A program made the translations under genes and the position numbers. A stretch of DNA of 64,000 nucleotides from Geodermatophilus dictyosporus (lineage in GTDB: Bacteria; Actinomycetota; Actinomycetes; Mycobacteriales; Geodermatophilaceae), in contig NZ_FOWQ01000002.1 in NCBI RefSeq assembly GCF_900115505.1, positions 1 through 64,000 of the forward strand, given 5' to 3'. Below, in pieces: positions 1 to 64,000 of this stretch; position 1 is the first letter of the stretch, and every line of letters begins with the position of its first letter. The notes under the pieces were generated by a model. That model saw only the letters and a list, made by a program, of their open reading frames with translations. It did not search any database and was not told the origin of the DNA.

Positions 1-214
1 GGAAACCCTTTCCACCCACCACCATGCGGCAGCCGGTGAACATCCGGTATTAGCCCCAATTTCTTGGAGTTATCCCAGAGCCGGGGGCAGGTTGCCCACG
101 TGTTACTCACCCGTTCGCCACTCATCCCCCCGCAAGCAGGGTTCAGCGTTCGACTTGCATGTGTTAAGCACGCCGCCAGCGTTCGTCCTGAGCCAGGATC
201 AAACTCTCCGTAGA
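1..214 (-). rRNA. rrs: 16S ribosomal RNA, 5' end only (gene runs off the left edge)
   Basis: The reverse complement carries the universal 16S start, AGAGTTTGATCCTGGCTCAG, with its first A at 207, followed by the conserved GACGAACGCTGGCGGCGTGC and the V1/V2 region. Counting back from E. coli position 8 puts the mature 5' end near 214. The gene reads leftwards, so the rest of the rrn operon lies outside the window. The helix reading GGGATAACTCCAAGAAATTG resembles Geodermatophilaceae and related 16S sequences as I remember them. Open reading frames here are artefacts of rRNA. Confidence 0.97.
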
Positions 215-400
215 TGCTTGAACCAGGCGAAGAACCAAGACCTGACAGATCTCGATCAATCAACCAAAGGAACCCTCCACACCCCACAGGATGCGGACGG
301 GGTACTACTTGGCACTGACTTTCGGCACGCTGTTGAGTTCTCAAGGAGCGGACGCACACCAACTCGACCCTCTCGGGCTCTGTCGGAGGCGGCTTGTCCC
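215..400 (-). other. rrn leader with antitermination and processing signals
   Basis: This non-coding stretch lies between the candidate rrn promoter and 16S. On the minus strand it holds CTCCTTGAGAACTCAACAG (core at 325-345), the conserved block found in actinobacterial rrn leaders that includes the boxA-like antitermination signal. The rest is richer in A/T than its surroundings, as expected for the spacer that pairs with the 3' side of 16S during RNase III processing. No protein is encoded here. Confidence 0.8.
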
Positions 401-406
401 ACTCTA
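401..406 (-). promoter_or_regulatory. Candidate -10 element of the rrn promoter (TAGAGT)
   Basis: The minus strand reads TAGAGT, which fits the actinobacterial TAnnnT -10 rule. It would start transcription near 394, about 180 nt upstream of mature 16S and just before the boxA block. No good -35 hexamer is visible at 16-18 nt spacing, so this is a candidate only. Confidence 0.45.
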
Positions 407-481
407 CGCCGTCTCGCGGAGGTCTGCACCGCTGGGGTGCTCTCCGCGGGCCTCTCGGCCCCGTCCGGCGCGAAGAGAACA

Positions 482-507
482 GTACACGACCTCCGGGGGT
501 CGTGCAC
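482..507 (-). terminator. Hairpin terminator between dapB and the rrn operon
   Basis: A 10-bp stem (482-491 with 498-507, one G-U pair on the minus strand) encloses a 6-nt loop. It lies about 33 nt after the dapB stop. On the minus strand it is followed by TGTTCTCTTCG, a short U-containing tract. It would insulate the dapB operon from the rrn promoter downstream. Confidence 0.65.
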
Positions 508-539
508 GCGGGGTCTCCGTCACACCGCGGGCGTCCCCC

Positions 540-3198
<2,659 letters not shown>

Positions 3199-5449
3199 CG
3201 GCGGGAGCGCCGTCGCCGGCGGCCTCGGCGGCCACCGGGACGAGGCTGATCTTGCCGCGGGCGTCGATGTCGGTGATCTCGACCTGCAGCTTGTCGCCGA
3301 CGTTCACGACGTCCTCGACCTTGCCGATGCGCTTGCCGCCACCGAGCTTGCTGATGTGGACCAGGCCGTCCTTGCCCGGCAGCAGCGAGACGAAGGCGCC
3401 GAACGGCGTGGTCTTGACGACCGTGCCGAGGAAGCGCTCCCCGACCTTCGGCATCTGCGGGTTGGCGATGGCGTTGATCCGGTCCACCGCGGCCTGGGCC
3501 GAGGGACCGTCGGAGGCGCCGACGTAGATCGTGCCGTCGTCCTCGATGGTGATGTCGGCGCCGGTCTCGTCCTGGATCGAGTTGATCATCTGGCCCTTGG
3601 GGCCGATGACCGCGCCGATCTTGTCGACCGGGATGCGCACCGTGGTCACGCGCGGGGCGTACGGGCTCATCTCGTCCGGGGCGTCGATGGCCTCGTTCAT
3701 CACGTCGAGGATGTGCAGCCGGGCGGCGCGGGCCTGGGTCAGCGCCTGGGCGAGCACGTCGGACGGGATGCCGTCGAGCTTGGTGTCCAGCTGCAGCGCC
3801 GTGACGAAGTCCTTGGTGCCGGCGACCTTGAAGTCCATGTCACCGAAGGCGTCCTCGGCGCCGAGGATGTCGGTCAGCGCGATGTACTCCGTCTTGCCGT
3901 CGACCTCGTCGGACACCAGGCCCATCGCGATGCCGGCGACCGGGGCCTTGAGCGGCACACCGGCGTTGAGCAGCGCCAGGGTGGATGCGCACACCGAGCC
4001 CATCGACGTCGAGCCGTTGGAGCCCAGCGCCTCGGACACCTGCCGGATCGCGTAGGGGAACTCCTCGCGGTCGGGCAGCACCGGCAGCAGCGCCCGCTCG
4101 GCGAGCGCGCCGTGGCCGATCTCGCGTCGCTTGGGCGAGCCCACGCGACCGGTCTCGCCAGTGGAGTACGGCGGGAAGTTGTAGTTGTGCATGTAACGCT
4201 TGCGCGTCTCGGGCGACAGCGTGTCCAGCTGCTGCTCCATCCGCAGCATGTTCAGCGTGGTGATGCCCAGGATCTGGGTCTCGCCGCGCTCGAACAGCGC
4301 CGAGCCGTGCACCCGCGGGACGACCTCGACCTCGGCCGACAGCGGCCGGATGTCGGTGACGCCGCGGCCGTCGATGCGGACCTTGTCGCGCAGGATGCGC
4401 TGGCGCACGACCTTCTTGGTGACGGCGCGGAAGGCGGCCGACACCTCCTTCTCGCGGCCGGCGAACTGCTCGGCCAGCGAGGCGACGACCTCGTCCTTGA
4501 GCGCGTCGGTGGCGTCGTTGCGCTCCTGCTTGCCGGCGATCGACTGCGCCTGCGTCAGCCGCTCGAGGGCGGCGGACTCGACGGCGGCGTAGACGTCGTC
4601 CTGGTAGTCGAGGAAGCGCGGGAACTCCGCGACCGGCTTGGCGGCCTTCTCGGCCAGCGCCGACTGCGCCTCGCACAGCGCCCGGATGAAGGGCTTGGCG
4701 GCCTCGAGGCCCTGCGCCACGACCTCCTCGGTCGGGGCGGACGCGCCGCCGGCGACCAGCTGGATCGTCTTCTCGGTGGCCTCGGCCTCGACCATCATGA
4801 TGGCGACGTCGCCGTCGGGCAGCAGCCGGCCGGCGACGACCATGTCGAAGACGGCGTCCTCGAGCTCGGCGTGCGTCGGGAAGCCGACCCACTGGCCGTC
4901 GACCAGCGCCACGCGGGTGCCGCCGACCGGGCCGGAGAACGGCAGGCCCGACAGCTGCGTCGAGGCCGAGGCGCCGTTGATCGCCAGCACGTCGTAGAGG
5001 TGGTCGGGGTCGAGCGCCAGCACGGTGATGACGACCTGGACCTCGTTGCGCAGGCCCTTGGCGAAGGTCGGGCGCAGGGGGCGGTCGATGAGCCGGCAGG
5101 TGAGGATCGCGTCCTCGCTGGGGCGGCCCTCGCGGCGGAAGAACGAGCCGGGGATGCGCCCGGCGGCGTACATCCGCTCCTCGACGTCGACCGTCAGCGG
5201 GAAGAAGTCGAAGTGCTCCTTGGGCTGCCGGCCGGCCGTGGTGGCCGACAGCAGCATGGTGTCGCCCGTGGTGACGACGACCGAGCCGGCGGCCTGCTTG
5301 GCCAGCCGCCCGGTCTCGAAGGTGATGCTGCGGCTGCCGCGGCTGCCGTTGTCGATGACCGCGGTGGCGGTGGTGACGCCGTCCTCGGGGTCGTACTCGG
5401 CAGCCACGCCGTTGGTGGCCTGGCTGCCCTGGGTGGTGGGTGCGGACAC

Positions 5450-5659
5450 GTCGTCCTCTTCCTGCGTCGCATGCGGCGACGTCCTCTTCGTGGCGTCCTG
5501 CGCCGGACTGCTGCCGGGTGACCGGTCTTCGATCGAAGCCCACGGGGTCGGTTCCCTCCGTCGCGGAGGGGCACACCCGGGGGCCACCACCGAGGACCGA
5601 CCAGCGTCGGGGCGCGCGGCGGGGCGCCGGGGCTCGCAGGGCGGGTGCCCCACGAGAGA
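5450..5659 (-). other. rpsO-pnp intergenic leader
   Basis: About 210 nt between the rpsO terminator and the pnp start. No gene is recognised. It holds a direct repeat of a GTCCTCTT-type element (5451-5458 and again near 5481-5488) around a small palindrome (CGTCGCATGCGGCG). In other bacteria the pnp leader is the site of PNPase autoregulation. Whether that holds here cannot be judged from the sequence. Confidence 0.35.
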
Positions 5660-5686
5660 GGGGACCGTCCCGGCGGGACGGCCCCC
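5660..5686 (-). terminator. rpsO downstream hairpin
   Basis: A 12-bp stem (5660-5671 with 5675-5686, one G-U pair on the minus strand) with a 3-nt loop, 7 nt after the rpsO stop. It is very stable and has no U tract, typical of high-GC actinobacteria. It may act as a partial terminator before pnp. Confidence 0.7.
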
Positions 5687-5693
5687 TCCGGGG

Positions 5694-5963
5694 TCAGCGG
5701 CGCAGACCGAGCCGCTCGATGAGCGAGCGGTAGCGGCTGATGTCGGTCTTGGCCAGGTAGTTCAGCAGCCGGCGACGGCGGCCGACCAGGAGCAGCAGGC
5801 CCCGGCGGCTGTGGTGGTCGTGCTTGTGCTGCTTGAGGTGCTCGGTCAGGTCGCTGATCCGGCGGGTGAGCATCGCGACCTGGACCTCGGGCGAGCCCGT
5901 GTCCCGCTCGACGGTCGCGTAGTCGGTCATGATCTGCTGCTTCGTCGCGCTGTCGAGCGCCAT
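5694..5963 (-). CDS. rpsO: 30S ribosomal protein S15
   Basis: 89 aa, the exact size expected for S15, which binds the central domain of 16S rRNA early in 30S assembly. The family pattern is clear ([14 protein letters not shown], then the [18 protein letters not shown] core that contacts rRNA). The ATG at 5961-5963 is preceded by AGGAGG. It sits between ribF and pnp as in many actinobacteria. A candidate promoter and a hairpin at the predicted transcript 5' end lie upstream (6030-6059). Confidence 0.97.
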
Positions 5964-6029
5964 GGACGGGCCTCCTGGCCAGGTCTCGTGTGGCCCCCGG
6001 TCTGACTCACGGGGGCAGGTGACACACAT

Positions 6030-6059
6030 CGCCGCGCACACGCGGCGTCCAGCAGACTA
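6030..6059 (-). promoter_or_regulatory. Candidate rpsO -10 element followed by a 5' hairpin
   Basis: Minus-strand TAGTCT (6054-6059) fits the TAnnnT -10 rule. The predicted start is near 6047, exactly where a perfect 7-bp hairpin begins (6030-6036 with 6041-6047, 4-nt loop). The -35 region is not recognisable. This would give rpsO an approximately 85-nt leader with a structured 5' end. Confidence 0.4.
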
Positions 6060-6090
6060 CCAGCGCGGCGGTGGCCGCCCGCCGCGGTGA

Positions 6091-7059
6091 TCACCCGGCG
6101 GGGGGTGACCCCAGCACCGCGCGGGTGCGCGCGACGTCGTCGGCCATCGTGGCGACCAGCTCGTCGACCCCCGCGAAGGAGGTCATCGGCCGCAGCCGCT
6201 CGACGAACTCGACGCCGACGTGCTCGCCGTAGAGGTCGCCGGAGAAGTCGAGGACGTACGCCTCGACGGTGCGCCGGGTCCCCTGGAACGTGGGGTTGGT
6301 GCCCACCGAGATCGCGGCCGGGCGGCTGTCGCCGGTGCGGCCGGAGGTGTCCTGGACGACCAGGGACCCCGCGTACACGCCGTCGGCGGGGATGGCGGTC
6401 CAGGGCGGGCTCTCCACGTTCGCCGTCGGGTAGCCCAGCTCGCGGCCGCGCCGTTCACCGCGGACGACGACGCCGTCGACCCGGTGCGGCCGGCCCAGCG
6501 CGCGGGCCGCGCTGTGCATGTCGCCCGCGGCGACGCAGGCGCGGATGTAGGTCGAGGAGATGGTCACCTCGCCGTCGGCCGAGGCGTCCCCGGCGAGGGG
6601 CACGCCCTCCACCGCGAAGCCGAACCGGCGGCCCTCCTGGGTCAGCGTCGCGACGCTGCCGGCCGCGCGGTGCCCGTAGGTGAAGTTCTGCCCGACGACG
6701 ACGGCGGCCGCGTGCAGGTTCTCCACCAGCACCTCGTGGGTGAACTCCTCGGGCGTCCACCGGCTGAACTCCTGGGTGAACGGCAGGACGCACATCGCGT
6801 CGACGCCGAGGGCGGCGACCAGCTCGGCCTTGCGGTCGAGCGAGGTGAGGATCGCCGGGTGCGTGCCGGGGCGGACCACCTCGGTGGGGTGCGGGTCGAA
6901 GGTGACCAGCACGCAGGGCCGGCCCAGCGCGCGGGCGCGGGCCACCGCGGTGCCGATGAGCTCCTGGTGGCCGCGGTGGACGCCGTCGTACATGCCGATG
7001 GTCACCACCGTGCGGCCCAGGTCGCCGGGGGTGGCCGGCAACCCCCGCCAGCGGCGCAC
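6091..7059 (-). CDS. ribF: Bifunctional riboflavin kinase / FAD synthetase
   Basis: 322-aa cytosolic enzyme making FMN and then FAD. The N-terminal FAD synthetase (nucleotidyltransferase) domain shows GMYDGVHRGH at about 21-30 and ISSTYIR near 170. The C-terminal riboflavin kinase domain has GRELGYPTANV near 210 with the PTAN motif that binds substrate and metal. GTG start at 7057-7059, 19 nt after the ilvE stop; no strong ribosome site is seen. RibF usually follows truB directly in actinobacteria, but here three other genes separate them. No FMN riboswitch-like structure is apparent upstream. Confidence 0.95.
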   Translation of the reverse strand: MRRWRGLPATPGDLGRTVVTIGMYDGVHRGHQELIGTAVARARALGRPCVLVTFDPHPTEVVRPGTHPAILTSLDRKAELVAALGVDAMCVLPFTQEFSRWTPEEFTHEVLVENLHAAAVVVGQNFTYGHRAAGSVATLTQEGRRFGFAVEGVPLAGDASADGEVTISSTYIRACVAAGDMHSAARALGRPHRVDGVVVRGERRGRELGYPTANVESPPWTAIPADGVYAGSLVVQDTSGRTGDSRPAAISVGTNPTFQGTRRTVEAYVLDFSGDLYGEHVGVEFVERLRPMTSFAGVDELVATMADDVARTRAVLGSPPAG

Positions 7060-7078
7060 GTCGTCAGGACCGGGTTGC

Positions 7079-8218
7079 TCAGGCGACCCGGTGCAGCCAG
7101 CCGTGGGTGTCGGGCACCCGGCCGTGCTGGATGTCGAGCAGGTGCTCGCGCAGCCCCATCGTGACCGGTCCGGGCTCGCCGTCGCCCACGGTGAAGTCGC
7201 CGGTGCGGGCCTTGACCTCCCCGACCGGGGTGATCACGGCGGCGGTGCCGCAGGCGAAGGTCTCGGTGACCGTGCCGTCGGCGACCCCCGAGCGCCACTC
7301 GTCGACGCTGAACCGGCGCTCGGTGACCCGCAAGCCGCGCTCGCGGGCGACGGCGATCAGCGAGTCGCGGGTGATGCCGGGCAGCAGCGTGCCGGTGAGC
7401 TCGGGGGTGACGAGCTCGGCGCCGTCGCCGGTGCCGAGGACGAAGAACAGGTTCATCCCGCCCATCTCCTCGACGTAGCGCTTCTCCACCGCGTCGAGCC
7501 AGACCACCTGGTCGCAGCCGGCCTCGATGGCCTGCTCCTGCGCCAGCAGGCTGGCGGCGTAGTTGCCGGCGCACTTGACGTCGCCGGTGCCGCCGGGCGC
7601 GGCCCGGATGTAGTCCTCGGAGAGGTACACCGACACCGGGTGGACCCCGCGCGGGAAGTAGGCGCCCGCCGGGCTGGCGATGACGAGGAAGAGGTACTCG
7701 TGGGCCGGCCGCACGCCGAGGAAGGGCTCGGTGGCCAGCTGGTAGGGCCGCAGGTACAGCGTCTGGTCCGGTCCGGTGGGCACCCAGTCGCGGTCGGCGT
7801 CGACGAGCGCGTCGACGGCGGCGATGAACGCATCCTCGGGCACCGGCGGCATCGCCAGCCGGCGGGCACCGCGGGCGAAGCGGGCGGCGTTGGCCTCGGG
7901 GCGGAAGGTGGCCACGCTGCCGTCGGGCTGGGCGTAGGCCTTGAGCCCCTCGAAGATCGACTGCGCGTAGTGCAGCGCCGCGGTGGCCGGGTCGACCTGC
8001 AGCGGCGCGTAGGCGGTCAGCCGGGCGTCGTGCCAGCCGCGGCCCGCGGTCCAGCGGGCCACGAACATCGAGTCGGTGAAGTGCCGGCCGAAGCCGGGGT
8101 CGGCCAGCACCGCCTCGCGCTCGGCGGCCGGGCGGCGGGACACGTCCTCCACGGTCACCGGCACGCCCTCGGTGAAGACCCGGGACGAGGTGCGGCTGTC
8201 GGCGAGCGTGTCGGTCAT
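7079..8218 (-). CDS. ilvE: Branched-chain amino acid aminotransferase
   Basis: 379-aa class IV PLP-dependent aminotransferase that interconverts branched-chain amino acids and their 2-oxo acids. The Schiff-base lysine is K215 in GDVKCAGNYAAS, and EEMGGMNLFF and the Gly-Thr-Ala phosphate-binding loop (FACGTAAV) follow. Its length fits the longer (about 360-380 aa) BCAT type. The ATG at 8216-8218 with GGGAG upstream was chosen over an upstream in-frame start lacking conservation. It lies in the small island between truB and ribF, downstream of the MhuD-like gene on the same strand. Confidence 0.95.
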   Translation of the reverse strand: MTDTLADSRTSSRVFTEGVPVTVEDVSRRPAAEREAVLADPGFGRHFTDSMFVARWTAGRGWHDARLTAYAPLQVDPATAALHYAQSIFEGLKAYAQPDGSVATFRPEANAARFARGARRLAMPPVPEDAFIAAVDALVDADRDWVPTGPDQTLYLRPYQLATEPFLGVRPAHEYLFLVIASPAGAYFPRGVHPVSVYLSEDYIRAAPGGTGDVKCAGNYAASLLAQEQAIEAGCDQVVWLDAVEKRYVEEMGGMNLFFVLGTGDGAELVTPELTGTLLPGITRDSLIAVARERGLRVTERRFSVDEWRSGVADGTVTETFACGTAAVITPVGEVKARTGDFTVGDGEPGPVTMGLREHLLDIQHGRVPDTHGWLHRVA

Positions 8219-8333
8219 GTCTCCCACCTGGGCGAGCTCGGGGCGGGACCGGCGGACGACCGGCCCGCCGCTCACAGTAGCGCCGGGCCCGTCGGCGGCC
8301 GGGAGCCGACCACCGCCGCCTCCCCCGGGCAGG

Positions 8334-8657
8334 TCAGGGCCGGTCGGGCGCGGAGCTCTCGATGACCTCGTAGGACCACAGGTGGTGCGAGTCGCTGGCC
8401 GCGGGGGCCAGCTCGTCGCCGCCGCCCTCGTGCGCCCGGGCGAAGTCCTGGCCGTCCTCCCAGGCCCGGTAGGCCTCCTCGCTCGACCACCGCGTGTAGA
8501 CCAGGTACTGGTCGGTGCCCTCCAGCGGGCGCAGCAGCTCGAACCACTCGAAGCCGGCGGTCTTCTCCACGGCGCCGGCCCGGCCGCGGAAGCGCTCCTC
8601 GAAGCGCTCGTGCATGTGGGGCGGCACGCTGATCGCGTTGATCTTCACGACGCTCAT
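8334..8657 (-). CDS. MhuD-like haem-degrading monooxygenase (antibiotic biosynthesis monooxygenase fold)
   Basis: 107-aa ABM-fold protein closely resembling M. tuberculosis MhuD (Rv3592), which degrades haem to mycobilin and releases iron. The start VVKINAI places Asn at residue 7, Trp falls at 66 (AYRAWEDG), and a His at 76 matches the haem-ligating His75 of MhuD after a one-residue insertion. The motif GFEWFELLRP matches the family core. The ATG at 8655-8657 has GGGGAG upstream. The MhuD residues are recalled from the literature, not aligned here. Other ABM proteins (quinone-forming monooxygenases) are the alternative, but the Asn/Trp/His triad favours haem. Confidence 0.8.
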   Translation of the reverse strand: MSVVKINAISVPPHMHERFEERFRGRAGAVEKTAGFEWFELLRPLEGTDQYLVYTRWSSEEAYRAWEDGQDFARAHEGGGDELAPAASDSHHLWSYEVIESSAPDRP

Positions 8658-8729
8658 GCGCTCCCCTTGCCCCGGCGTGCGCCCGGGCTAACCGGAGCGG
8701 GAGTCCGGCGCCCGGGTGAGGATGGCCCG

Positions 8730-9410
8730 GTGACCCCGGAGAAGCGGCCCGGCGTGCTCCTCGACGTCGACGGCACCCTGCTCGACACCAACTACCTGCA
8801 GGTCCTCGCCTGGTGGCAGGCCTTCCGCGACACCGGGCACGACGACGTGTCGATGGCCGAGTGCCACCGGTCGATCGGCATCGGCAGCGCCGAGCTCGTC
8901 ACCCACCTGCTGGGGGACGACGCGGGTGACGTCGACGAGGTGATGAAGGCCAAGAGCCGCCGCTACGAGCCGCTGCGCGAGCAGGTGGTGGCCTTCCCCC
9001 GGGTGGACGAGCTGCTCGCCGCGTGCCGGGAGCGGGAGCTGGCCGTGGTGCTGGCGACCAGCGGTGAGGAGTCGGACCTGGAGTGGATGGTGCCGGCGAT
9101 CGGCGGCGAGGACGTCGTCGACGGGTCGACGACGTCGGGCGACGTGGAGTCGGCGAAGCCGGCGCCGGACCTGCTGCGCACCGCCGCCGAGGCCCACGGT
9201 CTGGACCCCGACCGGACCGTCGCGGTGGGCGACACGATCTGGGACGTGCGGGCGGCGAGGGGCGCCGGCTTCCCCGTCATCGCGCTGACCTGCGGGGGCA
9301 TCTCGCGCGCCGAGCTGCTCGAGGAGGGGGCCGACGAGGTCTACGACGACCCGGCCGACCTGCTGGCCCACCTCGACGACTCGCTGGTCGGCACGGTGGC
9401 CCGGGGCTAG
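8730..9410 (+). CDS. HAD-superfamily hydrolase (beta-phosphoglucomutase-like)
   Basis: 226-aa haloacid dehalogenase-type phosphatase. Motif I is LDVDGTLLDT (nucleophile Asp12, acid/base Asp14), motif II is LATSGEES, motif III is the Lys in ESAKPAPD, and motif IV is VGDTIWDVRAA. A helical cap (about residues 20-85) makes it subclass I. The substrate is unknown. The GTG at 8730-8732 was chosen for its GAGGA site; the open frame upstream is antisense to ilvE. It is divergent from the MhuD-like gene and convergent with truB, the two stop codons lying in one inverted repeat. Confidence 0.88.
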   Translation: MTPEKRPGVLLDVDGTLLDTNYLQVLAWWQAFRDTGHDDVSMAECHRSIGIGSAELVTHLLGDDAGDVDEVMKAKSRRYEPLREQVVAFPRVDELLAACRERELAVVLATSGEESDLEWMVPAIGGEDVVDGSTTSGDVESAKPAPDLLRTAAEAHGLDPDRTVAVGDTIWDVRAARGAGFPVIALTCGGISRAELLEEGADEVYDDPADLLAHLDDSLVGTVARG

Positions 9411-9427
9411 CCGGGCGGACCGGCTAG
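9407..9427. terminator. Inverted repeat containing the stop codons of two convergent genes
   Basis: CTAGCCG (9407-9413) and CGGCTAG (9421-9427) form a perfect 7-bp stem with a 7-nt loop. The left arm contains the TAG stop of the HAD gene (9408-9410), and the right arm contains the TAG stop of truB on the other strand (9424-9426). It is symmetrical and could stop transcription from both sides. Confidence 0.45.
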
Positions 9428-10344
9428 GCGGAGGGGAAGCCGACGGCGACGCGGGCGGTCGACCCGGCGTCCTCGACGAGGGCCACCAACCGGCCGGCGG
9501 GGTCGACGGCGGCCGACAGCCCCGGCCGGCCCGTGGCGGGCACCCGCTGGCCATACCCGAGCGCGCGGGCCTCGTCGTCGGTGAGCCGCCGCTCGGGGAA
9601 GACCGCCGTCGCGGCCTCCGGGAGGGTCAGCACGCCGGGACCGCCGCCCGCGGCGAGCGCGGCAGCGGCGTCCTCGACCGGTGCGGCCTGCGCGGTGGTG
9701 AACGGGCCCGAGGCGGTGCGGCGCAGCGCGGTCAGGTGGCCGCCGACGCCGAGCGCGGCGCCGGCGTCGCGGGCGATGGCGCGCACGTAGGTACCGGCGG
9801 TGCAGGCCACCGTGACCTCGACGTCGACCAGGTCGGGGGTCGGCCGGGTGACCGCGTGCACGTCGACGCGGTGCACGGTGACCGACCGGGGCTCGAGCAC
9901 GACCTCCTCGCCGGCCCGGACGCGGTCGTAGCTGCGGCGGCCGCCGACCTTGACCGCGCTCACCGACGAGGGCACCTGCTGCAGCGGCCCGGTCTGGCCG
10001 GCCAGCGCCGCGCGGACGGCGTCGTCGTCGAGGTGCGCGGCGGACGTGGTCGTCAGCACCTCCCCCTCGCGGTCGTCGGTGACCGTCGTCTGCCCGAGCC
10101 TGATGGTGGCCTCGTAGACCTTGTCCGAGCCGCCGAGGTGGCCCAGCAGCCGGGTCGCCGCACCGACGCCGAGCACCAGCAGGCCGGTCGCCATCGGGTC
10201 GAGGGTGCCGGCGTGCCCGACCCGCCGCACCGACAGCACCCGCCGGGCCCGGGCGACGACGTCGTGCGAGGTCATCCCGCCGGGCTTGTCGACCAGCAGG
10301 ACCCCCGGGGTCACGTCGGCGTCGGCGGCGCGTCGGCGGCTCAT
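9424..10344 (-). CDS. truB: tRNA pseudouridine(55) synthase
   Basis: 306-aa enzyme that makes pseudouridine 55 in the T-loop of tRNAs. The catalytic Asp is D49 in VGHAGTLDPMATG, followed by YEATIRLG and the CTAGTYVRAIARD motif of the TruB family, with a C-terminal TruB-specific region. ATG at 10342-10344; the ribosome site is weak. It is the last gene of the nusA-infB-rbfA block, 55 nt after the MATE gene. Confidence 0.96.
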   Translation of the reverse strand: MSRRRAADADVTPGVLLVDKPGGMTSHDVVARARRVLSVRRVGHAGTLDPMATGLLVLGVGAATRLLGHLGGSDKVYEATIRLGQTTVTDDREGEVLTTTSAAHLDDDAVRAALAGQTGPLQQVPSSVSAVKVGGRRSYDRVRAGEEVVLEPRSVTVHRVDVHAVTRPTPDLVDVEVTVACTAGTYVRAIARDAGAALGVGGHLTALRRTASGPFTTAQAAPVEDAAAALAAGGGPGVLTLPEAATAVFPERRLTDDEARALGYGQRVPATGRPGLSAAVDPAGRLVALVEDAGSTARVAVGFPSA

Positions 10345-10399
10345 GCCGGGGTCCCCGCGGAGACGTGGAGCGCCAGCGGAGGGTCCTCGTGGGGTGGGC

Positions 10400-11791
10400 T
10401 CACGCGCCCACCGTGGCAGGTGCGGTCAGCCACCGGTCCCCCGCCACCCGGGCCAGGACGGCGACCAGCCGCAGCGCGATGAACGCCGTCAGCCCGGTCC
10501 ACACCCCGGCCAGGCCCCAGTCCAGCGGCCCGGACAGCAGCGACAGCGGCAGGAACCCGACCAGGGCCGCGCCCACGGTCACCGTGCGCAGGTAGCCGAC
10601 GTCGCCGGCGCCCATGAGCACGCCGTCGAGGGCGAACACCACCCCGGCCAGCGGCTGGAAGCCGGCGAGGAACCACCACACCAGCCCGGCCTGCGCGCGG
10701 ACGGCGGGGTCGCCGGTGAACAGCGGGACGACGAGGTCGCGGCCGGCCAGCAGCACCACGGCGACCAGCACGCCGGTGCCCAGGCCCCACAGGGTCACCC
10801 GCCGGGCGGTGGCCCGGGCCTCGGCGGGGCGCCCGGCGCCGAGCGCGTGGCCGACCAGCGTCTGGGCGGCGATGGCGTAGGCGTCGAGGACCAGCGCGAG
10901 GAAGAGGAACAGCTGCAGGGCGATCTGGTGGGCGCCGAGAGCCGCCTGCCCGGTCCGCGCGGCGACCCCGGCCGCGACGAGGAAGGCCAGCTGCAGCACG
11001 GTGGCGCGCAGCAGCAGGTCACGGCCCAACACGAGCTGCGCGCGGACGGCGGCCGGGCGGAACCGCCAGTCGGCGCCCTCCCGCAGCAGCGCGCGCACGA
11101 ACAGCGCCGCCGTCAGCGACTGGCCGACGAGGTTGGCGACCGCGGACCCGGGCAGCCCGAGGCCGGCCGGGTGCACGAGCAGCGGGCAGAGGACCAGGCT
11201 CAGCAGGCTACCGGCGAGGACGAAGCGCACCGGGCGGCGCAGGTCCTGTACGCCGCGCAGCCAGCCGTTGCCGGCCAGGGAGACCAGCAGCAGCGGGGCG
11301 CCGCAGCCGGCCACCCGCAGCCACTGCTCCCCCGCCTCGGCCACCTCGCCGGGGCCGCCGGCCAGCGTCTGCGTCAGCGGGCCGGCCAGCACCTGGAACA
11401 GCAGCACGACGGCGGCGCCGAGCAGCACCGCCAGCCAGGTGGCCTGCACCCCCTCGGCGACGGCGCCCGCGCGGTCGCCGGCCCCCGCCCGCCGGGCGGC
11501 GCGGGCGGTGGTGCCGTAGGCGAGGAAGTTCAGCAGCGCCGCGGCCCAGGCGAGCAGGCCGCCCCCGACGGCGAGCCCGCCGAGGGGGACGGTGCCGAGG
11601 TTGCCCACCACGGCGGTGTCGACGAGCAGGTACAGCGGTTCGGCGGCCAGCACCACCAGCGCCGGGAGGGCCAGCGCGAGGACGCCGGGTGCCCGCCGCC
11701 CGGCCGCGGCGGGATCGGCGGTCCCGTGCGGTTCCGGGGCCGGATCCGGGCGAGGTCGGCGATCCCGCCGGAAGGGGGACGACCGGGTCAT
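10400..11791 (-). CDS. MATE family efflux transporter
   Basis: 463-aa membrane protein with about 12 hydrophobic segments in two similar halves, as in NorM/DinF multidrug and toxic compound extrusion antiporters. Typical motifs include an N-terminal half starting at PALVVLAAEPLYLLVDTAVVG and the later GAHQIALQ region. The substrate is unknown. The ATG at 11789-11791 overlaps the DHH gene stop by 4 nt (ATGA), indicating coupling. A DinF-like transporter between the DHH phosphoesterase and truB is common in actinobacteria. Confidence 0.9.
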   Translation of the reverse strand: MTRSSPFRRDRRPRPDPAPEPHGTADPAAAGRRAPGVLALALPALVVLAAEPLYLLVDTAVVGNLGTVPLGGLAVGGGLLAWAAALLNFLAYGTTARAARRAGAGDRAGAVAEGVQATWLAVLLGAAVVLLFQVLAGPLTQTLAGGPGEVAEAGEQWLRVAGCGAPLLLVSLAGNGWLRGVQDLRRPVRFVLAGSLLSLVLCPLLVHPAGLGLPGSAVANLVGQSLTAALFVRALLREGADWRFRPAAVRAQLVLGRDLLLRATVLQLAFLVAAGVAARTGQAALGAHQIALQLFLFLALVLDAYAIAAQTLVGHALGAGRPAEARATARRVTLWGLGTGVLVAVVLLAGRDLVVPLFTGDPAVRAQAGLVWWFLAGFQPLAGVVFALDGVLMGAGDVGYLRTVTVGAALVGFLPLSLLSGPLDWGLAGVWTGLTAFIALRLVAVLARVAGDRWLTAPATVGA

Positions 11792-12783
11792 CGGCCGGCG
11801 GCCAGCTCCCCGCGGATGCGGGCCATGGTCGTCCCGCGGTCCTCGTGCGAGGTGAACCCGGCCGCCGCGCGGTGCCCGCCGCCCCCCAGGGCCATCGCCA
11901 CCCGGGCGACGTCGGTGGCGCCGCGCGAGCGCAGCGACACCGACCACGTCCCGTCGTCCTGGCCCTTGAGCACGCAGGCGACGTCGGCCTCGGCGGTGCT
12001 GCGGACGACGTCGACCAGCGCCTCCAGCTGCTCGCCGGGCAGGCCGTGCTCGGCGGCCTCGGCGGTGGTCGACCAGGTCCAGACCAGGCCCCCGCCGACC
12101 TCGGGCTCGAGCGCCGCCCGGCCGGTCACCGCCGAGAGCAGGCGCAGCCAGCCGAAGGGCGCGGTGTCGAACAGCCGCCGGCTGATCGCGGCGTGGTCGA
12201 TGCCGGTGCCGAGCAGCCGGGCGGCCAGGTGGTGGGTGTCCGGGCGGGTGCTGCCGAACCGGAAGGAACCGGTGTCGGCGGCCAGCCCGGCGTAGAGCAG
12301 CGTGGCCAGCGGCGCGTCGAGGGCGACGTCGAGCTCGTCCAGCAGCGCGGCGACCAGCACCACGGTGGCCGGCGCGGCCGGGTCGACGAGGCGGACGTCG
12401 CCGAAGCCAGGATTGCTGGCGTGGTGGTCGAGCACGACCGACGTACCGGCCCGCTCGAGCACCGCGGCCAGCTCCCCGAGCCGGCCCGGGGAGGCGGCGT
12501 CGAGGCCGACGAAGACGTCGGGCGCGGTGGGCACCGCGCCCGACGGCACCAGCCCCTCGGCGCCGGGCAGCCAGCCCAGCGAGGCCGGCAGCGTGGGCGG
12601 GCCGGGAAAGGTGGCGTGCACCCGGGCGCCGCGGCGGCGCAGGCCCTCGGCGAGGGCGAGCGTGCTGCCGAGGGCGTCGGCGTCGGGCTGCACGTGCCCG
12701 GACAGCACGACGGTGGCCCGGGCGTCGGCCGCCTCGGCGAGCACGGCGGCGGGGGTGCGCCCGGCTGTGGACGGGACGGTCAC
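11788..12783 (-). CDS. DHH-family phosphoesterase (NrnA-like oligoribonuclease / pAp phosphatase)
   Basis: 331-aa DHH/DHHA1 protein. The metal-binding signature VVLDHHASN is near residue 118, with upstream GHVQPDADALGS (family motif HxxPDxDxxGS) and the DHHA1 motif GGGGHRAAAG near the C-terminus. Such proteins degrade nano-RNA and dephosphorylate 3'-phosphoadenosine 5'-phosphate. Start GTG at 12781-12783, 5 nt after the small acidic ORF. Its place after rbfA is the standard actinobacterial order. Confidence 0.92.
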   Translation of the reverse strand: MTVPSTAGRTPAAVLAEAADARATVVLSGHVQPDADALGSTLALAEGLRRRGARVHATFPGPPTLPASLGWLPGAEGLVPSGAVPTAPDVFVGLDAASPGRLGELAAVLERAGTSVVLDHHASNPGFGDVRLVDPAAPATVVLVAALLDELDVALDAPLATLLYAGLAADTGSFRFGSTRPDTHHLAARLLGTGIDHAAISRRLFDTAPFGWLRLLSAVTGRAALEPEVGGGLVWTWSTTAEAAEHGLPGEQLEALVDVVRSTAEADVACVLKGQDDGTWSVSLRSRGATDVARVAMALGGGGHRAAAGFTSHEDRGTTMARIRGELAAGR

Positions 12784-12788
12784 CGGGC

Positions 12789-13034
12789 TCAGGCGTCGGG
12801 GCCGGGGTCGGCCACCGGGGACGCGTTGGAGTCCTCGGTGACCCGGCCGCCGCCGGGCGGCAGCGCGGGGCCGCCGTCGTCGGGCTCGTCCTCGGCGATG
12901 CTGGGCACCTCGCCGATCTGGCCCTCGCGGCCGCCGTCGGTCGGGTCGCCGGCGTCGGGCTCGGCGCGGCCGCCGAACTCCGAGCGGCCCTGGCCCTCGC
13001 CGGGCAGGTACGGGTCGGGGTCGTTCTCGCTCAC
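12789..13034 (-). CDS. Small acidic, disordered hypothetical protein
   Basis: 81 aa, rich in Asp, Glu, Gly and Pro, with no hydrophobic segment or recognisable domain. I do not recognise it. It is credible because of its GAGGAGG ribosome site 4-10 nt before GTG (13032-13034), its tight fit (5 nt) with the DHH gene and its co-orientation with rbfA. It may be a lineage-specific insertion between rbfA and the DHH gene. Confidence 0.55.
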   Translation of the reverse strand: MSENDPDPYLPGEGQGRSEFGGRAEPDAGDPTDGGREGQIGEVPSIAEDEPDDGGPALPPGGGRVTEDSNASPVADPGPDA

Positions 13035-13107
13035 GAGACCTCCTCGCTGGCGCTCGTCGGCCGCGTTCGCGGCGCTGCTGTGTCCTCGCGTGAGCTCGCG
13101 AGCCCGC
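13035..13107 (-). repeat. Spacer with nested GCTCGCGAG/CTCACGCGAG inverted elements
   Basis: The 73 nt between rbfA and the small acidic gene contains CCTCGCGTGAGCTCGCGAG and CCCGCTCACGAGGCG, which read as overlapping inverted copies of the same short word. They can form alternative hairpins. It may be a dispersed palindromic element, but there is no second copy I can point to in this window. Confidence 0.3.
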
Positions 13108-13581
13108 TCACGAGGCGCTCCTGTGCTCGGAGGACGAGCCCACGTCCTCCGGGTCGTCGTCGGCCTCGGGGTGCCGGTAGGGGTCGGCGTCGCCGGCGTA
13201 GGTGGCGTGCTCGCGCAGCCGGGCGAGCTCCGCGTCGGCGTGCCGGACCCGCTCGAGCGCCTCGTCGAGCTCGCGGGCGGTGTCGGGGACGTGGTCGGCG
13301 ACGAACTCCAGCGTCGGCACGAACTTGATGCCGGTCTGCCTGCCCACCGTCGAGCGCAGCACGCCGGTGGCGCTGGCCAGCGCGCGGGCGGAGTCGGCGA
13401 CCGCGGTCTCGTCGCCGTAGACGGTGTAGAAGACCGTGGCCTCGCGCAGGTCGCTGGTGACGCGGGCGTCGGTCACGGTGACCATGCCCAGCCGGGGGTC
13501 CTTGATCTGCGACTCGATCGCCGCGGAGACGATCTGGCGGATGCGCACGGCCAGCTTGCGGGCGCGGGCGGGGTCGGCCAC
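13108..13581 (-). CDS. rbfA: 30S ribosome-binding factor A
   Basis: 157-aa KH-like assembly factor that binds the 5' helix region of 16S rRNA during late 30S maturation and cold adaptation. Diagnostic text includes ARKLAVRIRQIVSAAIES and KDPRLGMVTVTDARVTSDLR. The extra approximately 35-aa C-terminal acidic tail is common in actinobacteria. The GTG at 13579-13581 has GGAGG 8 nt upstream. It lies between the DUF503 gene and the small acidic gene in the infB operon. Confidence 0.95.
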   Translation of the reverse strand: MADPARARKLAVRIRQIVSAAIESQIKDPRLGMVTVTDARVTSDLREATVFYTVYGDETAVADSARALASATGVLRSTVGRQTGIKFVPTLEFVADHVPDTARELDEALERVRHADAELARLREHATYAGDADPYRHPEADDDPEDVGSSSEHRSAS

Positions 13582-13673
13582 GGCGGACCTCCGGGGTGGA
13601 AGGACCCCGTCCTGCCCACCCCTCGCACGCTGGGGGCGGGCCCGGGACGGGGCCACGGTGGTGGATGGATGGG

Positions 13674-13967
13674 TCAGTCGGTACTGCTGAACAGCTGCCG
13701 GTGCGTCGACAGCAGCGTCACCTCCGGCCGCTCGGCCAGCAACCGCTCGCAGGCGTCGAGGACGTCGGTCACCTGACCGGCGTCCCCCGCGACCGTGGCG
13801 ACCGCGACCTGCACGCGGCGGTGCAGGTCGAGGTCGCCGACCTCGGCCGCGGCCACGGCGAAGCGGCGCCGCAGCTCGGCCACGATCGGCCGGACCACGG
13901 CGCGCTTGCCCTTGAGCGAGTGGACGTCGCCCAGCAACAGGTCGGCGGTCAGCGCCCCCGTGAACAC
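13674..13967 (-). CDS. DUF503 family protein (YlxP-like)
   Basis: 97-aa protein of the YlxP/DUF503 family, a small ferredoxin-like fold protein of unknown biochemical role that occurs between infB and rbfA in many Gram-positives and is proposed to act in ribosome assembly. Recognisable stretches are LLLGDVHSLKGKRAVVRPIV and RRFAVAAAEVGDLD. The GTG at 13965-13967 has GGGAGGAG upstream. It begins 40 nt after the infB stop. Confidence 0.9.
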   Translation of the reverse strand: MFTGALTADLLLGDVHSLKGKRAVVRPIVAELRRRFAVAAAEVGDLDLHRRVQVAVATVAGDAGQVTDVLDACERLLAERPEVTLLSTHRQLFSSTD

Positions 13968-14007
13968 GGGTGCTCCTCCCTGTTGCCGGGCGACGACGCG
14001 CTGCGCG

Positions 14008-17000
14008 CTAGGCGCGCGGCTTCTCGCGCATCTCGAACGTCTCGATGACGTCCTCGATCTTTATGTCGTTGAACGACCCGAGCCCGATACCGCACTCGTA
14101 GCCGTCGCGGACCTCGGTGACGTCGTCCTTGAACCGGCGCAGCGACTCGACGGTGAGGTTGTCGGCGACGACCACCCCGTCACGGACCAGCCGGGCCTTG
14201 GAGTTCCGGGTGATCGTGCCGCTGCGGACGATGGAGCCCGCCACGTTGCCGATGCGCGGCACCCGGAAGACCTCGCGGACCTCCGCCGTGCCGAGCGCGA
14301 CCTCCTCGTACTCCGGCTTGAGCATGCCCTTGAGGGCCGCCTCGATCTCCTCGATCGCCTGGTAGATGACCGAGTAGTACCGGACGTCGACGCCCTCGCG
14401 GCTGGCGAGCTCGGTGGCCTGGCCCTCGGCCCGGACGTTGAAGCCCAGGACGATGACGTCGTCGGCCAGCGCCAGGTCGATGTCGCTCTTGGTGATGCCA
14501 CCGACGCCGCGGTGGATGACCCGCAGCGAGATGTCGTCGCTCACCTCAATCTTCATCAGGGCCTCCTCGAGCGCCTCGACGGTGCCCGAGTTGTCGCCCT
14601 TGATGATCAGGTTGAGCTGGCGGTTCTCCTTGAGCGCGGCGTCGAGGTCCTCGAGGCTGATCCGCTTGCGCATGGAGGCGTTCTGCGCGTTGCGGATGCG
14701 GGCCTGGCGACGGTCGGCGATCTGCCGGGCGACGCGGTCCTCCTCGACGACGAGGAACGTGTCACCGGCACGCGGCACCGAGGTGAGCCCCACGACCTGC
14801 ACGGGGCGGGCCGGCAGGGCCTCCTTGAGCTTGTTGCCGTGCTCGTCGAGGAGCGACCGGACGCGCCCGTAGGCGTCCCCGGCGACGATCGAGTCGCCCT
14901 GGCGCAGCGTGCCGCGCTGGACGAGGACGGTCGCGACGGGGCCGCGGCCCTTGTCCAGCTTGCCCTCGATGACGACGCCCTGGGGGTCCTGCTCGGTGTT
15001 GGCGCGCAGGTCCAGGGAGGCGTCGGCGGTCAGCAGGATCGCCGTGAGCAGCTCGTCGAGGCCCTGACGCGTGGTCGCGGAGACGTCGACGAACATCGTG
15101 TCGCCGCCGTACTCCTCGGCCACCAGGCCGTACTCGGTGAGCTGCTGGCGGATCTTGGCGGGGTTGGCCCCCTCCTTGTCGATCTTGTTGACCGCGACCA
15201 CGATCGGCACCTCGGCGGCCTGGGCGTGGTTGAGCGCCTCGACCGTCTGCGGCATGACACCGTCGTCAGCGGCCACGACCAGGACGACGATGTCGGTCAC
15301 CTTCGCGCCGCGGGCACGCATCGCGGTGAACGACTCGTGACCCGGGGTGTCGATGAAGGTGATCGGCCGCTCGTAGTCCTCCAGCTCGGTGACGATCTGG
15401 TAGGCGCCGATGTGCTGGGTGATGCCGCCGGCCTCGCGCGCCACCACGTTGGTGTTGCGGATGGCGTCGAGGAGCTTCGTCTTGCCGTGGTCGACGTGAC
15501 CCATGACGGTGACGACCGGCGGGCGGGCCTCCCAGTCGGCCTCGTCGCCCTCGTCGCCGAAGGTGAGGTCGAAGGTCTCGAGGAGCTCGCGGTCCTCGTC
15601 CTCCGGGCTGACGACCTGGATGTCCCACTCGATCTCGGCACCGAGCAGCTGCAGGGTGTCCTCGTTGACCGACTGGGTCGCGGTGACCATCTCGCCCAGG
15701 TGGAACAGGGCGGTGACCAGGGCGGCCGGCTGGGCGCCGATCTTCTCGGCGAGGTCGGTCAGCGAGGCGCCGCGGGGCAGCCGGACGGTCTGCCCGTGCC
15801 CACGCGGCAGGCTGACGCCGCCCATGCTGGGCGCCGCCATGGAGTCGAACTCCTGACGCCGCTGCTTCTTGCTCTTGCGCCCGCGGACCGGACCACGGCC
15901 GCCGGGACGCCCGAAGGCACCCGCGGTGCCCGCACCGGAGCCACCGCGACCACGACCGCGGCCACCGCCGCCGCCACCACTGCGGAAGCCACCGCCGGCC
16001 GGCGCGCCGCCGCCACCGGGGCCGCCGCCGCCACCGGGACGGAAGCCGCCGCCACCGCCGGGCGCACCCGGGCGGCCACGGCCACCGGCACCGCCGGGAC
16101 CACCGCCGGGACGGCCGGCACCGGCCGGACGCGGCGGCATCATGCCGGGCGAGGGACGCTGCGGCATCATCCCCGGGTTCGGGCGGGGACCGCCGGGACC
16201 GGCGGCCGGACGCGGACCGCCGGCACCGGGGCCCGGGCGGGGGCCACCGGGACGGGGACCGCCGGCACCGGGTGCGGGACGCGGGCCGCCGGCACCGGGA
16301 CCGGGCCGGGGACCGCCGGCCGCGGGGCCGGGACGCGGGCCGCCGGCGGCCGGGCCGGGCCGCGGGGCGCTGCTGAAGGGGTTGTTGCCCGGACGCGGGG
16401 CCGGGCGGGGACCCGGCCGGGGACCGGCGCCGGGTGCGGCCGGAGCGGCACCGGGGGCGCCGGGACGCTGCGCACCGGGAGCCGCCGGGCGCGGGGCGCC
16501 CGGACGCGCGGGACCGGGCACCGCACCGCCGGCCGGACGCGGCGCGGGGGCACCCGGGCGCGGGGCGCCCGGACGCGGCCCCTGCGGGGCGGCCGGCTGC
16601 TGGACCGGGGCACCGGCCGCCGGCTGGACCGGGGCACTGGCGGCCGGCTGCTGGACCGGGGCACCGGCGGCGGGCTGCTGGACCGGCGCGCCGGCGGCCG
16701 GAGCCTGGGGCGCGGCCGGCCGCGGGCCGGGAGTGGGCGCACCGGGACGCGCGGCACCGGGACGCGGACCCGGGGTGGGACCGGCGACCGGGGCCGGAGC
16801 CGACGGGGCGGCGGGGGCCTGCGGGGCGCTGGCCACCGGCTGCGGGGCGGACGGGCGCGGCGCGGACGGGCGCGGTGCGGCGGGACGGGCCGCGGGGGCA
16901 CCGCCGCCGTTGCCGCCGGTGGAGGCGCCGAGGGCCTCCCGGAGCCGTCGGGCCACGGGGGCCTCGACGGTCGAGGAGGCGGACTTCACGAACTCGCCCT

Positions 17001-17082
17001 GCTCCTTGAGCTTGGCGAGCACGGTCTTGCTGTCGACCCCGAACTCCTTGGCGAGTTCGTGGACGCGGGCTTTGCCTGGCAC
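14008..17082 (-). CDS. infB: Translation initiation factor IF-2
   Basis: 1024-aa GTPase that delivers initiator tRNA to the 30S subunit. An IF2 N-terminal helical module (residues 1-50) is followed by a very long Pro/Gly/Ala/Arg-rich linker (about 53-395) with many GGPRPGP and AAGAPVQQP-type repeats. The GTPase domain has [12 protein letters not shown] (P-loop), DTPGHE and NKID, followed by domains II-IV. The linker is much longer than in E. coli but usual for GC-rich actinobacteria. GTG start at 17080-17082 with AGGAG. It sits downstream of nusA and ylxR. The linker also produces spurious long antisense frames. Confidence 0.97.
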
Positions 17083-17151
17083 GGATCTCCTCTGGTGAGG
17101 CCGGCGGCTCGCCCGCGCGACCTCGTCGTCAGTGGTGCATGGTCTGGCTTG

Positions 17152-17565
17152 TCATCGTGGGGACTTCACGGCTTGCTCATCCGACGACGTCCTGCTCTCG
17201 ACGTGCGGACCGGCCGGGAGCCGGTCTGCCGGTGGGACTGCGGTCTGTCGTTCGTCGTGGTGCGCCCGTCCGGGCCGGGTGTCCGCTGGTGCTGGTGCAC
17301 CGAGGACGTGGGCCCGGAGCGGACCGGCCTCCACCGCGGCGCCGCCTCCACCGGGGAGACGCAGCGCCCGGGGGAAGGCCCGGCGTCGCTCCGCTGCGCG
17401 CAGGCACTCCGGGGTGGGGTGCAGCGAGGCGCCCCGGCCGGGGAGCCGCCGTCGCGGATCGGGCACGAGGGCCCCGTCCCGGACGACGACGCGCAGCAGG
17501 TCGGTGACCGGAGCGCGTTCCCGGCAGCCCACACAGGTGCGCACCGGGATCGACGTTTCGGCCAC
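17152..17565 (-). CDS. YlxR family RNA-binding protein (DUF448)
   Basis: 137-aa protein with the YlxR core RTCVGCRERAP then LLRVVVRDG in its first ~35 residues. It is about 40 residues longer than typical YlxR, and the C-terminal third is low complexity. YlxR was proposed to bind RNA, RNase P RNA or nucleoid DNA; its role here is not established. GTG start at 17563-17565, 8 nt after the nusA stop, and infB follows after 69 nt, the normal rimP-nusA-ylxR-infB order. Confidence 0.88.
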   Translation of the reverse strand: MAETSIPVRTCVGCRERAPVTDLLRVVVRDGALVPDPRRRLPGRGASLHPTPECLRAAERRRAFPRALRLPGGGGAAVEAGPLRAHVLGAPAPADTRPGRAHHDERQTAVPPADRLPAGPHVESRTSSDEQAVKSPR

Positions 17566-17573
17566 CCGTCACT

Positions 17574-18707
17574 CTAGCGCGCTGCGGGACCCCGTTGTTC
17601 CGGGCGCCGCTGACCGGGCCGCAGGGCACCCGCGCCGGGGGACGGGCGGCCGCCCGGGGCGCCGGCGCGCACCGGTGGCGGGCCCGAGCGCAGCGGCGGG
17701 CGGCCCACCCCGGGCGAGGGCGCGGCGTCGTCGGGGGCGGCGTCGCTGCGGATGTCGATGCGGCAGCCGGTGAGCCGGGCGGCGAGGCGGGCGTTCTGGC
17801 CCTCCTTGCCGATGGCCAGCGACAGCTGGTAGTCGGGCACCACGACCCGCACCGCCTTGGCCTTCGGGTCGACCAGGGTCGCGGTGCTGACCCGGGCGGG
17901 GCTCAGCGCCGAGGCGACGAACGTGGCGGGGTCGTCGGACCAGTCGACGATGTCGATCTTCTCGCCGTGCAGCTCGCTCATCACGTTGCGCACCCGCTGC
18001 CCCATCGGCCCGATGCAGGCGCCCTTGGCGTTGAGCCCCGGCACCGAGGTGCGGACCGCGATCTTCGAGCGGTGCCCGGCCTCGCGGGCGACGGCGACGA
18101 TCTCGACGCTGCCGTCGGCGATCTCGGGGACCTCGAGGGCGAACAGCTTGCGCACCAGGTTCGGGTGGGTGCGCGAGACGGTCACCTGCGGCCCGCGGTA
18201 GGTGCGCGCGACCGACACGACGTAGGCGCGCAGCCGGCTGCCGTGGGGGTACTTCTCCCCGGGCACCTGCTCGGCGGACGGGAGCACCGCCTCGACCTTG
18301 CCGATGTCGACCAGGACCGAGCCCTGGGCGTTGCGGCGCGCGTCGGCCTGGACGACGCCGCTGACGATGTCGCCCTCCTTGCCGGCGTACTCGCCGAAGG
18401 TCTGCTCGTGCTCGGCGTCGCGCAGCCGCTGGACGATGACCTGCTTGGCGGTGCTGGCCGCGATCCGGCCGAAGTCCGAGGGGGTGTCGTCCCACTCGCG
18501 CACGACCTCGCCGTCGGCGCCGAGCTCCTGGGCGAGGACGGCGACCTCGCCGGTCTTGCGGTCGACGTGCACCCGCACGTGCTTGGCGGCGCCGTCGGCG
18601 TGCCGGTAGGCGGTCACCAGCGCCGTCTCGATGGCCTCGATGACCGTGTCGGCGGGGATGCCCTTCTCCCGCTCGACCGCCTTGAGGGCGGTCACGTCGA
18701 TGTTCAC
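17574..18707 (-). CDS. nusA: Transcription termination/antitermination factor NusA
   Basis: 377-aa elongation factor that binds RNA polymerase and rrn boxA/B complexes. The N-terminal domain begins [15 protein letters not shown], followed by an S1 domain ([13 protein letters not shown]) and two KH domains ([16 protein letters not shown] and [19 protein letters not shown]). The C-terminal acidic repeats of E. coli NusA are absent, as in other Gram-positives; a Pro-rich tail replaces them. The GTG (18705-18707) overlaps the rimP stop as GTGA and has GGAGGAGG upstream. Confidence 0.97.
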
Positions 18708-19360
18708 TGTCCTCCTCCGTCGTCGTCGCCCTCGTCGTCCGGCAGCTCGTCGTCCGGCAGCCCGTCGTCCAGCGGGTCGTCGTGTGCGTCGTCGTGCGCG
18801 TCGTCGTGCGCGTCGTCGTCCTTGCCGGGGCGGGCGAACTCGACCTGCACCCGCCCGGCGCCCAGCTCGGCCCACGGGACGTGCCGGGGGGTGGGGGGCT
18901 TGCGGCGCGCGCCGGGCTTGCCCGGCTTCTCCACGGCGAGGGTCACGCCACCGTCGTCGACGGCGGTGACCCGGCCGGTCACCTGCTCGGTCGCACCGGC
19001 GGGGCCCACGGCGACGGCGACCAGGCGCCCGGTGTTGCGCCGCCAGTGCCGGGGCTCGGTGAGCGGCCGGTCGACGCCGGGGCTGGTCACCTCGAGCACG
19101 TACGGGGCGGCGCCGAACTCGCCGTCGTTGTCGTCGAGCACGGCCGACACCGCACGGCTGACCTCCGCGACGTCGTCGAGCGTGACGCCCTGGTCGCGGT
19201 CGACGACCACGCGGACGATGCTGCGCCGGCCCGCGGGGGTGACCACCAGCTCCTCGAGGTCGTAGCCGCCGGCGGCGACCACGGGCGTGATCCAGCCGGC
19301 CAGCCGGGTGGCGGCGGGGTCGTCGCGACCCGCGGCCGGGTCCTGCCGTCGCGTGGACAC
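18704..19360 (-). CDS. rimP: Ribosome maturation factor RimP
   Basis: 218-aa 30S maturation factor. The N-terminal alpha/beta domain ([50 protein letters not shown]) is followed by an SH3-like domain. The C-terminus has an unusual acidic tail of about 35 residues built on repeated Asp-Asp-Ala-His units, encoded by 12-nt tandem repeats at about 18777-18815. GTG start at 19358-19360 after GGAGGGAGGG. First gene of the nusA operon; nusA overlaps its stop by 4 nt. Confidence 0.95.
18777..18815 (-). repeat. 12-nt tandem repeat in the rimP tail
   Basis: The unit GTCGTCGTGCGC (plus strand) is repeated about three times with one early variant base. It codes Asp-Asp-Ala-His in the acidic tail of RimP. 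Copy number is likely to vary between strains. Confidence 0.75.
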
Positions 19361-19616
19361 GGGCTCCCTCCCTCCTGGACCGGTCGGAGCTCGTGCTCGG
19401 CGGACCGCACCGCCCGGGCCGCACCCGGCGGCGCGCGTCGCACGGCACCGGCCGTGCGTACCCGGGGGAGCCGTCAGGCTACCGCTCCCCCGCCGGGCGC
19501 TCGCCCGTCGGCCGGACGAGGTGCCCGCGCGGACGGCGTGCTCGGGCCGGGGTGCCCGGGCGGCACCCGCCCGTCGCTGCCCGGCAGGCGGGAGCGGGCC
19601 TGGGAGGATGGCGGCG

Positions 19617-20147
19617 ATGTCCGCACCGCCCGCTCCCCCCGTCCCGGCCGGGTTCTCCCGGCGTGGCCTGCTCGCCGGCGCGGCGGGGCTGGCCCTGCTC
19701 GCCGCGACCGCCGGCTGCACCCCCGGCAGCTCCGGGGAGGCCGCCCGGGAGACCGCCGAGCAGGTCGACCGGCTGGCCGCGCAGGTCGCCGTCCAGGAGG
19801 CCGTGGTGGCCGCCTACGCCGCGGCCGGCACGGCCGACCCGGCGCTGCGCGCCGAGCTCGCGGTGCCTGCGGACCAGGCCCGCGACCAGCTCGACCGGCT
19901 GCGCGAGGCGGCGCCCTCGAGCGCGGCCTCCTCGAGCGCGGCCTCCTCGGGCAGGGCCTCCTCGACGGCCGCGGCTCCGGCGCTCGCACCGCCGGCCGGC
20001 GGCGACGTGCGGGCGTGGCTGCGGGAGCAGATCGGCACGGCGGCGACGAGCCACGCGACGGCCTGCGTCGAGGTGACCGGCGCGCGGGCGGCACTGCTGG
20101 GGTCGGTGGCGGCCGGGCTGCGCGGTCACGAGACCGCGCTGGCGTGA
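19617..20147 (+). CDS. Putative Tat-type lipoprotein
   Basis: 176 aa. The N-terminus has a twin-arginine motif [15 protein letters not shown] followed by a lipobox ending Ala-Gly-Cys near residue 36, so it is probably exported and lipid-anchored. The mature part is an Ala-rich helical protein with a Ser/Ala linker around residues 100-125, and it ends with a segment like DUF4439-associated partner proteins. The precise family is not recognised. ATG at 19617 has GGGAGG 9 nt upstream; an in-frame ATG at 19608 directly abuts that site and is less likely. It is followed after 12 nt by the DUF4439 gene. Confidence 0.75.
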
Positions 20148-20159
20148 GGGGGGACGGGC

Positions 20160-20615
20160 ATGGCCGAGGACGGGAACGGCGCGGCGGGCGCCGAGGAGAC
20201 CGCACTGCAGGACGCGCTCGCCGCGGAGCACGCCGCGGTGTGGGGCTACGGCGTCGTCGGTGCGGCGCTGCCGGCCGACGGGCGGGCGCCGGCGACCGAC
20301 GCCGAGCAGGCGCACCGTGACGCCCGCGACCGGCTGGCGGCGCTGCTCGACGGGCGCGGCGCCGACGCGACGCCGGCCGGAGCCGGTTACGAGCTGCCGT
20401 TCCCCGTGCTGTCGGCGGTCGACGCCGCGGCTCTGGCCGTCGTCCTCGAGGAGGGGGTCAGCGGCTCGTGGGTGGCGCTGCTGGCCGCCGCCGCGGAGCT
20501 CGAGGTGCGGCAGCTCGCCGTCGACGGCCTGCAGGCCGCCGAGGCCCGCGCCGTCGGCTGGCGGGTGGCCGCCGGGCGGACCCCGCTGACCACGTCCCTG
20601 CCCGGCCTGTCCTGA
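20160..20615 (+). CDS. DUF4439 ferritin-like domain protein
   Basis: 151-aa helical protein with the ferritin-like pattern ALQDALAAEHAAVWGYGVVGA at the N-terminus and AHRDARDRLAALL in helix 2, matching DUF4439 (often listed as a ferritin-like domain in actinobacteria). Whether it binds metal is unknown; the Glu and His of AAEHAA are candidates. ATG start 12 nt after the lipoprotein gene. Such lipoprotein/DUF4439 pairs occur beside rimP in actinobacteria and may act together at the membrane. Confidence 0.8.
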   Translation: MAEDGNGAAGAEETALQDALAAEHAAVWGYGVVGAALPADGRAPATDAEQAHRDARDRLAALLDGRGADATPAGAGYELPFPVLSAVDAAALAVVLEEGVSGSWVALLAAAAELEVRQLAVDGLQAAEARAVGWRVAAGRTPLTTSLPGLS

Positions 20616-20619
20616 GCCG

Positions 20620-22518
20620 TCAGCCGCCGAGGCCGCCGAGGAAGGCGTCGGTGACGCCGACGGCGGCGCTGCTGGACTGGCCGGCCTCCACCAGGACGGC
20701 GAAGGCGATGTCGCCCTGCGGGCCGCCGAGCTGGTAGCCGACGAACCAGCCGTGGGAGTCCGGCGGGGTGTTGCTGCCGAACTCGGCGGTGCCGGTCTTG
20801 CCGTACACCTCGCCGCGGGCGGCCAGCGCGGTCGCCGTCCCCGACAGCACCACCTGCCGCATCATCGGCCGCAGCTGGTCGAGGACCGCCTGGCCCGGGC
20901 CCTCCGGCGCCGGCCCGGCCGGCTCGGCGCCGACGACCTCCACCGGGACGGCAGGCGTCCCGCCGGCGATGCCGGCGGCGACCAGCGCCATCTGCGCCGG
21001 GCTCACCAGCACCTGGCCCTGGCCGATCGCGTTCGCCGCCTTGGTGGTGCCGGTGGAGTCGGTGGGCACGCTGCCGGAGAACACGTCGACCGGCAGCTGC
21101 CAGTCGGTGCCGACGCCGTAGGAGGCGGCCGCGGCGGCGAGCGCGTCGTCGGGCAGCTGCAGGCCGGCCTGGATGAAGGTCGTGTTGCACGACTGCGCGA
21201 AGGCCTCGGTGAAGGGCACCGTGCCGAGGTCGAACTGGTCCTGGTTCTCGAACTCGCGGCCCTCGACGACCGTCGTCCCGGGGCAGGCCACCGGGGTGTC
21301 GGGGGTGAGCCCGCCGGAGGAGAGCAGCGCGGTCGCGGTGATCGCCTTCATGCTCGAGCCCGGCGGGTACTGCCCGGTCAGCGCGTTGCCGGCGGCCGCG
21401 GCCTCGTTCGAGGACACCGCCAGGACCTCACCGGTCCCGGGCCGCACGACGACCAGGTGGGTGGCCAGCGGCTGGGTGGCGACGGCGGCGTCGGCGGCGT
21501 CCTGCAGCGGGCGGACCAGCGGCGTCTGCACCGGCTCGCCGGGCACCGGGTCGACGGCGGCCACCTGGCGACCGGCGTCGCCGGTGGTCTCGTCGGTGCT
21601 GACCACCGAGACGGTGAAGCCGGGAGTGCCGGTGAGCTGCTCCTGGAAGGCGCGCTGCAGGCCCGACAGGCCCAGCTGGTCGCCGGCGGCGTAGACGGCC
21701 TCGTCGTCCTCGGTGGTCTCCTCGATCACCTCGGCGGTGGCCGCGCCGACCCGGCCGAGCAGCGCCGGGGCGAACCGTGCGGAGGGGGCCAGCAGCCGGG
21801 TCTCGGTGGGGAACACCGCGCCGGGCAGGTCGAACACCTGGGCGCGGATCGCCTCGAAGTCGGGCCGGCGCAGGGTGATCACCGGCACGAACTGGCCCGC
21901 CGGGGCGACCTCGACGTCGGCGGTGATCTGCTCGGCCGGGATCCCGGTGGCCGCCGACAGCGCCGCGGCCAGGGCCGGCAGGTCGGTCACCTGGTCCTTG
22001 GCCACGCCCACGTTGACCACCTCGGTGGGGGTGAACAGCGGCTGGCCCGCGGCGTCGGTGAGGGCGGCGCGCTCGGGCAGCGTGCGGGTCAGCTGCAGGC
22101 GCTGCCCCTCGGCCAGCTCGGGGTGCACGACGGTGGGCGCGGCCACGACCTGCCAGCCCTCGTCGGCCTCGCGGAGCTCGAGGGTCGCCTCGTAGGTCCA
22201 GTCGGGGGCGGCGGCGAGGTCCCAGGTGGCCGTCCACCCGGCGGTGGCGGTGCCGTCGTCGACGGTGACCTCGCCGAGCTCGGCGGCGAGCGTGGCCCCG
22301 GGCAGGTCGGTGGCCGTCTGCTCGAGCAGGGCGCCGGCCGCGGCGGGGTCGGTGGTGGCCGCGGCGGCGGCGCCGGCACCGCCGCCCGACCAGTCGTCGA
22401 GGAAGGCCTGCGCGGCGGCGCGGACGTCGTCCTCCGAGCCACCCGAGCAGGCCGCCAGCGCCGGGGCGGCGAGCAGCGTCAGGACCGAACCGAGGACCGC
22501 CGTGCGTCGTGCTCCCAC
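20620..22518 (-). CDS. Penicillin-binding lipoprotein (class B transpeptidase, PBP-lipo type)
   Basis: 632-aa exported transpeptidase that cross-links peptidoglycan. The signal peptide ends in lipobox LAAC (Cys24). An NTF2-like MecA-N domain (about 30-135), a PBP dimerisation domain and the transpeptidase domain follow. The active-site motifs are SSMK (Ser388, Lys391), SCN and KTG (YGKTGTAEF). The order dxr-rip1-ispG-GNAT-PBP matches M. tuberculosis Rv2870c-Rv2864c, where Rv2864c is PBP-lipo. GTG at 22516-22518 is preferred because GGGTGG sits at suitable distance; GTG at 22522-22524 is an alternative two codons earlier. Confidence 0.93.
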   Translation of the reverse strand: MGARRTAVLGSVLTLLAAPALAACSGGSEDDVRAAAQAFLDDWSGGGAGAAAAATTDPAAAGALLEQTATDLPGATLAAELGEVTVDDGTATAGWTATWDLAAAPDWTYEATLELREADEGWQVVAAPTVVHPELAEGQRLQLTRTLPERAALTDAAGQPLFTPTEVVNVGVAKDQVTDLPALAAALSAATGIPAEQITADVEVAPAGQFVPVITLRRPDFEAIRAQVFDLPGAVFPTETRLLAPSARFAPALLGRVGAATAEVIEETTEDDEAVYAAGDQLGLSGLQRAFQEQLTGTPGFTVSVVSTDETTGDAGRQVAAVDPVPGEPVQTPLVRPLQDAADAAVATQPLATHLVVVRPGTGEVLAVSSNEAAAAGNALTGQYPPGSSMKAITATALLSSGGLTPDTPVACPGTTVVEGREFENQDQFDLGTVPFTEAFAQSCNTTFIQAGLQLPDDALAAAAASYGVGTDWQLPVDVFSGSVPTDSTGTTKAANAIGQGQVLVSPAQMALVAAGIAGGTPAVPVEVVGAEPAGPAPEGPGQAVLDQLRPMMRQVVLSGTATALAARGEVYGKTGTAEFGSNTPPDSHGWFVGYQLGGPQGDIAFAVLVEAGQSSSAAVGVTDAFLGGLGG

Positions 22519-22564
22519 GGCCACCCACCCTGTCAGACGGTGGTGCCCGATCCGGGGAGGCGCC

Positions 22565-23416
22565 TCAGAAGAGGACGCTGGCGTAGCAGCCGACCTCGGT
22601 GAAGCCGACCCGCCGGTACACCGCCCGGGCGGGGGCGTTGTAGTCGTTGACGTACAGGCTGACCACCGGCGCGATCGCCGTCCGGGCGTACTCGACGACG
22701 GCGGCCATGCCGGCGGCGCCGAGGCCCCGGCCGCGCAGCGCCGGGGCGACCCACACGCCCTGCACCTGGCAGGCCGCGCGCGACACCGCGCCGATCTCGG
22801 CCTTGAACAGCACCTGGCCGTCCTCGATCCAGGCCAGCGACTGGCCCGCGCGCACGAGGTCCTCGACGCGGGCCCGGTAGCCGGCACCGCCGTCGATCCG
22901 CAGCGGGCTGACGCCGACCTCCTCGGTGAACATGGCGACCGCGGCGGGCAGCAGGACGTCGACCTCGGCGGGCCGCACCGGGCGCACCCGCGGCTCGGGC
23001 GCCACCGCCGGCGGGCCCTCGACGGCCATGAGCGGCTGCCGGGGCCGGTGGTCGCGCGCCGGGCCCCACGAGGGCTCGAGCAGCTCCCACAGCGGCTCGA
23101 CCGCGGCGGCGGGCCCGACGATGGTCGAGCAGCGCCGGCCACCCCGGCGGGCGCGCTCGGCGAAGGCGGCGGCCGCGGCCCGCTCGGCGCCGGGGACGGC
23201 GAACGGGATGAGGTTGGCGCCGGCCAGGCAGACCGCGTCGAGGGAGCGGCCGCCGCCGATCCCCCACAGCGGGGCGCCCAGCGCCGCCGGCGCGGTCCCG
23301 GCGACCTCCACCCGCCCGGCGATCACGCAGGCGCCGACCGGGTCGAGCGCCAGGAGCCGGCGGACGGCCGGCTCGTCGGTCTCGTCGAGGACGCGGGCGG
23401 TCGGCGAGCGGAGCAC
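22565..23416 (-). CDS. GNAT acetyltransferase with N-terminal DUF4081-type domain
   Basis: 283-aa two-domain protein. The N-terminal half resembles DUF4081 (GGRSLDAVCLAGANLIPF), and the C-terminal half is GNAT with the acetyl-CoA loop VWVAPALRGRGLG and the ending PARAVYRRVGFTEVG. It corresponds by position to M. tuberculosis Rv2867c between ispG and the PBP-lipo gene. Substrate unknown. Start GTG at 23414-23416, 13 nt after the ispG stop; no strong ribosome site. Confidence 0.88.
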   Translation of the reverse strand: MLRSPTARVLDETDEPAVRRLLALDPVGACVIAGRVEVAGTAPAALGAPLWGIGGGRSLDAVCLAGANLIPFAVPGAERAAAAAFAERARRGGRRCSTIVGPAAAVEPLWELLEPSWGPARDHRPRQPLMAVEGPPAVAPEPRVRPVRPAEVDVLLPAAVAMFTEEVGVSPLRIDGGAGYRARVEDLVRAGQSLAWIEDGQVLFKAEIGAVSRAACQVQGVWVAPALRGRGLGAAGMAAVVEYARTAIAPVVSLYVNDYNAPARAVYRRVGFTEVGCYASVLF

Positions 23417-23429
23417 GGGGACGGGCGGG

Positions 23430-24608
23430 TCAGCTGACGGTGACGACGGGCGGGCCGGACGCGACGCCGCCGTTGAGCTGCTCGCCGGCGAGAGGCATCC
23501 CCTCCGCGATCTTCAGAGCCTCCTCGATGAGGGTCTCCACGATCTGCGACTCGGGGACGGTCTTGACCACCTCGCCCTTGACGAAGATCTGGCCCTTGCC
23601 GTTGCCCGAGGCCACACCGAGGTCGGCCTCGCGGGCCTCGCCGGGACCGTTGACGACGCAGCCCATGACCGCCACGCGCAGCGGGACCTCCATGCCCTCC
23701 AGGCCGGCGGTGACCTCGTCGGCCAGCTTGTAGACGTCGACCTGCGCACGCCCGCACGACGGGCAGCTGACGATCTCCAGGCCGCGCTGGCGCAGGTTGA
23801 GCGACTCGAGGATCTGGTTGCCGACCTTGACCTCCTCGGCCGGCGGGGCCGAGAGCGAGACGCGGATCGTGTCGCCGATGCCCTGGGACAGCAGCGCGCC
23901 GAAGGCGACGGCGGACTTGATGGTGCCCTGGAACGCGGGGCCGGCCTCGGTGACGCCGAGGTGCAGCGGGTAGTCGCACTGGGCGGCCAGCAGCTCGTAG
24001 GCGCGCACCATGACGACCGGGTCGTTGTGCTTCACCGAGATCTTGATGTCGCGGAAGTCGTGCTCCTCGAACAGCGAGCACTCCCACAGCGCCGACTCCA
24101 CCAGCGCCTCGGGCGTGGCCTTGCCGTACTTGGCGAGCAGCCGCTTGTCCAGCGACCCGGCGTTGACGCCGATGCGGATCGGGATGCCGGCGCCCTTGGC
24201 CGCCCGGGCGATCTCGCCGACCTTGTCGTCGAACTTCTTGATGTTGCCGGGGTTGACCCGGACCGCGGCGCAGCCGGCGTCGATCGCGGCGAAGACGTAG
24301 CGCGGCTGGAAGTGGATGTCGGCGATCACCGGGATCTGCGACTTCCGCGCGATGACCGGCAGCGCCTCGGCGTCGTCGGTGTCGGGGACGGCGACCCGCA
24401 CGATCTGACAGCCCGACGCGGTCAGCTCGGCGATCTGCTGCAGCGTCGCGTTGACGTCGGCGGTCTTGGTCGTCGTCATCGACTGCACGCTGACCGGGAA
24501 GTCGCTGCCGACGCCGACGTCGCCGACCATGAGCTGGCGGGTCTTGCGGCGCGGGGCGAGGACGGGTGGGGGCAGCGCGGGCATGCCGAGACCGACGGAG
24601 GTGGCCAT
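23430..24608 (-). CDS. ispG: 4-hydroxy-3-methylbut-2-enyl diphosphate synthase (flavodoxin/ferredoxin)
   Basis: 392-aa [4Fe-4S] enzyme of the MEP isoprenoid pathway that reduces methylerythritol cyclodiphosphate to HMBPP. The TIM-barrel part begins at [15 protein letters not shown]. The cluster-binding cysteines are in SCPSCGR and [11 protein letters not shown]. Normal single-domain length. ATG at 24606-24608. It lies 41 nt after rip1 and, with dxr two genes upstream, makes a partial MEP operon. Confidence 0.97.
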
Positions 24609-24649
24609 GCGCCCGAGTATCCCCGTTCCGGCGGGGTCGGCGCCGTCGG

Positions 24650-26038
24650 CTACTGCAGTGTGATCGGGTTGACCACGTCGGCGACCAGCAGCAACCCCGA
24701 CAGCGCGATGAACAGGCCCGCCACGACGTAGGCGACCGGCATGAGCCGGGCGATGTCGAACGGGCCGGGGTCGGGGCGGCCGCGCCAGCGGGCGACCACC
24801 GAGCGGGCCTTCTCGTACAGCGCGCCGGCCACGTGCCCACCGTCGAGGGGGTAGATCGGCAGCAGGTTGAACAGGAACAGCACCAGGTTGACGCTGGCCA
24901 GCAGGCTGAGGAAGAAGCTCAGCTTCTCCGCGCCGCTGAACTCCTGGATGGCGAAGACCTCGCCGGAGATGCGGCCCACGCCGACGACGCCGATCGGGCC
25001 GTTGGCGTCGCGCTCCTCGCCGAGGAAGGCCGCGCGGAACAGCTGCGGGATGCGCTCGGGGATCTCGACCAGCCGCTGCACCGACTGCGAGACGACCATC
25101 CCGAAGTAGCCGGGCAGGGCCGACGGGGACTGGCGGGCGAAGCCGAACACCGGGCCGACGCCGAGGTAGCCGGCGGTCATCGTGCCCTCGCCGTCGTCGG
25201 TGGGGACGACGTTCTCGATCGGCGTGACGGTGAGCTCGCGGCGCTGCCCGTCGCGCTCGACGGTGAGCTCGAGCGGCTCGTCGGCCGACCCGCGGATGGC
25301 CTGCTGCACCGTGGTCCAGCTGTCGTAGGCCGTGGGGTCGAGCGACTGCCCGTCGACGGCCACGATGGTGTCGCCGGGGCGCAGTCCGGCCTCGGCGGCG
25401 GGGCTGGCCACGGGGGCCGCGCAGCCGGGGGTGCCCTGCTCGCAGACCTGGCCGGCGTCGGCGCCGGTGGCGACGATCGGGATGGAGCAGACGTCGCGGT
25501 CCTGCTCCTCGGCGAGCTGGATGCTCTCCGCGCCGGCCGGGACCACGCAGGCGGGCACGGCGTCGACCTGGGTGGTGATGACGTTGGTGCCGATGGCGGT
25601 CAGCGTGACGGCGAAGAAGACGAGCGCCAGCACCAGGTTGTGGAACGGCCCGGCGAACATCACGACCACCCGCTGCCACCAGGGCTTCTTGTAGAAGACC
25701 CGGTCGCCGTCGCTGGGCAGCACGTCGTCGAGGGCCTGGCCGCGGACCTCGGCGATGAAGGTGCGCATGCGGGTGGCCCGCTTGCTCTCGTTCTCCTCGG
25801 CCGGCGGGATCATGCCGACGATGCGGATGTAGCCGCCCAGCGGGATGGCCTTGACGCCGTACTCGGTCTCGCCCCGCGTCCGGGAGAACAGCGTGGGACC
25901 GAAGCCGACCATGAACTGCGGCACCCGCATGCCGAACTTCCGGGCCCAGAAGAAGTGACCGAACTCGTGGAAGCCGATCGAGAACAGCAGCCCGACGAAG
26001 AAGGCGGCGATCCCGAGGACGGTCAGGAGCGTGCTCAG
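24650..26038 (-). CDS. rip1: Site-2 protease / RIP metalloprotease (Rip1/RseP), probable CTG start
   Basis: 462-aa membrane zinc protease that cleaves anti-sigma factors and other membrane substrates. Starting at the CTG at 26036-26038 gives a first membrane segment with HEFGH (His24, Glu25, His28), the zinc site. A PDZ domain (about 190-270) and a C-terminal motif [12 protein letters not shown] follow. The first ATG (25928-25930) lies downstream of HEFGH and would delete the active site. No ATG, GTG or TTG exists in between. GGAGG lies 6 nt before the CTG, and the CTG overlaps the dxr stop as CTGA, the same 4-nt geometry used throughout this window. A sequencing error is the alternative. Confidence 0.9.
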
Positions 26039-27237
26039 CTCGGTCCTCCGGCCAGGGCGGCGCGGGCGTGCTGCCGGGCCCAGCGCTCAGCGGCCAGCAC
26101 GTCGTCCACGCAGGTGGGTGCGCCGAGGTCCGGCGCGTCGTCGAGGGTACGCGCGACCAGTCCGACGACGTCCGGGAAACGCAGCCGGCCGGCGAGGAAG
26201 GCCGCGACCGCCTCCTCGTTGGCCGCGTTGTACAGCGCCGGGACGACGCCGCCGGCCTCCCCCGCCGCGCGGGCCAGCCGGACGGCGGGGAACGCGTCGG
26301 CGTCCAGCGGCGCGAACTCCCAGGTGCTCGCCGTCGACCAGTCCAGCGCCGGCTGCACGTGCGGCAGCCGGTCGGGCCAGGCCAGGGCGAGGGCGATCGG
26401 CAGCCGCATGTCCGGCGGGCTCGCCTGGGCGATGGTCGCGCCGTCGGTGAAGGTGACCATCGAGTGCACGATCGACTGCGGGTGCACGACGACGTCGATG
26501 TCGGCGTAGGGGACGCCGAAGAGCAGGTGCGCCTCGATGAGCTCCAGGCCCTTGTTGACCAGGGTCGCGGAGTTGATCGTCACCACCGGACCCATGTCCC
26601 AGGTGGGGTGGGCGAGCGCCTGCGCAGGGGTGACGTCGGCGAGCTCGGCGGCGGCGCGCCCGCGGAACGGGCCGCCGCTGGCGGTGAGCACCAGCCGGGC
26701 CACCTCGCCGCGCGCGCCGCCGCGCAGGCACTGGGCCAGCGCGGAGTGCTCGGAGTCGACCGGCACCAGCTGACCGGGCCCGGCCGCGGCGAGGACGAGG
26801 TCCCCGCCGGCCACCAGCGACTCCTTGTTGGCCAGGGCCACGGTGTTGCCCGCCCGCAGCGCCGACAGCGTGGGCCCGAGCCCGATGGAGCCGGTGATGC
26901 CGTTGAGGACGACGTCGGTCCGGCGGGCGGCGAGCTCCTCGGCCGCCCGGGGGCCGGCGAGGATCTCCGGCAGCGCGTACTCGCCCCGGGCCCACCCGCG
27001 CCGGGACGCGGCGGCGTAGAAGGCCAGCTGCAGGTCCTGGGCCGCCGTCGCCCGGGCCACCGCCACCGTGCGGACGCCGAGGGTGAGGGCCTGGTCGGCC
27101 AGCCGGGCGACGTCGCCACCGCCCGCGGCCAGCGCGGTGACCCGCAGCCGGTCGGGGTTCTGTCCCGCGACCGCGACCGCCTGCCGGCCGATGGAGCCGG
27201 TGGAGCCCAGCAGGGTCACCTCGCGCGGCTCGCTCAT
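26035..27237 (-). CDS. dxr: 1-deoxy-D-xylulose-5-phosphate reductoisomerase
   Basis: 400-aa enzyme of the MEP pathway making methylerythritol phosphate with NADPH. The cofactor loop [11 protein letters not shown] is at the N-terminus, NKESLV and the metal ligands in PVDSEHSA follow, with the flexible loop near HPTWDMG and the [11 protein letters not shown] signature towards the C-terminus. ATG at 27235-27237 with GGGAGGAT. It is the first gene of the dxr-rip1-ispG-GNAT cluster. Its stop codon overlaps the CTG start of rip1. Confidence 0.97.
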
Positions 27238-27389
27238 GCCGCGATCCTCCCAACCGGCCGGCCCCGGACCCCACCCGCCCCGCGCGTCACTCCTGACCCA
27301 GGTGATCATCGAGCTTCAGTGGAACGGAACCGTGCCGATGTGGATCTCGACGGCTCGGGTCTCCGGGCCACGGACGCCCTGGAGGGCCC

Positions 27390-28364
27390 ATGTCACGCGT
27401 GTCCCCGCTCCGCCTGTCCACCACCGCCGGTCTCGCCCTGGGCGTCGCTGCCACGGGTCTGGTGCTCGCACCGAACGCGCTCGCCGGGGACACCCTCCCG
27501 ACGCCCACGGTCGCCGACCCGGTCGTCGAGATCGGCGAGGGGATCGTCCTCTCCGGCACCGGGTGCTTCGCCCCCGAGGGGGCCACGCACCCGGCGGACG
27601 TCTACTACGCCGGCGAGACCAGCTGGCTCGAGGGGTCGGCCCAGGCGCGGCCCGACGGCACCTGGACCCTCCTGGTCAGCATGTACGTCGAGATGGACCC
27701 GGGTACCTACGTGATCCCGGTCAACTGCGACTACTACACCGCGGGCGGGGAGTACCCGCCGGTCACCGTCACGGTCGTCCCGGCCGGCTGGGTCCCGCCG
27801 GCGGCCGCGCCCACCCCCGGCACGGGAGCGGTCACCAGCACACCGACCGCCACACCGACCGGCTCCCCGACCGGCTCCGCCGGCGTGACCACCCCCGCCA
27901 CCGGGACCGTCCGGGGCGCCGCGCACAACACCCCCGGGGTCAGCAGCCCCGACACCGGCGCCTCCACCGGCGACCGCTCGGCGCCCGGCGCGCGGGTGGT
28001 CAAGGTGCTGCGCGGGTTCCAGCCGTTCGAGGAGGTGACCGTCACCCTGCACTCGGACCCCTGGACCGCCGGGGTCTTCCGCGCCGACGCCCAGGGCGTC
28101 GTGACCGTCTCCTTCACCGTCCCGGCGGGGACCCCGCACGCGGACCACACCCTGGTCTACGAGGGCGACGGGGGCACCTACTTCCAGGAGACCCTCACCG
28201 TCGGCGCGCCGACGGCCGGCACCGACCCGGCGAGCCTGGCCTACACCGGCGCCGGCGTCGCCCTCCCGCTCGGCCTCGGCGCCGGCACCCTGGCCCTGGG
28301 CGGCGGCCTGGTCCTCCTCGCCCGCAGGCGCTCGGCCGGGGCGGCGGAGGCCCCGCAGGCCTGA
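27390..28364 (+). CDS. Secreted, sortase-anchored surface protein with LAYTG signal
   Basis: 324-aa exported protein. It has a signal peptide (about 1-32, cleavage after ALA), an Ig-like N-terminal part (about 35-135) with a Cys pair (GTGCFAP, PVNCDYY), a Thr/Pro-rich linker (about 136-200), a second beta-rich domain (about 205-280), and a C-terminal sorting signal: LAYTG, a hydrophobic segment of about 25 residues and a tail starting RRR. LAxTG is the class E sortase motif common in high-GC actinobacteria. The binding target is not known. ATG follows GGAGGGCCC. No sortase gene is in the window. An LCP-family gene follows 2 nt later. Confidence 0.85.
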   Translation: MSRVSPLRLSTTAGLALGVAATGLVLAPNALAGDTLPTPTVADPVVEIGEGIVLSGTGCFAPEGATHPADVYYAGETSWLEGSAQARPDGTWTLLVSMYVEMDPGTYVIPVNCDYYTAGGEYPPVTVTVVPAGWVPPAAAPTPGTGAVTSTPTATPTGSPTGSAGVTTPATGTVRGAAHNTPGVSSPDTGASTGDRSAPGARVVKVLRGFQPFEEVTVTLHSDPWTAGVFRADAQGVVTVSFTVPAGTPHADHTLVYEGDGGTYFQETLTVGAPTAGTDPASLAYTGAGVALPLGLGAGTLALGGGLVLLARRRSAGAAEAPQA

Positions 28365-28366
28365 CG

Positions 28367-29344
28367 GTGAGCGCACCGCACGGCACCGACGCCGGCCAGG
28401 GATCCCCTGGCCGGCGTCGGTCGTCACCCGGCAGAGCCAGGTGGCCGTGGGTCGTCCTGGTGGCGCTGCTCGCGCTGCCGGCCGCCGCCCTGACGGACGC
28501 CGCGGTGCTGGCCGCCCGCCTCGACGGGGTCGCCGTCGACCTCGCCGCCGACGACTCCGACGGCCGCACGTGGGTGCTCGTGGGCCTGGACTCCCGTGCC
28601 GCGCTCCCCGCCGGTGCCGACCCGCGGCACTTCGGCACCCCGGAGGCCGTGCCGGGCGACCGGGCCGACGTCGTCGTGGTCGTCCACCAGACCGACGCCG
28701 GGACGTCCGTGCTGTCGGTCCCCCGCGACCTGCTGGTCCCGACCGGGAACCGGGTGGGCCGGCTGGGCCTCACCTGGCTGGACGGTCCCCAGGACACCGT
28801 CCGCGCCCTGTGCGGCCTGGGCATCCCCACCGACCACCTCGTCACCGTCGACCTGGCCGGCTTCGCCGCGGTCGTCGACGCCTCCGGCGGTCTGCAGGTC
28901 GACGTCCCCCAGCCGGTGCGCGACCAGCCGGCCGGCCTGCTGCTGCCCCGCGCCGGCCCCCAACGCGTGGACGGCGCGACCGCGCTGGCCCTGGTCCGGT
29001 CCCGCCACCCCGAGCACCTCGTCGACGGCACGTGGGTGCCCGCGGTCGTCGACCCCGACGGCCGGGCCGACGCGGCGGGTGCCGTCCTGTCGGCGCTGTC
29101 GGACCAGGTGCGGGGCTCGGTCCCGCGCCCGTGGCGGCTGCACGCGGTCGCGTGGGCGGCCTCCGGCGCCGTCTCGGTCGACCCCGGCACCTCGGTGACC
29201 GACCTGCTGGACCTGGGCCGGGCCGACCTCGGGCCGGTCACCGTCCTCCCGGCCGGCGAGCCGCGGGGTCCGGCCGCGACCCGGCGGCCCACGGCGGACA
29301 CCGCCGCCGCCGTCGCCGCGGCCGGGCTCTCCTGCCGGCGCTGA
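28367..29344 (+). CDS. LytR-CpsA-Psr (LCP) family protein
   Basis: 325-aa membrane-anchored extracytoplasmic protein. An N-terminal hydrophobic segment (about 24-44) precedes an LCP domain containing LVGLDSR, a DVVVVVHQ strand with preceding Arg-Ala-Asp, SVPRDLLVPTG, and VDGATALALVRSRH. LCP enzymes attach polyprenyl-linked glycopolymers to peptidoglycan. Start GTG at 28367-28369, 2 nt after the stop of the LAYTG protein, so the two are likely co-transcribed and could cooperate in cell-surface assembly. The ribosome site is weak (GCAGG). Confidence 0.85.
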   Translation: MSAPHGTDAGQGSPGRRRSSPGRARWPWVVLVALLALPAAALTDAAVLAARLDGVAVDLAADDSDGRTWVLVGLDSRAALPAGADPRHFGTPEAVPGDRADVVVVVHQTDAGTSVLSVPRDLLVPTGNRVGRLGLTWLDGPQDTVRALCGLGIPTDHLVTVDLAGFAAVVDASGGLQVDVPQPVRDQPAGLLLPRAGPQRVDGATALALVRSRHPEHLVDGTWVPAVVDPDGRADAAGAVLSALSDQVRGSVPRPWRLHAVAWAASGAVSVDPGTSVTDLLDLGRADLGPVTVLPAGEPRGPAATRRPTADTAAAVAAAGLSCRR

Positions 29345-29399
29345 CGACCCGCCGCCACCTCGTCCGGTGGGCGGCGGCCGCGGCTGGCAGGATGGGAGC

Positions 29400-29720
29400 G
29401 TGAGCGATCAGCACGGCCCCGGGGTCCGCCAGCACGACCCGCTGACCACGCGCGTCAACCAGCCCAACCGCGAGGAGGGCGTGGTCCGCGCGGGCGAGCA
29501 CCCCGTCGAGCACGAGCGTCCCGAGGACTGGGGCTGGCACGGCCACGCCGGCAGGTGGGGGCAGGTCGCCGGCTGGCTCGGGGTGCTGTCGCTGCTCGCC
29601 TACCTGTGGGGCAACCACGAGGGCCGGATGGAGGACCTCTGGCTCGTCGGCATCGCCGGCCTGATGGTCGTGATGCTGCTGTGGGACCTGCGCCGCAAGC
29701 GGACCGCCTGGCGCCCCTGA
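29400..29720 (+). CDS. DUF2631-like small membrane protein
   Basis: 106 aa with a soluble charged N-terminal half (PEDWGWHGH) and two hydrophobic segments near the C-terminus, ending in basic residues (LRRKR). This matches the actinobacterial DUF2631 pattern as I recall it. Function unknown. GTG at 29400-29402 preceded by GGGAG. Separate from the LCP gene by 55 nt and followed by a terminator. Confidence 0.7.
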   Translation: MSDQHGPGVRQHDPLTTRVNQPNREEGVVRAGEHPVEHERPEDWGWHGHAGRWGQVAGWLGVLSLLAYLWGNHEGRMEDLWLVGIAGLMVVMLLWDLRRKRTAWRP

Positions 29721-29741
29721 CGCTCCCCCGCCCCGACACGA

Positions 29742-29775
29742 CGACCCGGCTCCCGCACCGCGCGGGGCCGGGTCG
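29742..29775 (+). terminator. Terminator after the LAYTG-LCP-DUF2631 gene group
   Basis: A 12-bp stem (29742-29753 with 29764-29775, one T-G pair) around a 10-nt loop, 21 nt after the DUF2631 stop. It also separates this group from the convergent VIT gene. Confidence 0.65.
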
Positions 29776-29811
29776 TGGCGTGTGGGGAGGGCGTCCGCGG
29801 GTGCCGGCGCC

Positions 29812-30546
29812 TCAGGTCGCCGTGACGCCGATCGCCGTGCCGACGAGGTAGGTGGCGCCCGCCGCGATCGCGCCGAAGAGCAGCTGGCGCAGCCCCGCGT
29901 ACCACCACGGCCGCGGCGTGAACCGCGACGACAGCGCGCCCGCGGCCACCAGGCCCAGGCCGCCGCACAGCAGCGCCACCCACAGCAGCGAGAGCCCGAA
30001 CAGGTAGGGCAGCAGCGGCAGCGCCGCGCCCAGCGCGAAGGTCAGGAACGACGAGAGCGCCGCCGTCCGCGGCGAGGGCTTGTCCTCCGGGGACAGGCCG
30101 AGCTCCGCGACGACGTGCAGCCGCAGCGCGACCTCCGGGTCACGGGAGAGCTGCCTGGCGACCTCGCGCGCCAGCCGGTCCTCGACGCCGCGGACGCGCA
30201 GCATCCCCACCAGCTCGGCGAGCTCCTCCTCGGGGTGGCGGGCGAGCTCGCGCCGCTCCTTGGCCACCTCGAGGTCGAGCTGCTCGTTCTGCGTCTTCAC
30301 CGAGGTGTACTCGCCCAGCGCCATCGACACGGCGCCCGCGACCAGCCCGGCGACGCCGGTGAGCACGATCGCGCGAGGCGCCGCTCCCCCGCCGCCGACG
30401 CCGGCCACCAGCGCGGTGTTGGTGACCAGCCCGTCCATCGCCCCGAAGACGGCGGCCCGCAGCCACCCGCCCGAGACGTCGGCGTGGTGGTGCTCGTGCT
30501 CCGCGACCGGCCCGTCGTGCGCCTGCTCGTCGGTGCCCGACGTCAC
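29812..30546 (-). CDS. VIT1/CCC1-family divalent metal transporter
   Basis: 244-aa membrane protein with the family start [22 protein letters not shown], followed by a helix with Glu ([12 protein letters not shown]) and the acidic cytosolic Mn/Fe-binding domain, then three more hydrophobic segments. Members move iron or manganese out of the cytosol. The soluble N-terminal stretch is His-rich (EHEHHHADV). The GTG (30544-30546) overlaps the rlmN stop as GTGA, so it is translated with rlmN. Confidence 0.9.
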
Positions 30547-31784
30547 GCGTCGGCCTCGGCGCCCAGCGGCACGGGGGCCTCGAGCGTCGGGGTGGCCGTC
30601 GTGGGGGTGGGCGTCGTGGGGGTGGGCGTCGTGGGGGTGGGCGTCGTGGGGGTGGGCGTGGCCACGGCGGGGACGCCGACGTCGTCCCCCAGGTCGGCGG
30701 CGGCGAGCTGGCCGCAGGCGCCGTCGATGTCCTGGCCGCGGGTGTCGCGGACCGTCGTCGCCACCCCGTGGGCGCGCAGCCGGGCGACGAACTCCCGCTG
30801 CGCGGGCAGCGGGCTGGCGTCCCACGGGCTGCCCGGGGTGGGGTTCAGCGGGATCAGGTTCACGTGGGCCAGCTTCCCGGCCAGCAGCCGGCCCAGCAGG
30901 TCGGCCCGCTCGGGCTGGTCGTTGACGTCGCGGATGAGCGCGTACTCGACCGAGTAGCGGCGGCCGGTGCGGGCGGCGTAGGCGTCGGCGGCCTCGACGA
31001 CCTCGGTCACCTTGTAGCGGGTGTTGATCGGCACGAGGGTGTCGCGCAGCTCGTCGTCGGGGGCGTGCAGGCTCACCGCGAGGGTGACCGCCATGCCCTC
31101 CTCGGTGAGCTTCCGGATGCCGGGCACCAGGCCGACGGTGGAGACGGTGACCGCGCGCTGCGACAGGCCCAGGCCCCACGGCGCCGGGGCGAGCAGCGCG
31201 CGCAGTGTCTGGCGCACCCGCGGGTAGTTGGCCAGCGGCTCGCCCATGCCCATGAAGACGACGTTGGACAGCCGGCCCGGGCCGCCGGGGACCTCGCCGC
31301 TCGCCATGGCCGCGGCCGCCGCGACGGCCTGGCCGACGATCTCGGCGGTCGACAGGTTGCGGGTCAGGCCGTTCTGGCCGGTGGCGCAGAAGGGGCAGGC
31401 CATGCCGCAGCCGGCCTGGCTGGAGATGCAGACCGTGGCGCGGTCGGGATAGCGCATGAGCACGCTCTCGACCAGGGCGCCGTCGTGCAGCCGCCACAGC
31501 GTCTTGCGGGTGCGGCCGCCGTCGGCGCTCAGCGTGCGCACCGGGGTGAGCAGGCCGGGCAGCAGCGCGCCGGTGAGCGCCCCGCGGGCCGCGGCCGGCA
31601 GGTCGGTCATGTCCGCCGGGTCGGTGACCCCGCGGAAGTAGTGCCGCGCCAGCTGGTCGGCGCGGAAGGCCGGCTGACCGAGCTCGGACACGGCGGCGCG
31701 CGCCTCCTCGCGGGTCAGGTCGGCGAGGTGGCGCGGCGGCTTGCCGCGGCGCGGGGCGTCGAGGACCAGGGGCAGGGCAGTCAT
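30543..31784 (-). CDS. rlmN: 23S rRNA (adenine2503-C2)/tRNA methyltransferase RlmN
   Basis: 413-aa radical SAM enzyme that methylates A2503 of 23S rRNA and A37 of some tRNAs. The cluster motif is CGMACPFC (Cys-x3-Cys-x2-Cys), [13 protein letters not shown] binds SAM, and the catalytic C-terminal Cys lies in DIDGACGQL. After the family end it carries an extra Thr/Pro tail (TPTPT repeats) encoded by four 15-nt tandem repeats. ATG at 31782-31784 with GGGGAGG. The VIT gene overlaps its stop. Confidence 0.96.
30601..30660 (-). repeat. Four 15-nt tandem repeats in the rlmN tail
   Basis: Four units of GTGGGGGTGGGCGTC (30601-30615, 30616-30630, 30631-30645, 30646-30660; the last ends in G) encode repeated Thr-Pro-Thr-Pro-Thr on the minus strand. 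It is in frame and beyond the catalytic domain, so length changes would be tolerated. Confidence 0.9.
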
Positions 31785-31846
31785 GGCCTCCCCATCGTCC
31801 CACCCCCCGGCGCGTCGCGGGCCCCGTCGCGGGTGAGCTGGCTCGC

Positions 31847-33103
31847 TCAGGGCGACGGCGCGGCGGGGTCGGGCGTGCCGGTGTCCGCGGGTGGCGTCCC
31901 GGTCGGGTCCGTCTCGTCCGGGGGCTCGGGAAGCGGGGCGGGGTCCTCGACCGGCACCTCGACGGGGTCGTCGGCAGGCGGGTCGAGGGGCGGGTCCAGG
32001 GGCGGGACGGGCGGCTCGACGGGGTCCGGCACGGGTGCCTCCCACGGGGCCTGCGGCTCCGGCTCCTCCGCCGGCGGGGCCGCGTCCGGCGGTCCCCCGG
32101 CCGGGAGCCCGCCGCCCTCGGGTACCGCGGGAGGCGCCTCGACGGTGGGAACAGCCGGGACGGTGGGGACGGCGGGCGGGGGTGCGGCCGGGGGTGGTGG
32201 GACGACCGCGGGTGGCGCCGCGGCGGGGGCCGGCGAGCCCGCCCGGAGCCGCGCGCTGCGGACCGCCGCCGGCGCCGGATCGCTGCCGTCGGCCCGCTCC
32301 GGGGTGGCCGGCACCGGGATGCTGCTGGTCGGGGCGAGCGGCACGGCGTCGGCCGCCCCGGAGGGCCCCGCCGGAGGCGCGACCCGCACCGGGGCGGGCG
32401 CCGGCTCCGGCGACACCTGCACGGCCGCGGTCGGGACCGGACCGGAGGCCGAGGTCGCCAGCGCCGCCGCGCCCGCGATGCCGCCGGTGGCCAGCAGGAC
32501 GAGCGCACCGACGATCCCCGCCCGGCGCCGGGGGCGGGGCCGCGGGCCGACGACGACCAGCCGGTCCCCGGCCGCGACGGCGCCGAGCGGCTCGGGGTCG
32601 TCGGTCCCGTCCTCGTCCTGGTCGCCCGGCGCCGCGGGGACGGCGGGCTCGGGGGCGACGTCCTCGACCGCGACGTCCTCGACCGCGACGTCCTCGACCG
32701 CGACGTCCTCGACCGCGACGTCCTCGGCCGTGGGGTCCTCGAACGGAACCGGCCCGGCGACAGCGGGCTCCGCGACAGGGGGGTCGACCGTGACGGGCTC
32801 CGCGGCGACGGGCTCGTCGACCACCTGCCCGGGCGCGTCCGCGGGAGCGCCGTCCTCCGCGTCGTCCTCCGCGGGCTCGTCCGCGCCGTCCTCCGCGGGC
32901 TCGTCCGCAGGGTCGTCCACGGCGTCCACGGCGTCCACGGCGTCGCGCGCGGGGTCCTCGGTGGGGAGGTCGCCGCCGGCGGGCGCCTCGGCCGCACTCA
33001 CCCAGTCGGGCAGCCAGTCGGCCCACTCCTCGTCGGGTGACACGGGTCCGTCCGTGCCGGGCGCCCGGCCGTCCGTTCCCTCGTCGTCCTGGTGCGCCGC
33101 CAT
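31847..33103 (-). CDS. Repeat-rich, single-pass membrane protein of unknown function
   Basis: 418 aa in three parts: an acidic cytosolic-type N-terminus (about 1-185) with five Ala-Val-Glu-Asp-Val repeats and several Asp-Ala-Val repeats, one membrane segment after an Arg cluster ([17 protein letters not shown]), and a long Pro/Ala-rich exterior part (about 225-418). No enzymatic domain is recognised. The layout resembles wall-spanning or division-associated proteins, but that is a guess. ATG at 33101-33103 has GGAAGGTGGG upstream; a TTG four codons earlier is less likely. The repeats are encoded by 15-nt units. Confidence 0.65.
32655..32729 (-). repeat. Five 15-nt tandem repeats in the membrane protein gene
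   Basis: Units of GCGACGTCCTCGACC at 32655, 32670, 32685, 32700 and 32715 (last with GGCC for GACC) encode repeats of Val-Glu-Asp-Val-Ala. A shorter 9-nt repeat (TCCACGGCG) encoding Asp-Ala-Val lies near 32918-32943. Both keep the frame. Confidence 0.9.
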
Positions 33104-33203
33104 CCCACCTTCCAATCACCGATAGTCGTCGGAGAGTCACGCTCGGTCGAGACATGGTGCCGGACGGACCCGCCGGACCACCGGAGGCGCGACGGCGGCC
33201 CAC

Positions 33204-33209
33204 TAGCGT
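33204..33209 (+). promoter_or_regulatory. Candidate -10 (TAGCGT) for leaderless transcription of the SPOUT gene
   Basis: TAGCGT fits TAnnnT and lies 7 nt before the GTG start at 33217, with no ribosome site in between. This geometry is typical of leaderless actinobacterial mRNAs. The -35 region is not clear. Confidence 0.4.
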
Positions 33210-33216
33210 CGGCCGG

Positions 33217-33852
33217 GTGACCGAGGCGGAGACCGGGGGCGCCCCGCTGGACACGGTGGGCGTGGGTCCGTGGCAGGGGGCGTGGCCCGACGACCCGCGC
33301 TACGACCCGGACCTGCTCGCGCACGGCGACCGGCGGAACGTCGTCGACAGGTACCGCTACTGGAGCGTCGAGGCGATCGTCGCCGACCTCGACCCGCGCC
33401 GGCACGCCTTCCACGTCGCCATCGAGAACTGGCGGCACGACCTCAACATCGGCACGGTCGTGCGCACCGCGAACGCCTTCCTCGCCGCGGAGGTGCACGT
33501 CGTCGGCCGCAAGCGGTGGAACCGCCGCGGCGCGATGGTCACCGACCGGTACCTGCACGTGCGCCACCACCCCGACGCCGCGGCCCTCGGCGCCTGGGCG
33601 CGCGAGGCGGGGCTGCCGGTGCTCGCGGTCGACAACCTCCCCGGCGCCCGGCCCATCGAGACCGCGCAGCTGCCGCGGGCGTGCCTGCTCCTCCTCGGTC
33701 AGGAGGGCACCGGGCTCTCCACGCAGGCGCGGGAGGTCGCCGACGACGTCCTGTCCATCGCCCAGTTCGGCTCCACCCGCTCGATCAACGCCGGCGTCGC
33801 CGCGGGCATCGCCATGCACGCGTGGATCCGCCGGCACGCGGAGGCCCGGTGA
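33217..33852 (+). CDS. SPOUT-family (TrmH/SpoU) RNA methyltransferase
   Basis: 211-aa SAM-dependent 2'-O-methyltransferase. The three SpoU motifs are present: [12 protein letters not shown] (motif 1), [11 protein letters not shown] (motif 2) and [24 protein letters not shown]-like (motif 3; Ser, Asn and Ala conserved). Its RNA target is not predictable. Start GTG at 33217; longer frames upstream are antisense to the repeat membrane gene. The next gene overlaps its stop by 4 nt. Confidence 0.9.
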
Positions 33853-34853
33853 CACCGGACGACGACGTCGCCGCCGCGCGCGCCGGGGACGAGGCGGCGT
33901 TCACCCGCCTGGCCCAGCGGCACCGCCGGGAGCTCGCCGCGCACTGCTACCGGATGCTGGGCTCGCCCCACGACGCCGAGGACGCCCTGCAGGAGACGCT
34001 GCTGGCCGCCTGGCGCGGGCTGCCGGGCTTCGAGGGGCGCAGCTCGCTGCGCACCTGGCTGTACCGCGTGGCGACGTCGGTCTGCCTGCGGCAGGCGCGG
34101 CGGCGGCCCCGGCTGCTGTCACCGGACGCGGGTCCGCCACGCTCGGACGTCACCGACCTCGGCGAGCCGGTGCCGGGGCCGGTGTGGCTCGAACCGCTGC
34201 CCGAGGACCTCGCGGACGACCGCACCGACGACCTCGACCCGGCGACCGCCTACCTCCGCCGGGAGAGTGTCGAGCTGGCCTACGTGGCCGCGCTGCAGCA
34301 CCTGCCGGCGACCCAGCGCGCCGTGCTGCTGCTGCGGGAGGTCCTCGGCTACAGCGCGGCGGAGACCGCGGCGCTGCTCGGGACCACGCCCGCCTCGGTC
34401 AACAGCGCGCTGCAGCGGGCCCGCGGCGGCCTCGCCGAGCGGCTGCCCGCCCGCAGCCAGCAGGCCGAGCTGGCCCGGCTCGGCGGTGCGGGCCGGGCCG
34501 CGCTGGTCGAGCGGTTCGTGGCCGCCTGGGAGTCCGCCGACGTCGACGCGCTGCTGGGGCTGCTCACCGACGACGTCCGGTTCACCATGCCGCCGCTGCC
34601 GGCCTGGTTCGCCGGGCGGCACGACGTCGGCCGCTTCCTCGCCCAGCGGGTGTTCGCCACCCCGTGGCGGCTGCGGCCGGCGACGGTCAACGCCTCGGCC
34701 GGCCTGCTCTGCGAGCAGCACGCCGACGGCGCCTGGCGCCCCGGGTCGGTGATCGTGCTCGGGCTGCGCGAGGGCCGGGTCGGCTGGATCGCCGGCTTCG
34801 TCGACCCGGCGCTGCACGCGCTCTTCGTGACCGGATCCGCCGGCGACCGATGA
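33849..34853 (+). CDS. ECF-type sigma-70 factor with C-terminal SnoaL-like domain
   Basis: 334 aa. Region 2 (about 10-80) has AHCYRMLGSPHDAEDALQE and RTWLYRVATSVCL; region 4 (about 135-190) has LPATQRAVLLLREVLGYSA and an HTH ending LQRARGGL. A SnoaL/NTF2 domain (about 205-330) follows, the architecture of M. tuberculosis SigG-like and TIGR02960 sigma factors. In related ECF groups the SnoaL tail modulates sigma activity in place of an anti-sigma. GTG overlaps the SPOUT stop (GTGA). A DHFR-like gene follows. Confidence 0.9.
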   Translation: MTPDDDVAAARAGDEAAFTRLAQRHRRELAAHCYRMLGSPHDAEDALQETLLAAWRGLPGFEGRSSLRTWLYRVATSVCLRQARRRPRLLSPDAGPPRSDVTDLGEPVPGPVWLEPLPEDLADDRTDDLDPATAYLRRESVELAYVAALQHLPATQRAVLLLREVLGYSAAETAALLGTTPASVNSALQRARGGLAERLPARSQQAELARLGGAGRAALVERFVAAWESADVDALLGLLTDDVRFTMPPLPAWFAGRHDVGRFLAQRVFATPWRLRPATVNASAGLLCEQHADGAWRPGSVIVLGLREGRVGWIAGFVDPALHALFVTGSAGDR

Positions 34854-34864
34854 ACCGGCGTGTT

Positions 34865-34882
34865 CCCGTGTCTCTGCACGGG
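34865..34882 (+). other. Small hairpin between sigma and DHFR-like genes
   Basis: CCCGTG (34865-34870) and CACGGG (34877-34882) form a 6-bp stem with a 6-nt loop in the 61-nt gap after the sigma gene. It is too weak for a confident terminator; it could reduce read-through. Confidence 0.3.
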
Positions 34883-34914
34883 TGACGGATCCCCCTTCCG
34901 CTAGGAGACCTCCC

Positions 34915-35538
34915 GTGAGCTCTGTCGTCGTCAGCACCCTCGTGTCCCTGGACGGGTACGTCGCCGGCCCCGGCGGCGACATCTCCCGCCTGCCGATGGA
35001 CGGCTGGTTCGACGCCCTCAACCTGGAGCGGCTGCGCGCCGCCGGCACCCTGCTGCTGGGTGCCACGACCTACCGCCAGATGGCGGCCTACTGGCCGGCC
35101 GTCGCCGCGGACCCGACGGTCTCCCCCGCGGTGCAGCTCGACCCGTCGGTCGCCGACCTGCACCGCGAGACGGCACAGCGCAACGCCGAGCTGCCGAAGG
35201 TGGTCGTCTCCGACTCCCTGACCCCGGCCGACACCGGGCCCTGGGCCGGCACGACGACGATCGTCCGCCGGGCCGACGCCCGTGCAGCCGTGACCGCGCT
35301 GCGGGAACGGGCGGGCGCGGACGTCCTCGTCTTCGGCAGCCGGACGCTGTGGGGCGACCTGCTGGCCGCCGGGCTGGTCGACGAGCTCGTCCTCCTGGTC
35401 GGCCCCGCCCTGCTGGGCGCCGGCCTGCGCGCCTTCCCGGACGGGATCCCGGCGCACCTGCGGCTGCGCGACACGTCCCGGCGCCCGGGCTCCGACAGCG
35501 TCCTGCTGTCCTACACCGTGGCCACCCGGTCGAGCTGA
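34915..35538 (+). CDS. Dihydrofolate reductase-like (RibD C-terminal fold) protein
   Basis: 207-aa protein of the RibD_C/DHFR-like family: VVVSTLVSLDGYVAGPGGD at the start, TLLLGATTYRQMAAYWP in the middle and DVLVFGSRTLWGDLLAAGLVDEL near the C-terminus, which forms the NADPH fold. It is not the essential folate DHFR; substrate unknown. GTG at 34915-34917 preceded by AGGAG. Such genes often accompany SigG/ECF-SnoaL sigma factors, which suggests regulation by its upstream neighbour. Confidence 0.88.
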   Translation: MSSVVVSTLVSLDGYVAGPGGDISRLPMDGWFDALNLERLRAAGTLLLGATTYRQMAAYWPAVAADPTVSPAVQLDPSVADLHRETAQRNAELPKVVVSDSLTPADTGPWAGTTTIVRRADARAAVTALRERAGADVLVFGSRTLWGDLLAAGLVDELVLLVGPALLGAGLRAFPDGIPAHLRLRDTSRRPGSDSVLLSYTVATRSS

Positions 35539-35570
35539 CAGCCGGTCGTGCGTGCGCCAGGCTCGGGCGG

Positions 35571-36332
35571 GTGAGCCGACTCGACGACGTCGACCTGTCC
35601 GCCCGGCTGCCCAAGAAGGAGGCCAGGGAACAGCTGGCCGCCGCCCAGCAGCGGCTGGTGCACCTGCGGCTGTTCCTCGGCGGGCAGCTCGGCGGGCCGA
35701 TCGGGCCACCCGTGTGCGTGCTGTTCGAGGGCTGGGACGCCTCCGGCAAGGGCGGTGCCATCAAGCGGCTGGTCGACGAGCTCGACCCGCGGCACGTGCG
35801 GGTGGCCCAGTTCGCCGCGCCGACCCCGGACGAGAAGCGGCACCACTTCCTGTGGCGCTTCTGGCCGGTGCTGCCCGGCTGGGGCGGCATGGCCGTCCTC
35901 GACCGCACCTGGTACGGCCGGGTGCTGGTCGAGCGCGTGGAGGGCTTCGCCACGGAGGAGGCGTGGCAGCGGGCCTACGGCGAGATCGTCGACCTGGAGA
36001 CCACGCTGGCCGCCGAGGGCACCGTGCTGGTGAAGTTCTGGCTGCACGTCTCGCCCGAGGAGCAGCTGCGCCGCTTCGAGTCGCGCGCCGCCGACCCCTA
36101 CCGCGCCTGGAAGCTCACCGACGAGGACTGGCGCAACCGGGACAAGCGGGCGGCCTACGAGGACGCCGTCGAGGAGATGCTCGCGCGCACCGACCACGCC
36201 GGCGGGCGCTGGACCGTCGTCCCCGGGGACGACAAGCGGTACGCGCGGGTGGCCGTCGTCCGCACCGTGTGCGAGGCGATCGAGTCGGCGCTGGCCGCCC
36301 GCGGGATCGACCCCGACGCGCTGCCCGGGTGA
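35571..36332 (+). CDS. Polyphosphate kinase 2 family protein
   Basis: 253-aa PPK2 enzyme transferring phosphate between polyphosphate and nucleotides. Walker A is EGWDASGKGGAIKRL, lid and Walker B motifs are in FLWRFWPVLPGWGGM and LDRTWYGRVLVERVEGF, and the family ending WTVVPGDDKRYARVAV is present. The PPK2 class (NMP- or NDP-specific) cannot be assigned by eye. GTG at 35571-35573. The following gene overlaps its stop. Confidence 0.92.
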   Translation: MSRLDDVDLSARLPKKEAREQLAAAQQRLVHLRLFLGGQLGGPIGPPVCVLFEGWDASGKGGAIKRLVDELDPRHVRVAQFAAPTPDEKRHHFLWRFWPVLPGWGGMAVLDRTWYGRVLVERVEGFATEEAWQRAYGEIVDLETTLAAEGTVLVKFWLHVSPEEQLRRFESRAADPYRAWKLTDEDWRNRDKRAAYEDAVEEMLARTDHAGGRWTVVPGDDKRYARVAVVRTVCEAIESALAARGIDPDALPG

Positions 36333-37438
36333 GCGTGCTCGTCCACCTCTGCGAGCCGGCCACCTGGCGGGCGGCGCTGGCCGTGGGCGCGCTGCACCCC
36401 GACGGGCCCTTCGTCCACCTCTCGCGGCCGGAGCAGGTGCACCTGCCGGCCGCCCGCCTGTTCCCCGCCCGGCGCGACCTGGTGCTGCTCGTCGTCGACC
36501 CGGCCCGGCTGGCCGACCCCGTGGTCGAGGAACCCGGGGTCCCCGGTGACCCCGACGGCATGCGCTTCCCGCACCTGTACGGGCCGCTGCCGGCGGCCGC
36601 GGTGGTCGCCGTCGTCCCGTACCGGCCGCCCGTGCCGCTGGCCCTGCCCGCGCCGGAGGACGCCCTCGGGCGGGCGCTGGCCCTCGGGCTGTCGGTGCGC
36701 ACCCGCCGCGCCGCCGAGGTGCGCGACGTGCCCGGCGGCGTCGCGGTGCTCGACCCCCGCTTCCCGTACTCCCGCGACGACAACCGGCTGGTGGTCGTCG
36801 CGCCGGTCGACGCCGACACCGTCGAGCGGGCCGCCACCGCCACCGGCCTGCCGCACCCCGCGGCCACGCTGACCTGGCCCGGTGCCGGGGGCGTCGCCGC
36901 CGGGCTGGCCCGGCGCGGGTGGCAGGCCGAGGAGCTGCTGGTCATGGCCCGCCCGCCGACGCCGGCGCTGCCCGGGGCGCAGCGGGCCGAGGTGGTCGAC
37001 CAGCGCGAGGTGCACCCGTTCTGGGAGGCCGGGTGGCGGCGGGGCCTGGCCGGGACGCCGGACCTCGACGAGGTGGTGGCGCAGCTGGTCGGCCGCGAGC
37101 ACCGCACCGACCGGGTCGTCGCCGTCACCGACGTGGCGGTGCGGGAGGCCGGCCGGGTGGTGGCCTCCGGGCAGCTGCGGGTGGACGGCGCGACGGCGGC
37201 GATCGAGGCGGTGGGCACCGCCCCCGGGGCGCGGGGCCGCGGGTACGGCGACGCCGTCCTCGCCCGGCTGCTGGAGCGGGCCGCCGACGCCGGCTGTGAC
37301 CTGGTCGTGCTGGAGGCCGACGCCGCCGACTGGCCGCGGCACTGGTACGCCCGGCGGGGCTTCGCCGTCGTCGGCTCGACGTGGGAGGTGACCGCCGCGG
37401 ACGCTCAGGCGGGGGCGACCCAGGACAGCAGCAGGTAG
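36329..37438 (+). CDS. DUF952-GNAT fusion protein
   Basis: 369 aa. The N-terminal ~100 residues match DUF952 (LVHLCEPATWRAA, DGPFVHLSRPEQV, FPHLYGPLP). A middle region and a C-terminal GNAT acetyltransferase domain follow (acetyl-CoA loop TAPGARGRGYGDAVL, ending WYARRGFAVVGSTWE). The central part (ALGLSVRTRRAAEV to about residue 190) may be a degenerate second GNAT half. GTG overlaps the PPK2 stop as GTGA. Its 3' end overlaps the convergent cdsA gene by 34 nt. Confidence 0.82.
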   Translation: MSVLVHLCEPATWRAALAVGALHPDGPFVHLSRPEQVHLPAARLFPARRDLVLLVVDPARLADPVVEEPGVPGDPDGMRFPHLYGPLPAAAVVAVVPYRPPVPLALPAPEDALGRALALGLSVRTRRAAEVRDVPGGVAVLDPRFPYSRDDNRLVVVAPVDADTVERAATATGLPHPAATLTWPGAGGVAAGLARRGWQAEELLVMARPPTPALPGAQRAEVVDQREVHPFWEAGWRRGLAGTPDLDEVVAQLVGREHRTDRVVAVTDVAVREAGRVVASGQLRVDGATAAIEAVGTAPGARGRGYGDAVLARLLERAADAGCDLVVLEADAADWPRHWYARRGFAVVGSTWEVTAADAQAGATQDSSR

Positions 37439-38520
37439 GCGACCGCGGCGGAGGGCAGCAGGCTGTCGAGGCGGTCCATGATCCCGCCGTGGCCGGGCAG
37501 CAGGGTGCCCATGTCCTTGATGCCCAGGTCCCGCTTGACCAGGGACTCCCCCAGATCGCCCGCGGTGGCGCTGACGGCGAGTGCGGCGCCGAAGAGCACC
37601 CCGCCCCACCACGGCCCGCCGAGGCCGAGGGTGACGAACGGGGTGGCGACCGCGACGCAGGCCACCAGCGACCCCGCCATGCCCTCCCACGACTTCTTCG
37701 GGCTCACCGTGGGCGCCATCGGGTGGCGGCCGAACAGCACGCCGGCGGTGTAGCCGCCGACGTCGTTGCCGACCACCGTCGCGATGAACAGCAGCACCCG
37801 CACCGCCCCGTCGTCGGGGACCAGGAGCAGCACGGCGAAACCGGCCAGCAGCGGGACGTACAGGGCGACGAAGACCCCGGCCGAGGCGTCGCGCAGGTAG
37901 CCCTCCGGCCCGTCGCCGAGCCGCCACAGCAGGACGGCGACGGCGGTGAACAGGAACGCGGTCACCAGCCCGTCGGGACCGCGGGTCCAGGCCAGTCCCA
38001 GCATGGCGACGGTGCCGACGACGAGCGGGACGAGCGGGGCCCGCGCTCCCCCCGCCTCCAGCGCCCGCACCAGCTCGACGACGCCGACCAGGATCGCCGC
38101 GCCCACGACCAGCAGGAACGCCGGGCGGTAGACCAGCAGCGAGGCGATGATGACCGCGCCCAGCCCGAGGCCGACACCGATGGCGGCGACCAGGTCGCGG
38201 CCGGCGCGGCTGCTCTTCGGCGGGACGAGGTCGGGCTCGGGATCGGGCGGCGCGGCCAGGGTCGACCCGGTCGGGACAGGGGTGCCGCCGGCCGGCACGG
38301 CCATCTCCTGGGTGCCCGGCGCCGGCACCCCGCCCCCGGGTGCCGGCGGGCGGGGCGCGGCGACGGGCGCCGCAGCCGTCAGCGGGCCGGTCGGCGGCGA
38401 CGCCGGCCGCACCGGACCGGGCGGCGGGGGCGGCGGCAACGGACGCCGCACGACCGGGATCGGCCCGGTGTCGGCGTCCCGGGACGGGCCGGCCCCGGCG
38501 GCGTCGGGACGGGAGGTCAT
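37405..38520 (-). CDS. cdsA: Phosphatidate cytidylyltransferase
   Basis: 371-aa integral membrane enzyme making CDP-diacylglycerol for phospholipid synthesis. About eight membrane segments are followed by the C-terminal signature GDLGESLVKRDLGIKD and GHGGIMDRLDSLL (Ser, Asp, Arg conserved). The first ~110 residues form a Pro/Ala-rich cytosolic extension not found in E. coli CdsA. The ATG at 38518-38520 has no good ribosome site, so the extension's exact start is uncertain. It follows frr as in most actinobacteria. Confidence 0.93.
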   Translation of the reverse strand: MTSRPDAAGAGPSRDADTGPIPVVRRPLPPPPPPGPVRPASPPTGPLTAAAPVAAPRPPAPGGGVPAPGTQEMAVPAGGTPVPTGSTLAAPPDPEPDLVPPKSSRAGRDLVAAIGVGLGLGAVIIASLLVYRPAFLLVVGAAILVGVVELVRALEAGGARAPLVPLVVGTVAMLGLAWTRGPDGLVTAFLFTAVAVLLWRLGDGPEGYLRDASAGVFVALYVPLLAGFAVLLLVPDDGAVRVLLFIATVVGNDVGGYTAGVLFGRHPMAPTVSPKKSWEGMAGSLVACVAVATPFVTLGLGGPWWGGVLFGAALAVSATAGDLGESLVKRDLGIKDMGTLLPGHGGIMDRLDSLLPSAAVAYLLLSWVAPA

Positions 38521-38541
38521 GGGGAGGACCGGGAGAGCGGC

Positions 38542-39099
38542 TCAGACCTCGAGCAGCTCGCCCTCCTTGTTCTTGACCGCGTCGTCGATGGCCGAGACGT
38601 GCTGGGCGGTGAGGTCGTCGAGCTCCTTCTCCGCGCGGCGCACGTCGTCCTCGCCGGCCTCGCCGTCCTTGGCGATGCGGTCGAGCTCCTCCTTGGCCCG
38701 GCGGCGCACGTTGCGGATGGCGACCTTGGCGTCCTCGCCCTTGCTGCGCGCCATCTTCACCAGGTCGCGGCGGCGCTCCTCGGTCAGCTGCGGGAAGACC
38801 ACGCGGATGATCTGGCCGTCGTTGGTCGGGTTGACGCCGAGGTCGCTGTCGCGGATGGCCCGCTCGATCGCCTGCAGCTGGCTGTTGTCGTAGGGCTTGA
38901 TGACCGCCATCCGCGCCTCGGGCACGGTGATCGAGGACATCTGCGGCACCGGCGTGGGGGCGCCGTAGTAGTCGACCAGGATCTTGTTGAACATCGAGGG
39001 GGCGGCGCGACCGGTGCGCACCGAGCCGAGGTCCTCCCGAGCGACCGACAGGGCCTTGTCCATCCGCTCCTCGGCGTCGAGCAGGGTGTCGTCGATCAC
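38542..39099 (-). CDS. frr: Ribosome recycling factor
   Basis: 185 aa, exactly the usual RRF length. With EF-G it splits post-termination ribosomes. Characteristic text includes [26 protein letters not shown]-like [15 protein letters not shown] and the [13 protein letters not shown] helix. GTG at 39097-39099 with AGGAGGAG. It sits in the rpsB-tsf-pyrH-frr-cdsA order. Confidence 0.97.
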
Positions 39100-39169
39100 G
39101 GGTCTCTCCTCCTGCGGCGGGTTCGTCCCCGCCGTCGTCCTGCGGTGCGGTGTCCTCGTGCGGGCGCGC

Positions 39170-39952
39170 TCAGCTGATCAGCGTCCCGATCCTCTCACCC
39201 GCCGCGGCGCGGGCGATGTTGCCGTCGCGCAGCAGGTTGAACACCACGATCGGCATCCGGTTGTCCATGCACAGGCTGATGGCCGTGGCGTCGGCGACCT
39301 TGAGCTGGTCGGCGAGCACCGTGGCGTACTCGAGGTCGTCGTACATGGTGGCGCCCGGGTTGGTGCGCGGGTCGTCGTCGTAGACGCCGTCGACGCCGTT
39401 CTTGGCCATCAGCAGCACCTGGCAGCCGATCTCCAGGGCGCGCTGGGCGGCGACGGTGTCGGTGGAGAAGTAGGGCATGCCGGCGCCGGCGCCGAAGATG
39501 ACCAGCCGGCCCTTCTCCATGTGCCGCACGGCCTTGCGCGGGATGTAGGGCTCGGCGACCTGGCCCATGGTGATCGCGGTCTGCACCCGGGTCTCCAGGC
39601 CCACCTGCTCGCAGAAGGCCTGCAGGGCGAGGGCGTTCATGACCGTGCCGAGCATGCCCATGTAGTCGGCGTGCCGGCGGTCCATCCCGGCCTCGGCCAG
39701 CTCGGCACCGCGGAAGAAGTTGCCCCCGCCGACGACGACGGCGACCTGGGTGCCGCCGTGCACGACCGAGGCGAGCTGCTCGGCGATGCTGTGCACGATG
39801 CCGCCGTCGACGCCGACGCTGCCGCCGCCGAAGGCCTCACCGGAGAGCTTGAGCAGCACCCGCTGGTATCCCGCGCCGTCGGCGGGCTGGAAGGCGGTGG
39901 GGGCCGAGAGCGGCGGGTGCTGGGTCGTCTGCGGCGCGGCGGTGTCGGTCAA
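39170..39952 (-). CDS. pyrH: UMP kinase
   Basis: 260-aa hexameric amino-acid-kinase-fold enzyme converting UMP to UDP. Motifs: [30 protein letters not shown]-like [31 protein letters not shown] at 39950-39952 is the best start: it has GAGGGAT about 7 nt upstream and no ATG or GTG lies between it and the conserved kinase core (about residue 27). It is preceded by a hairpin terminator after tsf. Confidence 0.93.
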
Positions 39953-40032
39953 CTGCTCATCCCTCGCTCGACGTCGTTGGGCGTGATCCTGCCAAACGGT
40001 GCGCCGGGCGCCAGCCGGGCCCGGACGTGCCA

Positions 40033-40063
40033 CCGGCCCCGTCCCGGATCGGGACGGGGCCGG
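40033..40063 (-). terminator. Terminator after tsf
   Basis: A perfect 14-bp stem (40033-40046 with 40050-40063) with a 3-nt loop, about 16 nt after the tsf stop. It lacks a U tract but is very stable, and it would separate rpsB-tsf from pyrH. Confidence 0.75.
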
Positions 40064-40078
40064 CGGTGCGGTACCGGG

Positions 40079-40894
40079 TTACGCCTGGCCGACCTCGAAG
40101 CGGGCGAACCGCTGCACGGTCAGGCCGGCCTCGTCGACGATCTGCTTCACCGTGCGCTTGGGCTCGGTGATCGACGGCTGCTCGAGCAGGACGAAGTCCT
40201 TGTAGTAGGCGTTGACCCGACCCTCGACGATCCTGGTGATCGCCTGCTCGGGCTTGCCCTCCTCCTTGGCGGTCTGCTCGGCCACGCGGCGCTCGGTCTC
40301 GACGGCCTCGGCCGGGACCTCGTCGCGGGAGAGGTACCGCGGGCGCGCGGCGGCGATGTGCATCGCCAGCGAGCGCGCGGCCTCCTCGCTGCCGCCCTGG
40401 TACTGCACGGCGACGCCGATGGCGGGGGGCAGGTCGGTGGCGCGCTTGTGCAGGTAGACCGCGGTCGGGCCCTCGAAGGTGGCGAAGCGCGAGAGGACGA
40501 GCTTCTCGCCGATGCGCGCGGACTCGGCCTCGACCAGCTTGGCGACGGTCTGGCCGTCGACCTCGGTGGCCAGCAGCGCGTCCATGTCGGCCGGCGACTG
40601 CTCGAGGACGATCTCGACGAGCCGCTCGGCCAGCGCGACGAAGTCGGCGTTCTTGGCGACGAAGTCGGTCTCGCAGTCGAGCTCGAGCAGCGCGCCGTGC
40701 TTGCTGACGACGATGCCGTTGGTCGTGGAGCGCTCGAGGCGCTTGCCGACGTCCTTGGCGCCCTTGATGCGCAGCAGCTCGATGGCCTTGTCGTACTCGC
40801 CGTCGGCCTCGGTCAGGGCCTTCTTGGCGTCCATCATGCCGGCGCCGGTGGCGTCGCGCAGGCGCTTGACGTCGGCAGCGGTGAAGGCGGGCAT
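40079..40894 (-). CDS. tsf: Elongation factor Ts
   Basis: 271-aa nucleotide exchange factor for EF-Tu. The N-terminal UBA-like domain is [19 protein letters not shown], followed by [14 protein letters not shown], which is the core signature. ATG at 40892-40894 with GAGGAAG. It follows rpsB after 89 nt that include a perfect 17-bp hairpin. Confidence 0.97.
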
Positions 40895-40939
40895 GTCACT
40901 TCCTCACGGGTCTGGAGTTGGTGGGTGCGGACGTGCCAG

Positions 40940-40977
40940 GGCGCCGCCGTCCGGCCCGCGGGCCGGACGGCGGCGCC
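40940..40977 (-). terminator. rpsB-tsf intergenic hairpin
   Basis: A perfect 17-bp inverted repeat (40940-40956 with 40961-40977) around CGCG, located 6 nt after the rpsB stop. It is the most stable simple hairpin I noticed here, and it probably acts as an attenuator to make less EF-Ts than S2. Confidence 0.75.
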
Positions 40978-40983
40978 GGCGCG

Positions 40984-41916
<933 letters not shown>

Positions 41917-42086
41917 GGCCGCAGCCTTCCTGTCTGCGCGCGACCGCCGGGCGGCCGCGCTCCTCGGTTGTCGCGGGCACCGGGTGGTGTCCCGCCCTGG
42001 CGTCCCGCGGCGCCACCGACCCGGTGGAGGACCGGGACCGAGGTGGGGCTGCCCCGCCGGAGCGGCGGGAGGAGGACGCGCGGAGT

Positions 42087-42120
42087 CGACCCGCCGTGGC
42101 GGGTCGCACCGGACAGCATA
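42087..42120 (-). promoter_or_regulatory. Candidate rpsB -10 element and 5' leader hairpin
   Basis: Minus-strand TATGCT (42115-42120) matches TAnnnT. The predicted start (about 42108) is followed at once by an inverted repeat (42087-42095 with 42098-42106). No -35 is evident. The remaining leader (41917-42086) shows no gene; S2 autoregulation through this leader is possible but unproven. Confidence 0.45.
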
Positions 42121-42215
42121 CGCCGAGCACCGATCGGCCCTCCCCCGCCGTCGGCGCCGTCCACAGACCGGCCGCGACCGCCCCGGCGAGCCGGTGCCGC
42201 GGCGAGGCTGCCGGA

Positions 42216-42719
42216 GTGCCCGCGCGCTCCCTGCCCGCCGTCCTGCTGGTCGTCGCCGCGCTCCTGCTCCCGGCGCCCGCGGTCGCCGGGCCGGGGGTCG
42301 CCGTCGCGCCCGCCTGGGTGTCCCCGGTGGGCGACCCGCCGGTGGTCACGCGGCCGTTCGTGCCGCCGCCCTCGCCGTACGGCCCCGGGCACCGGGGCGC
42401 CGACCTGGCTGGGGCACCCGGGGCGGTGGTGGGCGCCGCCGGGGACGGCGTGGTCGTCTTCGCCGGGATGGTGGCCGGCCGGCCGGTGGTCAGCGTCGAC
42501 CACGCGGACGGCCTCCGCACGACGTACGAACCGGTCGCGCCGGTCGTGGCCGCCGGCCAGGCGGTGACCCGCGGCGCACCGCTCGGGACCCTGCTCGCCG
42601 GGCACGAGGGCTGCCCGGCCGCGGCCTGCCTGCACTGGGGGCTGCGCCGCGGGGAGACCTACCTCGACCCGCTGTCGCTGCTGCGCCCGCCCGAGGTGCG
42701 GCTGCTGCCCACCGGGTGA
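42216..42719 (+). CDS. M23 family peptidase (LysM-free, secreted)
   Basis: 167-aa secreted protein with a signal peptide (about 1-25, ending APAVAG) and a compact peptidase M23/LytM domain. Zinc-site landmarks are HRGADLAG (His, Asp) and CLHWGLR (His-x-His is reduced to Leu-His). Other motifs include [11 protein letters not shown] and [11 protein letters not shown]. In LytM enzymes the last motif is HxH; here the first His is Leu after Cys, so activity may be lost and it may be a regulator. GTG at 42216-42218. An M23 gene next to rpsB is also found in Streptomyces. Confidence 0.85.
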
Positions 42720-43147
42720 GGCGCGACCAGCAGGAGGTCCACCAGGCCCAGCTCACCGCTCGCCTCGTCCGGCCCGACCCTCCCGGGACCGTCCGGCTTC
42801 CCGCCTCCAGCGCCTGGGTGTGGAGCCCGGCCACCCGGCGGCCGTGCCGCCGCCGCACCTCCGGTGCGATCGTCGAGCACCGCGCCGCCAGCCCGACCGC
42901 GCGCATCGGCCGAGGAGTGGAGGACCTGGCTGCAGCGCCTCCGCAGCACGACCCCGACCACCAGGCACCGCCGTCGGCGGTCGTGCGCCCCCGCGACGGC
43001 CGCCGCGATCCGATCGACACCGCCTCCGGCGACATCCGCCCGGGGCGACCGGTCGGGGGGTGGGCCCGGACGGGACAGCCGCAGGTCCCGCACAGCGCGA
43101 GGTCGACCGTGGACGTCGTACCGCCCTGCAGGTGGGGGACTCCGGCG
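42720..43147. other. 428-nt gap with no recognisable gene
   Basis: Between the M23 gene and the SnoaL-like gene. All six frames stay open for long stretches, as is normal at this GC content, but none gives a recognisable protein or well-placed ribosome site. One minus frame contains a Cys pair (CGTCGCP), not enough for a call. It may hold remnants of a decayed gene. Confidence 0.4.
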
Positions 43148-43528
43148 ATGACGGAGGCGGCGATGGACGGTCCGCAGGACGTCGTCACGGCCGTGTACCG
43201 GAAGGTGCGCGCCGGGGCGCTGGAGGAGGCGCGGGCGCTGTGGAGCGACAGCGGCCGGTGGCACGTGATCGGGAGCCATCCGCCGGCAGGCGACTACAGC
43301 GCCGACGAGTACCTCGCATTCATCCAGCGCTTCCTCCACGACCACCCCGACTACCGCGCGGAGTGGCTCGACGTCCGCTCCCACGACGGCACGATCCTGA
43401 TCGCGAACCTGCACTCGACAGGTGGCCCGGCTCCTGGGACGGCACAGGGTGTCCTCGTGATCCGGGTGACCGGAGGCGAGGTGCAGGAGGGATGGGGCAT
43501 CCCGGCGGTGCCCGATCGACCCTTCTGA
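43148..43528 (+). CDS. SnoaL-like (NTF2-fold) protein
   Basis: 126 aa of the SnoaL/NTF2 superfamily. The pattern VVTAVYRKVRAGALEEARALWSD, then GRWHVIGSHPPAGDYSADEYLAFIQRF, followed by beta strands (ILIANLHSTG, GVLVIRVTGGEVQEGWGI) is typical. Members are small catalytic or binding modules; no function is assigned. Two starts are possible: ATG at 43148 (GGGGGA upstream) and ATG at 43163 (GGAGG 5 nt upstream, 121 aa). It is convergent with whiG. Confidence 0.75.
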   Translation: MTEAAMDGPQDVVTAVYRKVRAGALEEARALWSDSGRWHVIGSHPPAGDYSADEYLAFIQRFLHDHPDYRAEWLDVRSHDGTILIANLHSTGGPAPGTAQGVLVIRVTGGEVQEGWGIPAVPDRPF

Positions 43529-43558
43529 CCGCACCCGTGGCCCTGGGTGGGCAGGAGG

Positions 43559-43586
43559 CCGGTCGCGTGCCCGGGAGGCCGACCGG
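43559..43586. terminator. Weak inverted repeat between the SnoaL-like gene and whiG
   Basis: CCGGTCG (43559-43565) and CGACCGG (43580-43586), 7-bp stem, 14-nt loop, in the 106-nt convergent gap. A low-confidence bidirectional terminator. Confidence 0.3.
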
Positions 43587-43634
43587 GGCCCTCGGGGAGC
43601 GACGAGTGCTCGACCGTGGCGACGGGTCACACGG

Positions 43635-44528
43635 TCAGGCGATGTCTGCGAGCTTGGTGCGCAGGTGCAGCACGGCCTTAGTGTGCAGCTGGCAGATCCG
43701 GCTCTCGGTGACGCCGAGGACGCGGCCGATGTCGGCCAGCGTCAGGCCCTCGAAGTAGTAGAGGCTGACGACGACCTTCTCCCGCTCGGGCAGCTGCTCG
43801 ACGGCGCGGGCGAGCATCTGGCGGGCCTCCCCGTGCTCGGCCACGGCCTGCGGGTCGGCGGCGTTGACGTCCTGCAGGGTGTCGACCAGCCGCGGGGCGC
43901 CGCCGTCGTCGTCGGTGAGCAGCTCGTCGAGGGCGACCACGTTGACCAGGGACAGCTGGCCGAGGAACTTGCGGACCTCCTCGACGTCCATGTCCATCTC
44001 CGCGGCCACCTCCTCCTCGGTGGGGCTGCGCTGCAGCCGGCTCTCGAGGGCGGCGACGGTGCGCTCGAACTGGCGGGCCTTCATCCGCACCGACCGCGGG
44101 ATCCAGTCGGTGCTGCGGAGCTCGTCGATGATCGCGCCGCGGATGCGGGCCATCGCGTAGCTCTCGAACTTGACCTCGCGCGAGGGCTGGTACCGGGTGA
44201 TGGCGTCGATGAGCCCGAAGGTGCCGTAGGAGACGAGGTCGGCCTGCTCGACGTGCGCGGGCAGGCCGCTGCCGACCCGGCCGGCGACGTACTTGACCAG
44301 CGGTGCGTAGTGCAGGATCAGCCGGTCGCGCAGGGCCGGCGCCCGCTCGGTGACGTACTGCGCCCAGAGCTCGGCGATGGCTGCGTCGGCGTCCTCCTCG
44401 GACTCGCCGCCGATCCGGTGGATGGTCGCCTCGGGCACGGTGTGCACTCCCGCTCTCTGGTGGGCTCGGGGTCTCGCGATGGACGCCGGCGCGGCGGCCG
44501 GCGGGGTCTGGGTGGGCGGCGTGGTCAT
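43635..44528 (-). CDS. whiG: RNA polymerase sigma factor WhiG/FliA family
   Basis: 297 aa. Region 2 has [14 protein letters not shown] and [14 protein letters not shown] with [21 protein letters not shown]; region 3 has [15 protein letters not shown]; region 4 has [35 protein letters not shown]. In Streptomyces, WhiG commits aerial hyphae to sporulation and sits near xerC, an M23 gene and rpsB, exactly as here. In motile actinobacteria the same family (FliA) drives flagellar genes; none are in this window. ATG (44526-44528) overlaps the xerC stop as ATGA. The first ~45 residues are variable, so a later GTG is possible. Confidence 0.93.
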
Positions 44529-45460
44529 GCGCGTGGGTGCGCCTGCGCGTGCACCGCCCGGAGCCGCTCGACCGTCACGTGCGTGTAGATCTGCGTCGTG
44601 GCGAGGCTAGCGTGGCCGAGCAGCTCCTGGACCGAGCGCAGGTCGGCGCCGCCCTCGAGCACGTGGGTCGCCGCGGAGTGGCGCAGCCCGTGCGGGCCGA
44701 CGTCCGGGGCGCCGGGGACGGCCGCGACGGCGGCGTGCACCGTGCGGCGGGCCTCGCGCGCGTCGAGCCGGCGGCCGCGGAGGCCCAGCAGCAGCGCCGG
44801 GCCGGACCCGGGGGTGGCCAGGGCCGGGCGGCCGCGCACCAGCCAGGCGTCGAGGGCCTGCTCGGCCGGCGCGCCGTAGGGGACGCTGCGCTCCTTGCGC
44901 CCCTTGCCGAGGACGCGCAGCAGCCGCCGGCCGCGGTCGACGTCGTCGACGTCGAGGCCGACGAGCTCGCTGACCCGGATGCCGCTGGCGTAGAGCAGCT
45001 CGAGGACGACGGCGTCGCGCAGCCCGACCGGGTCGTCGGCGCCGGCGGTCGACTCGACCACCGCGCGGGCCTGGTCGGGGGCGAGCACGTCGGGCAGCGT
45101 GCGGTGGGCCTTGGGGCTGACCAGCCGCAGTCCGACGTCCTCGGACGTGGCGCCCGAGCGGCGCAGCCAGGCGGTGAACGACCGCGCGGCGGCGGCCCGG
45201 CGGGCAGTGGTCGCGCGGCCGGCTCCCCGGGCGCGGCCCTGGGCCAGCCAGCTGCGCAGGGCGGCGAGGTCGAGTTCGCCGACGGTGGTGCCGCCGCGGC
45301 GGGCGAGGTGGTCGAGCAGCCGGACGGCGTCGGTGACGTACCCGCGGACGGTGTGCTCCGACAGGTCGCGCTCCTCGCGCAGCGCCTGCTCGTAGCCCTC
45401 CAGCGCCGCGGCGAGCGCCGGCGGCAGCGCGGCGCGGGCGTCGGCGGTGCGGGCGGTCAC
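44525..45460 (-). CDS. xerC: Tyrosine recombinase XerC
   Basis: 311-aa site-specific recombinase that resolves chromosome dimers. The core-binding N-terminal domain is followed by the catalytic domain with all residues: Arg in [12 protein letters not shown], Lys in [10 protein letters not shown], His-Leu-Arg in [12 protein letters not shown], His in [11 protein letters not shown] and nucleophile Tyr in IYTHV. GTG at 45458-45460, 86 nt after dprA. No integrase-specific context, so it is the housekeeping recombinase. Confidence 0.93.
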
Positions 45461-45546
45461 CGTCCGACCGTCCGACGGAGTCCTCCGGCGGTCAAGCCGC
45501 CGCGCCGTCGCGCCGCCCGCGGCAGGCGTCCCCCGCCACCGCCGTC

Positions 45547-46803
45547 TCAGCCGTCGCGCCGCCGCCTCGGCGGCGGCGCCAGCCGCCAGCCGGTGCCGGT
45601 CCACTGCACGAGCCCGGCGATCTCCAGCCCGGGCAGCACCCGCACCGCCTCCAGCGGGTCGCACCCGGCGACGGCGGCCAGCCGCTCGGCGCTCACACCC
45701 ACCCGGACCGGGCAGGCGTCGAGCACCCGGCGGGCGAGGTCGGTCAGGCCGTCGCCGGCCCGGGCGGGCCGCTCCGGCGGGTCGGCGAGGTCGACCCCCA
45801 GACCGCCCACCGCCTCGACCACCTGGGCGGCGTTGCCCACCAGCCGGGCGCCCACGTCCTCGTCGCGCAGCAGGTCGTGGCAGCCCACCGACATCGCGCT
45901 GGTGACCGGCCCGGGCACGACCAGCACCGCCTTGCCCAGCCGCTGCGCCCGCCGGGCGGTGGCCTGCGCGCCGGAGCGGGCGGCCGCCTCGACCACCACC
46001 GTGCCGCGGGTGAGCCCGGCGATGATCCGGTTGCGGACGAGGAAGCGGTGCCGGTGCGGGGCGGCGCCGGGCGGCCACTCGCTGACCAGCAGGCCGCCGG
46101 AGTCGACGATCCGGCTGAACACCGTCGAGTGCGCGGCCGGGTAGGCGCGGTCCACCCCGCAGGCCAGGACCGCGACCGTCGGGGCGCCGGCGGCCAGGGC
46201 ACCGCGGTGCGCTGCGACGTCGACGCCGTAGGCGCCGCCGGACACCACGGTCCAGCCGCGCTCCCCCAGCTCGTGGCCCAGCTCCCCGGCCACGTGCTCG
46301 CCGTAGGCGGTGGAGGCCCGGGAGCCGACCACGGCCACCGAGCGGTCGACGACCTCGTCGAGGCGGGCGGTGCCGCGCACCCACAGCGCCACCGGCGGCA
46401 CCAGCGCCGTGGTGCGGTCGGCCTGCTCGACGTCACCGTCGCGGCCGACGACCGCCAGCGTCAGGGAGTGCAGCGGCAGCACCGGCCACTCGTCGTCCTC
46501 GGGCAGCACGAGGCGAGCGCCGCAGCGCTCGGCGCGGTGCAGGTCGGCCAGGCTGGCGTCCTCGACGGCGCGGGCGCCGACCAGCGCCCGGGCCCCCTCC
46601 GGCGCCGTCCCGGCCCGCAGGGCGCGCACGGCGGCCACCGGGCCGACGTCGTCGACCCAGCGCCAGAAGCCGACCGACCCGGGTTCGGCGGCGCGCGTCA
46701 GCCAGGCCCGCGCGCGCCGGATGCCGGGGACGCCGACCCCGTCGACCGCCGCCGGGCCGTCCAGCGCGCCCTCGAGGTCCTCCTCCAGGGTCGGGGCGCT
46801 CAT
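45547..46803 (-). CDS. dprA: DNA-processing protein DprA/Smf
   Basis: 418-aa single-strand DNA-binding protein that loads RecA on incoming DNA. The Rossmann core has [47 protein letters not shown] and [14 protein letters not shown]-terminal winged-helix part (about 350-418) follows. ATG (46801-46803) overlaps the comM stop as ATGA. The yraN-comM-dprA string is standard in actinobacteria even where natural competence is unproven. Confidence 0.95.
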
Positions 46804-48320
46804 GCCGCCACCCGCTGCAGCCGCATGCCCAGCGCCTCGGCCACGTCGTCGCCGTCGGGCACCGCGCGCCCGCCGAGGTCGGCCAGCGTCCAGGCCACCC
46901 GCTGCACCCGGTCGAGGCCGCGGACCGACAGCAGCCCGCGCTCCAGCGCCCGCTCGGCCAGGGTGAGGGCCGCGCGCGGGACCGGCCACCGCTCCCGCAG
47001 CAACCGGCCGGGCACCTGGCTGTTGAGCGCCAGCCCCGCTCCGCCCAGCCGCGCGGCGGCCGTCTCCCGGGCGGCGGCCACCCGGCCGGCGACCGCCGCG
47101 CTCGGCTCGGGTGGGTCCTGTCCGGCCAGCCAGGCCGCCCGCGTCACCGCCGGGAGGTCGACCCGCAGGTCGATGCGGTCCAGCAGCGGCCCCGACAGCC
47201 GGGCCTGGTAGCGGCGCCGCTCCAGCGGGCTGCAGGTGCACGCCGCGTCACCGGCCGCGCTGGCGCAGGGACAGGGGTTGGCGGCGAGCACCAGCTGGGC
47301 GCGGCACGGGAAGGTCGCCGCGCCCGAGGCACGGGCGATGGTCACCTCGCCGCGCTCGAGCGGCTGGCGCAGCGTGTCGAGGGTGGCCCGGGGGAACTCC
47401 GGCGCCTCGTCGAGGAAGAGCACGCCACGGTGGGCCCGGCACAGCGCCCCCGGCCGGATGACCCCCGATCCCCCGCCGACGAGCGCGGCCATCGTCGCCG
47501 AGTGGTGGGGCGACTCGAACGGGGGCCGGCTCAGCAACGGCGCGCCGGGCGGCAGCGTCCCGGCCACCGAGTGGATGGCGGTGACCTCCAGCGCGGCCCG
47601 CTCGTCGAGGACGGGCAGCAGACCCGGCAGCCGCTCGGCCAGCATCGTCTTGCCGGCGCCCGGCGGGCCGGTGAGGAACAGGTGGTGCCCACCGGCGGCG
47701 GCCACCTCGACCGCGCGCCGGCCCGCGGCCTGACCGACCACGTCCCCGAGGTCGGGTGCCGGCGCGGGGCTCGGCAGCGGCCCGCGGACGTGCGGGGCCA
47801 GCGACGCCCGTCCGGACAGGTGGGCCACGAGGTCGCCGAGCGTGGCCGCGGGCAGCACGGCGACCCCGGCGACCAGGGCCGCCTCCTCGGCGTTACCGGC
47901 CGGGACGACGACCGTGTCGTGCCCGGCCTGCGCGGCCGCCAGCACCGCCGGCAGGACGCCGCGCACCGCCCGCACGGAGCCGTCGAGGCCGAGCTCGCCG
48001 AGCAGGACCAGGCCGTCGGCGGAGTCGGCGGGCAGCGTGCCGGCGGCGGCGAGCACGGCGGCGGCGAGCGCCAGGTCGAAGCCGCTCCCCTGCTTGGGCA
48101 TCGACGCCGGCGACAGGCCGATGGTGATCCGGCGCATCGGCCAGGAGGCGCCGGTGTTCACCACCGCCGCCCGCACGCGGTCGACCGACTGGCGGACCAC
48201 CGCGTCGGGCAGGCCGACCAGCACCACCCCGGGGACGCCGGCGGACATGTCCACCTCGACCTCCACCATCGCCCCGGCCACCCCGGCCAGGCCGACCGAC
48301 CAGGTGCGGGCCAGCGTCAC
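46800..48320 (-). CDS. comM: ComM/YifB family AAA+ ATPase (Mg-chelatase-like)
   Basis: 506-aa hexameric helicase that promotes branch migration during natural transformation. N-terminal Lon-like S5 domain (GLPDAVVRQSVDRVRAA), Walker A LTGPPGAGKTMLAERLPG, Walker B GVLFLDEAPEF, and zinc-finger Cys set ANPCPCASAAGDAACTCS. The C-terminal Mg-chelatase lid ends the protein. GTG overlaps the yraN stop by 4 nt. Confidence 0.95.
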   Translation of the reverse strand: MTLARTWSVGLAGVAGAMVEVEVDMSAGVPGVVLVGLPDAVVRQSVDRVRAAVVNTGASWPMRRITIGLSPASMPKQGSGFDLALAAAVLAAAGTLPADSADGLVLLGELGLDGSVRAVRGVLPAVLAAAQAGHDTVVVPAGNAEEAALVAGVAVLPAATLGDLVAHLSGRASLAPHVRGPLPSPAPAPDLGDVVGQAAGRRAVEVAAAGGHHLFLTGPPGAGKTMLAERLPGLLPVLDERAALEVTAIHSVAGTLPPGAPLLSRPPFESPHHSATMAALVGGGSGVIRPGALCRAHRGVLFLDEAPEFPRATLDTLRQPLERGEVTIARASGAATFPCRAQLVLAANPCPCASAAGDAACTCSPLERRRYQARLSGPLLDRIDLRVDLPAVTRAAWLAGQDPPEPSAAVAGRVAAARETAAARLGGAGLALNSQVPGRLLRERWPVPRAALTLAERALERGLLSVRGLDRVQRVAWTLADLGGRAVPDGDDVAEALGMRLQRVAA

Positions 48321-48676
48321 GAGAAGGCCCCGGGCAGGTGGGTGACCAGCGGCAGGCCCGCGGGCGGCACGAGCACGCCGACGACGTCGAAGCGGAGGTC
48401 GGGGGCGTGCTCGTCGTGCGCGGCCAGCCAGCGCTGCGCCAGCAGCCGCAGCCGCCGCTGCTTGGCCGGGGTCACCGCCTCGACGGGGTGGCCGAAGCCG
48501 GTGCCGCGCCGGGTCTTGACCTCGCAGAAGACGATCGCCGACCCGTCGCGCGCGACGATGTCGAGCTCCCCGTCGCGGCAGCGCCAGTTGCGGTCGAGGA
48601 CGCGCAGGCCGGCGTCGGTGAGGTGGGCCGCGGCGATCGCCTCGCCGCGGCTGCCGAGTGCGGTGGTGGTGGACAC
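48317..48676 (-). CDS. UPF0102 (YraN) nuclease-fold protein
   Basis: 119-aa endonuclease-like fold: GEAIAAAHLTDAGLRVLDRNWRCRDGELDIVARD then FCEVKTRRG, which contain the conserved Glu, Asp, Glu and Lys of the PD-(D/E)XK-type site. Often called YraN; function unclear, possibly DNA processing with DprA and ComM. GTG at 48674-48676. Confidence 0.9.
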   Translation of the reverse strand: MSTTTALGSRGEAIAAAHLTDAGLRVLDRNWRCRDGELDIVARDGSAIVFCEVKTRRGTGFGHPVEAVTPAKQRRLRLLAQRWLAAHDEHAPDLRFDVVGVLVPPAGLPLVTHLPGAFS

Positions 48677-48770
48677 GCGGCGACCGTCGCCCGCGGTGCG
48701 GCCCCGGGGTGGCCGGGAGGGCGGTCTGTGGACGGCGCAGGGGCCTGTGGACGGCCGGACCGGTGCCGTC

Positions 48771-48796
48771 CGCCCGGGAGGTCAGCCTCCCGGGCG
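48771..48796 (-). terminator. Terminator after the DUF2469 gene
   Basis: Perfect 11-bp stem (48771-48781 with 48786-48796) and TCAG loop, 8 nt after the DUF2469 stop, with no U tract. Confidence 0.65.
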
Positions 48797-48804
48797 TGGC
48801 GAGA

Positions 48805-49125
48805 TCAGGTGATGCGGGGCCCGTCGGGCAGCTCGAGGTCGGGCTTGTCCAGCTCCTCGACGTTGACGTCCTTGAAGGTCAGCACGCGGACGTTGCGGAC
48901 GAAGCGGGCCGGCCGGTACATGTCCCAGACCCAGGCGTCGGACAGCTTGAGCTCGAAGAACACCTCGCCCCCGGCCTCGCGCACCTGCAGGTCGACGGAG
49001 TTGGCCAGGTAGAAGCGCCGCTCGGTCTCCACCACGTAGGTGAACTGCCGGACGATGTCCCGGTACTCGCGATAGAGCTGCAGCTCCATCTCGGTCTCGT
49101 ACTTCTCCAGGTCCTCGGTGCTCAT
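48805..49125 (-). CDS. DUF2469 family protein
   Basis: 106 aa, matching the highly conserved actinobacterial DUF2469: MSTEDLEKYETEMELQLYREY, FTYVVETERRFYLANSVDL and FFELKLSDAWVWDMYRPARFV. Function unknown. It regularly lies between rnhB and yraN. ATG (49123-49125) overlaps the rnhB stop as ATGA. Confidence 0.92.
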   Translation of the reverse strand: MSTEDLEKYETEMELQLYREYRDIVRQFTYVVETERRFYLANSVDLQVREAGGEVFFELKLSDAWVWDMYRPARFVRNVRVLTFKDVNVEELDKPDLELPDGPRIT

Positions 49126-49913
49126 CGCGGCTCTCCGGAGACAGTGGGCATGCCCCCATCATCGACCATGCCGCCGGGACCGGTCAGCTGGAGCTCCCGA
49201 CCGGCGTGTGCGTGCCGGGCCCGGACGACGTTGACGAAGCGCGACCGGTGCTCCGGGCAGGGGCCGTGACGCTCCAGCGCGGCGGTGTGCGCCTCGGTCG
49301 TGTAGCCCTTGTGCACCGCGAAGTCGTACTCAGGCCAGCGCTCGTGCAGGTCGAGCATGGTGCGGTCCCGGGTCACCTTGGCCAGCACCGACGCCGCGGC
49401 CACGCAGGCGGCCACCCGGTCGCCCTTCCACACCGCGAGGGTGGGCAGACCGAGCCCGGGGACGGCGAACCCGTCGGTGAGCACGTAGTCGGCGGGCGGG
49501 TCCAGCGTGCTCACCGCGCGGCGCAGCGCCTCGAGGTTGGTCACGTGCATCCCCCGCGCGTCGAGGTCGGCGACCGGGATCGTCACCACCGACCACGACA
49601 CCGCCCGCTCGACCACCTCGTCGTAGACGCGGTCGCGGGCGGCGGCGGTGAGCAGCTTGGAGTCGGCCAGCCCCGGGACGCGGCCGCGGCGCCCGGCAGG
49701 CAGCACGCAGGCGGCGGCCACCAGCGGCCCGGCGCAGGCGCCCCGGCCGGCCTCGTCGGCACCGGCCACGGCGGCAAAGCCGCGCCGGCGCAGCGAGCGC
49801 TCCATGTCCCACAGCGCGTCGTCGGGGCGGTCCGCAGCGGGGAGGGCGGGGCGGCGGGGGCGGGCGGACGGTGCCGCGGCCACCCGGTGCGGGGAGGGAA
49901 GAGGGCCGGCCAT
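49122..49913 (-). CDS. rnhB: Ribonuclease HII
   Basis: 263-aa nuclease that removes ribonucleotides from DNA. The active-site start VAGADEAGRGACAGPLVAAA gives Asp and Glu, and later residues are in LADSKLLT, TDGFAVP and ASVLAKVTRDR. The first ~35 residues before DDALWDMERSLRRR are variable. ATG at 49911-49913. The regulator gene upstream is separated by a strong terminator. Confidence 0.95.
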   Translation of the reverse strand: MAGPLPSPHRVAAAPSARPRRPALPAADRPDDALWDMERSLRRRGFAAVAGADEAGRGACAGPLVAAACVLPAGRRGRVPGLADSKLLTAAARDRVYDEVVERAVSWSVVTIPVADLDARGMHVTNLEALRRAVSTLDPPADYVLTDGFAVPGLGLPTLAVWKGDRVAACVAAASVLAKVTRDRTMLDLHERWPEYDFAVHKGYTTEAHTAALERHGPCPEHRSRFVNVVRARHAHAGRELQLTGPGGMVDDGGMPTVSGEPR

Positions 49914-49970
49914 CGCCGTCCGACAGTACGTCGGGACCCGGACGGTCGGAGCGCCCGGCGGCGGGGACGA

Positions 49971-50011
49971 CCGCGGGCCGGTCCCCGGGGACAGAGGGGA
50001 CCGGCCCGCGG
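49971..50011 (-). terminator. Terminator after the orphan response regulator
   Basis: A perfect 16-bp stem (49971-49986 with 49996-50011) and 9-nt loop, beginning 88 nt after the regulator stop at 50100. It isolates that gene from rnhB. Confidence 0.75.
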
Positions 50012-50099
50012 ACCGGAGCCAGGCCGGTCGGGCCCGGCGGCGCCCCGCACGGACCGCCGAGGAGGCGGGCGGTCCGGCCGGGGCCGGGAGCATCGCCCC

Positions 50100-50822
50100 T
50101 CAGACCTCCGCGGCGGCCGCGGCCGGGGTGGCCAGGCCGTGGGCGCCGCAGGTGCAGCTGCCGCCGCCACGCGAGGAGAGGACCAGCGAGACCGCGTGCG
50201 CCCGGTCGCGAGCACCCAGCTTGCGCAGGATCGCCTTGACGTGCGACTTGACGGTGTCCTCGCTGATGAACAGGTTGCGGCCGATCTGCCGGTTGGACTG
50301 GCCCTGGATGAGCTCGTCGAGCACGTCGGACTCGCGGCGGGTCAGGGGCACCTCGGGGGTCAGCGGCTTGCCGACGGGGGCGGCACTGGGCTCGACGCGG
50401 CGGATCTGCGGGTCGACGACGGTGCGGCCGGCGCGGGCGGCCAGGATGGCCCAGCCCAGCAGGGTCGGCGAGGTGTTGAGCAGCAGGTAGCCGCGGACGC
50501 CGGCGGCGACGGCCTCGTTGACCACGGCCGGGTCCTCGGAGGTGGCCAGGGCCACGACCGCCACCCGCGGGAAGCGGCGGCGCAGGTCGCGGACGACGTT
50601 GAGCGTGGCGGCCCGGCCGGCACCCATCTCGACGACGACGGCATCGGGGCGGGCGGTCTCGACCAGGGTCAGCGCCCGGCGCAGCTCGCCCGGGGTCCCC
50701 ACCGACTGCATGCCGGCGGTCTCGTTGATCATGCTGACCAGACCGCGGCGCAGGACGGGGGCGTCGGCGAGGAGGAGGACGCGGGTGACGCCTCGGGCGG
50801 CGCTCGCCATGGGTGCGGACAC
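50100..50822 (-). CDS. Orphan NarL/LuxR-type response regulator with degenerate receiver
   Basis: 240-aa regulator. The receiver part (about 13-125) keeps the fold but not the phosphorylation pocket: the usual Asp-Asp pair is Ala-Asp (LLLADAP), the phospho-acceptor position is Glu65 (AVVVEMGAG), and the Lys of YLLK is Leu. The C-terminal LuxR HTH is typical (LTRRESDVLDELIQGQSN, ISEDTVKSHVKAILRKLGA). The last 25 residues contain Cys-Thr-Cys. This fits WhiI/BldM-like atypical regulators of Streptomyces. It stands alone with its own promoter. Start GTG at 50820-50822 with GGAG; MASAAR five codons in is an alternative. Confidence 0.88.
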   Translation of the reverse strand: MSAPMASAARGVTRVLLLADAPVLRRGLVSMINETAGMQSVGTPGELRRALTLVETARPDAVVVEMGAGRAATLNVVRDLRRRFPRVAVVALATSEDPAVVNEAVAAGVRGYLLLNTSPTLLGWAILAARAGRTVVDPQIRRVEPSAAPVGKPLTPEVPLTRRESDVLDELIQGQSNRQIGRNLFISEDTVKSHVKAILRKLGARDRAHAVSLVLSSRGGGSCTCGAHGLATPAAAAAEV

Positions 50823-51047
50823 GACTTACTCCATTTCGGTGAACCGAGTTGCTCTCGAACACCTCATCGGAGTGGATTGACGGGTCCTTTACCCCTTTTC
50901 CGGATTTTCTCGCGCCGGTCCGGAATGGCGGTCGATTACGCCGGCAGTCACACCGGTAACGCAGAACGGTCACCTCCCGCACATTGTCGACATGCGGACG
51001 CCATTTTCGGGGAATGGCACCCGGCGACGACGGTCTCCTCCCGGACG
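50823..51047 (-). other. A/T-richer regulatory region upstream of the response regulator
   Basis: About 225 nt with runs such as GAAAATCC and AAAAGGGGTAAAGG, clearly richer in A/T than neighbouring DNA. It contains the candidate WhiG-type promoter (50864-50891) and no gene. Further upstream parts may bind regulators. Confidence 0.6.
50864..50891 (-). promoter_or_regulatory. Candidate WhiG/FliA-type promoter for the response regulator
   Basis: On the minus strand TAAA (50888-50891) is followed by 16 nt and TCCGATGA (50864-50871). The known consensus for this sigma family is TAAA, 15-16 nt, GCCGATAA; six of eight positions match in the -10 part. It would start transcription near 50857, about 35 nt before the GTG. 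In Streptomyces, whiI (an atypical response regulator) is a direct WhiG target. Confidence 0.6.
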
Positions 51048-51087
51048 CGTCGACGGCGCCGTCCCGGAGGGGACGACGCCGTCGACG
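51048..51087 (-). terminator. Terminator after lepB
   Basis: A long hairpin: 11 bp (51048-51058 with 51077-51087), one mismatch, then 6 bp (51060-51065 with 51070-51075) and a 4-nt loop, 18 nt after the lepB stop. No U tract. Confidence 0.75.
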
Positions 51088-51105
51088 GGGAGCGGGCGGG
51101 TCGGG

Positions 51106-52032
51106 TCAGCCGCTGCCGGCACGGCGGGACCGCCGCCGGCGCAGCCAGGCCGTCACCGGCAGCGCGCCGGTCACCCCGGCGGCCAGCGGCAGCGCGGAGG
51201 CCACCGGCGTCGCGGTGCCGACCGCGCCCGCACCGGGCGGGGCGGCTGCCTGCGTGCCCTGGATGTCGGGGTCGTCGAGGGTGCCGAAGCGGTCGACCGG
51301 CCAGACGATGAGCGCCGCCTTGCCGATCACGTCGTCGACGGCGACGGTGCCGCTGTAGCGGTCGCCGACGTGCGAGCGCGAGTCGGCCGAGGCCGACCGG
51401 TGGTCACCCATCACCCACAGCCGCCCCTCCGGCACGGTGACCGGGGCGAACGCGCGGCTCTCCCGCGGGGTGTCCTCGTAGACGTAGGGCTCGTCGAGCG
51501 GCTGCCCGTCGACGACCACCCGCCCCTCGCCGTCGCAGCACTCGACGGTCTGGCCACCGGTCGCGATGACCCGCTTGACGTAGTCGTCCTCGCTCGGCGG
51601 CGCGACGCCCACCGTCCGGCCCAGCCACAGCAGCGCGCCGGTGAGCCAGTTGGAGGGGTCCTGGACCTCGACCTCGGGCACCCAGGTGTCGGGCCCCTGG
51701 AACACCACGATGTCGCCCGGCTCGGGCTCGCCGAACCAGTACGGGATCTTGTTCACCAGCACGCGGTCGCCGGTGCACCCCGGGCAGCCGTGCAGCGTCT
51801 GCTCCATCGACCCCGAGGGGATGAAGAACGCCTGCGCGAAGAAGGTCTTCACGACCAGGGCGAGCACGAAGGCCACCAGCAGCAGCACCGGCAGCTCCCG
51901 CAGCAGGGAGCTCTTCTGCTCGGGCCGCTCGCGGCGGCGGCGCCCGGAGCGGCGGCCGGCATGCTCGGCTCCGGGCTGGGGCTCGTCCCCCGGGACGACG
52001 TCGGCGGGCCCCCCGGACCGGTCGCTGCTCAT
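51106..52032 (-). CDS. lepB: Signal peptidase I
   Basis: 308-aa membrane serine protease removing Sec signal peptides. A basic N-terminus and membrane segment (about 45-68) are followed by the catalytic Ser75 in IPSGSMEQTL and Lys153 in DDYVKRVIATGG, then GDHRSASADSR. A second hydrophobic segment near the C-terminus (ASALPLAAGVTGALPV) and a basic end suggest two membrane passes. ATG at 52030-52032 has no ribosome site but a TACGCT -10-like element 8 nt upstream, so a near-leaderless mRNA is possible. The rplS-lepB-rnhB order is common in actinobacteria. Confidence 0.95.
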   Translation of the reverse strand: MSSDRSGGPADVVPGDEPQPGAEHAGRRSGRRRRERPEQKSSLLRELPVLLLVAFVLALVVKTFFAQAFFIPSGSMEQTLHGCPGCTGDRVLVNKIPYWFGEPEPGDIVVFQGPDTWVPEVEVQDPSNWLTGALLWLGRTVGVAPPSEDDYVKRVIATGGQTVECCDGEGRVVVDGQPLDEPYVYEDTPRESRAFAPVTVPEGRLWVMGDHRSASADSRSHVGDRYSGTVAVDDVIGKAALIVWPVDRFGTLDDPDIQGTQAAAPPGAGAVGTATPVASALPLAAGVTGALPVTAWLRRRRSRRAGSG

Positions 52033-52040
52033 CGGGAGTC

Positions 52041-52046
52041 AGCGTA
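52041..52046 (-). promoter_or_regulatory. Candidate -10 (TACGCT) for lepB
   Basis: Minus-strand TACGCT fits TAnnnT and lies 8 nt before the lepB ATG, implying a very short leader. It lies between the rplS hairpin and lepB. No clear -35. Confidence 0.3.
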
Positions 52047-52072
52047 CGGCCGCGGGGAGCCCGCCGTGGTCG

Positions 52073-52098
52073 GACCCGGCCGCTGCGGGGCCGGGGTC
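52073..52098 (-). terminator. Terminator after rplS
   Basis: A stem of 9 bp with one bulged C (52073-52081 with 52089-52098) and a short loop, 9 nt after the rplS stop. Confidence 0.5.
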
Positions 52099-52107
52099 AC
52101 GCGAGGG

Positions 52108-52464
52108 TCAGCGCGCGACGGTCTCGCGGCGCTCCTTGATCTTGGCGGCCTTGCCGCGCAGCTCGCGCAGGTAGTACAGCTTGGCGCGGCGGACGTCACC
52201 GCGGGTCACGACCTCGATCTTCTCGACGACCGGGGTGTGCACCGGGAAGGTGCGCTCCACGCCCACGCCGAAGCTGACCTTGCGCACGGTGAAGGTCTCG
52301 CGGATGCCACCGCCCTGGCGGCGGATGACCGCACCCTGGAAGACCTGGATGCGCGAGCGGTTGCCCTCGACGACGCGGACGTGCACCTTGACGGTGTCCC
52401 CGGGGCGGAACTCGGGGATGTCGTCGCGCAGCGAGTCGGCGTCGAGTACGTCCAGGGTGTTCAT
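52108..52464 (-). CDS. rplS: 50S ribosomal protein L19
   Basis: 118 aa, normal length. L19 bridges the subunit interface near 16S h14. Signature: [60 protein letters not shown] at 52462-52464. The 184-nt leader (52465-52648) carries a TAGAGA element on the minus strand that might be a -10, and small GC hairpins; L19 leaders are regulatory in other bacteria, but no specific motif is recognised here. Confidence 0.97.
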
Positions 52465-52648
52465 CGCGGCATTCCTCGGTCTCAGCAGTGGCTCGTCGTC
52501 GGCCCGGGCAGCGGGGTGCCCCGCGCGCCGGACCAGGTGGCTGCGACTCCGGGAGGGAGTGCCCGTCGGCGGGCGCCTCCGGTCTGCAGCAGCTCTCTAC
52601 TGTGCCACATCCGCAGCGGCCTGCCGAGCGCGGGCCGGGGCGGACCGC

Positions 52649-53149
52649 TCAGTCCACCACGCGGGGTGGCCGGCGCCACGGTCCGGCGAGCAGCTCGGGC
52701 AGCACCGCGGCCAGCTCCCGCGGGGCGAACTCCTCCTCGGCGGCGGCCACGTCCGCGGCCGACCACCAGCGGTGCGGCTCGGCGCCGAGCACCTCGAGCT
52801 CGGTGCGGCCGGTGGCGTCGACCTCGTGGACGACGTCGCGCAGGACGAAGAAGGTCTCCCGCGAGTCGACCTGCACGCCGGCGAAGGAGCCCACGTGCCG
52901 CCGGAACCACACCGGGCCCTCCAGCGCCGAGGGCTCGACGACCAGCCCGATCTCCTCGGCGAGCTCGCGGGCGGCGGCCTCGCGCACGCTCTCGCCGTCC
53001 TCCACTCCCCCGCCGGGCGTGTACCAGAAGAGCACGTCGCCGGGCGGGACCGCCGGGTCGGTCAGCCGGGCGCCGAGCAGCAGCACCCGGCCACCGGGGT
53101 CGAGGACGACCACCCGCGCGGTGGGGCGGACCCAGGCGTGCTCAGGCAC
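52649..53149 (-). CDS. Nudix hydrolase
   Basis: 166-aa pyrophosphohydrolase with the full Nudix box: [20 protein letters not shown] followed by EIG (Gly-x5-Glu-x7-Arg-Glu-x2-Glu-Glu). Substrate unknown. GTG at 53147-53149 lies 8 nt inside the end of trmD and has no good ribosome site, so it probably relies on coupling to trmD. A Nudix gene between trmD and rplS is an accessory insertion into a conserved pair. Confidence 0.88.
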
Positions 53150-53882
53150 CGTCGAGGACCGCGCGGTCGGCCGGGCCCAGGGCGTCCTCGGGCAGCGCGG
53201 CCAGCAGGTCGGGGCGCCGGGCGGCGGTCCGCCGCAGCGACTCCGCGCGCCGCCAGCGGGCGATGGCGGCGTGGTCGCCGGAGAGCAGCACGGGTGGCAC
53301 GTCGAGCCCGCGCCAGGACGCCGGGCGGGTGTAGGAGGGGCCTTCGAGCAGCCCGTCGGCGTGCGAGTCGTACTCGACCGACTCGCGGTTGCCCACCACG
53401 CCGGGGATCAGCCGGGTGACCGCCTCGACCATGACCAGGACCGCGGACTCGCCGCCGGCGAGCACGTAGTCACCGATGGAGACCTCCGACACCGGCCCGT
53501 GCTGCGCGGCCCAGTCGGCGACGCGCTGGTCGATGCCCTCGTAGCGGCCGCAGGCGAAGACCAGGCCGGGCTCGGCGGCCCACCCGGCGGCGACGGCCTG
53601 GGTGAAGGGGCGCCCGGCGGGGGTGGGCACGACCAGGCGGGTGCCGGACGGGCGGACCGCCTCCAGGGCGCGCGCCCAGGGCTCGGGCCGCATGACCATC
53701 CCGGGCCCGCCGCCGTAGGGGGCGTCGTCGACGGTGCGGTGGACGTCGTCGGTCCACTGCCGCAGGTCGTGCACGCCGATGGCGACCAGCCCGCGCTCGG
53801 CGGCCTTGCCCAGCAGCGACTGGCGCAGCGGCGCCAGGTACTCGGGGAAGATCGTGACGACGTCGACGCGGTAGGCGGTCAC
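53142..53882 (-). CDS. trmD: tRNA (guanine37-N1)-methyltransferase
   Basis: 246-aa SPOUT enzyme making m1G37, which prevents +1 frameshifting. Motifs: [41 protein letters not shown] and the trefoil knot [34 protein letters not shown] overlaps the rimM stop as GTGA. Part of rpsP-KH-rimM-trmD-rplS. Confidence 0.97.
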
Positions 53883-54400
53883 AGGTCGAGCAGGCCCTCG
53901 GGCGGGTCGACGACGACGAACCCGCCCGCCAGGTCGACGGTCGGCACGATGGCGGCGACGAAGGGCACCAGCAGCTCCCGGCCGCCGTCGCGGGACACGA
54001 CGAGCAGCTCGGCGCCCTCGTGGCGGACGGCGGTGACGGTGCCCAGCGGCGCGCCGTCGGCCAGCCGGGCGGCCAGGCCCACCAGCTGGTGGTCGTAGAA
54101 GGACTCGGGGTCCTCGAGCTCGGGCAGGTCGGCGACCGGGACCTCGAGCAGGGTGTCGCGCAGGGTCTCGACGTCCTCGCGGCTGTGGTAGCCCTCGAAG
54201 GCCAGCAGCAGCACCTCGCGGTGCCAGCGGGCGCCGGCCACGGTGAGCGGCCCGCGGGCGGCGGGGTCGGTCAGCAGCACGGCGCCGGGGACGAAGCGGT
54301 CGTCCGGGTCGTCGGTGCGGACCTCGACGGTCGCCTCACCGCGGACACCGTGGGGCCGGCCGATGCGGCCGACCACCACGGTGTCCGGTGGGGTGTCCAC
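53879..54400 (-). CDS. rimM: Ribosome maturation factor RimM
   Basis: 173-aa 30S assembly factor binding S19. N-terminal barrel ([20 protein letters not shown]), PRC-barrel C-terminal half ([26 protein letters not shown]). GTG at 54398-54400 is used; a TTG three codons earlier (54407-54409) is possible, as neither has a strong ribosome site. It is 23 nt downstream of the KH gene and overlaps trmD. Confidence 0.94.
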
Positions 54401-54423
54401 TGCGTCCAAGGGACGGGAGGCGC

Positions 54424-54660
54424 TCAGCGCCCGTCGGTGTCGACGACGTCGACCCGCACGCCGCGGCCGCCGACGCCGGTCATCACCGTGCGCAGCGCCT
54501 TGGCGGTGCGGCCGCCGCGGCCGATCACCTTGCCGAGGTCGTCGGGGTGCACCCGGACCTCGAGGGTCTTGCCCCGGCGACCGCCCACCACGTCCACGGT
54601 GACGTCGCGCGGGTGGTCGACGATGCCCTTGACCAGGTGCTCGAGCGCCTCTTCGAGCAC
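54424..54660 (-). CDS. khpA: KH-domain RNA-binding protein (KhpA)
   Basis: 78-aa single KH domain with GKVIGRGGRTAKALRTV (GxxG loop). KhpA binds many RNAs and is regularly placed between rpsP and rimM. GTG at 54658-54660, 3 nt after rpsP. Confidence 0.94.
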   Translation of the reverse strand: MLEEALEHLVKGIVDHPRDVTVDVVGGRRGKTLEVRVHPDDLGKVIGRGGRTAKALRTVMTGVGGRGVRVDVVDTDGR

Positions 54661-54663
54661 GTC

Positions 54664-55146
54664 TTACTCGGCGGACGTCGTCGGGGCGCCGCCGGCGGCC
54701 GGGCCGTCGCCGGCGGCCGCGGAGGCCTCGGCGACCGTGTCGGCGGGCGAGTCGGCCTTGGGGGCGGCCTTCTTCTTCGGGGTGGTCGCACCGGCGGCCG
54801 GCTCGTCGCCGTTGCTGCGCACGGCCTCCTCGTAGAGGGCCTTGCGGTCGGGCTTGGGGGCGGCGACCTTCATCGGCGGCGGGGCCGGCTCGCCCTTGAA
54901 CCGCTGCCAGTCGCCGGTGACCCGGAGGATGGCCGCGACGGCCTCGGTCGGCTGCGCGCCGACGCCGAGCCAGTACTGGGCGCGCTCGCTGTCGACCTCG
55001 ATGAAGGAGGGGTCCTCCTTCGGGTGGTACTTGCCGATCGTCTCGATCGAGCGGCCGTCGCGCTTGGTGCGGGCGTCGGCGACGACGATGCGGTAGTACG
55101 GCGCGCGCATCTTGCCCAGTCGCATGAGCTTGATCTTGGTGGCCAC
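54664..55146 (-). CDS. rpsP: 30S ribosomal protein S16
   Basis: 160 aa; the S16 core ([21 protein letters not shown]-type start, [26 protein letters not shown]) covers about residues 1-85, and an Ala/Pro/Lys-rich tail (with [10 protein letters not shown] and KKKAAPK) doubles its size, as in many actinobacteria. GTG at 55144-55146; a GAGGAG lies 14 nt upstream, unusually far. First gene of the rpsP-khpA-rimM-trmD string. Confidence 0.95.
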
Positions 55147-55304
55147 GGTGGCTCGTGTTCTCCTCGAACGCTGTCTGTCGGTGCTCGCCGGACGGACGCG
55201 TGGGGTTACGCCGGGGCGGAGCCAGGGACACGGCCGGCAGCGGTGAGAGGGCCGCACACCGCCGTGTTCGACCGACCATGATGCCAGATGCCGGGAGGTG
55301 CGCA

Positions 55305-55706
55305 GTGACCAGCCGGGGACTGCTCCACCACGTGGAGCTGTGGGTGCCCGACCTCGCCCGGGCGGAACGCTCCTGGGGCTGGCTGCTCCCCGCGCTGGGC
55401 GCGGCGCCGTACCGGTCGTGGGAGCACGGCCGGTCCTGGCGGCTCGGCGGTGTCTACGTCGTCGTCGAGCAGTCGCCGGCGCTGGCCGCCGGCACCCACG
55501 AGCGGCTGCGCCCGGGCCTGAACCACCTGGCGTTCTGGGCCGGGGACGCCGCCGCCCTCGACGCCCTGGTGGCCGAGGCCCCCGTGCACGGGTGGCGGCT
55601 GCTGTTCGCCGACCGCCACCCGTTCGCCGGCGGCCCGCAGCACCGGGCGGCCTACCTCGAGGACGCCGACGGCTACGAGGTCGAGCTGGTCGCCGACCGC
55701 ACCTGA
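55305..55706 (+). CDS. VOC (glyoxalase-like) family protein
   Basis: 133-aa vicinal oxygen chelate fold protein. The start [21 protein letters not shown], the middle NHLAFWAG and the end [16 protein letters not shown] supply His, His and Glu as likely metal ligands. Function unknown. GTG at 55305-55307 with GGGAGG 6 nt upstream; longer versions from the ATGs at 55279 or 55282 are possible. It is divergent from rpsP, and its 3' end overlaps convergent proS by 34 nt. Confidence 0.85.
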
Positions 55707-57439
55707 GCGAGGACGGCGGCCGCGGCGTCGGCCACCGGCACCTCCGACCGCTCCCCCGTCGCCCGGTCGCGCAGCTCGACGACGCCCTGGCCCAGCCCGC
55801 GGCCGACGGTGACGATCGTCGGCATCCCCAGCAGCTCGGCGTCCTTGAACTTCACGCCGGGGCTCACCTTCGGGCGGTCGTCGTACAGCACGGTCAGCCC
55901 GGCGCCGACGAGCTCCTGCGCGAGCGACTCGGCGGCGGTGAAGACCGCGGCGTCCTTGCCCGTGGCGACGACGTGCACGTCGGCCGGCGCCACCTCCCGG
56001 GGCCAGACCAGGCCCAGCTCGTCGTGGGTGGACTCGGCGATCGCGGCCACGGCCCGGGAGACGCCGATGCCGTAGGAGCCCATCGTCACCGTGACGAGCC
56101 TGCCGTTCTCGTCGAGCACCTCCAGGCCGAGGGCGGCGGCGTACTTGCGGCCGAGCTGGAAGATGTGCCCGAGCTCCACGCCGCGGGCCAGCTCCAGCGG
56201 GCCGGAGCCGTCGGGCGCGGGGTCGCCGGCGAGCACCTCGGCGGCCTCGACGACGCCGTCCCAGGTGAAGTCGCGGCCGGCGACCAGGTCGAACACGTGC
56301 TTGCCCGGCGCGTTGGCGCCGGTGACCCAGCGGGTGCCGGGGACGACGCGCGGGTCGACGAGGTAGCGGATGCCCGAGGCGCTGCCGGCGCCGAGCACCT
56401 GGGGGCCGATGTAGCCCTTGACCAGCTCGGGGTGCGCGTCGAACTCGGCGAACGGCTCGACCTCGGCCGGCGCGACCTGCGCCTCGAGCCGCTTGGCGTC
56501 GACCTCGCGGTCGCCGGGGAGGCCCACGACCAGGGGCTCCCGGGTGCCGTCGGGGTGCACCAGCGTGACGACGACGTTCTTCAGCGTGCTCGCCGCCGTG
56601 TAGCCGGCGTCGGGGAACAGCTGCCGCGCGACGGCGACCAGCGTCTCGATGGTCGGGGTGTCGGGGGTGTCCTCGACGTGGGCGGCGGGCAGGCCCTCGA
56701 GCGGGACCGGCTCGGGGACGACGGTGCTGACCGCCTCGACGTTGGCGGCGTACCCGCCGGGCGAGCGGACGAAGGTGTCCTCGCCGATCGCCGTCGGGTG
56801 CAGGAACTCCTCGCTGCGCGACCCGCCCATGGCGCCCGACATCGCCGAGACGATGACGTACTCCAGGCCCAGGCGGTCGAAGACGCGGATGTAGGCGTCG
56901 CGGTGCGCGGCATAGCTCTTGTCCAGGCCGGCGTCGTCGACGTCGAAGGAGTAGCTGTCCTTCATCGTGAACTCGCGGCCGCGGAACAGCCCGGCCCGGG
57001 GCCGCGCCTCGTCCCGGTACTTGGTCTGGATCTGGTACAGCGACAGCGGCAGGTCCTTGTAGGAGGAGTACAGGTCCTTCACCAGGAGCGTGAACATCTC
57101 CTCGTGGGTGGGGCCGAGCAGGTAGTCGACGCCCCGGCGGTCCTGGAGCCGGAAGAGGTTGGGCCCGTACTCGGTCCAGCGGTTGGTGGCCTCGTAGGGC
57201 TCGCGCGGCAGCAGCGCGGGGAAGTTCACCTCCTGCGCGCCCATCGCGTCCATCTCCTCGCGGATGACGCGTTCGACGTTGCGGAAGACGCGGTAGCCCA
57301 GCGGCAGCCAGGTGAAGCCGCCCGGCGCGGCCCGCCGGATGTACCCGGCCCGCACCAGCAGGCGGTGGCTGGGGACCTCGGCGTCGGCCGGGTCGTCGCG
57401 CAGGGTGCGCAGGAACAGCGTCGACATGCGAAGGAGCAC
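55673..57439 (-). CDS. proS: Prolyl-tRNA synthetase (bacterial type)
   Basis: 588-aa class II aminoacyl-tRNA synthetase. Motif 1 ([20 protein letters not shown]), motif 2 ([21 protein letters not shown]), an editing insertion domain (about 225-400) and motif 3 ([13 protein letters not shown]) with the anticodon-binding C-terminus. GTG at 57437-57439 gives [11 protein letters not shown], similar to the mycobacterial start MITRMSELFLR as recalled; an ATG four codons in is the alternative. No T-box-like leader is seen. Confidence 0.96.
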
Positions 57440-57538
57440 GGGGGGAGTCTCCCAGGCCGGAGCGAGCCCGTTCCGCGAGGCCGCCGTCCTCCCGCACCGC
57501 AGCGCGTCCTCCCTGACGTCCCACCGTCGGGTCGGGCA

Positions 57539-57567
57539 CGCGACGACCAGGGTCCCTGGTCATCGCG
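57539..57567 (-). terminator. 29-nt palindrome after the amidohydrolase gene
   Basis: Arms of 14 nt (57539-57552 and 57554-57567) match at 13 positions around a central T; core GACCAGGG and CCCTGGTC. It lies 6 nt after the amidohydrolase stop, which suggests a terminator for the ffh operon. The near-perfect symmetry could also be an operator for proS. Confidence 0.55.
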
Positions 57568-57573
57568 GCGCCC

Positions 57574-58656
57574 TCAGACGACGCGGCCGCGCAGCACGGT
57601 GAGGACGGGGCGGGTCAGGGTGTCGAGGTCGGTGCGCGGGTCGCTGTCGTAGACGACGACGTCGGCCGGCGCGCCCTCCTCGATGCCCGGCAGGCCCAGC
57701 CACCGCCGCGCAGCCCACGACGCCGCGGCCAACGCCGCCTCGGCGGGGAGGCCGGCCTGGCACAGCGCGCGCACCTCGTCGGCGATCCGGCCGTGCTTGA
57801 TGCCGCCGCCGGCGTCGGTGCCGGCGAACACCGGCACCCCGGCCTCGTACGCGGCGCGGACGACGGCGCCCGACTGCGCGTACAGCCGCCGCATGGTGCT
57901 CGCGTAGGCCGGGAACCGCTTCTCCCCCGCCGCCGCGAAGCCGGGGAAGTTCTCCACGTTGACCAGCGTCGGGACGACGGCGGTGCCGCGCGCGGCCATC
58001 TCGCCGACGAGGTCCTCGGTCAGCCCGGTGCCGTGCTCGATGCAGTCGATGCCCGCGCGGACCAGGCCGGGCAGCGCGTCGGTGCCGAAGGTGTGCGCGG
58101 TGACCCGGGCGCCCTCCTCGTGCGCGGCCGCGATCGCCGCGGCCAGGGCGTCGGCCGGCCACTCGGGCGCCAGGTCGCCGACCGAGCGGTCGATCCAGTC
58201 GCCGACCAGCTTCACCCAGCCGTCGCCGCGGCGGGCCTGCGTGCGGACCGCCCCGACCAGCCCGTCGGGCTCGATCTCGACGGCCAGGCCCGGGATGTAG
58301 CGGCGGGTGCGGGCGACGTGCCGGCCGGCCCGCACGATCGTGGGCAGGTCGGGCTCGCCGTCCAGGGCCCGGGTGTCCACCGGCGAGCCGCAGTCGCGCA
58401 GCGCCAGCACACCGGCGGCGCGCTCGGCCAGCGCCTGCTCCCGCAGGCCCGGCAGGTCCTCGACCGACACCCCGCCGGGGCCGATGCCGACGTGGCAGTG
58501 CGCGTCGACCAGCCCGGGCAGCAGGAAGCCGTCCCGGCTGACGGTCTCCGCTCCCGGTACCGCCTCGAAGGTCACCCGGCCGTCGCGGACCCACAGGTCG
58601 CGGTGCTCGCCCTCGGGGAGGACGACACCGCGGAGGTGCAGCGCGGGGGCGCTCAC
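57574..58656 (-). CDS. Amidohydrolase family protein
   Basis: 360-aa metal-dependent hydrolase of the imidazolonepropionase/prolidase-like group. Metal ligands: LPGLVDAHCHVG (His-x-His), Lys in GWVKLVGDW, His in RVTAHTFG and DCIEHGTGL, and Asp in VFAGTDAGGG. Substrate unknown. GTG overlaps the ffh stop as GTGA, so it is translated with ffh. Confidence 0.9.
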   Translation of the reverse strand: MSAPALHLRGVVLPEGEHRDLWVRDGRVTFEAVPGAETVSRDGFLLPGLVDAHCHVGIGPGGVSVEDLPGLREQALAERAAGVLALRDCGSPVDTRALDGEPDLPTIVRAGRHVARTRRYIPGLAVEIEPDGLVGAVRTQARRGDGWVKLVGDWIDRSVGDLAPEWPADALAAAIAAAHEEGARVTAHTFGTDALPGLVRAGIDCIEHGTGLTEDLVGEMAARGTAVVPTLVNVENFPGFAAAGEKRFPAYASTMRRLYAQSGAVVRAAYEAGVPVFAGTDAGGGIKHGRIADEVRALCQAGLPAEAALAAASWAARRWLGLPGIEEGAPADVVVYDSDPRTDLDTLTRPVLTVLRGRVV

Positions 58657-60221
58657 CGCCCGGGCCGCTCGTCCCCGAACTTGCTGAAGTCGAGCTTGGA
58701 CAGGTCCGGCAGCGCCTGGCCGGGCGGCAGCGACGGCATCCCGCCGGGCAGCGGGCCGGGGAAGCCGGCGCCGGTCGGCAGCCCGGGGGCGCCCATCGGC
58801 CGACGGGCCGGGGCCTTGCTCTTGCCGCCCTTCTTGCCCTTGCCCTTCTTGGCGGACTGCGCCTGCATCTGGCGGCCGCGGGCCTTCTTCGACATCGGGC
58901 CCATGCCCGGCAGGCCCATGCTGCCGGCCATCTGGCCCATCATCTTCTGGGCCTGCGCGAAGCGCTCCAGCAGCTGGTTGACCTCGGTGACGGTGACGCC
59001 GGAGCCGTTGGCGATGCGCACCCGCCGCGACGCGTTGATGATCTTCGAGTCGACCCGCTCCTGCGGGGTCATCGAGCGGATGATCGCCGCGGTGCGGTCG
59101 AGGTCGCGGTCGTCGACCTGCTTGAGCTGCTCCTTCATCGCCCCCGCGCCGGGCAGCATGCCCAGCAGGTTGGCGATCGGGCCCATCTTGCGGATGGCCA
59201 TCATCTGCTCGAGGAAGTCCTCGAGGGTGAACCCCTCCCGGCTGGCGAGCTTGCCGGCCATCTTCTCGGCCTGGTCGGCGTCGAAGGCCTGCTCGGCCTG
59301 CTCGATGAGGGTCAGCACGTCGCCCATGCCGAGGATGCGCGAGGCCATCCGCTCGGGGTGGAAGACGTCGAAGTCGGTGAGCTTCTCGCCGGTGGAGGCG
59401 AACATGATCGGCTGCCCGGTCACGTAGCGCACCGACAGGGCGGCACCACCCCGGGCGTCGCCGTCGAGCTTCGTGAGGACGACGCCGCTGAAGCCGACCC
59501 CGTCGCGGAACGCCTCGGCCGTGGTGACGGCGTCCTGGCCGATCATCGCGTCGACGACGAACAGCGTCTCGTCGGGACGCACGGCGTCGCGGATGCCGGC
59601 GGCCTGCGCCATCAGCTCGGCGTCGATGCCCAGCCGGCCGGCGGTGTCGACGACGACGACGTCGTGCTGGGTGCGGCGGGCGTGCTCGACGGAGTCGGCG
59701 GCCACCCGGACGGGGTCGCCGACGCCGTTGCCCGGCTCGGGCGCGTAGACGTCGACGCCGGCCTGCTGGGCCACGATCGAGAGCTGGTTGACCGCGTTGG
59801 GCCGCTGCAGGTCGCAGGCCACCAGCAGCGGGGTGTGACCCTGACCCTTGAGCCAGCGGCCGAGCTTGCCGGCCAGCGTGGTCTTGCCGGAGCCCTGCAG
59901 GCCGGCCAGCATGATCACCGTCGGCGACTGCTTGGCGTGGCGCAGCCGGCGGGTCTCGCCACCGAGGATCTGGATGAGCTCCTCGTTGACGATCTTGATG
60001 ACCTGCTGCGCGGGGTTGAGCGCCTGCGAGACCTCCGCCCCGCGGGCCCGCTCCTTGACGGCGTTGATGAAGGCCCGCACCGCCGGCAGCGCGACGTCGG
60101 CCTCCAACAGCGCGATGCGGATCTCGCGCGCGGTGGCGTCGATGTCGGCGTCGGTCAGCCGGCCCTTGCCCCGCAGGCCGGTGAAGACCTTGTCGAGGCG
60201 GTCGGAGAGGGTCTCGAACAC
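58653..60221 (-). CDS. ffh: Signal recognition particle protein Ffh
   Basis: 522-aa SRP54 GTPase targeting membrane proteins. N domain, then G domain with GLQGSGKTTLAGKLG, DTAGRLGID, TKLDGDARGG and GEKLTDFDVFHPERMA, then the Met-rich M domain (about 320-450) that binds SRP RNA and signal peptides, and a Lys/Pro/Gly-rich tail. GTG at 60219-60221 with GAGGAC. Near glnD, the usual amt-glnB-glnD-ffh neighbourhood. Confidence 0.97.
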   Translation of the reverse strand: MFETLSDRLDKVFTGLRGKGRLTDADIDATAREIRIALLEADVALPAVRAFINAVKERARGAEVSQALNPAQQVIKIVNEELIQILGGETRRLRHAKQSPTVIMLAGLQGSGKTTLAGKLGRWLKGQGHTPLLVACDLQRPNAVNQLSIVAQQAGVDVYAPEPGNGVGDPVRVAADSVEHARRTQHDVVVVDTAGRLGIDAELMAQAAGIRDAVRPDETLFVVDAMIGQDAVTTAEAFRDGVGFSGVVLTKLDGDARGGAALSVRYVTGQPIMFASTGEKLTDFDVFHPERMASRILGMGDVLTLIEQAEQAFDADQAEKMAGKLASREGFTLEDFLEQMMAIRKMGPIANLLGMLPGAGAMKEQLKQVDDRDLDRTAAIIRSMTPQERVDSKIINASRRVRIANGSGVTVTEVNQLLERFAQAQKMMGQMAGSMGLPGMGPMSKKARGRQMQAQSAKKGKGKKGGKSKAPARRPMGAPGLPTGAGFPGPLPGGMPSLPPGQALPDLSKLDFSKFGDERPGR

Positions 60222-60389
60222 AGCACGTCCTCGTCAGAGCTCGCGGCGTGGCCCGCCCGGTCGGCGCGCGACCGGCGACACGGCGACGGCCGCGGTCCGG
60301 CCGGGCCTGCACGCCTCCTGGTGTCCAGCGTATCGAGAAGCGGCCACCGCTCCGCTGCTCCGCGGGCGCGGGGCGGGCCGGACCCCCTC

Positions 60390-60698
60390 TCAGGCCGAGT
60401 CGGCCGAGGGCCGCTCGCGCACCACCAGGGCCAGGAAGTCCCCGACCCGCACGTGCCCCTCCAGCGGGTGCCGGAACCGGCCGTGGTCGACGACGGTGTA
60501 GTGGTTGCGCCGCCCCACGCGCTCGCGGACGACGTAGCCGGCCTCCTCCAGGTCGGCCAGGATCATCTGCACCGACCGCTCGGTGATGCCCACGCGGCCG
60601 GCGATCTCGCGGATGCGGGCCTCGGGGTCGGCGGCCAGGCTCACCAGCACGTGCCCGTGGTTGGAGAGGAAGGTCCACCCCGGCGGCGACGCGGTCAC
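60390..60698 (-). CDS. Winged-helix transcriptional regulator (MarR/ArsR-like)
   Basis: 102-aa DNA-binding protein: GHVLVSLAADPEARIREIA, the HTH VGITERSVQMILADLEEAGYV and the wing RERVGRRNHYTVV. Ligand unknown. GTG at 60696-60698 has no ribosome site but a TACGGT -10-like element 6 nt upstream (60705-60710), so leaderless translation is likely. It lies alone between ffh and the zinc-ribbon gene. Confidence 0.85.
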   Translation of the reverse strand: MTASPPGWTFLSNHGHVLVSLAADPEARIREIAGRVGITERSVQMILADLEEAGYVVRERVGRRNHYTVVDHGRFRHPLEGHVRVGDFLALVVRERPSADSA

Positions 60699-60704
60699 GC
60701 GGGC

Positions 60705-60710
60705 ACCGTA
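60705..60710 (-). promoter_or_regulatory. Candidate -10 (TACGGT) for leaderless winged-helix gene
   Basis: Minus-strand TACGGT fits TAnnnT and ends 6 nt before the GTG. Geometry is as expected for leaderless actinobacterial transcripts. No -35 recognised. Confidence 0.4.
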
Positions 60711-60730
60711 CGCGCGGCGGGCACCCGATC

Positions 60731-60925
60731 TCAGGCGGCGCGGTGTCCGGCCACCGCCCGGACCACGGCCTCCAGGCCGCCGAGGAAGAACGCGGTGCCG
60801 CAGTCGGAGCACACCCACTCGGGGCACTCGGCGCCGTCGGCGGCGTGCCCGTCGACGCACGGGGGCTGCTCGAACACCCGCTCGTCGCCGCAGGTCGGAC
60901 AGGGCCAGTGCTGCTGGGCGTCCAC
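60731..60925 (-). CDS. Small zinc-ribbon-like protein
   Basis: 64 aa with eight Cys: CPTCG, a Cys before VDGH, and CPEWVCSDCG, likely forming one or two zinc knots, followed by an amphipathic helix (GGLEAVVRAVAGH). Not recognised as a named family. GTG at 60923-60925 has GAGGAG 5 nt upstream. It sits between glnD and the winged-helix gene on the same strand. Confidence 0.7.
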   Translation of the reverse strand: MDAQQHWPCPTCGDERVFEQPPCVDGHAADGAECPEWVCSDCGTAFFLGGLEAVVRAVAGHRAA

Positions 60926-61010
60926 GGGGGCTCCTCGACGGTCGGCGACGGGACCGTTCCGTCCCGCTCGGCTGCGACGGTCCCACGCCCCACCGACAGT
61001 CCCGGGGAGC

Positions 61011-63401
61011 TCAGCCCGGTGTGTCCCCTCCCCCGCTGTGCGCGGGGTCGGGGACCGCGCCCCGCGTGGCGGCGACCAGGGCCGTCTCCACCCGCGCCCG
61101 CTGCCCGGCGTCGATGCGCTCCCCGGTCGGGCTGACCACGTAGAAGTAGTCGGCGGCGTCGGCGCCCAGGGTCTCGATCCGCGCCGAGGTGACGTCGAGC
61201 CCCTCGGCGGCCAGCGCCGCGGTCAGCCGGTAGAGCAGGCCCGCCCGGTCGGCGGCGCGCACCTCGACGATGCTGGTCGCCTCCCCGCTGACCTCCGAGT
61301 CGTGCCAGGAGATCCGCGGCGCCGTGGCGCGTCCGGTGCCCTGCCGGTAGTCGGCCTCGCGCTGCCGCAGCCGGTCGGCCAGCGGCAGCGTCCCCTCCAG
61401 CGCGGCGCGGACGGCGTCGGCCAGGATCGTCGGCTGCGGCGCCCGGCCGAAGCGCGGGCGGACGGCGAACACCGCCGTCGCCCGCCCGTCGACGACGTTG
61501 ACCTTGGCCGCCCGGACGTCGAGCTGGTTGAGCGCGAGCACCCCCGACAGCCGGCTGAACAGCCCCGGGCGGTCCGGCGCGCCGATGGTCACCTGCTGAC
61601 CGTCGGCGACGTCCTCCACCCCGACGGTCACCGCGCCGTCGGCCCCCGCGGCCCGCACGCTCGGCTCGGTCGGGTGCAGCACCGGGTCGGCGTCGGCGTC
61701 GGCGGACGGCGCGCCGCCCAGCCGCGCCTGCACGCGGGCCACCAGGTGGGCGACCAGGTGCGCCTTCCACGGCGACCAGGCCGAGCTGCTGGTCGCCGCC
61801 CCGTCGGCCTGCGCCAGCGCGTGCAGCAGCTGCAGCACCTGCGCGTCCCCGCCGATCGTCGCCGCGACCCGGTCGATGGTCGCCGGGTCGTCGATGTCAC
61901 GCCGGACGGCGGTGTCGGGCAGCAGCAGGTGGTGGCGCACCAGCGTGCCGAGGGTGGCGGCGTCGACGTCGGAGAAGCCCATCCGCGCGGCGATCCCGGC
62001 GGCGACCGGCTCGCCCACGACGCTGTGGTCGCCGGGCCAGCCCTTGCCGACGTCGTGCAGCAGCGCGGCCACCAGCAGCAGGTCGGGCCGGTCGACGTCG
62101 TGGGTGAGCTCGGCGGCCGCCGCGGCCGCCTCGACCAGGTGCCGGTCGACGGTGTACCGGTGCCACGGGTGGCGCTGCGGCAGCGAGCGGACACGGTCCC
62201 ACTCGGGCAGCAGCCGGGCCAGCAGCCCCTCCTGGTCCAGCTGCTCGATCACCGGCACGGCCGGGCGGCCGCTGGCCAGCAGCCGCAGGAACGACCAGCG
62301 CACCTCGGCCGGCCACGGCTCGGGCACCGGCGGGGAGTGCACGGCGAGCACCCTGAGCGTGTACGGCGAGAGCAGCAGGTCCTCGCGGGCGGCGGCCGCG
62401 GCACCGCGCAGCAGCAGCCCCGGGTCGGCGGCCGGGCGGGCGTCGCGGGCGAGCACGACCTCGTCGCCCTGGCGCACCACGCCCTCGGCCAGCGGCTCGC
62501 GGCGGATCCGCCGGTAGCGGGCGCGGGGCCGGCGGACCAGTGCCGCCTCGACCCGCCGCCAGGTGTCGTCGGCGACGAAGGCCAGCCGGCGGCCGGCCAG
62601 GCTCACCTCGCGCAGCAGCCGGTCCTCGTCGGCAGCGCCGTCGGTCACGAACCCGAGGGCGGCCGCGACCGGCCGCTGCTCCTGCCGGACCAGGACGTCG
62701 CCGGGGCGGCCGGTGCGGCGGCGCAGCTCGTCGCGCACGTCGAGCAGGAAGGCGTAGACGGCCTCGACCTCGGCGGAGGGCTCGTCGACCAGCTGGGCGG
62801 CGGCGACGGCGCGCAGCACCTGCCCCTCGCGCAGGCCGCCGTAGGCCTCCTTGAGGTCGGGCTCGAGCAGGAAGGCCAGCTCCCCGACCTGCCGGGCGCG
62901 CGTGCGGCGCAGGTCGCGCAGCTGGGGCAGCAGCCGGCCCGCCGACTGCCGCCAGCTGGCCAGCGTCGCGGTGCGCAGCGCGCCGGCCAGCCCCGCGTCG
63001 CCGGCGACCAGCCGGGCGTCGAGCAGGCCGAGCCCGGCCTTGACGTCGGTGGAGGCCACCGAGACCGCCTCGGCCACCGACCGCACCGAGTGGTCCAGCC
63101 GCACGCCGGCGTCCCAGATCGGGTACCAGACGGCGTCGGCCAGGGCGGCGACCTCGGGGCGGCCGTCGTGCACCAGCACCAGGTCCAGGTCGCCGTGCGG
63201 CGGGGGCTCGCGGCGGCCGAGGCTGCCGACGGCCACCAGTGCGACCCCGTCGGCGCCGGTCCGCGGAGGCGGCCCGCCGCGGCGCTGGCGCGGCGGCGGC
63301 GTCCCGGCGACGGCGTCGGCCAGCAGGCCGCCCAGCCAGCCGTCGAGCACCCGCACCCGCTCGGCGCGCGACAGGTCGGGCAGCGACCCCAGGTCCGGCA
63401 C
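61011..63401 (-). CDS. glnD: [Protein-PII] nucleotidyltransferase GlnD
   Basis: 796-aa bifunctional sensor that modifies and demodifies PII in response to nitrogen. The nucleotidyltransferase motif is VGSLGRREPPPHGDLDLV; the HD domain has LLHDVGKGWPGDHSVVG; two ACT domains (GAPDRPGLFSRLSGVL and RAADRAGLLYRLTAAL) end it. In Corynebacterium and Streptomyces GlnD adenylylates rather than uridylylates PII, and the same is expected here. GTG at 63399-63401 with GAGGGGGG. A strong hairpin separates it from glnB. Confidence 0.95.
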   Translation of the reverse strand: MPDLGSLPDLSRAERVRVLDGWLGGLLADAVAGTPPPRQRRGGPPPRTGADGVALVAVGSLGRREPPPHGDLDLVLVHDGRPEVAALADAVWYPIWDAGVRLDHSVRSVAEAVSVASTDVKAGLGLLDARLVAGDAGLAGALRTATLASWRQSAGRLLPQLRDLRRTRARQVGELAFLLEPDLKEAYGGLREGQVLRAVAAAQLVDEPSAEVEAVYAFLLDVRDELRRRTGRPGDVLVRQEQRPVAAALGFVTDGAADEDRLLREVSLAGRRLAFVADDTWRRVEAALVRRPRARYRRIRREPLAEGVVRQGDEVVLARDARPAADPGLLLRGAAAAAREDLLLSPYTLRVLAVHSPPVPEPWPAEVRWSFLRLLASGRPAVPVIEQLDQEGLLARLLPEWDRVRSLPQRHPWHRYTVDRHLVEAAAAAAELTHDVDRPDLLLVAALLHDVGKGWPGDHSVVGEPVAAGIAARMGFSDVDAATLGTLVRHHLLLPDTAVRRDIDDPATIDRVAATIGGDAQVLQLLHALAQADGAATSSSAWSPWKAHLVAHLVARVQARLGGAPSADADADPVLHPTEPSVRAAGADGAVTVGVEDVADGQQVTIGAPDRPGLFSRLSGVLALNQLDVRAAKVNVVDGRATAVFAVRPRFGRAPQPTILADAVRAALEGTLPLADRLRQREADYRQGTGRATAPRISWHDSEVSGEATSIVEVRAADRAGLLYRLTAALAAEGLDVTSARIETLGADAADYFYVVSPTGERIDAGQRARVETALVAATRGAVPDPAHSGGGDTPG

Positions 63402-63435
63402 GGTCCCCCCTCGGTGGTGGCGTGTGGAACGGCGC

Positions 63436-63469
63436 CGGCCGGGGCGGTGGTCCCCCACCGCCCCGGCCG
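63436..63469 (-). terminator. glnB-glnD intergenic hairpin
   Basis: A perfect 15-bp stem (63436-63450 with 63455-63469) and TCCC loop in the 94 nt between glnB and glnD. It probably attenuates so that less GlnD than PII is made. Confidence 0.75.
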
Positions 63470-63495
63470 TCCTCCGGTCTCGGGTCAGGACCCGC

Positions 63496-64000
<505 letters not shown>

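Follow-up and report, generated by a model that had tools for sequence, protein, structure and literature searches.

Site-2 proteases of the RseP/Rip1 type (family M50B; structures 7w6x, 7w6y and 9j82) combine an N-terminal HExxH motif, a PDZ region and an LDGGH motif, all of which are also present in the Rip1 protein encoded in the window, the 64,000-nucleotide stretch of Geodermatophilus dictyosporus DNA analysed here (contig NZ_FOWQ01000002.1, positions 1 to 64,000). The window gene differs from these systems in that it is predicted to begin with CTG and in that its product stays below the cut-off of the NCBIfam RseP equivalog model TIGR00054. Retention of a rare non-AUG start in a single gene by several species is known from the AUU starts of infC and pcnB in enterobacteria. 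The rip1 case resembles these in that a poor start is kept in one gene, and differs in the codon (CTG), in the gene concerned and in showing as yet no sign of autoregulation. A further point of comparison is the coupling of adjacent genes through four-nucleotide ATGA or GTGA overlaps of stop and start, in place of which the dxr-rip1 pair of the window has CTGA and 75/98 of the relatives with CTG have no overlap. In E. coli, CUG initiation complexes are formed with the initiator tRNA at lower stability and start choice is relaxed by a mutant tRNA (PMC11497404), whereas the anticodon stem of the putative initiator tRNA is normal here.

The rip1 gene lies on the minus strand at 24650..26038 (stop included) and encodes 462 amino acids when read from the CTG at 26036..26038. 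This frame contains the zinc-binding motif HEFGH (25955..25969), a PDZ region (PDZ_6, 46.9 bits) and, at residues 398-402, the LDG-type second conserved active-site region LDGGH (24833..24847), and its best sequence matches among solved structures were RseP-type proteases. The Pfam Peptidase_M50 profile (PF02163) matched the CTG form with an E value of 1.1e-48 and 165.9 bits, above the gathering score of 27.2, and aligned from profile position 1, whereas the form beginning at the first ATG aligned only from position 26. The match to TIGR00054 reached 134.6 bits, under the cut-off of 147.55, and the name Rip1 is therefore based on the domains present and on the order of the genes. When only ATG, GTG and TTG were allowed as starts, the open reading frame was shortened to 24650-25930 (426 amino acids), beginning at the first in-frame ATG (25928..25930, 3' of HEFGH); an HExxH motif in the N-terminal membrane region is part of the product only if the frame begins 5' of this codon. 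Upstream on the same strand lies dxr (26035..27237), whose terminal TGA (26037-26035) shares CTGA with the rip1 start; its name follows a preliminary description of the locus. Downstream, also on the minus strand, follows an ispG-like gene (23430..24608), known from its sequence only. The order dxr-rip1-ispG-like is also that of RseP/Rip1 systems elsewhere.

Direct reading of the minus strand confirmed the observation of the preliminary description at the positions it gives: the location of the first ATG (25930-25928) after HEFGH (25969-25955), the absence of any ATG, GTG or TTG from the upstream in-frame stop (26087..26089, with 16 codons between it and the CTG) to HEFGH, and the spacing of 6 nt between a GGAGG Shine-Dalgarno sequence (26045..26049, read as 26049-26045) and the CTG (26038-26036). 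Its claim that annotation truncates the enzyme stands for an open reading frame list limited to ATG, GTG and TTG, which is its sole basis.

The dxr-rip1 junction was then compared across the Geodermatophilaceae. From a sample of 112 genomes, 109 matched and 108 had a readable junction; G059, G095 and G097 were left out as they were without a match, as was G060 (L116), a contig fragment with an internal stop and HEFAH that also reads CTG. The main clade was taken as 99 genomes of nine genera (g1-g4 and g8-g12), and nine outer genomes (g5-g7) were counted apart. The aligned start codon was CTG in 98/99 main-clade genomes and TTG in one (G093), counts that are not independent because the genomes are related, and a Shine-Dalgarno core stood 5-7 nt ahead in 98/99 (GGAGG at 5-7 nt in 88, GGAG at 5-6 nt in 10 more). 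These comparisons, which the preliminary description had proposed, strongly support its suggestion that rip1 starts at CTG. The outer genomes all have ATG: in four it aligns with the main-clade CTG (MSG for LSG), and the other five have it in a shorter N-terminus. Genera g6 and g7 have short Rip1 N-termini, and Rip1 of the outer genomes is the least similar to that of the window (63-72% identity). In other families, 31/31 genomes read had ATG, GTG or TTG at the rip1 start or no more than a few codons away, comprising 19/19 chosen from five families and 12/12 loci of a sixth family in which 13 genomes matched. The rip1 gene of Streptomyces fuscigenes starts with ATG. One of the 20 named Geodermatophilaceae-like dxr-rip1 loci discussed below lies on a contig labelled UNVERIFIED Bacillus sp. 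AZ43 (L163), a label that looks wrong.

In a tree of 127 sequences built from the codons around HExGH, all 99 main-clade genomes formed one clade (support 0.84), and the whole family was not resolved from the outgroups; because the tree does not split the two, we infer an ATG ancestor from the outer genomes. The rip1 start codon changed once on this tree. For comparison, a leucine column at -16 (65 CTC, 33 CTG) changed 13 times, a leucine column at -7 (CTG in 89/99) changed 6 times and invariant four-fold columns changed 5-25 times; invariant two-fold columns changed 0-1 times, and one quiet triplet is therefore no proof of selection. Among all leucine codons in the compared rip1 stretch, CTG accounted for 389/599. 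As far as sequence comparison goes, CTG is very probably the true, inherited start of rip1.

That the CTG arose through faulty sequencing or assembly has a negligible probability, and the occurrence of the same codon in relatives excludes a sequencing error: 97 further genomes of the main clade read CTG here, as do 20/20 named Geodermatophilaceae-like loci, some of which belong to genomes already counted in the 108. The outcome that the preliminary description had set against a CTG start, relatives with ATG or GTG together with an error here, is not what the relatives show. An alternative explanation is that rip1 starts elsewhere, at a TTG, GTG or ATG in the first membrane segment, at an upstream GTG within dxr or at a near-cognate codon such as ATC. 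Some ATG, GTG or TTG does occur between the CTG and HExGH in 42/99 genomes, including a TTG at codon 4 in several, and the first usual codon within 15 codons upstream is GTG in 21/99 and ATG in 2/99. We nevertheless regard another start as improbable. The alternatives vary by genome while the CTG and its Shine-Dalgarno sequence are constant, the TTG at codon 4 is about 14 nt from the Shine-Dalgarno sequence, and the very codon that is CTG in the main clade is ATG in four outer relatives. Furthermore, 57/99 genomes are free of usual codons between the rip1 start and HExGH, and in at least 15/99 the whole interval between the upstream stop and HExGH is free of them. The latter count is a minimum, since many sequence stretches end before reaching that stop; in two of these 15 genomes, only 5 codons separate the upstream stop from the CTG.

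The geometry of the junction bears on a further possibility, namely that a Dxr-Rip1 fusion arises via ribosomal frameshifting and rip1 has no separate start. With the dxr frame set by homology, dxr either overlapped the start codon or ended no more than 16 nt from it in 98/98 CTG genomes, which speaks for a fusion. The frame of dxr relative to rip1 was however +1 in 32, +2 in 65 and 0 in 1 of these genomes (stops from -19 to +1), so that no single shift would serve, and a GGAGG or GGAG core precedes the start in all but one of the 99. A conserved fusion is excluded by this inconstant offset, and we consider frameshifting altogether very improbable. The dxr stop overlapped the CTG in 23/98 CTG genomes and was 1-16 nt clear of it in 75/98 (-4 in 53, -16 in 10, -5 in 9 and elsewhere upstream in 3). 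The CTGA overlap reported in the preliminary description is thus present in the window but is not a general rule, and the small share of overlaps together with the varying dxr frame indicates that dxr does not fix the CTG in place. That description had also likened CTGA to a four-nucleotide geometry in 13 other pairs of the window. A rough check with crude gene calls found 9 GTGA and 3 ATGA junctions, but also 8 CTGA junctions including that of rip1 (8/20 in the window); in 464 kb of this genome (GC 75.6%), crude calls gave CTGA at 33/104 NTGA junctions. CTGA junctions are common in this DNA, and the geometry alone is therefore weak evidence for a start.

We give a probability of about 0.87 to the reading that Rip1 is translated from CUG by the ordinary initiator tRNA, here and in nearly all main-clade genomes. 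The strong and well-spaced Shine-Dalgarno sequence would help initiation at this codon, and ribosomes terminating on dxr may also feed it. Of 417 crude gene calls of this genome, 77 have GGAGG ahead of a usual start close to the gene boundary, and the far higher frequency of GGAGG at rip1 (88/99) fits compensation for a poor codon. A finer balance between Shine-Dalgarno and codon strength lacks support, because nine CTG genomes also have GGAG only. The sole main-clade genome with TTG (G093; L097) has GGGAG in place of GGAGG. One tRNA-Met gene was examined (L210, 16128-16202). Its anticodon stem contains the three G-C pairs usual for an initiator, and on this basis we read the gene as such; a relaxed initiator tRNA is not indicated, because this stem is normal. 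Folding of the RNA at five dxr-rip1 junctions gave z-scores from -1.11 to 1.88, nothing unusual.

We surveyed other genes for candidate CTG starts by running a crude gene caller based on codon usage over two stretches, one of 464 kb from this genome (430 genes) and one of 400 kb from a second species (366 genes); the caller recovered rip1, dxr and the ispG-like gene in the right frames. A BLAST survey of stop-to-stop reading frames had been swamped by shadow frames, and the codon-usage caller was used instead. Among genes with coding signal 5' of the first usual start, rip1 ranked first in both species, and the leads common to both were a DEAD-box helicase, prmC, a uridine-kinase-like gene, a small membrane protein and a spermidine-synthase-like gene. 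The names prmC, uridine-kinase-like, spermidine-synthase-like and AsnC-type (see below) are provisional. Scoring by Shine-Dalgarno and coding signal made CTG the best start in 104/417 genes of genome G000, clearly too many; this list was used for leads only, and cases present in two species were followed.

The DEAD-box RNA helicase gene (plus strand, L270 1501-3231; G000:C6:325518) has a conserved candidate CTG start preceded by GAGGCGAGA or a sequence much like it. We sampled 50 of the 108 searched family genomes, made up of the best 30 loci (L270 with L271-L299) and 20 chosen ones (L320-L339), and read CTG in 47/50. Among the best 30 loci, CTG was found in 29 (one of which also has TTG two codons on) and TTG in one. 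The further chosen main-clade genomes had CTG in 12/12. Of eight outer genomes, six had CTG, two of them with a further ATG 5 or 15 codons on; of the remaining two, one has ATG and the other, as we read it, GTG. Outside the Geodermatophilaceae, CTG was present in 12/15 loci of family f15 (L352-L366), two of them with an additional ATG six codons upstream, and a usual codon stood clearly at the aligned place in 10/12 loci of family f4. On these alignments, the putative CTG start of the helicase is older and wider than the rip1 case. In one f15 genome (L358), the aligned place holds no usual start codon and no CTG either.

On the minus strand, prmC (G000:C6:210660; L240-L269) probably starts at CTG as well. 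We read CTG in 24/27 loci and ATG in 2; the starts of L256, L262 and L263 among the 30 loci were unread. The prmC case is weaker, because its CTG overlaps the stop of the preceding gene and is without a clear Shine-Dalgarno sequence. The preceding gene is presumably prfA.

For rip1, the switch from an ancestral ATG to CTG would date to the base of the main clade, and the codon may have been retained since a poor start would limit a membrane protease whose excess would do harm. In PMC4633059, a reporter selection in M. smegmatis with a consensus Shine-Dalgarno sequence left CTG at 0.03%, not enriched, compared to 20.5-28.7% for ATG, GTG and TTG, suggesting that related ribosomes use CTG poorly; yet the codon is kept in nearly all main-clade genomes across nine genera. 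Switches from AUG to CUG are likewise rare, with 2 reconstructed among 61,358 ancestral AUG starts in PMC5622118. Given this selection and the rarity of such switches, Rip1 output is likely low, and it is plausible that the CTG keeps Rip1 scarce. The rip1 gene makes a dosage role of poor start codons directly testable.

Somewhat short of even odds, in our estimate, is the competing explanation that the CTG is indeed the start of rip1 but that its weakness is of no use, the codon working well enough with a strong Shine-Dalgarno sequence and having persisted by descent. The prevalence of GGAGG at rip1 is compatible with this, the genomes with GGAG only manage with CTG, and candidate CTG starts in other genes of the family suggest that the lineage tolerates them. 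The change of prmC from CTG to ATG in the two loci, which belong to different genera, also suggests that such starts can drift. However, the first base of the rip1 CTG is free of dxr in most CTG genomes, three changes at this base would give a usual start, and one was seen in the 99 genomes. By comparison, changes to AUG were found at 4.0% for GUG and 1.7% for UUG in 36 groups of close genomes in PMC5622118.

Whether CTG starts form a real, inherited class in the Geodermatophilaceae and actinobacterial kin, marking rip1, the helicase, prmC and perhaps other genes whose output is low or regulated by start stringency, is a more tentative matter, and we hold such a class to be possible but rather unlikely. 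If it exists, gene finders limited to ATG, GTG and TTG are blind to it. More generally, the rip1 case suggests that CTG starts may be under-annotated in GC-rich actinobacteria and that enzymes may be recorded without their active sites. Within the journals covered, a literature search brought up no text that we recognised as a description of these CTG starts. In a 400 kb outgroup stretch, coding signal reached 8 or more codons 5' of the first usual start in 24 genes, compared with 9 and 14 genes for the two Geodermatophilus stretches; at a gain of at least 10, the outgroup had 2 genes against 4 and 3. Because the outgroup is not short of genes with upstream signal, we claim no genome-wide rate of CTG starts. 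A further lead, an rsgA-like gene (G000:C6:266032), was not found in genome G004 by pattern search. The uridine-kinase-like gene (G000:C6:298954, plus strand) has coding signal 5' of its first usual start and a CTG at a CTGA junction, and the same is seen in G004. The small membrane protein gene that follows an AsnC-type gene (G000:C6:88018, plus strand) has a CTG candidate without a clear Shine-Dalgarno sequence, also present in G004. The spermidine-synthase-like membrane protein (G000:C6:262328, minus strand) has CTGAGCGAGCG as its candidate start, which is the same in G004.
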